39,905 nt of DNA, taken from NCBI GenBank assembly GCA_903826635.1, contig CAIKFI010000053.1, positions 1 through 39,905 on the forward strand. Direction: 5' to 3'. Shown piece after piece: positions 1-39,905 of this stretch. A program made the position numbers and the translations under genes. The notes below the pieces were generated by a model that was not told the origin of the DNA, ran no database searches, and saw only the letters and a list, made by a program, of their open reading frames with translations. The DNA is from an uncultured Spartobacteria bacterium. Lineage in GTDB: Bacteria; Verrucomicrobiota; Verrucomicrobiia; Chthoniobacterales; UBA6821. Each line of letters opens with the position of its first letter. Position 1 is the first letter of the stretch.

Positions 1-47
1 CCCAGAAAGATCAGGGCGACGATAAGGTGATGGAGCAAACGGTACAT
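1..47 (-). CDS. Start of a truncated protein with hydrophobic N-terminus
   Basis: Reading leftward from an ATG at 47-45 there is an open frame to the window edge. It encodes about 16 residues, MYRLLHHLIVALIFLG, which looks like the beginning of a signal peptide or membrane segment. No clear ribosome binding site precedes it. Too little is visible to assign a function, and a chance open frame of this length is possible. Confidence 0.35.
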   Translation of the reverse strand, partial: MYRLLHHLIVALIFL

Positions 48-206
48 TGTTGATATGGGGCTGAGTGTTATTATCCAAATCGTTGTCGCATAGCTATTTT
101 TTCATAATCGTTCAAAAACATTTGAGCGAGTTCAGTATCTTGGATGCAAGCACGGAAGCCTTATTCCAGAGTTCATCGCGACCAACCCGGCTATCCCTAG
201 GCAAAG

Positions 207-246
207 AAAACCCCATCATCTTTTGGGGAAAAGGATGATGGGTTTT
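207..246 (+). terminator. Rho-independent terminator
   Basis: A perfect 9-bp stem, CCCATCATC at 212-220 with GATGATGGG at 234-242, is flanked by AAAA on the left and TTTT on the right, with a 13-nt loop. The flanking A and T runs mean it could work on either strand. No + strand gene visible in the window ends just upstream, so it may mark the end of a lost or unrecognised transcript. Confidence 0.7.
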
Positions 247-247
247 G

Positions 248-553
248 CCACAAGAGGCAGGCGTGTAGTCATTCAAGTTTTTTCTGTTGGGGAGTACAGT
301 TTTTTTGGTGGGTTCCGGCCTGAAGTTTTCCCGGATCGCTTGCCGAGGGAGGGATGACGACGAACGAGATCATCAGCGTTGATTCTGAGACTCGATTCCA
401 ATCTCTGAATTCCATCCCCTGACACTCTGCTGAATGCATGTCTAGGCCTGAGGATCCATGGAGTGCTTCGCCCCTCCGGATGGCAGTGTGTGGGTTGACG
501 GATTGGATAAAAAGCGACGGAATCGCTACCGCTAGAGAGAGTGTGTAGTGTAT
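248..553. other. Intergenic stretch without recognised gene
   Basis: This stretch upstream of the cupin gene holds no frame that resembles a protein. It contains a TTGACG hexamer at 495-500, which could be a -35 element for the cupin gene, but I see no convincing -10 at the right distance. The frames on the opposite strand here are low-complexity shadows. Confidence 0.4.
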
Positions 554-991
554 ATGTGCACAATGAATACGACTACGGGACCCGAGATTCCTTTCTGGCA
601 TGTTTGGCGTGATGAAAACGGCGTCAGCCACCAAAGCAGGGCGTCATTACTTTCCAACAAGCTCAATACCGTCAGCCCAGGATCAGCAATAGTATGGCAG
701 TGCATCACCAGCAATATTCCAGCCAAGGTTTTATTCCTGACAATTCCTCCTGGAGTGGAAGGTGACTGGCATGAAAATCCGGCACCACAATGGATAGTTC
801 CTGTTTCGGGACGATGGTTTGTTGAGACTATGGATGGCACGCGTGTTGAGATGGGTGCCGGTGACCTCTCATTTGGAGGCGACCAAGGTTGCAAGTTAAT
901 CGACGGAAAAAAGGGACACCGTTCCGGATCACTTGATGGGGAACCTGCGGTCCTTATGCTCATCCAAGTGGATGAACAGCCCAAAGTATGA
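554..991 (+). CDS. Cupin-domain protein
   Basis: This small soluble protein of about 145 residues has the look of a single-domain cupin beta-barrel. The first cupin-like block is GDWHENPAPQWIVPVSG, with one histidine, and a second block around GAGDLSFGGDQG is followed by KKGHRSG, which supplies another histidine. The full HxH...E metal triad is not obvious, so metal binding is uncertain. The substrate is unknown. Possible starts are GTG 548, ATG 554 and ATG 563; a GAGAG run at 535-539 is best spaced for 548, so the start is not settled. A 7-bp hairpin, TGGAGTC 1007-1013 with GACTCCA 1020-1026, follows the stop. The gene stands alone, with repeat copy 1 immediately downstream. Confidence 0.65.
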   Translation: MCTMNTTTGPEIPFWHVWRDENGVSHQSRASLLSNKLNTVSPGSAIVWQCITSNIPAKVLFLTIPPGVEGDWHENPAPQWIVPVSGRWFVETMDGTRVEMGAGDLSFGGDQGCKLIDGKKGHRSGSLDGEPAVLMLIQVDEQPKV

Positions 992-1034
992 TTGATTATC
1001 AGGTCGTGGAGTCGGAATGGACTCCAAAATGAGA

Positions 1035-1161
1035 ATCCCGCCAGCCCGAGACTCGGTTTTCTCACAGATTTCTTTGAGGACTCCTTTGCGCTGAAGAGGT
1101 TCCCACCTCCACGATAAAGATGCTGGGGTAGGTGGGTTGGGCAGGTCGCTACGGGATCGCT
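1035..1161. repeat. Dispersed intergenic repeat, copy 1 (short form)
   Basis: About 127 bp, nearly identical to the right halves of the copies at 2736-2968 and 4533-4765. Shared landmarks in order are the palindromic CCGAGACTCGG followed by TTTT, a stem CCCACCT/AGGTGGG enclosing ACGATAAAGATGC, and the closing block GGTCGCTACGGGATCGCT. It lies between the cupin gene and the first PEP-CTERM gene. Confidence 0.85.
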
Positions 1162-1313
1162 GATGGGGCATTGGAGATTTTTCTATACTTCTCAGCAGTA
1201 GGGAGTAACTTTTAATTATATCTTTCCGAGGTCTGTCATCAGAACCCTCCCCGACGAGATGTCGATCACGGAGCTTTTTATTGCCTGCGTGGCCCACCCA
1301 TCCCCTCAATCCT

Positions 1314-2426
1314 ATGAAAAACCCTATTATCTTCGCCTTCCTTGGCGCATTCTCCCTCTTCTTTGCTACCCAGCTTGGGGCCCAAACCACTAATGGCCAG
1401 ATCGTCAACGTGGCTTTTGCGGACCTTATGGCAGGCCAATTCAACGTGGGTTACATGGGTGTGTCGAATTTCACCTATAGTGGAATCGAAAAGCTGTACC
1501 TCACCGGATGGAAAAACGGCATAGTTACCCTCGATAATCCCAGCAATTACTACGGTCCCGGCCCAGAAGGGCTGGCGCTTTATCAGAGTCAAAACCCCGC
1601 GCCTGTGATTCTCGGGCCCTACCTCAACGGCTCCGATACCGTTTACAATCTGCTGGATAACCATCACCGCACGACCGGTTACTATTGGCTGTCTCAAAAT
1701 TACACCTCAAACATCACCGTTACCTACACGGATGCAACGGGCGTCATTGGAACCACGAACATCGGTCCCGCCCCAAACTCCGTCTACGTTCAGCAGACCA
1801 ACAATCTCTCTTCCTATGGCAACAATTATGCCGGCTTCTGGAACGCCATGCTGCAAGGGAACTCAGGTGGCGTCACCAACTTCGCTCCCGTTGGTGGAGG
1901 ATTTGCCGAGTCCACCAACCAGCCGACTTTTGTATGGAATTACAGCTTGGGAAATTTAGTCACCAATCTAGTCACGCTCAACCCTCCTTTCGTTCCTGGG
2001 TTAACCGATGATACACTACGTTCGATCGCAGCCAACCTTGGGAGCGACAACCCAAATGTCCGCGCAGGATACCTGATCAGGGATGGAGTCCCTTTGATCG
2101 GTGGGGGTGAAGGAACAGTCCTCTATTATCAGGAGTTCTGGTGGGCGAACTACCTGCGCCCTCTGATCTATTGGGATACGACCAACACCACCTACGGGAT
2201 GGACTCGAATGCACTTTATCACTTCACCAACTACGCCGCGATGGTCTCCTTTGCAGAAACCAATCTGGTGCTCCTACCTGCGGCGGCCAACCTGCCGGGA
2301 TATCTGGGAGGGGTTCCAGAACCCGCTCCTGCTATCCTCATCTTGCTTGGCATGACTGTCGTGCTCTTGGTTTCGAGAACAAAGCTTGTCCAAAGGATTA
2401 CCACCTCGTTCCTCCGCCGGGACTAG
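1314..2426 (+). CDS. PEP-CTERM sorting-domain protein
   Basis: This is an exported protein of 370 residues. It has an N-terminal signal peptide (MKNPIIFAFLGAFSLFF, then LGAQ) and a C-terminal sorting signal: VPEPAP at about residue 334, a hydrophobic helix, and a basic tail ending FLRRD. In this family exosortase/archaeosortase-type enzymes process the tail and the protein goes to the envelope or matrix. The middle is rich in Asn, Thr, Tyr and Gly, as in many PEP-CTERM adhesin-like proteins, and shows no catalytic motif. An open frame extends back to a TTG at 1281, but ATG 1314 places the signal peptide correctly. No exosortase gene lies in this window. Repeat copies flank the gene on both sides. 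Confidence 0.85.
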   Translation: MKNPIIFAFLGAFSLFFATQLGAQTTNGQIVNVAFADLMAGQFNVGYMGVSNFTYSGIEKLYLTGWKNGIVTLDNPSNYYGPGPEGLALYQSQNPAPVILGPYLNGSDTVYNLLDNHHRTTGYYWLSQNYTSNITVTYTDATGVIGTTNIGPAPNSVYVQQTNNLSSYGNNYAGFWNAMLQGNSGGVTNFAPVGGGFAESTNQPTFVWNYSLGNLVTNLVTLNPPFVPGLTDDTLRSIAANLGSDNPNVRAGYLIRDGVPLIGGGEGTVLYYQEFWWANYLRPLIYWDTTNTTYGMDSNALYHFTNYAAMVSFAETNLVLLPAAANLPGYLGGVPEPAPAILILLGMTVVLLVSRTKLVQRITTSFLRRD

Positions 2427-2599
2427 TTTTCTTTCGTCCTGCTGTATTTAAAACAATCTTCGCTGGGGTGCTCCCTAACAGTGTGAGACGCAGTCAAGGA
2501 CTCGTATCGTGGCAGACAGCATCCATGACAACGGTGCCATCGGTAAAGACCACGCCACAACCAGTGTAGCCTCAATACCCCATTCGTCTCGGGGTTTGA

Positions 2600-2728
2600 T
2601 GGGCCGTAGGCAATTGCTACGGAGCCCTCTCCGAACTCTCCACCTACGCTCTCTTGGGACTCGGAGCATTGGCTTTCGTGATTGCCCTATCGTGTCAGGA
2701 GTCGGAAGGTCGCCTAATCAGTTCTAGG
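2600..2728 (+). pseudogene. Relic of a PEP-CTERM C-terminus
   Basis: Directly after an in-frame TGA at 2597-2599, this frame reads WAVGNCYGALSELSTYALLG and continues with LGALAFVIA. The core STYALLGLGALAFVIA is typical of the transmembrane part of PEP-CTERM tails, but the PEP motif has become SEL and the basic tail is replaced by an unrelated sequence. There is no start or body upstream. I read it as a decayed fragment of a second PEP-CTERM gene; it could instead be chance similarity. Confidence 0.45.
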
Positions 2729-2735
2729 TTTTTTT

Positions 2736-2968
2736 GCCCTCCCCAGAACTGGTCGGTTCGACTGCCTGCGCTTGAGCGTAAATCGTTTAAGCGAAGCCCA
2801 TATCGTAGAGCCATTCGCGAAGCCTTTCGCAGAAAGGATCATCCCGCCAGCCCGAGACTCGGTTTTCTCACAGATTTCTTTTGAGGACTCCTTCGCTCTG
2901 AAGAGGTTCCCACCTCCACGATAAAGATGCTGGGGTAGGTGGGTTAGAGAGGTCGCTACGGGATCGCT
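2736..2968. repeat. Dispersed intergenic repeat, copy 2 (long form)
   Basis: About 233 bp. The left half starts GCCCTCCCCAGAACTGGTCG and runs through a CGAAGCC...TTCGCAGAAAGGATCAT block; it matches copy 3 but is absent from copy 1. The right half carries the CCGAGACTCGG palindrome, the CCCACCT/AGGTGGG hairpin and the GGTCGCTACGGGATCGCT block. It lies in the 667-bp gap between the PEP-CTERM gene and the FAD oxidase gene. Confidence 0.85.
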
Positions 2969-3093
2969 TTGATGATGACCATACGAACTCCTCCCACCGA
3001 GTTGATGAACTCCTCTTTCCTCGTGCTCACCATCGACGTAATGATGATCGACACTTCGGACCACATGCAGGACTTGACCGACGACCATAGCCT
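2969..3093. other. Intergenic remnant, possibly a decayed - strand gene end
   Basis: The - strand shows a coding-like frame that reads MVSTRKEEFINSVGGVRMVI and ends IKAIP at a stop inside the GGTCGCTACGGGATCGCT block of repeat copy 2. I recognise no family and no intact start. It may be the tail of a gene broken when the repeat arrived, or chance. Confidence 0.25.
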
Positions 3094-4524
3094 ATGCAGG
3101 GTGCGAACGAGTATATGAGCCCTAACGAATTACAACATGAATCAAATTTCAACGGGACGATATTTATAAAGAGTTCGAAGGGATGTTCGCCGTTAGAACG
3201 AGACAAAATTTCTTACATTCGTCCCGCTTCGCAAAGCGAACTTGTGGATGCAATCAAGCGTTTGAACGAGTTGAACAGAACTCCACAGAAAATCGTCACG
3301 GTCGGTGCATTTTCTTCATTCGAATTCCCGCAACTCAATCTTGTCGGGCAAGGTGACGACCAACCCGATTACCCCAGAAAAATTAATTCGAAGTATCTGG
3401 TTATCGATATGAGTGGAATGAATAAGATACTTCACCTCGATAAGATCAGTCTTACTGTCACGGTCGAAGCTGGCATCACATACTGGGAGTTAGCTAATCA
3501 GTTACGAGTGAAAGGCCTCGCCGTTGCAAATCTAAGCGCCTATCCGGAGGTGACTGTTGGTGGAGGTTCGGGAACAGGGACTCACGGGTCCGGTTATGCC
3601 TTTCATGGGAAAAATCAAGCCGATCAGTTTATTTCCATGGAGGTGGTCAATGCCAGGGGTGAAGTTCAACGCATCGTTGACCCTAGGTTATTCACTCATC
3701 TTGGTGTTCTCGGAGTGGTTACGTCGATTACCATGCGTTGCATTCCCATGTTCTATCTCAAGCAGACTTGTTACGAATTCCCGGATCTTGACACCTTCGA
3801 CAACCTTCGCATCGGCGCCTTTCGAGAATTGGCCGATAACGAAGACTTCTATTCCACCATGATGAGAATCGACCTTGTCGATAAGAGGCATCACCCTCTC
3901 AAGTGCTACATTCGAAGGGTCGCTACGGATGCGAACGATCACGAATACCAGCCGACTTTCCTCGGTGCTCCTCTTGTCAAAAACGAGGACGGGGAGGAAC
4001 CATTTGTGTTTACGGGTCCTTACTACGATGTCTTGCCCGACCATACGACGGCTAGCAGAAAGAAAATCCCCGAGCCTGGTACCTACCATCAAGCGGAATA
4101 TTTCGTGGACAATAGGCTGGCCAGCGAAGCCGTGCACGCGTTTCTAAGTGAAGCCGATAAAGATCACAGCTTCATCGAAGCTTTGCCAACCGGGCTGAAA
4201 TGTCGTTTTGTTTCCAGTGATGATCAATGGATGTCGCCCACTGCAAAGATAGATGGCGTGGCATTATATCTCGCATTCCAGTTGTCTCTTTATGGATCCC
4301 GTGCGGAAATAGACTCTATCTTGAAACGTATTGAGCAGTGCTTCTCGGATCGGAAAATTGAATTCTCCTGTCACTGGGGCAAATTGTGCCGCCAGGGTCA
4401 CGCGACAGTTAACGGAAAGTTCAAAGATCGAGCGAAAGCAATGAATGTGGCTCGCATCCAACTGGACCCAGACAACGCCTTCCTGGATGTCGGCTCAGAG
4501 CTTGCAAAATTGTTTGTCTCCTGA
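3094..4524 (+). CDS. FAD-linked oxidase of the VAO / sugar-lactone oxidase type
   Basis: This 476-residue flavoprotein resembles aldonolactone and alditol oxidases. An FAD-binding PCMH-like domain spans about residues 35-215, with the GGGSGTGTHGSG pyrophosphate-binding loop at 156-167. A C-terminal ALO-like domain includes HWGKL near 427-431 and ends with LDPDNAFLDVGSELAKLF, matching the usual C-terminal block. Family members oxidise a sugar lactone or polyol and pass electrons to oxygen or a carrier; the substrate here cannot be read. Residue 73 is Phe in GAFSSF, where covalently flavinylated relatives carry GxGHS with a His. ATG 3094 and ATG 3115 are both possible starts. The gene is AT-richer than the core genes to the right and is flanked by repeats, suggesting transfer. 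Confidence 0.75.
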   Translation: MQGANEYMSPNELQHESNFNGTIFIKSSKGCSPLERDKISYIRPASQSELVDAIKRLNELNRTPQKIVTVGAFSSFEFPQLNLVGQGDDQPDYPRKINSKYLVIDMSGMNKILHLDKISLTVTVEAGITYWELANQLRVKGLAVANLSAYPEVTVGGGSGTGTHGSGYAFHGKNQADQFISMEVVNARGEVQRIVDPRLFTHLGVLGVVTSITMRCIPMFYLKQTCYEFPDLDTFDNLRIGAFRELADNEDFYSTMMRIDLVDKRHHPLKCYIRRVATDANDHEYQPTFLGAPLVKNEDGEEPFVFTGPYYDVLPDHTTASRKKIPEPGTYHQAEYFVDNRLASEAVHAFLSEADKDHSFIEALPTGLKCRFVSSDDQWMSPTAKIDGVALYLAFQLSLYGSRAEIDSILKRIEQCFSDRKIEFSCHWGKLCRQGHATVNGKFKDRAKAMNVARIQLDPDNAFLDVGSELAKLFVS

Positions 4525-4532
4525 GTTCCAGC

Positions 4533-4765
4533 GCCCTCATCCGAAGTGGTCGGTTCGACTGCCCGCGCGACAGCGACTGCCTAACTAGCGAAGCCCTTAT
4601 TGTAGAACCTTTCGCAGAGCCATTCGTAGAAAGGATCATTCCCGCCAGCCCGAGCCTCGGTTTTCTCACAAATTTCTTGGAAGACAACTTCGGACTAAAG
4701 AGGTTCCCACCTCCACGATAAAGATGCTGGGGTAGGTGGGTTAGAGAGGTCGCTACGGGATCGCT
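4533..4765. repeat. Dispersed intergenic repeat, copy 3 (long form)
   Basis: About 233 bp, beginning 8 bp after the oxidase stop. It has the same block order as copy 2, with scattered substitutions on the left and near identity on the right. The palindrome centre differs (CCGAGCCTCGG instead of CCGAGACTCGG) but both arms are kept. The 107 bp from here to the tautomerase start are AT-rich and hold TTGGAC at 4775-4780 and TTAAAA at 4798-4803, a weak promoter candidate. Confidence 0.85.
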
Positions 4766-4872
4766 GTGCCTAAGTTGGACAATCCAATGAGAACAAATTA
4801 AAAGAAAAGAATCCGAGGCTTAACCTTCAAACTAAATCAAAATCACGAGCCCTCTCCCTTTGAGCGAACCTT

Positions 4873-5277
4873 ATGCCCCTCATTCATATCCATTTAGTCA
4901 AAGGCAAATCTCCAAAGTATATTCAGGCTGTTTGCGACGGAATCCATAACGCTCTCAAGGCAGCTTGGAGAATTCCTGAAAACGATCGCTTTCAAATCGT
5001 CTCGGAACACAAAAAGGAACATTTCTATTTTGATAAGACGATTTGGGGCGTGAAGAGATCAAACGACCTTATTCTGATCTATATCACTTCGATTTCCCGG
5101 TCGGTAGCCCAGAAGAAAAAACTCTATAAAGAATTCGTCACAGTTCTCGGGAAAAATCCTAAAGTAAGAAAAGAGGATATTTTTTGTTCTATCGTCACAA
5201 TCGGGCGAGAAGACTGGTCCTTCGGAAATGGAGTGGCTCAACTTACTCAAGGTATGAATATGAAACTGCTGCTGTGA
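4873..5277 (+). CDS. Tautomerase family protein (Tautomerase_2 type)
   Basis: This 134-residue protein belongs to the 4-oxalocrotonate tautomerase superfamily, in the group of about 130 residues with two fused beta-alpha-beta halves. Pro follows the initiator Met and would be the catalytic N-terminal proline after Met removal. The blocks DRFQIVSEH near residue 38 and the C-terminal EDWSFGNGVAQ are characteristic of this group. The expected activity is keto-enol tautomerisation or a related dehalogenase-like promiscuous reaction; the physiological substrate is unknown. The gene is AT-rich like its left neighbour and is the last gene before the rhodopsin leader. Distance and the intervening repeat suggest it is not in an operon with the oxidase. 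Confidence 0.85.
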   Translation: MPLIHIHLVKGKSPKYIQAVCDGIHNALKAAWRIPENDRFQIVSEHKKEHFYFDKTIWGVKRSNDLILIYITSISRSVAQKKKLYKEFVTVLGKNPKVRKEDIFCSIVTIGREDWSFGNGVAQLTQGMNMKLLL

Positions 5278-5471
5278 TTGGCTCCATTCAGCAACGTAAG
5301 ATTTTTCAGTAATGTTCCTGCGGGTTTATTTTTTGTTTTATTCGTTATTCCAACCAGTTCCCCACCATTCAACGGAGAGGAATAGAACACGCATGCTTCG
5401 TTTCTAAGGGTGCGATCTTGTTTAAGGTTCAAAAAAGAAAACTAGAAAAAGAAAAAAGGAAGGAAATTCCC
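5278..5471. other. Intergenic region upstream of the rhodopsin promoter
   Basis: No gene is visible. Just after the tautomerase stop there is an imperfect stem (CAG.AAC / GTT.CTG) near 5288-5322, followed by a T-rich run at 5329-5340, which could be a weak terminator. Further right the DNA is purine- and A-rich (5431-5464), a composition often seen upstream of strong promoters. Confidence 0.3.
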
Positions 5472-5500
5472 TTGACGCTAAAATACTGCGCACCTAGTAA
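5472..5500 (+). promoter_or_regulatory. Candidate promoter of the rhodopsin-retinal operon
   Basis: TTGACG at 5472-5477 is separated by 17 bp from TAGTAA at 5495-5500, giving a good -35 and a mediocre -10 for a housekeeping sigma factor. An A-rich tract lies just upstream. If used, transcription would start near 5507 and leave a leader of about 150 nt. TAAAAT at 5479-5484 is an alternative -10 but lacks a matching -35. Confidence 0.35.
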
Positions 5501-5512
5501 AAATTATAGCTT

Positions 5513-5570
5513 ATGAAGTGCGCGAGTGTGTTCCCCCAAACTTCATCAGGCTCCATCAGTTTTTTTGGAG
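5513..5570 (+). promoter_or_regulatory. Two hairpins in the rhodopsin mRNA leader
   Basis: ATGAAGT at 5513-5519 pairs perfectly with ACTTCAT at 5540-5546, and CTCCA at 5551-5555 pairs with TGGAG at 5566-5570 around a T-rich loop. Both lie between the candidate promoter and the rhodopsin start at 5655. They could stabilise the 5' end or control translation. The stems are short, so this remains tentative. Confidence 0.3.
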
Positions 5571-5654
5571 TCTCGTAGCGCTTGAGTATTCATCTCTTTT
5601 TCTTTTAGTGCCCATAGTAACCCCCCAACCCAAAACCCAAAAAAACATAAAACG

Positions 5655-6446
5655 ATGAAGATGCGATCCCTATTCACCAAGTCGCCGCTGCTAATCCTTG
5701 CGACACTAATCCTCCCTAGCCAGGCCCATGCATCCTCGGGTGTCGTCCTCCAGTCGAACGATTTTGTCGGCATGTCATTCTGGCTCATCTCCATGGCCCT
5801 TGTGGCTTCAACAGCCTTCTTCTTCCTTGAGACCCAGCGTGTTGCTGGGAAGTGGAAGACCTCGCTCACAGTCTCCGGACTCGTGACCTTGGTTGCGGCG
5901 GTACACTACTTCTATATGCGCGAAGTCTGGGTGACCACTGGTCAGACCCCAACGGTCTACCGCTACATCGATTGGCTTATCACCGTGCCTCTCCTGATGG
6001 TTGAGTTCTTCCTCATCCTCTCGGCTATCACAAAGGTGCCTGTCGGTGTCTTCTGGCGTCTTATGCTGGGCACCTTGGTCATGCTGGTTGGTGGATATCT
6101 CGGTGAAGCACACTACGTTGCCGCCTTGCCGGCCTTCATCGTTGGCATGCTTGGTTGGGCCTATATCCTCTTTGAAATCTTCTTTGGAGAGGCTGGTAAG
6201 ATCAATGCTCAAAAAGCTCCTCCCGCCGTGCAGTCTGCCTTCAACCTGATGCGTCTCATTGTCACCTTCGGTTGGGCCATCTATCCGATCGGATACTTTG
6301 TCGGTTACCTCACGGGAGCCAATCCTGAGGAGAGCATGAAGGGGCTCAATATTGTCTACAATCTGGCCGATGTGCTGAACAAGATCGCCTTCGGTGTCAT
6401 TATCTGGGCGGCAGCTGTCAGCGAGACAGAGGCCCACGCCAAGTAA
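5655..6446 (+). CDS. Proteorhodopsin, green-tuned outward proton pump
   Basis: This is a 263-residue seven-helix microbial rhodopsin with a cleavable-looking signal sequence ending near SQAHA. Helix C reads YRYIDWLITVPLLMVEF. D106 is the counter-ion and proton acceptor, T110 the middle residue, and E117 the proton donor, giving the DTE motif of proton-pumping proteorhodopsins. H84 matches the conserved His75 partner of the acceptor. L114 is at the tuning position 105 of marine proteorhodopsin, where Leu means green absorption. K243 in NLADVLNKIAFG carries retinal by a Schiff base. It sits in the cytoplasmic membrane and would generate proton motive force in light. Downstream genes supply retinal. 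F161 fills the place of the glycine that opens the carotenoid-antenna window in xanthorhodopsin. No clear Shine-Dalgarno precedes ATG 5655. Confidence 0.97.
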   Translation: MKMRSLFTKSPLLILATLILPSQAHASSGVVLQSNDFVGMSFWLISMALVASTAFFFLETQRVAGKWKTSLTVSGLVTLVAAVHYFYMREVWVTTGQTPTVYRYIDWLITVPLLMVEFFLILSAITKVPVGVFWRLMLGTLVMLVGGYLGEAHYVAALPAFIVGMLGWAYILFEIFFGEAGKINAQKAPPAVQSAFNLMRLIVTFGWAIYPIGYFVGYLTGANPEESMKGLNIVYNLADVLNKIAFGVIIWAAAVSETEAHAK

Positions 6447-6460
6447 TTCTCAGGACCATT

Positions 6461-6488
6461 TCCGTGTGTCGGTTGCTCGGCACACGGA
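6461..6488 (+). promoter_or_regulatory. Intercistronic hairpin between rhodopsin and crtE
   Basis: TCCGTGTG at 6461-6468 pairs perfectly with CACACGGA at 6481-6488 around a 12-nt loop. No T-run follows, so it is not a classical terminator. It lies 15 bp after the rhodopsin stop and 51 bp before crtE. A 3' stem here could protect the rhodopsin message or reduce read-through, giving more opsin than enzyme. Confidence 0.5.
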
Positions 6489-6539
6489 TTCCCTCCAACG
6501 ATTTAGGCTCATTTTTAGCGCCTTCCCCTGTTTAGAACC

Positions 6540-7457
6540 ATGTCCACCGTTGCCCGGGAATCACTAGATTCGTTTCTGTATGACGAGTCCCTGATGGGCG
6601 TTGTGGAGGAAAGGATGGCGGCGTTGATACACTATATTCCCTCTGGTTCTGAAGAAATCATTGAGGGTCCTTCGGGGCCGACACGTGCTGCTTCCTACCA
6701 TCTCTCTTCGGGCGGTCGCCGCGTTCGGGCCAGACTGGCTCTTTCTGCGGGCACGGCCCTCGGCCTTCCTCCCGAGGATTTAGTGGCCATTGCTTCCTGC
6801 GTCGAACTCATCCATAACGCCTCCCTCGTCCATGACGACCTGCAAGACCGGGAAGGCTCCCGCCGGGGAGTAAAAACCGTCCACATGGCTTATGGGGACG
6901 ATGTGGCCCTCTGCACTGGAGACCTTTTGCTCTCGTCATCTTTCGCGGCACTCGCCCGCTTCACCGACACCAGCCTGCTTCCTCAACTCTTTGGCTTGGT
7001 ACACTCCCGGATCGCGATGGTAATCGGAGGACAGTGCGCGCGCCTTGATCCCACCGGGGATGTGGTCCGCGACATGGACGCGTATGAATCCATCGCGGCG
7101 ACAAAGTCCGGCGCCCTGCTCAGTCTTCCGCTCGAACTTGCCCTCACCGGATCAGCGAAGGGCATGTGGTCTGCCGATGCGCGGGTTGCCGCCAACCATT
7201 TTGCCATCGGGTATCAGATTGCCGATGATCTCGAAGATGTGGAACAGGATCGCGGATCCCTTTCCGTCAATGCCTTGCTCGTTCTTTCTTCAGCCATAGG
7301 CTGCACGGAGCCCGAGGCTGCACTCAGGGCTCGGCAGTATGCCTTGGATCACTTGAGCAAATCGATTGGATTCGCACGATCACTGCCCAATCGGTCAGGC
7401 GCCCTGCTTCGCGAACTTGCGGTGGATCTCTCACATCGCCTGGAAGGGTCGCACTGA
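6540..7457 (+). CDS. crtE: Geranylgeranyl diphosphate synthase
   Basis: This 305-residue trans-prenyltransferase condenses isopentenyl diphosphate with allylic diphosphates to GGPP, the C20 precursor of phytoene. The first aspartate-rich motif is DDLQD at residues 99-103 with RRG close behind, and the second is DDLED at 229-233; both bind the Mg-diphosphate of the allylic substrate. GGRRVRARL near residue 58 is the isopentenyl diphosphate-binding block. It is the first enzyme gene of the operon, 93 bp after the rhodopsin stop with a hairpin between. Product length (C20, not C15) is inferred from the carotenoid context. Confidence 0.92.
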   Translation: MSTVARESLDSFLYDESLMGVVEERMAALIHYIPSGSEEIIEGPSGPTRAASYHLSSGGRRVRARLALSAGTALGLPPEDLVAIASCVELIHNASLVHDDLQDREGSRRGVKTVHMAYGDDVALCTGDLLLSSSFAALARFTDTSLLPQLFGLVHSRIAMVIGGQCARLDPTGDVVRDMDAYESIAATKSGALLSLPLELALTGSAKGMWSADARVAANHFAIGYQIADDLEDVEQDRGSLSVNALLVLSSAIGCTEPEAALRARQYALDHLSKSIGFARSLPNRSGALLRELAVDLSHRLEGSH

Positions 7458-7469
7458 TAGGTGCACCGT

Positions 7470-8951
7470 ATGCAGGCTCTCGTTGTCGGAGCGGGTTATG
7501 GCGGCATTGCCGCCGCGCTAAGGCTCCGGGCAAAGGGTTATCAGGTCACCCTGCTCGATCGCACTGAAAAACTTGGAGGTCGTGCGCAGCTTTATGAGCG
7601 GGATGGATTCCTTCATGATGCCGGCCCCACGGTCATCACGGCCCCTTTTCTTCTGGAAGAGCTCTTTGCGCTTTTCGGTGAAGATTTTCACAACCATGTG
7701 ACACTCGTCCCGCTCAAGCCTTGGTATCGGTTCAGATATCCTGACGGTTCCACGTTCGACTACGGCGGGACACTCGAGGAGACACTGGAGGAGATAGGTC
7801 GCATTGAGCCGCGTGATCGCGAAGGATATTTGCGCCTCTTGGAGCACTCAAAACGGATCTACGAGGTGGGCTTTGGCGAACTTTCTGCCGTACCATTCCA
7901 TCGCTTCTCAACCATGTTAAGACAAATTCTGAAGCTCCTGCGCTTGCGGAATCACGAGACCGTCTGGCAAATGGTATGCCGTCATCTTTGCAGCCCGAAA
8001 CTACGGCAGGCTTTTTCGATCCAGCCACTGCTTGTGGGAGGCAACCCCTTCGATACCACGAGCATCTACTCCCTGATCCACTATTTGGAGCGGGCTCATG
8101 GTGTTCATTTTGCCATGGGTGGCACCGCCGCCATTACGGCCGCTCTCGGCAGTCTCATGAAGAGGCATGGCATCACGATACAATTGGGCACGACAGTCGA
8201 CAGGATCGTGGTGGAGGATGGCAAGGCTAGGGGGGTAATCCTTGAAGGGGGCGAGACAATCCAAGCCGACCTGATTGTCTCCAACTCCGACCCCGCTCAT
8301 CTCTACGGCAGCATGATCAAGCCCTCCAAGCAGGCGGCATCTGCAAGACTGAAGCTTGCTGGGGCAAAATATTCCATGGGGCTTTTCGTGCTCTATTTTG
8401 GAACCTCGCGCACCTATCCGGAGGTGGCCCACCACACCATTTGGCTGGGAACCAGATACAAGGAGCTGCTGGACGATATCTTTAACAAGCAGGTCCTTGC
8501 GGATGATTTTTCCCTGTATCTGCACCGTCCCACAGCCACTGATCCAAGCTTTGCTCCCTCCGGATGCGACAGCTTCTATGTGCTCTGTCCGGTGCCCAAT
8601 CTTCAATCCGGGATCGATTGGAGCATCCAGGGACCGAAACTTAGGGATCGCATCGTCAAAGCCCTCGAGGAAACCATCCTTCCTGATCTCTCTTCAACGA
8701 TCAGGGCTGACTTTTTCAAAACTCCTCGGGATTTCAAAGAGGACTATCTCAGCGTTCACGGAGCTGGTTTTTCCATTGCGCCCATCTTCCGTCAGTCGGC
8801 ATGGTTTCGTTTCCATAATAAGGGTGAGGGGATCGAGAACCTCTTCCTGACTGGTGCCGGCACCCATCCTGGAGCTGGTTTACCCGGTGTTCTTTGTTCC
8901 GCAAAAGTAATCGATGCCCTCATCCCTGAGGCTGATTCTCATGCCCACTGA
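7470..8951 (+). CDS. crtI: Phytoene desaturase
   Basis: This FAD enzyme of about 493 residues desaturates phytoene to lycopene. The N-terminal dinucleotide fold is VVGAGYGGIAAALRLRAKGY, followed by the expected LGGRA and a DAGPT block. The C-terminal signature is FLTGAGTHPGAGLPGVLCSA, typical of CrtI-type desaturases. The protein is likely membrane-associated. The frame is open from GTG 7461, but ATG 7470 brings the GxGxxG fold to the usual distance from the N-terminus. It begins 12 bp after crtE, and its stop overlaps the crtB start as TGATG. Four desaturation steps to lycopene are inferred from the presence of a lycopene cyclase. Confidence 0.95.
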   Translation: MQALVVGAGYGGIAAALRLRAKGYQVTLLDRTEKLGGRAQLYERDGFLHDAGPTVITAPFLLEELFALFGEDFHNHVTLVPLKPWYRFRYPDGSTFDYGGTLEETLEEIGRIEPRDREGYLRLLEHSKRIYEVGFGELSAVPFHRFSTMLRQILKLLRLRNHETVWQMVCRHLCSPKLRQAFSIQPLLVGGNPFDTTSIYSLIHYLERAHGVHFAMGGTAAITAALGSLMKRHGITIQLGTTVDRIVVEDGKARGVILEGGETIQADLIVSNSDPAHLYGSMIKPSKQAASARLKLAGAKYSMGLFVLYFGTSRTYPEVAHHTIWLGTRYKELLDDIFNKQVLADDFSLYLHRPTATDPSFAPSGCDSFYVLCPVPNLQSGIDWSIQGPKLRDRIVKALEETILPDLSSTIRADFFKTPRDFKEDYLSVHGAGFSIAPIFRQSAWFRFHNKGEGIENLFLTGAGTHPGAGLPGVLCSAKVIDALIPEADSHAH

Positions 8952-9880
8952 TGAGTGCTATACTAGCTCCCAGCGAGGCGGTAAAGCACGCCGACGCGGT
9001 TCTTGCGAGCAAGGGCCGCAGCTTCCATTGGGCGCGTCATCTGCTCGGGCAAAAGCACGCGGAGAGGGCCACCAGGCTGTACGCTTTTTGCCGTTACCTG
9101 GATGACCTCACCGATGAGGCTTCCTCAACGTCCGTTGCTCAAACAAAACTCGCATCGGTCCGTGAAGAGATCCTGAACGGCAGATCACTAGATCCCTCTC
9201 TCAGCGACGGCCTCGCTTTGGTCCGTGAGTGCGGCATCCCTGTAGGACCGATTCTTGATCTAGTGAGCGGTACCTCCTCCGATCTTGAAAGAGTCCGCGT
9301 TGGGGATCTTCCTGAGTTGATCCGTTACTGCTACCGAGTGGCCGGAACCGTCGGCCTCATGATGTGCCGTATTCTCGATGTGGAATCCCCCTCGGCATTT
9401 GCCCATGCGATCGACTTGGGCATTGCCATGCAACTCACCAACATCTGCCGTGATGTCGTCGAGGATGCCGCCATGGGCCGGCGCTACCTTCCAGGCACCC
9501 TGGTGGGAGATCTTTCTCCCGAAGAACTGATCCACCCCGACTCCGTTGTGCGCTCCAAGGTGTCGGCTGCCATTCTCACCCTGCTTCACCTAGCCGACGA
9601 GTATTACAAAAGCGGCGAGGCTGGCCTGTGCTATTTACCCGTGCGCGCCCGCGGGGCCATCCTCGTCGCGTCACGGGTCTACCGCGGTATTGGCATCACG
9701 CTCCTTGACCGCCAAGGTGACTGCTGGTCGAACCGCGCCATAGTCTCTGCACCACAAAAAGCATTTCTTTCCTTTGCGGCCCTCACCAGTGAACCACTCA
9801 AGAGATCCTTCTGGGCCCCTACTGCTCCCCACTGCTCGGAGCTTCACGCAGCCCTGGACGGCTTCACCATAAGCTCATGA
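8951..9880 (+). CDS. crtB: Phytoene synthase
   Basis: This 309-residue squalene/phytoene synthase family enzyme joins two GGPP molecules head-to-head into 15-cis-phytoene. The two Asp-rich motifs are visible as DDLTDE (residues 51-56) and DVVEDA (about 166-171), along with the family block YCYRVAGTVGLMM and the following GIAMQLTNICRD. Its start shares one base with the crtI stop, and its own stop overlaps the crtY start in ATGA, so expression is translationally coupled on both sides. The length is usual for bacterial CrtB. Confidence 0.95.
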   Translation: MSAILAPSEAVKHADAVLASKGRSFHWARHLLGQKHAERATRLYAFCRYLDDLTDEASSTSVAQTKLASVREEILNGRSLDPSLSDGLALVRECGIPVGPILDLVSGTSSDLERVRVGDLPELIRYCYRVAGTVGLMMCRILDVESPSAFAHAIDLGIAMQLTNICRDVVEDAAMGRRYLPGTLVGDLSPEELIHPDSVVRSKVSAAILTLLHLADEYYKSGEAGLCYLPVRARGAILVASRVYRGIGITLLDRQGDCWSNRAIVSAPQKAFLSFAALTSEPLKRSFWAPTAPHCSELHAALDGFTISS

Positions 9881-11094
9881 GTTGCCACTCCGATCTCATT
9901 GTTTTGGGGGGAGGTTGTGCGGGGCTGAGTCTTGGAATGAATCTCACCAAATTCGGAGAGAACTCTCCTAGGACCACGATCCTCGAAGGAAGGACCCACT
10001 ACACAAACGACAGGACTTGGTGTTTTTGGGGTGGTTTAGGATCCGATTCGGAAGAGTTTGCCACTCATCGATGGGAATCGTTTTCCATCACCACGAACAA
10101 GGCCGGCATCACCCGCCACTGCGAAGAAACCCCATACCTCATGGTTTCCTCTAAGGACTTTTATCAGACCGCGCAGAGACTGATCTACGAGTCGCCACGG
10201 ATCGACTTGAAGTTGGCCAGCCTCATCACAGGAGAGATTTTTAAACGCAAAGGGCTCTGGTATGTGAGTACTCCTTCGGGGGAATATTCGGCACCCTGGG
10301 TTGTAGATACCCGACCCGGATCTTTTCCGCTGGTGCATCATTCAGCGGCCAGCAACCCGATGCTGTGGCAGTCCTTTCTGGGCGAAGAGCTCACCACCGA
10401 GGAAGACCTGTTTGATCCGGGATGTGTCGAACTGATGGATTTTTCAGGAAGCTTGCCCGAAACCATCCTCTTCCTCTATGTGCTTCCTTTTTCAAAAAGA
10501 GAGGCCCTTGTGGAGGCTACGGTTTTCGGGCCACGACCTTTGAGGGCCGAGGAGTTAGAGGAGCCACTGAGGTCGCTCACCAAGAATCGGCTCCATGGGA
10601 TTCAAGCATTATCGGGGAGAAGAGAGCATGGGATTCTGCCCATGGGGACTAAGGAAACCATCGGACGGATGAAGCAGCAGGCTGAGGATTTCGGCAACGA
10701 TCCCAGTTACGTCCGTGCAGGGCTCATGGCCGGGGGGGCTAGGCCGAGTAGCGGCTACGCCTTTCAACGCATCTGGAAATGGTCCCAGGAGTGCGCGGTG
10801 TCTCTGATTACAGGCAAGCCCCCCAAACCCCATCCGCACGATCACCCGCTGACACGTGCCATGGACGCTCTTTTCTTACGTGTTCTCTCCTCCTATCCGG
10901 AATTAGCCCCCGATCTGTTTTTCTCCCTCTTCGCCAAGGTCGATCCGGCGCGTGTCGCCCGCTTCATGAACGATCAAGGCACCCTCTCCGATTGTGCTGC
11001 GATCATGGCGTCGCTTCCCCCAACACCTTTTCTGCAGGAAATCGCCACTGCGGCGGGGCTTCCTTTCGGTAAAAGAAAATCTCACATCCCATGA
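9877..11094 (+). CDS. crtY: Lycopene beta-cyclase (CrtY type)
   Basis: This 405-residue flavoprotein cyclises lycopene to beta-carotene. Visible landmarks are the N-terminal dinucleotide fold LIVLGGGCAGLSLG, the NDRTWCFWG block, the QSFLGEEL block, the substrate-region YVLPFSKREALVEAT, and ARPSSGYAFQRIWKW in the C-terminal half. These match bacterial CrtY rather than the heterodimeric CrtYc/Yd or plant CrtL forms. It overlaps crtB and blh by ATGA at each end. No hydroxylase or ketolase gene follows, so beta-carotene is the likely end point before cleavage. Confidence 0.93.
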   Translation: MSCHSDLIVLGGGCAGLSLGMNLTKFGENSPRTTILEGRTHYTNDRTWCFWGGLGSDSEEFATHRWESFSITTNKAGITRHCEETPYLMVSSKDFYQTAQRLIYESPRIDLKLASLITGEIFKRKGLWYVSTPSGEYSAPWVVDTRPGSFPLVHHSAASNPMLWQSFLGEELTTEEDLFDPGCVELMDFSGSLPETILFLYVLPFSKREALVEATVFGPRPLRAEELEEPLRSLTKNRLHGIQALSGRREHGILPMGTKETIGRMKQQAEDFGNDPSYVRAGLMAGGARPSSGYAFQRIWKWSQECAVSLITGKPPKPHPHDHPLTRAMDALFLRVLSSYPELAPDLFFSLFAKVDPARVARFMNDQGTLSDCAAIMASLPPTPFLQEIATAAGLPFGKRKSHIP

Positions 11095-12029
11095 ATACTG
11101 CGAAGTTCATGAAACCCCTGCGAATTCAGGGGCTGGCTTTTAGCGTCTTGGCCATCACCTCGGCCATCTTTGCTGTAGTGTGGGGAGGCAGCTTTTCCAA
11201 CCAGACAGGATTGATCCTCCTTGCCACGCTGATCCTGCTTTTGGGAGTTCCACACGGAGCTCTCGACACCATCTTCGCCTACAAGCTTTACGATCTCCGA
11301 AAACCCACAGACTGGATCCTCTTTACTCTAATCTATCTTCTTTTAGCAGCCTTGGTGGTGGCGGTTTGGTGGTGGACGCCGATGTTTTTTTTAATCCTTT
11401 TCCTTCTGATCTCGGCAGCACACTTTTCCGGAGATCCCGAAAAAGGAACCCCACTCCTAACCCGGATCCTTTACGGCGGAAGTATTCTGGTCCTGCCCGC
11501 GCTCTTGCATTCGGGGGAAGTAGATCGGCTTTTTGGATTCCTCGTAGGGATGGCTCCGGCTTCTTCGCTGATCCCTTGGATCACGCTGCTTGCTTGGATC
11601 TGGCTCCCCTGTGCCGTCCTCTCAGTCATCCTGACGGCCTGGTCCGATTGGCTGGCCGCTTTGGAGATCGGTGCCGTCCTTGTGCTCTCCGTCGTGGCCC
11701 CCCCGCTCCTTGCATTCACCCTCTTTTTTTGCGGAATGCACAGCGCACGCCACATCCTAAGGACAATCGACTACTCGGGGAATTTCTCCGGTCGCCTCCT
11801 GGCTCTCTCCGCCCTCCTGCCTATGATCGGCGTCTTGGCTATCTCCGTAGGTGCCTGGGAGTTCCTAAAGGGGAAATCGCTAGATGAACGAATCGTTCAG
11901 ATCGTCTTCGTGGGGCTCGCGGCGCTTACAGTCCCCCACATGGCTCTAGTAGAGCGCGTCCGTCTCTCGGGATGGATCAAGGATGTCGCCAAACCCTCCG
12001 GTCCAGAAAGCAAAACTAACGAAAAATAA
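11091..12029 (+). CDS. blh: Beta-carotene 15,15'-dioxygenase (Brp/Blh family)
   Basis: This 312-residue polytopic membrane enzyme cleaves beta-carotene into two retinals, the chromophore of the rhodopsin at 5655. The iron-ligand histidines expected for Brp/Blh are all visible: H55 in GVPHGALD, H111 in SAAHFSGD, and H217 and H221 in GMHSARHI. A further conserved His is in TVPHMALVE (H283). At least eight hydrophobic helices can be counted. The start overlaps the crtY stop in ATGA. Presence of this gene in the operon is the main argument that the carotenoids feed retinal synthesis. Confidence 0.93.
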   Translation: MNTAKFMKPLRIQGLAFSVLAITSAIFAVVWGGSFSNQTGLILLATLILLLGVPHGALDTIFAYKLYDLRKPTDWILFTLIYLLLAALVVAVWWWTPMFFLILFLLISAAHFSGDPEKGTPLLTRILYGGSILVLPALLHSGEVDRLFGFLVGMAPASSLIPWITLLAWIWLPCAVLSVILTAWSDWLAALEIGAVLVLSVVAPPLLAFTLFFCGMHSARHILRTIDYSGNFSGRLLALSALLPMIGVLAISVGAWEFLKGKSLDERIVQIVFVGLAALTVPHMALVERVRLSGWIKDVAKPSGPESKTNEK

Positions 12030-12033
12030 ATCC

Positions 12034-13317
12034 ATGAGACCACTACCCGATCACCCACTACGCCATGCCATGGTCGAGGAGTTGCATGCGCGACCCTTTC
12101 CCGTACTTGAGGCTCCCTGTCAGGTGGTTTATTTTGCGATCAAGGAACCCAAAGACGCCCGTAAACGCAACCGCGACTTGGACCGGGCCCATCTGATTGA
12201 CTTGCTCGATCAATTTGGGGTGAGTCATCCCGAAGTAGGAGCGAAGCATCTCGACGCAAGTCTTGGAAAAACAGCTTTAAAATGGGAATCACATACCGAG
12301 TTTGTGACCTATTCCGCCTTCACCCCCGGGTTGGATGAGCGGGCCTTTGATCCAGCAGGTGCCGCCGTACTGCCCCCAGACTGGTTGGCCAAAGCACCCG
12401 CTCAGACAATGGTTGCGATGATGATCCGCGTCGAGGAACTGCCTGAGCATGAGGATCAAATCCTTCCGAGGTTGCTGGATTGGTTTGTCCCCGAAAGCCT
12501 TGCTGTCTCTTATGTACTCGATGGTGCAGCGGTCATTGCAGGGGATTTTTGCATCGATGCGGCGGGGTTTATGCGCTTTTCGGTGTTCGTGCGCAAAGGA
12601 ACCGGCACACGCAGGGTCGGGCGAATTGTACAACGTCTCTGCGAGTTGGAAACCTATCGTGCGGCCTCGATGCTTGGCCTGCCAAGAGCCTGGGAATTAT
12701 CGGGAGAGTTGAATGCACTGGATCCGCGCCTCTCAGCGCTGGTATCGGGGTTGGATCAGCCCGGGGAATCCCCCGAAGAGGCCCTCCACGAGTTGCTCTC
12801 CATTGCGGGGCAATTGGAACGCCTTGCAGTGCAGACCAGCTTTCGTTTGCCGGCGACCGCCGCTTATGAGGCGATAGTAAACCAGCGTATCTCCGTCTTA
12901 CGTGAAATGCGTTTTCAAGGTCGACAAACTTTTGCCGAATTCATGATGCGCCGCTATGACCCTGCCATGCGCACCGTACGCGCCACCGAAGCGCGCCTCA
13001 ACCTGATGGCGGATCGGGCAGCACGAGCGGCGGAACTGCTTCGCACTAGGGTCGACGTCACCCGTTCCGCGCAAAACCAACAGCTTTTGCAAAGCATGGA
13101 CACCCGCGCAGATATGGCATTACGGCTTCAACATACGGTCGAGGGCCTGTCGGTGATAGCCATCAGCTATTATGTTTTGGAATTGATGGCTTATCTGACC
13201 TCACCTTTGGCTGAAGCGTGGAATCTTCCAAAGGTTTGGATGAGGGCGGGCTCTGTGCCAGTGGTCTTATTGTTAGTCTGGGCGGGGATTCGGAGGTTAA
13301 AGGCCCGCCTGAGATAG
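12034..13317 (+). CDS. DUF3422 family membrane-anchored protein
   Basis: This is a 427-residue protein of unknown function. The N-terminal block HPLRHAMVEELHARPF is a hallmark of the DUF3422 family. A long soluble middle is followed by a probable coiled coil (about residues 290-370, rich in Arg, Ala and Glu) and two C-terminal membrane segments: VIAISYYVLELMAYL and VPVVLLLVWAGI, then a basic tail. The topology suggests a large cytoplasmic domain anchored at its C-terminus. The frame is open back to 11983, but ATG 12034 lies 4 bp after the blh stop and gives the family N-terminus. The close spacing implies co-transcription with the retinal genes. A link to rhodopsin assembly or ion homeostasis is only guilt by association. 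Confidence 0.85.
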   Translation: MRPLPDHPLRHAMVEELHARPFPVLEAPCQVVYFAIKEPKDARKRNRDLDRAHLIDLLDQFGVSHPEVGAKHLDASLGKTALKWESHTEFVTYSAFTPGLDERAFDPAGAAVLPPDWLAKAPAQTMVAMMIRVEELPEHEDQILPRLLDWFVPESLAVSYVLDGAAVIAGDFCIDAAGFMRFSVFVRKGTGTRRVGRIVQRLCELETYRAASMLGLPRAWELSGELNALDPRLSALVSGLDQPGESPEEALHELLSIAGQLERLAVQTSFRLPATAAYEAIVNQRISVLREMRFQGRQTFAEFMMRRYDPAMRTVRATEARLNLMADRAARAAELLRTRVDVTRSAQNQQLLQSMDTRADMALRLQHTVEGLSVIAISYYVLELMAYLTSPLAEAWNLPKVWMRAGSVPVVLLLVWAGIRRLKARLR

Positions 13318-13440
13318 TGTTCCCGAATCCAAGGTTGGCCCTTAATAATCACCTCCTCTCGATCTGAAAAATGATGGTGCCAATAGCGGAACCATCCAGA
13401 TCAAGGGATTATACCACCTGGAAGTCGGTTTTCAGGAGAG

Positions 13441-13474
13441 GGTGTGACAGGTTGGGCAGTTCGCTACGAAATCG
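13441..13474. repeat. Degenerate copy of the dispersed repeat end
   Basis: GTGACAGGTTGGGCAGTTCG followed by CTACGAAATCGT resembles the end of the repeat copies near 1135-1161 (GGTTGGGCAGGTCGCTACGG then GATCGCT), with several substitutions. It lies in the 233-bp gap between the DUF3422 gene and the second PEP-CTERM gene. Confidence 0.55.
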
Positions 13475-13489
13475 TAACAAATTTACATC

Positions 13490-13517
13490 TTGAATTGAAA
13501 ACAACCTTGTGTAAGAT
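13490..13517 (+). promoter_or_regulatory. Candidate promoter of the second PEP-CTERM gene
   Basis: TTGAAT at 13490-13495 and TAAGAT at 13512-13517 are separated by 16 bp. An overlapping alternative is TTGAAA 13495-13500 with TATAGA 13517-13522. Either fits a housekeeping promoter 30-40 bp upstream of ATG 13551. The gene also has its own terminator, so it is probably monocistronic. Confidence 0.45.
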
Positions 13518-13550
13518 ATAGACCTTTTTAAGCCTATTCGTCTACTGAAC

Positions 13551-14315
13551 ATGAAAAAAACCATCCTCACCCTGACCATCGCCGCAGGACTCGCTTCATT
13601 CGTTGGATCAGCGAAGGCCGATCTCATCAACTTGGTTGCGAATGGAAATCCTGCGAACAATCAAGGTCTAGCGGATTGGTCCTATGGGTCCTATCAGGAC
13701 CCAGCAGTTGACCCAGTCGTTAGTGGTTATCTTAGTGTTCATGATTATGTCTATAACAGTCCCTACACCACCAAATATGTCTTCGGAGGGGAACCAGGAG
13801 GCGGAAAAGTATTTTCATTTACCGATTACAGCTACATGTATCAGTCGATTCCTACGCTTGCGGGTAATAAGTATTTACTCTCTTTTTATTATCAGGTTGT
13901 TAATAATACCCCTTGGGGTTCCGCTGCAGCGAACTATAACGAATGGCTCCAAGTTTCTGTCGGCGATAACATCCTCTTTCAGAGTCTTAATGAAGACAGC
14001 ACACTTGGAACTCCTGCTGGAGAACCCACTGTTTCTGGCGACGTCACGACCTTCAGCAATGCCCCTTATTCAATATTACCATACTTCAGCCAAGAATTCA
14101 CTGCTGCTGCCAATGACGAAGTCTTGAACATAGAAGGCTTCAATTTAATCGGGCGAAATGCAATCACCGACATCTTGATCGTTGACATTACGGCACCCGA
14201 CCCCGCCGCAGTCCCCGAACCCTCCCAAGTTGCTGCTTCCCTGCTCCTCGTGGCTGGCATTGCTGGATTTGCAATCGTGAAGCGTCGCAAAAACGCTTCG
14301 GCACTTGTCGCTTAA
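13551..14315 (+). CDS. PEP-CTERM sorting-domain protein
   Basis: This is a 254-residue exported protein. A classical signal peptide, MKKTILTLTIAAGLASFVGS then AKA, is followed by a beta-rich domain of about 190 residues with many Tyr, Asn, Ser and Gly. The C-terminus has VPEPSQ at residue 221, a hydrophobic helix, and the basic KRRKNASALVA tail. An exosortase would be expected to process this tail. The central domain (pattern LVANGNP, then repeated Tyr-rich strands) suggests a jelly-roll, carbohydrate-binding-like fold, but no active site is seen. The gene is flanked by its own promoter candidate and terminator. Confidence 0.87.
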   Translation: MKKTILTLTIAAGLASFVGSAKADLINLVANGNPANNQGLADWSYGSYQDPAVDPVVSGYLSVHDYVYNSPYTTKYVFGGEPGGGKVFSFTDYSYMYQSIPTLAGNKYLLSFYYQVVNNTPWGSAAANYNEWLQVSVGDNILFQSLNEDSTLGTPAGEPTVSGDVTTFSNAPYSILPYFSQEFTAAANDEVLNIEGFNLIGRNAITDILIVDITAPDPAAVPEPSQVAASLLLVAGIAGFAIVKRRKNASALVA

Positions 14316-14340
14316 TCAGTCCTAGCCTTTTAAAAGAATC

Positions 14341-14378
14341 CCCATCCTCTGCCGATAAGAAGGCGGGGATGGGTTTTT
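14341..14378 (+). terminator. Rho-independent terminator of the second PEP-CTERM gene
   Basis: CCCATCC at 14341-14347 pairs with GGATGGG at 14367-14373. An inner GCC/GGC stem lies across a small internal loop, and TTTTT follows at 14374-14378. It begins 25 bp after the stop codon at 14315. Confidence 0.8.
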
Positions 14379-14382
14379 CTTT

Positions 14383-14409
14383 GCCCTCCCCAGAACTAGT
14401 CGGTTCGAT
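14383..14409. repeat. Left-end fragment of the dispersed repeat
   Basis: GCCCTCCCCAGAACTAGTCG then GTTCGAT matches the first 26 bp of repeat copy 2 at 2736 with a single internal change. Only the left edge is present. It sits immediately after a T-rich stretch here, as it does at 2729-2735. Confidence 0.7.
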
Positions 14410-14662
14410 TGAATGAGTTCTTCTGGTGCTCTCTGCCTAGAAGTTCGTATGCACGGATTGCAAATCGTGACTTGGTGAATGGGGGTATCCTTTGGACTTC
14501 ACCTATCCTAAGAGTCTTTCGCAGTGGTATGGCGATGCGTTCCGCATTTTCCCTTGATCGAAAAAAGAGCCTTCTCCGTTTACACGTCTCCGAGAGGATA
14601 GGTGGAATATTGAGCCTCCAGCCTTTTTTGGATTTTTTTGGAAGAAGCTTGATGGGCTTCAT
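14396..14662 (-). pseudogene. Probable N-terminal fragment of a tyrosine integrase
   Basis: The - strand frame begins MKPIKLLPKKSKKGWRLNIP, continues through CKRRRLFFRSRENAERIAI, and ends around FAIRAYELLGR. This layout (basic start, strands with WRL and RRRLFF, then a REN-A helix and a segment ending in AYELLG) resembles the arm-type DNA-binding N-terminus of site-specific integrases. The frame stops after 88 residues and no catalytic domain follows, so it would be a relic. It lies 246 bp from tRNA-Thr, a usual integration target. The assignment rests on pattern recognition only and could be wrong. Confidence 0.4.
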
Positions 14663-14908
14663 AGGTGCCTTTTGGTGCCCTTAAAAATAGGAAAACCATA
14701 ACTTTTCTAGATTCGGTGCCCCCTCGAGCAGCGTCATGGCGAAATGGGAAAGATCCCAGATGACGAGGTGAGGGGAGCCATCCAGCGGATCCTTACAAGG
14801 AAAAGAATAATGCCATCTGAAGGGATCCAGACACCTCTTTGACGAAGGGAGTTGGGTCTCTCTTGCCATAGCCGGTAAAATCGGTATTTTGAACTTTCGA
14901 TTAGTCAC
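14663..14908. other. Intergenic stretch before tRNA-Thr
   Basis: I see no convincing gene here. Segments such as GGAAAGATCCCAGATGACGA look like worn repeat DNA. The tRNA promoter is presumably in the last 60 bp, but no clear -35/-10 pair stands out. Confidence 0.3.
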
Positions 14909-14984
14909 GCCGCTTTAGCTCAGTTGGTAGAGCATCTCATTCGTAATGAGAGGGTCGCCGGTTCGAATCCGGCAAGCGGCTCCA
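14909..14984 (+). tRNA. tRNA-Thr (anticodon CGU)
   Basis: The acceptor stem GCCGCTT (14909-14915) pairs with AAGCGGC (14974-14980). The D-arm is AGCTCAGTTGGTAGAGC and the T-arm contains GGTTCGAATCC. The anticodon stem TCTCA/TGAGA encloses the loop TTCGTAA, giving anticodon CGT, which reads ACG. The discriminator is T and CCA is encoded at 14982-14984. Its last 19 bases are the start of a long duplicated segment downstream. Confidence 0.95.
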
Positions 14985-15051
14985 TCAACTCTGGAGGAGT
15001 TTGATGAAGCGCCGGAGTCGAACCGAGGTTCGACTGGAATGCCGCGATCAG
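14966..15051. repeat. Direct repeat unit 1, including the tRNA-Thr 3' end
   Basis: These 86 bp are identical to 15107-15192. The unit starts inside the T-arm of tRNA-Thr and includes its acceptor strand and CCA. It also carries an imperfect hairpin at 14983-15006 (CATCAACTC with GAGTTTGATG) and a perfect palindrome GTCGAACCGAGGTTCGAC at 15017-15034. The 55-bp spacer after it (15052-15106) holds a third hairpin, CCCTCCT-GCA-AGGAGGG, at 15088-15104. Confidence 0.92.
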
Positions 15052-15106
15052 CGGCACAAGAGATGAGCGCTAAGCGAAGAACCAGAGCCCTCCTGCAAGG
15101 AGGGAT

Positions 15107-15192
15107 AATCCGGCAAGCGGCTCCATCAACTCTGGAGGAGTTTGATGAAGCGCCGGAGTCGAACCGAGGTTCGACTGGAATGCCGCGATCAG
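15107..15192. repeat. Direct repeat unit 2
   Basis: Perfect 86-bp copy of 14966-15051, 141 bp downstream. It carries a duplicate of the tRNA-Thr 3' end (AATCCGGCAAGCGGCTCCA) without the rest of the tRNA. It ends 17 bp before the end of the convergent PAP2 gene. The pattern could be an attachment-site duplication or a tandem duplication of a structured tRNA flank. Confidence 0.92.
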
Positions 15193-15208
15193 AATCAATC
15201 GAGAGGAA

Positions 15209-15946
15209 TCAAGACCCCGTCAGTGTTGGATTCTTATCTCTCGTTAAAAATGAGTTGGTCCAGTAAGTGCAACTGATTCCGACCAATGCTCCTGCAAGCA
15301 CATCACTGATAAAATGGTAGTTGAAAACGACCATCAGGATGCCCTCGATCGCCCCGATGGCAATGCAGAAGGGGAGTAACTTACGGCAGACCAGGCCGAT
15401 GGGAATCATGCAGGCGAAGGCCACCGCGGTGTGACCCGAAGGGAATGCCGACAACGTTTCGTCGCCTTGAAAGGGAAGTCCTTTGAACCATTGGAATCCA
15501 TAGGCGTGATTGCCGATCAAAGAGAGTTTACCGTGGATCCACGTTAAGGGCCAATACCTGCCAAAGACCCACTTGAGGTCATTCTTGAGGAGAAAGGTGA
15601 AGAGGATGCTGAATCCCAAAAGGATCAGAAAATCCTTTGTTTTCCCGCGGTTCAGAAAGACGGCGACGACAAGAAGAAAAGGAGCCAGACCTGTCATGAT
15701 GGTTGGCCAATCCGCGATGGTGTATCTGAGTTTATCAGCTTCGTGGGAGGGCGGGAGGGGCTGGATCTTTTTTGTTGGATGGGCATCCCTTACCAAGTGG
15801 CCAAGGGTCGTGATTCGGTCATGCCAATGATGGGCCTCCACATACGAGCAGACCGGTCGGTCGACAAAGCAGTAGCTGAAGCCGATGGCAATGATCATCA
15901 GGATCCAGAGGCGTAGAAGCGGTGACATGGAAGGCAAGGAAATCAC
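15209..15946 (-). CDS. PAP2-family membrane phosphatase
   Basis: This is a 245-residue membrane protein with about five or six hydrophobic helices. The three phosphatase signature regions of the PAP2/haloperoxidase superfamily are present: KWVFGRYWP, PSGHTA, and NYHFISDVLAG, which carries the catalytic His and Asp. Such enzymes remove phosphate from lipid phosphates such as undecaprenyl diphosphate or phosphatidic acid on the outer face of the membrane. The substrate cannot be told from sequence. Start alternatives are ATG 15946 and a Met six codons later. It is read convergently toward tRNA-Thr and shares its strand with uvrC. Confidence 0.85.
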   Translation of the reverse strand: MISLPSMSPLLRLWILMIIAIGFSYCFVDRPVCSYVEAHHWHDRITTLGHLVRDAHPTKKIQPLPPSHEADKLRYTIADWPTIMTGLAPFLLVVAVFLNRGKTKDFLILLGFSILFTFLLKNDLKWVFGRYWPLTWIHGKLSLIGNHAYGFQWFKGLPFQGDETLSAFPSGHTAVAFACMIPIGLVCRKLLPFCIAIGAIEGILMVVFNYHFISDVLAGALVGISCTYWTNSFLTRDKNPTLTGS

Positions 15947-15977
15947 GAAAAGTGAGGATTTATTAAAGTCCTAGGTG

Positions 15978-17558
15978 TTACTGGCGTCTCGTGAGACGGT
16001 CAAGGATGGTCGTTGCCAGGTCAGGGCTAACCCCCCGGATTTCGGCCAAAGATTCAACAGAGGCCTTTCGGAGACGGGAGATGCTTCCAAATTTTGCAAG
16101 CAAAGCCCTTTTCCGGGCTTCACTGACCCCGGGAATTTCATCCAGAATGCTCTCGGTAATCCTGCGTCGCAGGAGCAGTTCGTTGTAGCCGTTGGCCACA
16201 CGATGAGCTTCGTCGCGAATACGCTGGAGCAGTCTTAATGCTCCGGAATCCTTGTCCAAGCGGACGGGATTGCTCTCTCCGGGCCGGTAAATCTCCTCAA
16301 ATTCCTTGGCTAACCCAATGACTGCCTGGTCATGAAGTCCGAGTGCCTGAAGTTCCCTGCAGGCCATACCGAGTTGACCTTTTCCGCCATCGACGATGAT
16401 CAGGTCGGGCAGTGGACTCGATCCCGCAAGACTGCGAGCGCGACGCTCCAGAACCTCGGCAGGCAATTCCTGGGAATCAGCCACCTCCGGATCCGCCTTT
16501 GCCGTCTCGATGAGAAGCCGTCTGTAGCGTCTCCTGATAACTTCCGCCATGCTGGCAAAGTCATTCTGTCCCTTGGTCGTCGTGATGCGGTAGCGGCGGT
16601 AGCTCTCACGATCGGGCACCCCATCCCTGAAACGAACCATGGAGGCGACGATGTGGTTGTCGGAGATATTGGAGATGTCGAAGCACTCCATGGTCTTCGG
16701 CAGACGCTCCAGTCCGAGTGACCGGCGCAGTTCGAGCAGATCCGACTTGGGATCAATGCTGTTGGGGAGGGACTTGCGGGTGAAGCGACGGGTTGGTTTG
16801 CTGGTCTCGCGCAGATCCTTGAGCAAATTACGAAGGTTGGCTGCCTTTTCAAAATCAAGTTTTTCGGCGGCCCGCTCCATCTCTGCCTCGATCGAGACTG
16901 TCATTTCACGGGATTTTCCCTCTAGAACCTCGCAGGCCTCTTCCACCCGCATCCTGTAATCTTCCCGGGAAATCTTTAAGACACAGGGGGCCGAGCAGTT
17001 CTTGATCACATGATCGAGGCAGTGCTTGAAGTCACGCTCCCCGGGTTCCACCGGGCGGCAGGAACGAAGACCGAATTGTTTCCTGATGGCCTGCAGTGAG
17101 GAGCGAAGAGCCCCGGCATTGGCAAAGGGACCGAAGTAGCGGGCTCCATCCTCTCTACGGAATCGCACCGTCTCAAAGCGGGGGATCGCATCGCCCATCT
17201 GCACCCTGACCATGATGAAGCGTTTGTCATCACGGAAGCTGATGTTGTATTTGGGGCGCCATTCCTTGATAAGCCGTCCCTCGAAGAGGACGGCCTCCGC
17301 ATCGCTTTTGACAAGATGCCACTCGTAGTCCGCAGCGCTGTCGATCAAGGCCCTTGTCTTGAGATCGACCTTGTTGCGTCTTGACGGAGTGAAGTAGTTG
17401 GCGAGGCGTCGTCGCAGATCCCGCGCTTTGCCGACGTAGATGATCTTACCGAAACGGTCACGGATCACGTAGACTCCCGGCCGATGCGGCACGTCGCCCA
17501 GTTTTTTCTGAAGGGCCGTTGCGTTGGGATTTTGCTGGGTGTTGGCGGAACCAGGCAT
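15978..17558 (-). CDS. uvrC: Excinuclease ABC subunit C
   Basis: This 526-residue protein makes the dual incisions in nucleotide excision repair with UvrA and UvrB. The N-terminal GIY-YIG nuclease domain is clear (GVYVIRD, then IIYVGKARDL). A four-cysteine group around SCRPVEPGERDFKHC and CSAPC would hold the Fe-S cluster. A UVR domain follows (EMERAAEKLDFEKAANLRNL). The RNase H-like endonuclease domain has ECFDISN, IIVDGGKGQLG and RDEAHR, which provide the catalytic Asp, Asp and His. Helix-hairpin-helix repeats end the protein. It is somewhat shorter than the roughly 600 residues usual for the family but lacks no domain. It is divergent from the GT2 gene, with 137 bp between them. Confidence 0.95.
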   Translation of the reverse strand: MPGSANTQQNPNATALQKKLGDVPHRPGVYVIRDRFGKIIYVGKARDLRRRLANYFTPSRRNKVDLKTRALIDSAADYEWHLVKSDAEAVLFEGRLIKEWRPKYNISFRDDKRFIMVRVQMGDAIPRFETVRFRREDGARYFGPFANAGALRSSLQAIRKQFGLRSCRPVEPGERDFKHCLDHVIKNCSAPCVLKISREDYRMRVEEACEVLEGKSREMTVSIEAEMERAAEKLDFEKAANLRNLLKDLRETSKPTRRFTRKSLPNSIDPKSDLLELRRSLGLERLPKTMECFDISNISDNHIVASMVRFRDGVPDRESYRRYRITTTKGQNDFASMAEVIRRRYRRLLIETAKADPEVADSQELPAEVLERRARSLAGSSPLPDLIIVDGGKGQLGMACRELQALGLHDQAVIGLAKEFEEIYRPGESNPVRLDKDSGALRLLQRIRDEAHRVANGYNELLLRRRITESILDEIPGVSEARKRALLAKFGSISRLRKASVESLAEIRGVSPDLATTILDRLTRRQ

Positions 17559-17695
17559 GCGTTTTCACGATTCTACCGACTGGAATCCACTCCCGCCACG
17601 CTCTAATAGATGAACGTTCGGGTTTTTCTGCCGGAGTCGCCCCGACCTTGACCTGTCCGGATGGTTGAGATTCTCTAGAAGCTTGTCGTTTCGCC

Positions 17696-18658
17696 ATGAT
17701 TTCCATCACCATCCCGATCTATAACGAGCATGGGGCTATCGAGGCTCTTTTCACCAAGGTCAAGGAGGTGATGGACCGGCTCGGCCGGCGGTATGAGGTG
17801 ATTTTTGTGAATGACGGCAGCACCGACGGGAGCGCCGCCCTGTTGAATGCGATCGCCTCGCAGAATCAGGAGGCCAAGGTGATCCATTTTCGCAGGAATT
17901 TTGGACAGACGGCGGCGATGATGGCGGGGTTTGATCATGCTTCCGGCAGTGTGATCATCCCGATGGACGGTGATTATCAGAATGATCCCGAGGATATTCC
18001 CAAAATGCTTGCCAAACTGGAGGAGGGATACGATGTCTGCTCCGGTTGGCGCCGGGATCGTCAGGATAGCGCGCTGCAGCGTAACTTCCCCAGCATGATG
18101 GCAAACAAGTTGATCTCCTGGATCTCCGGAGTGAAGCTTCATGACTTCGGGTGTTCCCTGAAGGCCTACCGCCGCGAGGTGGTGGAGGGGGTTCGACTTT
18201 ATGGTGAGATGCACCGTTTTCTTCCGATCTACACGCGCTGGCATGGCGCACGGATCACGGAAATCCCCGTCAACCACTTTCCTCGCAGGACAGGTCATTC
18301 CAAATATGGTCTGGAACGGGTCTTGAAAGTCATTCTCGACCTGATGGTGGTGAAGTTTCTCGATCGACATCAACAGAAGCCGATGTATGTGTTTGGTCTC
18401 TGCGGAGTGCTGAGTCTCTTTGCATCTTTCGCCTTCGGGATCTGGGCATTGGGACTGCTGATTTTTGCGAACAAGCCCTTGATCACAACTCCGGTCCCCT
18501 CGTTTTGTCTTCTCTCCTTCATGACCGGGGTTCTCTGTATCCTGATGGGACTCCTTGCCGAAATGATCACCCGTACATTTTTTGAGTCCCAGGGTAAATC
18601 GATCTACATGGTCAAGGAGATGAGGAATCTGGAGGTAAGGTCCCAACCGCAAAACTGA
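17696..18658 (+). CDS. Family 2 glycosyltransferase with two C-terminal membrane helices
   Basis: This 320-residue enzyme is of the dolichol/undecaprenyl-phosphate sugar transferase type. The GT-A domain shows SITIPIYNEHGAIEALF at the start, VNDGSTDGS for nucleotide binding, and MDGDYQNDP, the metal-binding DxD region. Two membrane helices near residues 233-290 anchor it, as in ArnC/GtrB-like enzymes that load a sugar onto a lipid carrier. It is the first gene of a three-gene operon: its stop overlaps the asparagine synthase start as TGATG. The lipid-linked sugar it makes could be the donor for the GT-C protein encoded at 21778-23592. That link is inferred. Confidence 0.88.
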   Translation: MISITIPIYNEHGAIEALFTKVKEVMDRLGRRYEVIFVNDGSTDGSAALLNAIASQNQEAKVIHFRRNFGQTAAMMAGFDHASGSVIIPMDGDYQNDPEDIPKMLAKLEEGYDVCSGWRRDRQDSALQRNFPSMMANKLISWISGVKLHDFGCSLKAYRREVVEGVRLYGEMHRFLPIYTRWHGARITEIPVNHFPRRTGHSKYGLERVLKVILDLMVVKFLDRHQQKPMYVFGLCGVLSLFASFAFGIWALGLLIFANKPLITTPVPSFCLLSFMTGVLCILMGLLAEMITRTFFESQGKSIYMVKEMRNLEVRSQPQN

Positions 18659-20532
18659 TGTGCGGGATTGCGGGATTTGTAGCTAACCGGGGAGATAAAG
18701 GCCGGGATATCCTTCAAAGAATGACCCGTGCGCTGGCCCACCGGGGACCGGATGCCGAGGGGTATCTTGTCGATCGGGCAAGCGGAGTTCATCTTGGTCA
18801 CCGGCGTCTCTCGATCATCGATCTTGCGGGCGGGGTGCAACCAATGTCCACGACCGACGGTGCACTGAGCATCGTCTTCAACGGGGAGATCTACAATCAT
18901 GCCGAATTGAGGATCAATCTGGAGGAACTGGGTCATGTTTTTGAGAGCGATCACTCAGACACGGAGGTCCTTTTGCTGGGATACCGTCAGTGGGGAGAGG
19001 AACTGCTCAACCGTCTCAACGGGATGTTTGCCTTCGCCATTTTTGACACCATTCACGGCACGGTTTTTCTGGCGCGTGATCGTTTTGGCAAGAAGCCTCT
19101 CTATTGGTTTCATCGGGGGGGTGTTTTCGCTTTCGCCTCGGAGTTGACGGCCCTTCTGCATGACCCCGACTCTCCCAAGAGCGAGTCAGTCATGGCGCTC
19201 AAGAAATACTTTGCTTACGGTTACATTCCTGCTCCCCATTCCGTGATCGATGGCATCAGCAAACTGCCCGGTGGTTGGTGCGGCACCCTGGAACTTTCGA
19301 GCAAGGTATGGAAAACGAGGAAGTGGTGGGAGTTTCGTTTGGAACCCGTGTCGGATGTCGTGACTCCGAGGCAGTGCGACCATTGGGCGGGGGAGCTGCT
19401 TGAGATCCTGGATCGTGCGGTGAAGCGCCGGTTGATGTCGGACGTGCCCCTCGGGGTTTTCCTGAGCGGTGGGATCGATTCTTCTGCTGTTGCAGCTCTG
19501 GCCGCCCGGCATCTTCCTTCGGGACGGCTCCATACTTTCAGCGTCGGCTTCACCGATCCCAGCTTTGACGAACTTCGCTATGCCCGTGAGGCGGCAGCAT
19601 TCATTGGATGCACGCATGAAGCCGAGGTTCTGGATCTTGAGAGGGCCCGCGAACTGATCCCCGGCCTCCTCGGACGATTGGATGAGCCGATGGGTGATAG
19701 TTCCTTCCTCCCCACATGGTTGCTCTCGGGTTTTACACGCAGGCATGTGACCGTGGCCCTGGGAGGTGATGGAGGTGATGAGCTTTTCGCGGGTTACGAT
19801 CCCTTCAAGGCGCTGCGCGCGGCCGAGATCTACTCCCGGATCATTCCACGCGCGATCCACCCGGCCCTCCTTCTTCTGGCTTCGGGTCTTCCTGTTTCGC
19901 ACGCCAACATGAGCCTTGATTTCAAGATCAAACGAACCCTGGCGGGACTCTCTTACGGCCAAAATTTTCGGGTGCCGGTCTGGATGGGGCCTCTTGAACC
20001 AACTCAAATAGACAACTATTTCGGCGACCACACCACTCCTGAAGAACTCTACAGTGAGGCGATCGATGCTTGGGATGCGTCGGGATCCGGTGCCGATCCC
20101 GTAGATAAAACGCTTCAGTTCTTTACCCGGATCTACCTCCAGGACGATATCATGACCAAGGTTGACCGTGCTAGCATGCTCCATGGACTGGAGGCCCGAT
20201 CACCTTTCCTTGATCTTGAGGTGGTGGACTTCGCCAGACGTCTGCCGCACTCCGTGAAACTTCGCGGAGGCACGACCAAGTGGATCCTTAAGAAAGCTCT
20301 GGAGCCGATCCTGCCCTCATCCATCCTCCACCGTAAAAAGAAAGGATTCGGATCCCCGATCGGTTCCTGGCTCCGTTCCGGAGTTCTGAATCCCGGGATT
20401 CCCGACGGAATGGAGGGAGCTTTTGTTGTCCGGTCGCTCGATTCCCATCGGGCTGGAAGAAGTGATGAACGTCTTTTCCTCTGGTGTTATCATGTGCTTG
20501 CCGAGTGGAGAAAATCACACCGTGCTGCGTAA
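18658..20532 (+). CDS. asnB: Asparagine synthase, glutamine-hydrolysing
   Basis: This 624-residue enzyme uses glutamine nitrogen and ATP to amidate aspartate or a related carboxylate. The start MCGIAGF provides Cys2, the nucleophile of the class II glutaminase domain, with HRGPD and NGEIYNH further on. The synthetase half has the pyrophosphatase loop FLSGGIDSS and ALGGDGGDELFAGYDP. Placed between two glycosyltransferases, it may amidate a uronic acid in a surface glycan rather than make free asparagine, as proposed for other asnB genes in polysaccharide loci. This role is an inference. Confidence 0.92.
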   Translation: MCGIAGFVANRGDKGRDILQRMTRALAHRGPDAEGYLVDRASGVHLGHRRLSIIDLAGGVQPMSTTDGALSIVFNGEIYNHAELRINLEELGHVFESDHSDTEVLLLGYRQWGEELLNRLNGMFAFAIFDTIHGTVFLARDRFGKKPLYWFHRGGVFAFASELTALLHDPDSPKSESVMALKKYFAYGYIPAPHSVIDGISKLPGGWCGTLELSSKVWKTRKWWEFRLEPVSDVVTPRQCDHWAGELLEILDRAVKRRLMSDVPLGVFLSGGIDSSAVAALAARHLPSGRLHTFSVGFTDPSFDELRYAREAAAFIGCTHEAEVLDLERARELIPGLLGRLDEPMGDSSFLPTWLLSGFTRRHVTVALGGDGGDELFAGYDPFKALRAAEIYSRIIPRAIHPALLLLASGLPVSHANMSLDFKIKRTLAGLSYGQNFRVPVWMGPLEPTQIDNYFGDHTTPEELYSEAIDAWDASGSGADPVDKTLQFFTRIYLQDDIMTKVDRASMLHGLEARSPFLDLEVVDFARRLPHSVKLRGGTTKWILKKALEPILPSSILHRKKKGFGSPIGSWLRSGVLNPGIPDGMEGAFVVRSLDSHRAGRSDERLFLWCYHVLAEWRKSHRAA

Positions 20533-20538
20533 GTCGCC

Positions 20539-21681
20539 GTGAGAATCCTGATCCTCAACTACGAGCACCCCCCGATCGGGGGAGGCGGGGGGAGGTTGGG
20601 AGCAAAAGTGGGGGCTGGCCTGGTTGCCCGAGGTCATCAGGTGCGGGTATTGACGGGAGGGATGGCGCATCTTCCGTTGGAATCCCTGGAACAGGGAATG
20701 GAGGTCCGCCGGTTAAGGACATTTCGGCGTCGCGAAGACACCTGCAGCTTTTCTGAGATGGCACTCTGGGTTGCGGCTGCGATTCCCGCTGCCGTTTCAG
20801 AGGTTCGACGATGGAAGCCCGATGTCATTCATGCGCACTTTGCTGTTCCGACCGGAGTTGTGGCATGGATCGTTGGCAAGGTGACCGGTGTTCCTTATGT
20901 GCTCACGGCTCATCTTGGGGATGTTCCGGGAGGGGTTCCCGAGCAGACCGGTAATCTCTTCCGCTGGATTCAGCCTTTGACCGTGCCGCTCTGGAACAAT
21001 GCGGCCGCCACCACCGCCGTGAGTAGTTTTGTTGCCGGTCTCGCTGAGAAGGCGTATGGGATCAAGCCGCAGGTGATTCTCAACGGGATGGAGATTCCCC
21101 CCGCGCGCCCCCTGGATCACGATGAAACTCCCCGTCTCCTCATGGTGGGACGGATGAGCGTTCAGAAGAATCCGATGACAGCCATCAGGGCGCTCGCTCT
21201 TCTGAGGGAATTGTCCTGGCACTTCACGATGGTGGGAGATGGCCCGCTTCTTGCCGAGGTCAAGGCTGAGGCTGAGCGACTAGGAATCATCGAGCGGGTG
21301 GATTTCAGGGGGTGGGCCTCGGCTTACGAGGTGGGAGAGATCATGAGGTCATCCGATGTGCTTTTGATTCCCTCGTTTTCGGAGGGGTTGCCGATGGTCG
21401 CCGTCGAGGCCTTGGCAAGCGGACTGGCCATCGTGGGTAGCAGGATCGGAGGACTGTCCGATGTGGTATGTGAATACGGGAAAGAAAGAAATGCCACCCT
21501 CTTTGATCTTGGAGAAGGACCGCAGGGATTGGCCAATGCGTTGAGAGAGATGATTGAAAGCCCTCGGACACTCAAGGAGCGAAGGGCTGTTTCCCTCTCC
21601 ATGGCTCCCCGCTTTGATCTCGGGCATTCCCTCGACAGTTATGAAGGTTTGCTGAAGAAAGTGGCCGCGGTTGGAGGCTAG
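20539..21681 (+). CDS. Family 4 glycosyltransferase
   Basis: This 380-residue GT-B glycosyltransferase starts with GTG, 6 bp after the asnB stop. The N-terminal half has the acceptor-side GGGGGRLGAKVGAGLVARGH loop and HAHFAVPTG. The C-terminal GT4 domain has LMVGRMSVQKNP and the EX7E-type block FSEGLPMVAVEALASG that binds the sugar nucleotide. It is expected in the cytoplasm or at the inner membrane face, adding a sugar to a lipid-linked glycan with its operon partners. The sugar cannot be predicted. Its stop codon lies inside a long-spaced inverted repeat shared with the convergent gene. Confidence 0.9.
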   Translation: MRILILNYEHPPIGGGGGRLGAKVGAGLVARGHQVRVLTGGMAHLPLESLEQGMEVRRLRTFRRREDTCSFSEMALWVAAAIPAAVSEVRRWKPDVIHAHFAVPTGVVAWIVGKVTGVPYVLTAHLGDVPGGVPEQTGNLFRWIQPLTVPLWNNAAATTAVSSFVAGLAEKAYGIKPQVILNGMEIPPARPLDHDETPRLLMVGRMSVQKNPMTAIRALALLRELSWHFTMVGDGPLLAEVKAEAERLGIIERVDFRGWASAYEVGEIMRSSDVLLIPSFSEGLPMVAVEALASGLAIVGSRIGGLSDVVCEYGKERNATLFDLGEGPQGLANALREMIESPRTLKERRAVSLSMAPRFDLGHSLDSYEGLLKKVAAVGG

Positions 21682-21781
21682 AGCGGTTTCAAGAATTCTA
21701 GGGCCGTTCTTTGGCGCGTCATGGAGCGTTCTACAGAGTCGCATCGCCCGGGCAGTAGCACAGCGACCGCAATCGCTCTAG
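21678..21781. repeat. Inverted repeat spanning a convergent gene junction
   Basis: CTAGAGCG at 21678-21685 and CGCTCTAG at 21774-21781 are perfect inverted copies with 88 bp between. Each arm contains the TAG stop of one of the two convergent genes. It could act as a weak bidirectional transcript end, but there is no T-run and the spacing is large. Confidence 0.35.
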
Positions 21782-23592
21782 TGTGTCGGTTGGCCTGCCC
21801 CGATCGCTTCGCGGGCGTAAATTTCAACCTCACCATCGGAGGCAACAAGTTGGTAGTGTTCCCTGATGTAGTCGTAGGATTTGGAGGCCCAGTTTTGAAA
21901 ACGGGAGGATTCGGTGCTGTTCACTTTGCCGGTTCCGATGACGATGACTGCGGGATGGAAACGCTCGATGTTACCCTTCGCCTGATTGAAGAAGAGTTCG
22001 GAAGGGATTGCGTTGTCTGCATAAAGATTGTGTTCGTAGGAGGGACGATCGGTCATGAAGTTGACCATGGGAAAGTAGGGATAGCAGACCACGTAGTCGC
22101 CGGGACGGGAGTGGTTGAGAATGGTATCCCGAAGCAGTGTGTCCCGGAGGAGTTCCTCGGGGTTCAGTTTTACCCTGACACCATTGGAGGCTGTGAATTC
22201 CAGATGACGCCTGCGAGAAGCGGCGATGCTTCCCGAGCCGTCCGTCTGCCATCCCTTCACAAGGTAGCAGGAGAGATCGAGAATCGCCGGAAAAATGACG
22301 AGTAATAGTCCCAGTCTCGTCCACCTTCCAGACTTCCCCCACTCCGATCCGGCGAGAAGAATCCCCAGAACGAGCGTCACGATAAAAGGAACCATGAACT
22401 CCCCCAAATGGACCATGTCGGGTCTCCAGAAAAAATACTGGGGAAAGAGCACCAAGGACGATCCAGTCGAAACCAGTAAGAGAGCTCCTTTTCTCCAGAG
22501 ATCCACCTCCCTCCTGAGAAGGGAGAAAAGAACCATCAGGAGTCCCCAAAAAACAAAAAAAGATGCGACAGGAACCGGAAGGTAAACGATCAGGGCAAAG
22601 AGCCGATCCTTGAAAGTCGGTGCCTTCAGAATCTCATCAAGCGAGGGTCTCTGGAGACTGGTGTCACTGTAGGAAATCGAAGATGCGGGGTTTTCTGACC
22701 CCGGAGAGGATGTTCCAAGTGCGTGCGATGTTTGCTCCCTTTTTTCGGTTGTTGAAGTTGTGGCGACCGGTTTTTTTCGTGATGAGGTTAAAAGATTCAC
22801 GATCTGGGACCCGCTATGACTGATCTTCAAAGGCCACAGCAGATACTGCTGGGCGAATTGAGTGCCAAAACCTCTGTGAAGTGCATCCGAATAAACGGGA
22901 CCTTGCATGATAAGGAAAGAGAGGGTGAGGATCACGATCCCAAGGAGCACGCTCCGGCATCGAGCGAAGAATCCCTCTGCTGGTTTGACAAGGAAAAGCA
23001 GGGAGGTGAGAAGAAAGAGGGTTGTCTGAAAGAAGCCGAGATCAATTCTCACGAACCAGGTCAGCGAGATAGCAAGCCCGGTAAAAACCATCCAAGACAG
23101 ACCGGTTTTTTTGTTCTTATGAGGGACGACGAAGGTTCCCAGCAGGGCCAGCATTCCCAGAAGGCCGAGGAGTCCCATATAGTTTCTTCCGATTACGCCG
23201 GGCAGCATGATCAGGATCAGCCCTGTAACAATTGATGGGAGGCGATGTCTGGTTACAAGCATGACAATCCAGCAACCCGAGAGGCCGGACAGAATGCCGA
23301 GCAGGAAAAAATACCCCCTCAATGCCAGATAGTTTGGGCCCGTCGCTTTGAAAAGCCATGCGATCGGATAGAACCAACCGACATTGTAGCCAAGGAAGGT
23401 GTCGACAATCGGCCGTGCCCCTGCATTCAGACGCTGGGCCACCATGGCAGCCACTCCTTCCTCTCCGCTGAGCTTTAGTCCTGAGCGCCAATAGAAGCCG
23501 TAATAGATCAGGGCCGAGAGCACCAAAACCAGTGTAGCCAGAAAGCAGAACGGGAGTGGTTCGCCGGTAGTTTTTGATCCACGGATACCCAT
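21778..23592 (-). CDS. GT-C type membrane glycosyltransferase (GT39/PMT-like)
   Basis: This is a 604-residue polytopic membrane protein. After the first helix comes an acidic segment GEEGVAAMVAQRLNAGARPI and VDTFLGYNVGWFYP, which resembles the first external loop of GT-C glycosyltransferases, where acidic residues bind the lipid-phosphate sugar. About ten hydrophobic helices follow, interrupted by a low-complexity Ser/Thr-rich loop near residues 255-315. A soluble C-terminal domain contains RPGDYVVCYPYFPMVNFMTD. The protein would transfer a sugar from a polyprenyl phosphate on the outer side of the membrane. The acceptor is unknown, and the GT2 at 17696 is a candidate donor maker. Confidence 0.72.
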   Translation of the reverse strand: MGIRGSKTTGEPLPFCFLATLVLVLSALIYYGFYWRSGLKLSGEEGVAAMVAQRLNAGARPIVDTFLGYNVGWFYPIAWLFKATGPNYLALRGYFFLLGILSGLSGCWIVMLVTRHRLPSIVTGLILIMLPGVIGRNYMGLLGLLGMLALLGTFVVPHKNKKTGLSWMVFTGLAISLTWFVRIDLGFFQTTLFLLTSLLFLVKPAEGFFARCRSVLLGIVILTLSFLIMQGPVYSDALHRGFGTQFAQQYLLWPLKISHSGSQIVNLLTSSRKKPVATTSTTEKREQTSHALGTSSPGSENPASSISYSDTSLQRPSLDEILKAPTFKDRLFALIVYLPVPVASFFVFWGLLMVLFSLLRREVDLWRKGALLLVSTGSSLVLFPQYFFWRPDMVHLGEFMVPFIVTLVLGILLAGSEWGKSGRWTRLGLLLVIFPAILDLSCYLVKGWQTDGSGSIAASRRRHLEFTASNGVRVKLNPEELLRDTLLRDTILNHSRPGDYVVCYPYFPMVNFMTDRPSYEHNLYADNAIPSELFFNQAKGNIERFHPAVIVIGTGKVNSTESSRFQNWASKSYDYIREHYQLVASDGEVEIYAREAIGAGQPTH

Positions 23593-23675
23593 CCGTTGAT
23601 AATCAGTGACGCGGCGGTCCTGGAAAAGAGCTTTTTACACTCGCCGGGGAAACAGATTGGATCGATTTTAGGTTG

Positions 23676-24008
23676 ATGGAAAGATCCGACCTCAAGGTCT
23701 TGATGACCACCTTTGCCGATAACGAAGCTGCACTGGCGGCGGTGAGGATCCTGCTGACGGAACGCCTGATTGCCTGTGGAACGGTGATACCGGGAGCCAG
23801 CTCCCTTTACCTCTGGGAGGGTGTGATCGAGGAATCCTGCGAGGTGGTTGTTCTTCTGAAGACGAATCTGGAACATGTTGGCAACTGTACCGAGAGGCTC
23901 AAAGCGCTCCATTCGTATGAAATTCCCGGCATCTTCGTGATCGATCCCGAGAGGGTCTCGGTTCCTTATGCATCTTGGGCAAGAGAGGCTTTGAGGAATG
24001 AGAGATAA
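23676..24008 (+). CDS. cutA: CutA1-family protein
   Basis: This small trimeric protein of about 110 residues belongs to the CutA1 family, historically linked to divalent cation tolerance. Typical blocks are LMTTFADNEAALAAVRILL, ERLIACGTVIPGASSLYLWEG and LKALHSYEIPGIFVI. These include the conserved IxACxxxxPGxxSxYxWxG pattern. Biochemical role is poorly defined in general; metal binding is often suggested. TTG 23673 and ATG 23676 are adjacent starts, and ATG is preferred. It is followed after 9 bp by trpC, so the pair is likely co-transcribed. Confidence 0.92.
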   Translation: MERSDLKVLMTTFADNEAALAAVRILLTERLIACGTVIPGASSLYLWEGVIEESCEVVVLLKTNLEHVGNCTERLKALHSYEIPGIFVIDPERVSVPYASWAREALRNER

Positions 24009-24017
24009 CGGTTATGA

Positions 24018-24869
24018 ATGAAGGGCATGAATAGACAATCACCCACCACGATCCTGGATCGTATCCTCCTGGACGTTCAGGAGGAGATCCTGGAGAGCAA
24101 GAGGCTTCGTCCGGATGGGGATGTGAGGGGCATGGTTGCCGATGCTCCTCCGGTGAGATCACTGCCCTCTGTTCTCGAGGGAGGATTTGGATTGATTGCC
24201 GAAATCAAAAAGCGCTCTCCCAGCGTCGGAGAGATGAGAGCGGGGAACGTGAGCGATGCCCCCGGGGCCTACGAGGAGAGTCTTCTTGTCAGGGCCCTCT
24301 CCGTGCTGACTAATCAACGCCACTTCGGGGGATGCATGGAAGACCTTGCAACGATCAGGAGTGCGGTCTCGAAACCCGTTCTGAGGAAGGACTTCATTGT
24401 CAACGAGTATCAGATCCGCGAGGCGCGTGCATTCGGTGCCGATGCGGTTCTCCTGATGGCAAGTGTTCTCGATGCACCGAGGCTCAAGGGGTTTCACCAA
24501 TTGGTGCTGGAGTTGGGTATGGAGGCCCTCTTTGAGGTTCACGACGAGGCGGAAGTGGCTGCTCTTCCAGAGAGCGCCAGGATCGTGGGAATCAACAGTC
24601 GCAGATTCAAGGCGCCCGTGGAATCCTCCGGATTTGTCGGGCCTTCAGGTTCCTCAGAGAAAGATTTCAGTATCCGTCTTGATACCTTCGAACTCGTGAA
24701 CCGCCTCCCTTCGGGGGTGATTCGGGTCGCCGAGAGCGGACTCCATGCGGATAATATCACGACTGTCCGTGGAAAATTTGAAGCCGCGCTTGTCGGCACC
24801 TCGTTGCTGCGCGATCCGGAAGGAGTGCGCAAAGCCCTTGCCGAATTCGAAGTGGCGCTTGCCGATTGA
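24018..24869 (+). CDS. trpC: Indole-3-glycerol phosphate synthase
   Basis: This 283-residue TIM-barrel enzyme catalyses ring closure of carboxyphenylaminodeoxyribulose phosphate in tryptophan synthesis. Family blocks in order are [27 protein letters not shown] with the catalytic Lys, [47 protein letters not shown] and LVGTSLL. The loop after residue 200 has a few extra residues ([16 protein letters not shown]). ATG 24018 or 24027 could be the start. No other trp genes are adjacent, so the pathway is dispersed in this genome. RuvB begins 8 bp downstream. Confidence 0.94.
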
Positions 24870-24876
24870 ACGCATC

Positions 24877-25911
24877 ATGAACAGCGAAGACTTCAGCATC
24901 GACCCCGACTCTCCCGATACGCCGTTCGATGTTTCGCTGAGACCTCCGCTTTTCGACGAGTTCTGCGGGCAACCCAAGACAATCGAACGCCTAATGCTCC
25001 TGGTGGAGGCGGCTCGGCAGAGGGATGAACCGCTACAACACATCCTCCTGAGCGGCCCGCCCGGTCTGGGGAAGACAACCCTTGCCTACATCCTGGGAAA
25101 TGCCATGGAGGCCGAGGTGAGGACAACCAGCGGTCCAACCATCGAGAAGGCGGGAGACCTCGCTGGTCTCCTTACCACGATGCCGCGTGGTGGAGTGCTC
25201 TTTATCGACGAGATTCATCGCCTGCAACCCGCCATCGAGGAGTATCTCTATCCGGCCATGGAGGACTTCAGGGTCGATATCATGATCGACCAGGGGCCGA
25301 ACGCCCGCAGCGTCCGGTTGAACCTCGCTCGTTTCACCCTGATCGGTGCCACGACAAGGGCTGGCATGATCAGTGCTCCGCTTCGATCACGCTTCGGGAT
25401 GAACTGCCGACTCGATTATTACAATGCGGAGGAGTTGCAGAAGATTGTTCTGCGAACCGGGGGACTCCTTGGGATGACCATTGATGGGGAAGGGGCCCTT
25501 GAGGTGGCGCGTCGTTCACGCGGCACTCCCCGAATCTCCAATAATCTCCTGCGTTGGGTGCGCGATTTTGCACAGGTTCGCACGGGAGGGATCGTCAACA
25601 AGGACTCTGCAACCAAGGCGCTCGAGATGCTGGATATTGATGCGGAGGGATTTGACGAGATGGATCAGAGAATCATCGAGGCGATCATTCACAAATTTGC
25701 AGGGGGCCCCGTGGGACTGAATTCTCTTGCCGTTGCTGTCGGGGAAGAGGCTGGCACCCTGGAGGATGTCCACGAACCCTACCTGATCATGCAGGGGTAT
25801 CTTGCAAGAACACCGCAGGGACGCGTCGCGATGCCGAAGGCCTATGCGAAGCTTGGACTACCCTCACCCAGAAACAAAATTTCGGAAACGCAACCTGATC
25901 TCCTTTCTTAA
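24877..25911 (+). CDS. ruvB: Holliday junction branch migration helicase RuvB
   Basis: This 344-residue AAA+ ATPase drives branch migration of Holliday junctions with RuvA. Walker A is GPPGLGKTT, Walker B is DEIHRL, sensor 1 is GATTRAG, and RSRFG carries the arginine finger. The C-terminal winged helix ends in the usual PRGRVA-like block ([12 protein letters not shown]). The frame stays open upstream into trpC, but ATG 24877, 8 bp after the trpC stop, gives the normal N-terminus with [12 protein letters not shown]. Neither ruvA nor ruvC is next to it. Confidence 0.96.
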
Positions 25912-26029
25912 TGCTGAAACAAAAAACTTCTCGCGCACTGTCGCAGAAGATCGGAGATAAAGCGGGAAGAAACACAATCCGATCAATTTCCTGCGCCTTC
26001 GTAACTCTGAGGGATCCTTCAACCTTTCG

Positions 26030-28147
26030 ATGAATCGGCTTTCCACAACATCGTCCCCCTATCTACTCCAACATGCCGGGAATCCGGTGGAGTGGTATCC
26101 CTGGGGGGAGGAGGCATTCGAGAGGGCGCGCCGCGAGCAGAAGCCGATCTTCCTCTCGATCGGTTATTCAACCTGTCACTGGTGCCACGTCATGGCTCAC
26201 GAGTCGTTTGAGGATCCTGCCATAGCGGAACTCATGAACCGTGAGTTCATTAATGTGAAGGTTGATCGCGAGGAACGACCAGATGTCGACCGTCTTTATA
26301 TGTCGTATGTGCAGGGACTCACCGGAAGTGGCGGATGGCCCATGAGTGTCTGGTTAACGCCGGAGTTAAAGCCCTTTTTCGGAGGGACCTATTTCCCGCC
26401 CGAGGACAGGCACGGGAGGGGCGGATTCCCATCAATCCTTTCTCAGATCGGCCAAGTGTGGCGTGAGAACAGGGAGAATGTTGAACGGGAGGCTGCCCGA
26501 TCCGTGGCTCTTCTTCAGGCAGGGGCAACGGCAGATCCCAGGACTCTTGCGGATCCGATGACCCCGCTCACAAGAGCCGCCGATTATTTCCAGCGCACTT
26601 TTGACGAGCAGTGGGGAGGCTTTGGATCCTCCCCCAAGTTTCCCCGCCCCTCGGTCCTCTTTTTTCTTCTGAGGCAGGCACGGTCAGGCTCCATGGATTA
26701 CAATGGAGGGCTTCTTCGCATCGTGCTCAACACCCTCGAGCGCATGGCCTCGGGGGGCATCCATGATCATCTCGGAGGAGGGTTTCACCGATATTCAGTC
26801 GATCGCGCATGGCATGTCCCTCATTTTGAAAAAATGCTCTATGATCAGGCCCAGCTTGCCATGGGCTACCTGGAGGCCTTTCAGGTCACTGGGGAGGAGA
26901 GCCATGCCGGAGTCGTGAGGGACATCCTCGGATATGTCCAGAAAGAGATGACCTCCCCTGAGGGGGGATTTTACTCCGCAGAGGATGCTGACAGTCTTCT
27001 CCGGTATGGCTCCGAAGAGCATGCCGAGGGGGCCTTCTTTGTCTGGACGAAGAGGGAGATAGACTCTGTTTTGGAGCAAAATGCGGGTGAAATATTCTGC
27101 CGTCACTACGGAATTCGCCCGGAGGGAAATGTGGACCCCTCCAGCGATCCTCACGGCGAACTGACGGGAAAGAATGTGTTGATGGAGCAGGTTACGCTTC
27201 GGGAGACCGCCGGTGTTCTGGGAATCCCAATGGAAGAGGTCGGTGCATCCCTCAAGGCATCGCGGGAAATATTATTTGGCATCCGTGAGAAGCGCCCCCG
27301 ACCTCATCGGGATGACAAGATTCTCTGCGCTTGGAACGGTCTGATGATCTCCGCGTTCGCACGGGCCGGGGCATCCTTGGGAGTTCAGGACTACATCTTG
27401 TCCGCCGAACGAGCCGCATCATTCCTTCGTTCCCGTCTCAGGAATCCCGATTCGGGTTTGCTCCATCGGAGTTGGAGGGACGGACGGATCGTCGAGGCGG
27501 GATTTGCCGAGGATTATGCCTTTCTGATCCAGGGACTCCTGGATCTCTATGAGGCGAATTTTGGGATCGCCTGGTTGAAATGGGCAACAGAGTTGCAGTC
27601 GATTATGGATCGTCTGTTCTGGGACGATGAGGAGGGGGGATACTTCAGCAGCGCCGAGGGGGATCCTCACCTGCTTCTCCGCCAGAAAGAAGACTATGAT
27701 GGTGCTGAGCCTTCCGCAAATTCCGTGGCTGCGCTCAATCTGCTACGCTTTTCAAGACTAATAGGGGATTCTGTTGCGGCAGAAAAAGCCTCAAGGATCT
27801 TCGATCTCTCTGCGCCAGTTCTGGAGGGGATGCCCTCCTCAGTACCCCAGTTGCTTGTCGCTCTCGGTTACAGTCTTTCCCCGGGAAGACAGATTGTGAT
27901 CGCCGGCCTCCGCGAAGCAGGAGACACGATATCGTTGATTCAATACTCACGGGAGGGATTCCATCCCGATCAGGTGACCCTGCTTGCCGATTGCGGCGAG
28001 GGCCAAAAATGGCTGGCGGAACGCGTCCCGTCCCTCCTGGAAATGAAACCCATCCAGGGAAATGCTGTCCTGTATCGTTGCGAGGAATTCACCTGCTCGG
28101 CCCCGGTGACACTCTCAGAGTTGGAAAGTTTGCGACTCTTGGAATAG
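26030..28147 (+). CDS. DUF255 thioredoxin-domain protein (YyaL/SSP411 family)
   Basis: This 705-residue protein has an N-terminal thioredoxin-like DUF255 domain followed by an (alpha/alpha) toroid resembling glycan-processing enzymes. The opening [18 protein letters not shown] and the redox-type motif [16 protein letters not shown] are diagnostic; the CHWC pair could be redox-active. [30 protein letters not shown] and [15 protein letters not shown] are family blocks as well. The biochemical role is not established in the family. It stands alone, with a 118-bp upstream gap that shows no gene. Confidence 0.93.
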
Positions 28148-28204
28148 TCCTTTAATCTCGGACAGGAGGCGCCTGCCTCAAAAACTCCCAGCTTATCTCC
28201 ATCA

Positions 28205-29614
28205 ATGTTTTCGAACCTTTCAGAAAAACTTCAGCAGACTTTCAAGCATCTTCGCGGTCATGGCCGCCTCTCCGAGGCGAATATCTCGGAGGCACTGAGG
28301 GAAGTCCGTCTCGCTCTTCTTGACGCGGATGTTCACTTCGCCGTGGCCAAGGAATTCATTGCGAAGGTCAAGGAGCGGGCCATGGGAGAGGAGGTCCTTG
28401 CAAGCGTCTCCCCAGGCCAGCAGATCGTAAAAATCTTTCAGGACGAGCTGACTTCACTGCTGGGCGGCGACAATGTTCCCCTAAACTTCGGAAAGCCCAC
28501 GCGCATTATGATCGTGGGACTCAACGGTGCCGGGAAGACAACATCCTCGGCAAAGCTGGCTCGCCTCCTGATGAAGCCGGCCCTCTTTGAGAGCATGCAG
28601 GGCACCACGGCACGCTCCCCGATGCTGATCGCCCTCGATCTGGTCCGTCCCGCGGCTATCGAGCAGCTTGCAACACTCGGAGCCCAGATTGAGGTGCCCG
28701 TCTTCCGTCCATCACCGGAGGAAAAGGATGTGTTGGCGGCGGCCCGACGGGCCCTTGAATGGAGTGAACAACAGGGCGGCAATGTGGAGATTTACGATAC
28801 GGCCGGACGACGTGAAATCGATGACGACTTGGTCGGGGAGTTGATACGCCTCAAGGCCTTGATCCGTCCCCAGGAGATCCTGCTTGTCTGTGATGCCGCC
28901 ACAGGCCAGCAGGCCGTGAGTGTGGCTGAGAAATTTCATGCCGCGCTGGGTCTCACGGGATTGATCCTCACCAAACTGGACGGTGATGCCCGTGGTGGAG
29001 CCGCCCTCTCACTCCGTTCTGTCACGGGTCAGCCGATCAAATTTGCGGGTGTCGGAGAGAAAGTGGATCAGTTCGAGCCTTTCCATCCCGGACGGCTTGC
29101 CAGTCGCATCCTCGGTATGGGAGATATCGTCAGCCTTGTCGAGCGCGCCGCTGAGGCTGTGGAGATCGGGGAAATGACGCGGCTTGAGGCAAAAATGAAG
29201 AATGCCTCGTTCGATCTCGGCGACTTTTTGGATCAACTCCGGATGATCAAGCGGATGGGGCCTTTGGAAAATCTGCTTGGCATGCTGCCCGGAGCCGCTA
29301 ACCTACCCAGTCCAGCGGTCCACGGAAAAGAACTGCAGCGGGTCGAGGCGATCATCTTATCGATGACGCCCGGTGAACGGAAGCGTCCGGAAATCCTCAA
29401 CGCACGCCGTCGCCAACGAATCGCTCGGGGCAGTGGAAACTCAGTGACAGAGGTGAACAACCTCCTTCTGAAGTTTGGCCAGATGAAAAAACTGGCCAAG
29501 AACACTGGAAAAATGAAAAAAATGATGTCTCAAATGCAATCCCGTTCCGCCTCAGGCGGAATACGGAGCTTTGTCCCGAACCAACCCACAACGAACCGAC
29601 TCCCATGGCAGTAG
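28205..29614 (+). CDS. ffh: Signal recognition particle protein
   Basis: This 469-residue SRP54-type GTPase targets nascent membrane proteins to the FtsY receptor. The N domain (MFSNLSEKLQQTFKHLRG) is followed by the G domain, with P-loop GLNGAGKTTSSAKLA (Asn and Ala replace the usual Gln and Ser), DLVRPAAIEQL, DTAGR and TKLDGDARGG. The methionine-rich M domain ends the protein (MKKLAKNTGKMKKMMSQM). A short insert around SMQGTTARSPM separates the P-loop helix from the next strand. Its last 10 bases overlap rpsP in another frame, so the two are translationally coupled. Confidence 0.96.
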   Translation: MFSNLSEKLQQTFKHLRGHGRLSEANISEALREVRLALLDADVHFAVAKEFIAKVKERAMGEEVLASVSPGQQIVKIFQDELTSLLGGDNVPLNFGKPTRIMIVGLNGAGKTTSSAKLARLLMKPALFESMQGTTARSPMLIALDLVRPAAIEQLATLGAQIEVPVFRPSPEEKDVLAAARRALEWSEQQGGNVEIYDTAGRREIDDDLVGELIRLKALIRPQEILLVCDAATGQQAVSVAEKFHAALGLTGLILTKLDGDARGGAALSLRSVTGQPIKFAGVGEKVDQFEPFHPGRLASRILGMGDIVSLVERAAEAVEIGEMTRLEAKMKNASFDLGDFLDQLRMIKRMGPLENLLGMLPGAANLPSPAVHGKELQRVEAIILSMTPGERKRPEILNARRRQRIARGSGNSVTEVNNLLLKFGQMKKLAKNTGKMKKMMSQMQSRSASGGIRSFVPNQPTTNRLPWQ

Positions 29615-29886
29615 CAATCCGACTCAGGCGCGAAGGCGCACGCAATCACCCCTTTTACCGCATCACGGTGGCCGACCAGCGTTGCCCCAGGGATGGCAAG
29701 TTCATCGAACTGATCGGTCATTACGATCCCAAGCAGGCCGGTGACAATTACAAGATCAATCTCCCCAGAGCTGAATATTGGCTGAGCGTTGGGGCCCGTC
29801 CTTCCCAGACGGTGATGAGTTTCATCAACAAGGCCCGTAAGATCGCGGTTGCCGTTGATTCCGCTGCGGAAACCCCCGCTGCCTGA
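29605..29886 (+). CDS. rpsP: Ribosomal protein bS16
   Basis: This 93-residue small-subunit ribosomal protein has the typical start AVAIRLRREGARNHPFYRIT and the block FIELIGHYDP. The remainder (AEYWLSVGARPSQTV) is also family-typical. The length is slightly above the minimal form because of an Ala-rich tail. ATG 29605 lies inside the last codons of ffh. The order ffh, rpsP, khpA is common in bacteria. Confidence 0.97.
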   Translation: MAVAIRLRREGARNHPFYRITVADQRCPRDGKFIELIGHYDPKQAGDNYKINLPRAEYWLSVGARPSQTVMSFINKARKIAVAVDSAAETPAA

Positions 29887-29900
29887 TAAACTGAACCGTT

Positions 29901-30131
29901 ATGGAGGAGTTTCTGCGCTATGTGGTGCGGGAGCTCGTGGAGTATCCCGACCAAGTTGCCTTGAAATCAAGGCATGAGGGCGGGCGTCTGTTTTTTCAAC
30001 TTTCCCTGGCAGAGAGCGATGTGGGTCGCTTGATTGGAAAAGGGGGGGGCACAGTCCAAGCCGTGAGGACACTCCTCAATATGGCGGCCGAAAAAAAGGG
30101 TCTTCGGGCCTCCCTTGATATCCTTGATTGA
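29901..30131 (+). CDS. khpA: KH-domain RNA-binding protein (KhpA type)
   Basis: This 76-residue single KH-domain protein has GRLIGKGGGTVQAVRTLL, in which the GxxG-type loop (IGKGG) contacts RNA. The N-terminal helix FLRYVVRELVEYPDQV matches the YlqC/KhpA family. In other bacteria it pairs with KhpB and affects cell-wall gene expression. It begins 14 bp after rpsP. The rimM and trmD genes that often follow are not present here. Confidence 0.92.
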   Translation: MEEFLRYVVRELVEYPDQVALKSRHEGGRLFFQLSLAESDVGRLIGKGGGTVQAVRTLLNMAAEKKGLRASLDILD

Positions 30132-30222
30132 TCGGTTCTTCCTGAAAAATTGGCTGGGGAGACATTCCGATAATTTGTTTTGAGTTCCTTGACCCGATGG
30201 GTGATTGGTAAACGTTAAGACC

Positions 30223-31230
30223 ATGAGTGCCAAGTATGACGGGTTATCTCTCTTAAGAAGAATGAGACGCAATCGCGCCTCTTCCTCCGTCCGTTCTCTG
30301 GTCAGGGAGAACAGACTTTCCAAGGGAAACCTTGTCCAACCATTGTTCGTCAGGGGCGGTGGTGGTGGGCCTGATCCGGTCGAGTCGATGCCCGGGGTGT
30401 TGAGGCATACGCTTGGTTCCCTGACAGAGGAATGCCGGGGACTTGAGGGGCGTGGGATAACTGCAGTTGCCCTTTTTCCCAGCATTGAGGCCTCAAAAAA
30501 GGATCCTTTGGGGACGCATGCGACCTCCCGGGACAACATCCTCTTCAAGGCCATCCGCGCCGTGAAGTCCGCATGCCCATCCCTCCTGTTGATCACCGAT
30601 GTCGCATTGGATCCCTACACCAGTCATGGCCACGACGGTCTGTTGAACGACAAGGGTGATGTTGACAACGACTCAACCGTCGTGGCCCTTCGAAAACTGG
30701 CGTTGGCCCAGGCCCAGGCGGGAGCCGATGTGGTGGCCCCCTCCGACATGATGGACGGAAGGGTCCGGGCGATTCGCGAATGCCTTGACGGCGAGGGCCT
30801 GTCCCAGACCTCCATTCTTGCCTATGCTGCAAAATATGCATCCGGATACTATGGCCCTTTCAGGGATGCGGTGAAGAGTGGTGCCCACGCTGCCCCGCTT
30901 GACAAACGGACTTACCAGATGGATCCCTCGAATGTTCGCGAGGCCCTCCTTGAGGTGAAACTCGATGAGGAAGAGGGTGCCGACATGGTCATGGTAAAGC
31001 CCGCTGGTCCGTATCTGGATGTCATCCGAGCTGTTCGGGAAACAACACTGCTCCCTCTTGCCGCCTATCAGGTCTCCGGTGAGTATGCCCAGATACATGC
31101 CGCCGCACGGCTTGGTTGGCTTGATTACGCCACAACGCGTGATGAGTCCCTGCTTGCAATCAAGAGGGCGGGGGCCGACATGATTTTCACCTATTTTGCC
31201 TCCGAGGTAGCCGACTCCCTTCCGCAATGA
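30223..31230 (+). CDS. hemB: Delta-aminolevulinic acid dehydratase
   Basis: This 335-residue enzyme joins two 5-aminolevulinate molecules into porphobilinogen, the first common step of haem synthesis. Two Schiff-base lysines are visible in AYAAKYASGYYGPFR and MVKPAGPYLD. The region DVALDPYTSHGHDG has Asp residues in place of the cysteines of zinc-dependent enzymes, pointing to the Mg-type. The frame extends to TTG 30205, but ATG 30223 precedes the conserved N-terminus better. Its stop overlaps the next start in ATGA. Confidence 0.95.
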   Translation: MSAKYDGLSLLRRMRRNRASSSVRSLVRENRLSKGNLVQPLFVRGGGGGPDPVESMPGVLRHTLGSLTEECRGLEGRGITAVALFPSIEASKKDPLGTHATSRDNILFKAIRAVKSACPSLLLITDVALDPYTSHGHDGLLNDKGDVDNDSTVVALRKLALAQAQAGADVVAPSDMMDGRVRAIRECLDGEGLSQTSILAYAAKYASGYYGPFRDAVKSGAHAAPLDKRTYQMDPSNVREALLEVKLDEEEGADMVMVKPAGPYLDVIRAVRETTLLPLAAYQVSGEYAQIHAAARLGWLDYATTRDESLLAIKRAGADMIFTYFASEVADSLPQ

Positions 31231-31808
31231 GTCAAGGGGGATGGCTGGCAATCCGCTGCGCGGCGTTTGCCTGCTTTTCGGCATTGGTTTTTTCAGGATG
31301 TGCAGGAGATACCCGGCACCGACTCGTGGTGAGCCTTCCGGATCAGAAAATGCTGCTGATTACCGATGGAAAGCCGGTTGCAATGTATAAGGTCTCGACT
31401 TCGAAGTTCGGAACCGGGGATGACAAGGGGAGTTATGCCACGCCGCTCGGGCATCTTTGCGTGAGGGAAAAAATCGGCGGAGGTGCTCCTCTTGGAGAAG
31501 TCTTCAAATCCCGCAAGCCAACCGGTGAGGTTCTCCTGCCCAATGCTCCGGGCCGCGATCCCATTGTCACCAGGATCCTTTGGTTGGAGGGTCTGGATCC
31601 GGAAAACCGCCACGCTTTTTCCCGTTACATCTACATCCATGGAACACCGCAGGAGGCCCTGCTCGGAACTCCCTCAAGCTACGGGTGTATCCGGATGAGC
31701 TCCGCCGATATCATCGAGCTTTATCAACAGATCGGGAGGGGGGCACGGGTCGAGATCACCACGGCGCATCTGGCCGGGGTTGGCGCACCCGGGGAGCAAC
31801 CTCTATGA
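31227..31808 (+). CDS. L,D-transpeptidase, lipoprotein
   Basis: This 193-residue YkuD-domain protein cross-links or modifies peptidoglycan or attaches proteins to it. The signal peptide ends in a lipobox-like LVFSGC, so a lipid anchor at residue 24 is likely. The catalytic block is IYIHGTPQE...SSYGCIRM, with the conserved His and nucleophilic Cys. It overlaps hemB by four bases. A paralogue follows directly. No peptidoglycan-binding LysM domain is visible. Confidence 0.92.
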   Translation: MSQGGWLAIRCAAFACFSALVFSGCAGDTRHRLVVSLPDQKMLLITDGKPVAMYKVSTSKFGTGDDKGSYATPLGHLCVREKIGGGAPLGEVFKSRKPTGEVLLPNAPGRDPIVTRILWLEGLDPENRHAFSRYIYIHGTPQEALLGTPSSYGCIRMSSADIIELYQQIGRGARVEITTAHLAGVGAPGEQPL

Positions 31809-31858
31809 TCTGACATGGTGGGGTTGACGGGATGATATTATAAGTTATTCTTATAGGG

Positions 31859-32527
31859 TTGATACAATTTCTCTCAAACTCCCTCCTCATTCTCCTCGGC
31901 CTGGCTGTTTTTCCAGGCGTTCTTCGCGCCGAGGTCATTCCTCCTAGTGTTCACTCCTCATCTGGTCAGTGTCATTCGGAGATTATCGTGAGTGTAAAGG
32001 ATCAGCAATTGATGTTCAAAAAGGATGGGAAAACGGAATTTCGCTTCCCTGTCTCGACCTCGCGTTTCGGAATTGGAGACCGATTCGGGAGTTATGCGAC
32101 TCCGCTGGGGAAATTTTTTGTCCGCATGAAGATCGGATCGGGGCAACCGCTTGGGGAGGTTTTTCACGCCCGGACGCCCACCGGGGAGGTCTTGAAGCCG
32201 AATGCCCCCGGAAGGGATCCGATCGTAACCCGGATCCTCTGGCTTGAGGGCGCTGAACCCGGAAACAGGAATGCCTTTAACCGCGGGATCTATATCCACG
32301 GAACTCCGCAGGAAAAACTCCTTGGACGACCCGCAAGTTACGGGTGCATCAGGATGCGTTCATCCGATGTCGCCGCACTTTTTGACCGGGTGGTGACCGG
32401 CACAACGGTACGAATCATTCCCGATCACCTGCCCTCCGTGAACCCCCTCTTGAGGGATTTCGGAATTTCATATTCCCACGGCTTCATAGCGTCTCACTCC
32501 GGATCGCCAGAGTCCGCTAGCGAGTAG
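31859..32527 (+). CDS. L,D-transpeptidase, secreted paralogue
   Basis: This 222-residue YkuD-domain protein is closely related to the one before it. Both share PTGEVL.PNAPGRDPIVTRI and the His/Cys catalytic block (IYIHGTPQEKLLGR, then ASYGCIRM). This one has a cleavable signal peptide (MIQFLSNSLLILLGLAVFPG then VLRA) and no lipobox. An in-frame TAA at 31841 leaves TTG 31859 as the best start. A C-terminal extension of about 25 residues is encoded over the end of the convergent permease gene (60-bp overlap). The pair probably arose by tandem duplication, one kept membrane-anchored and one soluble. Confidence 0.88.
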   Translation: MIQFLSNSLLILLGLAVFPGVLRAEVIPPSVHSSSGQCHSEIIVSVKDQQLMFKKDGKTEFRFPVSTSRFGIGDRFGSYATPLGKFFVRMKIGSGQPLGEVFHARTPTGEVLKPNAPGRDPIVTRILWLEGAEPGNRNAFNRGIYIHGTPQEKLLGRPASYGCIRMRSSDVAALFDRVVTGTTVRIIPDHLPSVNPLLRDFGISYSHGFIASHSGSPESASE

Positions 32528-33286
32528 GAAGGTCAATACAACCCACAGAGCCTGAATGGCCAGGCCCTCCCAGAGCCTGGAGTCCTGCACTTTTCCCATC
32601 AGGATGGCGACGGGGAAATAAACCTCATAAGGGAAGGGAAGAAGTCTCAGGATCGTTCCCGCGACTCCCGGAACCGTATCGAGGGGGAAAAGCTTCCCAC
32701 TCAGGAAGTATTCAAAAGAGTAGAGGATGAAGACCACGGTCGAAATCTCTAGGATCCAGAAGGCAAGCATCGCAAGAGCATACGCAATCAGGAACTGAAT
32801 CGCCCCCGCCATCACAAGACTGAGAAGAAACAATCCCCACGTTGAAGCCTGCGAAGGCCATTGCAGGTATTGCCGGAACCACCAGAAAACCGCGAGCACC
32901 GGCAGGAGCGTAACTGCTGTGTAGAGAAGCCGCGAACCCACGAAGATGCAGGAGCGGTAGGCAAGAAAATCAAAGGGCTTTAGCAGAAAAGAGCTGAGTT
33001 GCCCCTCCCTGATTTCCGCGGCGATCTGCCATTCGTCCTCGGTCGGGGTGATGAGATTGTCGACCAGCAACACGATCAGGAAGTAAAAGACCATTTCGCC
33101 GAAGGAATAGCCGGCGATTTCACCGGTCGTGTCCGCATAGATGGATTTCCAGACAAAGACCGTGCCGAAGAGCGGTACCAAGGCAAAGAGAGACCTTAAT
33201 AGAAAGTTCCACCGGTAGACGAAGGTGTTCTGCAGGCCGATCGAGAAGATGGCACGGTATTTGTCGAAGATCTTGTAGAGTGGCAT
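32468..33286 (-). CDS. ABC-2 family transporter permease
   Basis: This 272-residue membrane protein with six hydrophobic helices resembles the ABC-2 permease group found next to NatA-like ATPases. Visible features are an amphipathic start (LYKIFDKYRAIFSIGLQNTF), the loop REGQLSSFLLKPFDFLAYR, and FEYFLSGKLFPLDTVPG. AAGGA-like purines (AAGGAA) stand 6 bp before ATG 33286, which favours this start over ATG 33304. No ATPase or partner permease gene lies on either side, so the rest of the transporter must be elsewhere. The substrate is unknown. Confidence 0.8.
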   Translation of the reverse strand: MPLYKIFDKYRAIFSIGLQNTFVYRWNFLLRSLFALVPLFGTVFVWKSIYADTTGEIAGYSFGEMVFYFLIVLLVDNLITPTEDEWQIAAEIREGQLSSFLLKPFDFLAYRSCIFVGSRLLYTAVTLLPVLAVFWWFRQYLQWPSQASTWGLFLLSLVMAGAIQFLIAYALAMLAFWILEISTVVFILYSFEYFLSGKLFPLDTVPGVAGTILRLLPFPYEVYFPVAILMGKVQDSRLWEGLAIQALWVVLTFLLASGLWRSGVRRYEAVGI

Positions 33287-33330
33287 CTGATTTCCTTGAA
33301 TCATCCGTATTCACGACTAAACCTTCCCAT

Positions 33331-35301
33331 ATGTCCACGCTCCTTGAATCCATCGCCTCTGCACAAGCCTCTGGTGCCCTGCTTTCCTCCTCTTCGGAGA
33401 ACATCCAAAACATGCTCGCACGAGGTTCCTCTCTGGCGGTAACCGTGATTACGGAACTGGTTGAATCCGAGCAGTGGGAGGAGCTCAACAACCGCTTCTT
33501 CAGGACACTGGCCTTCGGAACCGGAGGTCTTCGTGGCAAAACTATTGGTCAGGTTGTGACCAAGGCGGAGGCCGGTCCGGGTCGTCCCGACGGTCGCCCC
33601 GAGTATGCCTGTATCGGGACCAACGCGATGAACGAATATAATATCTCAAGAGCCACACGCGGACTCGCCACCTATGTCCGGGAGTGGCATCGCAGGGAGG
33701 GAAAACCGGGTCGTCCCTCCATCGCCATCAGCTACGACACACGTTTCTTTTCGCGAGAATTTGCCGATCTCTCGGCAAAGGTCATGACCGACCTGGGTTG
33801 CGACGCGCTTCTTTTCGAAGGTCCCCGCTCCACGCCGGAACTTTCCTTTGCCGTGCGCCTCAGGAATGCGGCCGCGGGGATCAATATCACCGCCAGCCAC
33901 AATCCCCCCGGCTACAATGGCTACAAGGTTTACTTTGACGATGGAGGTCAGGTCATCGCTCCCCATGACAAAGGGATCATCGACCTAGTCAATGCCGGTG
34001 ATCACACCTACGAGGCGCTTCCGGAAGCCGATCGGGGTCGGGTGATCCACCTGGGGAAAGAGGTGGACGAGGCCTACATGGAGCGACTCGAAAAGCTCAT
34101 CATCGATCCGGAACTCTTCCTCCGTAAGCCTGCTTTGAAGACCGTTTTCACCCCGCTGCACGGGGTCGGTGGTGTCATCATCGTCCCGATGCTCCATCGT
34201 CTCGGGGTCACCTGTATTCCGGTTCCCTCGCAGATGGTTCCTGACGGACTCTTCCCAACGGTCAAGTCTCCCAACCCAGAGTATCCGGAAGCCCTCAAAC
34301 TGGGAATGGAACTTGCCGAAATTGAGAAGGCGGATCTTGTCCAGGCCACGGATCCTGATGACGACCGGATGGGGGTGGCTGCCCGGGACGATTCCGGGAG
34401 ACTTGTTCTGCTGACTGGTAACCAGATCGGGTCGCTCATGGCCTGGTATCGCCTCAAGAGACTCTTTGAAAAGGGAATCCTCACCGAGGCCAATCGGGAG
34501 CGTGCTGTCGTCGTGAAGAGTCTTGTCACCACGGACCTGCAGAAAGAAATCGCCCTTGGATTCGGGGTCAAGTGTGTCGAGACGCTCACGGGGTTCAAGT
34601 ATATCGGGGCCAAGCAGCGTGCCTACGAGGAGAAGCTTCCTGCCGATATCCAGGCGAACTACCGGTCACTCACCGAGGAAGAGACCCGGGAGGCCCGTCT
34701 TAAGGATTCCCTCTACTTTGTCTTCGGGGGGGAGGAGAGTTACGGATACAACACTGGGGATTTTGTCCGCGACAAGGACGGTAATGCGGCGGTCATCTGC
34801 TTTGCCGAGGTGGCCGCATACGCTGCAAGTCTAGGGATCTCTGTTGTTACGCTGCTGGACCGGATTTACTCCGAATACGGCTTCTATCTTGAGCGCGGGG
34901 AGTCGCTGACTTTCGAGGGTGCGGAGGGAGCCTCAAAGATCAGGAAACTCGTGGATTCCTATGCTGACAACCCGCCCAAAGAGATCGAAGGAGCCAAGGT
35001 GCTCTCCATCCTCAATTATGCGACCCAGGACATCCATGACTCTGAGGGGGAGCTTCTGCCCAAAGAGGCCATGATTGTCTTTGAGATCGCCGGGGGATGG
35101 AAAGTCGCCGTGCGTCCTTCGGGTACCGAACCCAAGATCAAATACTACCTGTATGCCACCGAGAAGCCGGCCTCCGGTACCTTTACCCCCGAGCAACTGG
35201 CATCGACCAAGGTGCGCGTTGCCGAGGGATTGGAGAAACTCTGGCAATGGCTAAAAAGTGATGCCCAGCTAAGGGCCGATGATGCGAAGAGGGCTGCCTG
35301 A
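33331..35301 (+). CDS. Phosphoglucomutase/phosphomannomutase family
   Basis: This 656-residue alpha-D-phosphohexomutase interconverts hexose 1- and 6-phosphates. The four domain signatures are present: the catalytic phosphoserine loop in NITASHNPPGYNGYKVYF, the Mg-binding DPDDDRMGVA, the sugar-binding GGEESYGY, and the phosphate-binding RPSGTEPKIKYYL. Its length and arrangement fit the PgcA/PGM2 type rather than the shorter bacterial PMM. A frame extends back to GTG 33280 over the permease start, but ATG 33331 is more natural. It probably supplies glucose-1-P or mannose-1-P for the glycan enzymes downstream. Confidence 0.93.
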   Translation: MSTLLESIASAQASGALLSSSSENIQNMLARGSSLAVTVITELVESEQWEELNNRFFRTLAFGTGGLRGKTIGQVVTKAEAGPGRPDGRPEYACIGTNAMNEYNISRATRGLATYVREWHRREGKPGRPSIAISYDTRFFSREFADLSAKVMTDLGCDALLFEGPRSTPELSFAVRLRNAAAGINITASHNPPGYNGYKVYFDDGGQVIAPHDKGIIDLVNAGDHTYEALPEADRGRVIHLGKEVDEAYMERLEKLIIDPELFLRKPALKTVFTPLHGVGGVIIVPMLHRLGVTCIPVPSQMVPDGLFPTVKSPNPEYPEALKLGMELAEIEKADLVQATDPDDDRMGVAARDDSGRLVLLTGNQIGSLMAWYRLKRLFEKGILTEANRERAVVVKSLVTTDLQKEIALGFGVKCVETLTGFKYIGAKQRAYEEKLPADIQANYRSLTEEETREARLKDSLYFVFGGEESYGYNTGDFVRDKDGNAAVICFAEVAAYAASLGISVVTLLDRIYSEYGFYLERGESLTFEGAEGASKIRKLVDSYADNPPKEIEGAKVLSILNYATQDIHDSEGELLPKEAMIVFEIAGGWKVAVRPSGTEPKIKYYLYATEKPASGTFTPEQLASTKVRVAEGLEKLWQWLKSDAQLRADDAKRAA

Positions 35302-35424
35302 TTGGGCATCGGTGATAGGTCCAGGGGAAGCGGGAGTAATCAGCGAACAAATAACCGAACGGGACCTCTCCACCTCCCAAAAAAATCATTCCCGGACACC
35401 GATTCCTTGGCACCCCGAAATCCC

Positions 35425-35751
35425 ATGCTCGCCTCTACCACCTTTGACATTCCCGGCTATCGGGTCACCGCCCACATGGGGATGGTTCGTGGTATCATTG
35501 TCCGCTCGCCAACCATTGCGCAGGGCCTTCTCGGAGGACTCAAGAGCATCATTGGAGGTCGCATTGGAGCGTATACAGACATGTGCGAGCAGGGTCGCCG
35601 GAACGCCTATGAGGCCATGGTGGCGCATGCGGGTGAACTCGGTGCCAATGCGATCATTGGTGTCCGCTATGATGCCTCTGATCTTGGGGCGAATCTTGCG
35701 GCAACCGAGGTCCTCTGCTACGGCACGGCAGTGACCGTGGAGCCCGTTTGA
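35425..35751 (+). CDS. YbjQ / UPF0145 family protein
   Basis: This 108-residue protein has the family pattern: STTFDIPGYRVTAHMGMVRG at the start, then ARRNAYEAM-like GRRNAYEAMVAHAGELGANAIIG and a terminal VLCYGTAV. The fold forms pentameric rings in solved relatives; the role is not established. The frame opens at 35302, but the first 41 codons look non-coding and ATG 35425 gives the usual length. It follows the mutase by 123 bp. Confidence 0.88.
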   Translation: MLASTTFDIPGYRVTAHMGMVRGIIVRSPTIAQGLLGGLKSIIGGRIGAYTDMCEQGRRNAYEAMVAHAGELGANAIIGVRYDASDLGANLAATEVLCYGTAVTVEPV

Positions 35752-35789
35752 GTTGAACGGAGCTGGTCACTCATTTACCACTTTTGCTT

Positions 35790-35810
35790 AGATTTCCTCT
35801 GAGGAGATCT
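35790..35810 (+). promoter_or_regulatory. Hairpin upstream of the GT4 gene
   Basis: AGATTTCCT at 35790-35798 pairs with AGGAGATCT at 35802-35810, 9 bp with one G-U pair and a 3-nt loop. No T-run follows. It may help end the preceding transcript or sit in the leader of the GT4 gene that begins at 35851. Confidence 0.3.
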
Positions 35811-35850
35811 GCATCCTTGCAAGAAGGGTTTTGAAAAAGTAGATTGATGC

Positions 35851-38193
35851 GTGGAGAGTCTTGTCACCCGACCCCAGCGGATCGCTTTTCTGGGGAATTA
35901 TGTCCCAAGACTCTGCGGGATCGCGACATTCACCCATGATCTGTGCGAGTCGATTGCTGCAATCTCCCCGGGGTCCGATTGTTTTGTCGTTGCGATCAAT
36001 GACCGTCTCGAGGGATACAGCTACCCGCCACGCGTGCGCTTTGAAATCCTGGAAAAAGACCTGGATTCCTACAGGCGGACCGCCGATCTCCTCAACTTCA
36101 ACAATACCGACCTGCTCTGCGTCCAGCACGAATTCGGGATTTACGGAGGAGCAGCGGGAAGTTATTTGCTGGCCCTTCTGAAAGAGGTCCGGATGCCGGT
36201 CGTGACGACCCTCCATACGGTCCTTCGCGACCCCGATGCCTCGCAACGGAGTGTCATGGATGCCTTGATAGCGCGTAGCAGCCGCCTCGTGGTGATGTCC
36301 GAGAAAGGCCGTGAAATCCTGAACGAAACCTACGATCTCTCAGACGGGAAGCTGGACGTGATTCCCCACGGCATACCCGACCTTGAATTTGTGGAATCAA
36401 GGGTCTGCAAGAGCCAGTTCGGGGTGGAAGGAAAACAGGTTTTGCTCACCTTTGGACTCATCGGTCCCGGCAAGGGGATTGAATATGCCATCGAGGCCCT
36501 TCCTAAAATCGTGAAACGGCATCCGAAAGTTGTCTATCTGGTTCTTGGCGCCACGCATCCGAATCTCTTGGCAACCGAAGGGGAGAGTTACCGTCTCAGT
36601 CTTGAGCGTTTGGCCCAGGAGAGGGGGGTCAAGGAACACGTGATCTTTTACAACCGGTTTGTGTCTTCCGAGGACCTGAAGGAATTTGTCGGGGCGAGCG
36701 ATATTTATCTGACTCCCTATTTAAGCGAAGCGCAGGTGACCTCAGGAACCCTCTCCTATGTCATCGGAGCGGGAAAGGCCGTGATTTCCACGCCTTACTG
36801 GCATGCCAAGGAGCTTTGTGAAGGTGGACGGGGGATCCTTGTCCCTTTTCAGGATCCTCATGCCATTGCGAATGAGGTGTGCGGTTTGCTTGATGATCCC
36901 GAGCGTATGGAAAAGATCCGCCGATCCGCATATACCATGGGCCGTGAAATGATTTGGCCCAGTGTCGCCAAGCGTTATCTTCAGACCTTTGAAGAGGCTC
37001 GGCGTGATCGCAGGCACGATCCCCAGGTGGCGGTCGCCATTGATCAGAGAGTTGCACCGCGTGCGGCATTCGGGGGGTGGACGCTTGCGAGTCGCCACCT
37101 AGAACTTCCCCCCTTGAAGTTGGACCATATCATCCGCATGAGCGATGGAACGGGAATCTTCCAGCACGCCATTTTCAACGTTCCCAATTTTCACGAGGGA
37201 TACTGCACCGATGACAATGCGCGGGCCTATATCCTTTGCAACTTGCTCGACGAGATCGGTCCCCGACCCGGCGGTGAGAACCTGACCACCCAGTCGACCG
37301 CTTACCTGGCATTTCTGGCGGCGGCCCTTGATCGCAGGACAGGACTTTTCCGCAACTTCATGAGTCACGGGAGGCAATGGCTCGAGGAGGCCGGAAGCGA
37401 GGACAGCCATGGACGGGCCCTTTGGGCCTTGGGGTCCGGAGTCGGACGTTCCAGAAATGAAGGGCACCGGAAACTCGCCTCTCAGATCTTCATCCTTGGA
37501 CTTGCCGCCGTTGAAAAATTCACCTCCCCCAGGGCCTGGAATTTCACCCTGCTCGGGATTCATGAATACCAGCTCCATTTCCCCAAGGATGAGAAGACCA
37601 GTCTCCTGCGCGATTTGCTCGTGGGGAGACTCACTCGACTCTGGAAGCAATGCTCCTCGGAGGACTGGCCCTGGTTCGAGCGGAGCCTGACCTATGACAA
37701 TGCCCGTTTTTCCGAAGTGATGATTCTTAGCGGAGAGTCCATGAATAATGGGGAAGTCCTTGCCATGGGACTGGAATCACTGCGCTGGCTTGCCTCGGTC
37801 CAGACAACACCTCGGGGATGCTTCCGCCCCATCGGGAGCAATGGATTCTACCCTCGGGACGGCCGTCGGGCGGATTTTGACCAGCAACCGCTGGAGGCAC
37901 TTGCCATGATCTCCGCTTCCCATGCTGCTCTCCGAGCGACGGGTGACCCCATCTGGTCCCTTGAGGCAAGGCGCGCTTTTGAATGGTTCCTGGGACGCAA
38001 TGATCTGGGTGTTCCCCTCTATGATTTCACCACGGGTGGTTGCAGTGACGGACTCCATCACGACAGGGTGAGTGAGAACCAAGGGGCGGAATCCTCGCTG
38101 GCCTTCCTCCTGGCCCTTGCCGGGATGAAGAGCGCCGATCTCCTCCTGCCGTCCGTTCCGCATACCCCGGCTCAATCCCTTCCCTCCGCATGA
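35851..38193 (+). CDS. Family 4 glycosyltransferase fused to a helical glycosidase-like domain
   Basis: This 780-residue protein starts with GTG 35851. Residues 1-400 form a GT4 GT-B transferase: FLGNYVPRLCGIATFTHDL, HEFGIYGGAAGS, LLTFGLIGPGKGIEYAIEAL and LSEAQVTSGTLSYVIGAGKA. Residues about 430-770 are rich in helices with blocks NFHEGYCTDDNARA, GRALWALGSG, YDNARFSEVMILSGES and DFDQQPLEALAMISA. They resemble an (alpha/alpha)6 toroid. The role of the second half (trimming, acceptor binding or structure) is unknown. Its stop overlaps the GH130 start in ATGA, so the two are co-expressed. The combination suggests build-up and turnover of a mannose- or glucose-containing oligosaccharide. Confidence 0.82.
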   Translation: MESLVTRPQRIAFLGNYVPRLCGIATFTHDLCESIAAISPGSDCFVVAINDRLEGYSYPPRVRFEILEKDLDSYRRTADLLNFNNTDLLCVQHEFGIYGGAAGSYLLALLKEVRMPVVTTLHTVLRDPDASQRSVMDALIARSSRLVVMSEKGREILNETYDLSDGKLDVIPHGIPDLEFVESRVCKSQFGVEGKQVLLTFGLIGPGKGIEYAIEALPKIVKRHPKVVYLVLGATHPNLLATEGESYRLSLERLAQERGVKEHVIFYNRFVSSEDLKEFVGASDIYLTPYLSEAQVTSGTLSYVIGAGKAVISTPYWHAKELCEGGRGILVPFQDPHAIANEVCGLLDDPERMEKIRRSAYTMGREMIWPSVAKRYLQTFEEARRDRRHDPQVAVAIDQRVAPRAAFGGWTLASRHLELPPLKLDHIIRMSDGTGIFQHAIFNVPNFHEGYCTDDNARAYILCNLLDEIGPRPGGENLTTQSTAYLAFLAAALDRRTGLFRNFMSHGRQWLEEAGSEDSHGRALWALGSGVGRSRNEGHRKLASQIFILGLAAVEKFTSPRAWNFTLLGIHEYQLHFPKDEKTSLLRDLLVGRLTRLWKQCSSEDWPWFERSLTYDNARFSEVMILSGESMNNGEVLAMGLESLRWLASVQTTPRGCFRPIGSNGFYPRDGRRADFDQQPLEALAMISASHAALRATGDPIWSLEARRAFEWFLGRNDLGVPLYDFTTGGCSDGLHHDRVSENQGAESSLAFLLALAGMKSADLLLPSVPHTPAQSLPSA

Positions 38194-39680
38194 CCTCCAT
38201 CACCCTTCGGCGTCACGAACTGATTTTGCTCCCGGAGAGTGCCCGGGTTATCATTCGTCCGTTTATTCCCTCCGATCCCAATCGGATCACCACGATTATT
38301 GGCAGGGCACTCGCATTGACCGAGGAGGAGGTGGAATGCCAACTGGCATCCGTCTGGAAGGAGTTTGACTCCCGCCACTTTGACATCGAGTCCCTGCTCC
38401 TCAATCATTTCGCAAAAATCAGGTCTCACATCTTCACCCAACGCTATCTCTCCCGGGCTCGCGAACTGCTCATCGGGGCCCTCTTCTCGGGTGAATACGC
38501 CTTGGAATCGGCGGCCATCTTCAATCCCTCCATCGTTCCGCATCCCGATCAGGGAGGAGTCTCCGAGGGAAGTCTTCGTTTTATCATGAGCCTTCGGGCC
38601 ACCGGTGAAGGGCATATCTCCTCCATCGAATTTCGCACGGGAATGATCGCGGGCGATGGAGGCGTCTCCCTCGATCCCGTTTCCCGTTTCGTCACCGTTC
38701 CCGAGATTCTCCCGAATCCCACGTATGATAAAAAACGCTTCATCATAAAATTGGCTGAGATGGGCTTTGGAGAATGGCAGGAAGGCGTCGGGCGCGGGAA
38801 AAGTTATGCCTTCGCGGTGATGGAGCAACTGACGGATCGTTTCACGCGTCACGATCTGAATGCCAGGGTTGATGTCGTGCGCCGTCAGACTCGTCCTCCG
38901 ACTCTCGATCTTGATCGCACGCTGGAATGCATCCAGTGGTTGGCCGATTCCAATTACGAACTTCGCTTTTCAGAAAAGTTGGCCATGAGCGAGCGGATCA
39001 TCTTTCCGGTCTCCTCAAGCGAGTCCTCCGGCATTGAGGATGCCCGGTTCGTGCAATTTACCGAGGAGGATGGATCGGTCATGTATTATGCCACCTACAC
39101 CGCTTATAATGGCCGGTCCATTCTTCCCCAACTCATCGAGACCGAAGACTTCCTGCATTTCAGGATCCTGACGCTGAACGGGAGTGCGGTTCAGAACAAG
39201 GGGATGGCGCTATTTCCCCGTCGTATCAACGGCCGCTACGCGATGCTCTCCCGTCAGGACGACGAGAATCTCTTCATCATGTTCTCGGACAGCCCCCATT
39301 ATTGGAGCGATCCTCAGGTGATCCTGCGCCCCTCGGAAATGTGGGAGTCGGTCAAGATCGGCAATTGCGGATCTCCCATCGAAACGGACGAGGGATGGTT
39401 GGTCATCACCCATGGGGTTGGGCCCATGAGAAAATACTGCATCGGAGCGGCTCTTCTGGATCTCCACGATCCCACTCGGGTGATCGGACGCCTCCGGGAG
39501 CCACTTCTCTCTCCTGTCGGTGCGGAGCGCGAGGGATATGTCCCCAACGTTGTCTATAGTTGCGGGTCTCTCCTTCATGGTCGGGAACTCATCCTACCCT
39601 TTGCCGTCAGTGACCGGGCCTCCGCCGTGGTCAGCGTTCCGTTGGATCATCTGATCGCGTCGCTGAAGTCCGGCGAGTGA
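38190..39680 (+). CDS. GH130 family glycoside phosphorylase/hydrolase
   Basis: This 496-residue protein has a helical N-terminal extension of roughly 150 residues before a five-bladed propeller of GH130 type. The key block SSGIEDARFVQF carries the Asp expected as general acid, followed by YYATYTAYNG, NKGMALFPRRINGRYAML, GNCGSPIETDEGWLVITHGV and GYVPNVVYSCG. GH130 enzymes act on beta-mannosides: most are phosphorylases that release mannose-1-phosphate, and some are hydrolases. The distinction needs alignment of the phosphate-binding residues. Translation is coupled to the GT4 fusion gene upstream. Confidence 0.85.
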   Translation: MTSITLRRHELILLPESARVIIRPFIPSDPNRITTIIGRALALTEEEVECQLASVWKEFDSRHFDIESLLLNHFAKIRSHIFTQRYLSRARELLIGALFSGEYALESAAIFNPSIVPHPDQGGVSEGSLRFIMSLRATGEGHISSIEFRTGMIAGDGGVSLDPVSRFVTVPEILPNPTYDKKRFIIKLAEMGFGEWQEGVGRGKSYAFAVMEQLTDRFTRHDLNARVDVVRRQTRPPTLDLDRTLECIQWLADSNYELRFSEKLAMSERIIFPVSSSESSGIEDARFVQFTEEDGSVMYYATYTAYNGRSILPQLIETEDFLHFRILTLNGSAVQNKGMALFPRRINGRYAMLSRQDDENLFIMFSDSPHYWSDPQVILRPSEMWESVKIGNCGSPIETDEGWLVITHGVGPMRKYCIGAALLDLHDPTRVIGRLREPLLSPVGAEREGYVPNVVYSCGSLLHGRELILPFAVSDRASAVVSVPLDHLIASLKSGE

Positions 39681-39736
39681 AATTCCGAGACGCTTCTTGC
39701 ACAAGTCTCGTCATTGGGGGTAAAGTTACAAATCTC

Positions 39737-39810
39737 CGGGGCGTAGCTCAGCTTGGTAGAGCGCTTGGTTTGGGACCAAGAAGTCTCAGGTTCGAATCCT
39801 GTCGCCCCGA
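39737..39810 (+). tRNA. tRNA-Pro (anticodon UGG)
   Basis: The acceptor stem CGGGGCG (39737-39743) pairs with CGCCCCG (39803-39809), with discriminator A. The D-arm is AGCTCAGCTTGGTAGAGC and the T-arm contains GGTTCGAATCC. The anticodon stem CTTGG/CCAAG encloses TTTGGGA, giving anticodon TGG. CCA is not encoded, unlike in tRNA-Thr in this window. Confidence 0.95.
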
Positions 39811-39905
39811 TTTTCACCCCATTACACTCTGTTCAAGCCACCTGAGGGTGCATGAAAGCATTTACACGACTCCTGATTCCTGCGATTTTTTTTAACCAGT
39901 AAGCA

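Follow-up and report, generated by a model that had tools for sequence, protein, structure and literature searches.

A duplicated threonine tRNA end in an uncultured Spartobacteria bacterium is one member of a family of small folded elements behind many tRNA genes

Background

The tyrT repeats of Escherichia coli (RtT RNA; Rfam RF00391) have long been known and are poorly understood. The tyrT/tyrV region contains four units, each ending in an exact copy of the tRNA-Tyr tail, AATCCTTCCCCCACCACCA (19 nt, 19/19). The units carry GGGGAAGGATGAGAA..GGTTCGACT..AGTAATCCTTCCCCCACCACCA, together with GGGGAAGG(A/G)TGAGAA.. and GGTTCG(A/G).., and the annotated rttR RNA extends from +8 after tyrV to +178, which is the last base of the duplicated tail. 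A modulating effect of the released RNA on the stringent response has been reported in E. coli. The 3′ETS of leuZ is another stable RNA that is cut from a tRNA precursor trailer, and it has neither a duplicated tRNA tail nor the four-helix fold of the family described below. RtT copies are reported near tRNA-Asn and tRNA-Lys in Pasteurellaceae, with Northern signals (PMC4986893), and a tandem-GA motif has been described in RtT (Rivas 2020, PMC7657543).

Two other kinds of repeat invite comparison. A resemblance between BIMEs and rtT has been noted (PMC2965389), and REP and BIME sequences are, like the present family, short structured repeats with many copies per genome. Unlike them, the family lies nearly always behind tRNAs and carries a tRNA tail, and the genome studied here has no Y1 (RAYT-type) transposase; mobilization of the Y1/REP (IS200/605-REP) kind was rejected for want of such a resident enzyme. 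The attachment sites used by prophages and islands in tRNA genes share with the family a direct repeat that stretches from the T loop as far as the 3′-end of the tRNA, whereas the insert of the family is about 120 bp (within a unit of 141 bp), non-coding, conserved in fold, arranged in tandem and matched to the tRNA.

The window is a 39,905-nt stretch of contig CAIKFI010000053.1, from an uncultured Spartobacteria bacterium (GCA_903826635.1) whose genome assembly comprises 2.12 Mb in 182 contigs. An original prediction, made from the letters of the window, drew attention to a perfect 86-bp duplication of a tRNA-Thr 3′-end and suggested a small tRNA-borne mobile or regulatory element. The duplication is one member of a family of small folded elements that lie behind many tRNA genes.

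The threonine tRNA locus

The tRNA-Thr(CGT) gene, with its CCA encoded, occupies positions 14909–14984 of the forward strand, on which all features given here lie (ARAGORN; RF00005, 73.8 bits), and tRNA was the only Rfam family found above threshold. Just 5′ of the gene is a promoter-like site, TTGCCA-16-TATTTT (14863–14890), identified by a consensus scan only, and no terminator-like site is present between 14700 and 15400, hence none between the tRNA and the unit. Direct comparison bears out the exact identity of 14966–15051 and 15107–15192 (86 bp) across a 55-bp spacer, with a start-to-start distance of 141 bp; the bases flanking the two copies are unlike on either side (TCG/GAT and CGGCA/AATCA). 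From its start in the T loop (nt 58/59), the repeat extends beyond the encoded CCA. The natural unit, overlooked in the original prediction, is 141 bp long and consists of a linker (14985–15010), an antisense strand, P2, a core hairpin, P4 and a second copy of tRNA nt 59–76. The tRNA is followed by one complete unit and by one truncated unit, the truncation likewise having escaped notice.

The first copy of tRNA nt 59–76 (DR1, ATCCGGCAAGCGGCTCCA) lies at 14967–14984, and the second (DR2), identical to it at 18 of 18 positions, closes the complete unit at 15108–15125; the terminal tail copy as a whole is identical to the tRNA tail over 19 of 19 nt. At and just past the CCA is a linker hairpin, CATCAACTC/GAGTTTGATG (14983–15006), whose arms begin at 14983/14997 and recur at 15124/15138. 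The 5′ strand of P1, GCCGGA (15011–15016), runs antisense both to the T stem of the tRNA and to its copy at 15109–15114. P2 is the hairpin GTCGAACC-GA-GGTTCGAC (15017–15034), in whose 3′ arm the T-loop word GGTTCGA is repeated; the palindrome GTCGAACCGAGGTTCGAC occurs at 15017 and 15158, with 4 matches (≤3 mismatches, both strands) against 0.05 expected. Most family units flank P2 with tandem GA, as GGAT-GA-GAAC..GTTC-GA, and the window copy has GTC..GAC pairs at that place. The 5′ strand of P3, CTGG (15034–15037), finds its partner CCAG at 15082–15085, and between the two stands the core hairpin, TGCCGC-GATCA-GCGGCA (15040–15056). P4, CCCTCCT-GCA-AGGAGGG (15088–15104, arms 15088/15098), is the hairpin that had been seen in the spacer. 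The original prediction was right about the linker hairpin and the palindrome of each unit and about the spacer hairpin, and it missed the fourth, the core hairpin, the part that the family conserves best.

The region is much more stably folded than its shuffles (z = −5.1), a value to which the two identical copies contribute in part. The second unit (15126–15192) is cut off inside the core hairpin and is without the 3′ strand of P3, P4 and a direct repeat of its own, so that it is unable to form P1, P3 or P4. The sequence after the truncation, 15193–15210 (AATCAATCGAGAGGAAT), is similar to the tail of a decayed tRNA-Ser(GCT) unit (locus L020, AATAATCGAGAGGAAT), and the two share a junction.

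Distribution and association with tRNA genes

A search of the same genome found the same architecture behind tRNA-Thr(TGT), with the tail of that tRNA, and a decayed copy behind tRNA-Ser(GCT). The core TGCCGCGATCAGCGGCA (≤1 mismatch) is present at 55 places in 15 of 16 genus genomes, a few of which are chance matches outside any unit (L082, L108, L122), and the reversed control pattern gave 0. Inspection of the loci places the unit downstream of tRNA-Thr, Ser, Ala and Glu in the sense orientation. A covariance model built from the family alignment (R1) was used to scan genomes and extends this range to 85 places in all 16 genus genomes and to 35 of 197 genomes of the order Chthoniobacterales (Verrucomicrobiota), which belong to several families and carry up to 12 units each. 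The possibility, raised at the outset, that the unit occurs only here and in constant number does not hold: it is found throughout the genus, and its copy number varies. Two further R1 places lie elsewhere in the class, beyond the order; at one of the two, L220, the unit follows tRNA-Ser(CGA) and its tail matches at 18/18. In a genome of the same class outside the order (G430), locus L218 holds a single, convincing unit near which no tRNA was detected.

The host group of the family is freshwater bacteria. In a named collection the core matched 24 stretches, every one of them in a metagenome bin. Of these, 20 bear the label Spartobacteria, Chthoniobacterales or Verrucomicrobia; three others, though labelled Proteobacteria, come from a genus member (G003), and the one labelled Micrococcales is contig C128 of genome G015. 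Viral contigs gave 0 matches to the genus core. A 6.3-kb IMG/VR contig (L251) carries at 5843–5863 an RtT-like unit that contains GGATGAGAACCTTGGTTCGAC and has a tRNA-tail copy at its flank; the contig resembles a filamentous phage in having Zot-like and replication-like reading frames, judged by eye.

Of the units read, 122 in all, 95 follow a same-strand tRNA whose end is less than 500 nt upstream, and between them these tRNAs represent 16 isoacceptors and nine amino acids (Thr, Ser, Ala, Glu, Pro, Tyr, His, Leu and Asn). By comparison, an upstream tRNA on the opposite strand was seen for only 4 units and a downstream tRNA in the sense orientation for 9. The remaining units are at contig ends, beside degenerate tRNA pieces, or neither. 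Every unit has at its end a copy of nt 59–76 of its own local tRNA and at its start a strand antisense to it. The unit end agrees with its own tRNA at a mean of 15.7 of 18 positions and is exact in 47 of 95 cases, as against 10.2 (maximum 10.8) when the tRNAs are permuted, and the longest antisense run between the P1 5′ strand and its own tRNA is 6.4 as against 4.7 (maximum 5.0), above all permutations.

Relationship to the tyrT repeats

The family shares with the tyrT repeats the signature GGATGAGAA..GTTCGAC..AATCC, as well as architecture and location. In both, the units lie directly 3′ of a tRNA on the same strand, stand in tandem, and finish in a duplicate of the tRNA tail (19 nt in E. coli; 18–19 here); in both, a start strand antisense to the T stem (E. 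coli GGGGAAGGAT) is followed by GATGAGAA, GGTTCGACT and AATCC. The middle of the unit differs, in that the family has the core TGCCGC-GATCA-GCGGCA and the P3 pairing CTGG/CCAG. Unlike RtT, moreover, the family is found within one order behind tRNAs for nine amino acids, each unit being matched to its own tRNA.

Searches in both directions agree with this resemblance, at low scores. The best four R1 matches in a 2.1-kb E. coli region are exactly the four units of the tyrT operon, at 15–17 bits (E 0.001–0.004), which is weak in that significance is lost genome-wide and the shared letters are partly those of the T arm, as expected of any tRNA-tail repeat. The RF00391 model gives no match to the window copy even at E≤10; the Rfam cut-off is 45 bits. 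Its best match in 17 related genomes, at 39.8 bits (E 3e-6) and thus below that cut-off, lies in the trailer of a tRNA-Ser(TGA) of the same order (G027) and has a tRNA-tail copy differing at one base. Two weak RF00391 matches in the genus overlap R1 units, and in another genome (G008) a single tRNA-Glu is followed by a family unit and then by an RtT-type unit. Judged by its architecture, the family is of the RtT/tyrT kind, below the Rfam threshold, a kinship that the original prediction did not see. In the literature surveyed, the coverage of which is incomplete, we found no description of RtT as a family matched to the local tRNA or as occurring in Verrucomicrobiota.

A conserved fold

When applied to a MAFFT alignment, RNAalifold recovered only the core hairpin, and the structure was then set by hand; covariation was therefore judged with shuffles and slides. 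In an alignment of 122 distinct units (A2), which was fitted to the hand-set structure and is hence biased towards it, double changes occur in 26 of 28 pairs, with 531 such cells as against 165 after shuffling (0/500) and at most 117 when the partners are slid. The MAFFT alignment, which was not fitted to the model, has 94 double-change cells against 34 shuffled. P3 illustrates the pattern, CTGG/CCAG being replaced by CTGC/GCAG or CGAC/GTCG in other members. This covariation means that the single strand of the unit is under selection to fold, whether as RNA or as DNA.

A two-state tRNA switch, in which the 5′ acceptor strand of the tRNA sits on the distal tail, was considered for 53 loci (0.85 vs 0.00 in partition-function folding). 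Shuffled unit bodies behave alike (0.80 vs 0.04), so that the signal stems from the duplicated tail and from the energy model and is no evidence for a switch. With the second tail removed, real bodies disturb the predicted tRNA more than shuffled ones do (acceptor 0.13 vs 0.44; T stem 0.24 vs 0.73), and with respect to a decoy role, the proximal T stem stays low (0.19) when the tail is added back. Since the antisense strand of a unit lacking the second tail disrupts the predicted tRNA fold, co-folding of the unit with its tRNA may not be benign. Integron attC and hammerhead readings were rejected on by-eye comparison with the consensus.

A model for the window unit

The reading that we favor, with a confidence of 0.68, takes the window feature for an RtT-like trailer that is transcribed along with its tRNA and then set free as a structured RNA of about 134 nt ending in the duplicated CCA. 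The unit would be transcribed together with tRNA-Thr, as the promoter-like site upstream and the lack of a terminator-like site before the unit suggest. The RNA would fold into a closed form of four helices, namely P1, P2, P3 with the core hairpin, and P4, in which P1 would be made by the strand antisense to the tRNA T stem pairing with the duplicated tRNA tail. Cutting at or near the CCA of the tRNA and at the duplicated CCA would then yield a mature tRNA and a stable RNA, predicted by analogy with E. coli rttR to span 14992–15125. The 86-bp identity would most likely go back to a tandem duplication of the unit like that in tyrT, with subsequent truncation of the second copy. We infer co-transcription, processing and any role of the released RNA from E. 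coli.

Gain, loss and inheritance of units

The number of units at the tRNA-Thr(CGT) locus ranges from 0 to 2 between species, in keeping with the copy-number variation that the original prediction had suggested looking for. Two genomes (G001 and G006) have an empty sequence in which CTCCA passes directly into GCTTTT; the same GCTTTT flank is preceded by one unit in G012 and by two complete units in G002. Two complete units are also present in G007, one unit and remnants in G004 and G011, and one complete and one truncated unit in the window. The empty site shows that units are gained and lost; an enzyme that would mobilize them was not found. The description of a small tRNA-borne mobile or regulatory element has thus stood as regards a tRNA-borne family with a conserved fold behind many tRNAs, and as regards gain and loss at one tRNA-Thr locus, while active mobility and regulation are putative.

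So clean an empty site also speaks for a different reading, which we consider unlikely, namely that the unit is a non-autonomous mobile element homing to the tRNA T loop. Such an element would insert at GGTTCGA^ATCC (nt 58/59), its fold (as ssDNA or RNA) would be recognized by an enzyme acting in trans, and arrays would be built by repeated insertion; the tRNA would remain functional because the element brings or duplicates nt 59–76. The recurrence of one architecture with a local tail behind tRNAs for nine amino acids is in its favor, as is the variation of core types among units of a single array. The same holds for the left part of the window unit, which is 0.87 like that of G002 although its core is of another type, so that cores can be replaced, and for several degenerate tRNA-Ser, Glu and Thr copies in which the core stands directly in the T loop. 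Against homing, cores seem mostly to be inherited along with their locus: when the closest counterpart of a core is sought in other genomes, it stands at the same isoacceptor in 28 of 42 cases (left parts, 32 of 42). The direct repeat is not of fixed length (18 to about 24), the units are without terminal inverted repeats of their own, Y1 transposases number 0 in the window genome and are found in 2 of 16 genus genomes, and no close transposition event across loci was found. Spread between tRNAs must nevertheless have occurred, and local tandem duplication is the best account of the arrays.

Several loci show further rearrangement. At L095, L106, L087, L100 and L116, an intact tRNA-Ser(CGA) or Ser(GGA) is preceded by degenerate tRNA-Ser copies in which the core falls exactly in the T loop. 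A second dispersed repeat (GATTCGCTCGC..CCCGCTCGGCTC..TATCCGG..CCCA..GGCCACGTATTG) has inserted into several units, at a place that separates P2 from the core, and also into a degenerate tRNA-Ser (L098, L102, L107, L120, L087 at about 850–930, and L081). In G012, a gene pair judged HipA-like by eye lies between two tRNA-Glu-type unit groups, beside a hemB-like gene (L088, 1130–3625), and this stretch is possibly an island in tRNA-Glu.

Attachment sites and assembly

It is very improbable that the duplication is the scar of a phage or island that integrated into the tRNA and kept its 3′-end as the att core. A repeat running from the T loop over the tRNA 3′-end is what many att sites have, and the inovirus-like contig L251 bears a similar unit flanked by a tRNA-tail copy; yet the same structured body of about 120 bp stands behind many tRNAs with different att letters, the body covaries, and no integrase was found among the neighboring proteins tested (DUF3422, PAP2, UvrC-like and two without a Pfam match). 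The family-wide conserved fold largely refutes this reading, and the opinion of the original prediction that the locus differs from an ordinary attachment-site duplication is one we share.

A functionless local tandem duplication or an artefact of metagenome assembly can hardly be entertained, for although the assembly of a sister locus breaks off within its second unit, as is usual for assemblers at tandem repeats, G002 and G007 have two complete units at the same tRNA-Thr and the fold is conserved across the order. The sister locus in question is behind tRNA-Thr(TGT) of the window genome (contig C89, L019), where the copy number is therefore a lower bound, and other arrays may be under-assembled too.

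Implications for RtT elements

The RtT-like trailer that we favor for the window unit can be set within a wider and distinctly doubtful proposal, according to which RtT elements in general, E. coli tyrT included, would be tiny structured mobile elements that home to the tRNA T loop, carry or copy the tail of the tRNA that they enter, and use their antisense strand for aiming. If this were true, the entered tRNA would stay whole and a tRNA-tailed RNA would be released. To our knowledge, the tRNA tail in each E. coli tyrT repeat has gone without an explanation for decades. The family described here offers many natural replicates in another phylum; they lie behind tRNAs for nine amino acids, fit the tRNA that they follow, and come with empty sites and changes in copy number. 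With them, three old questions can be put to the test, namely the need for the tail in processing, a possible action of the antisense strand on the tRNA, and the way in which the units spread.
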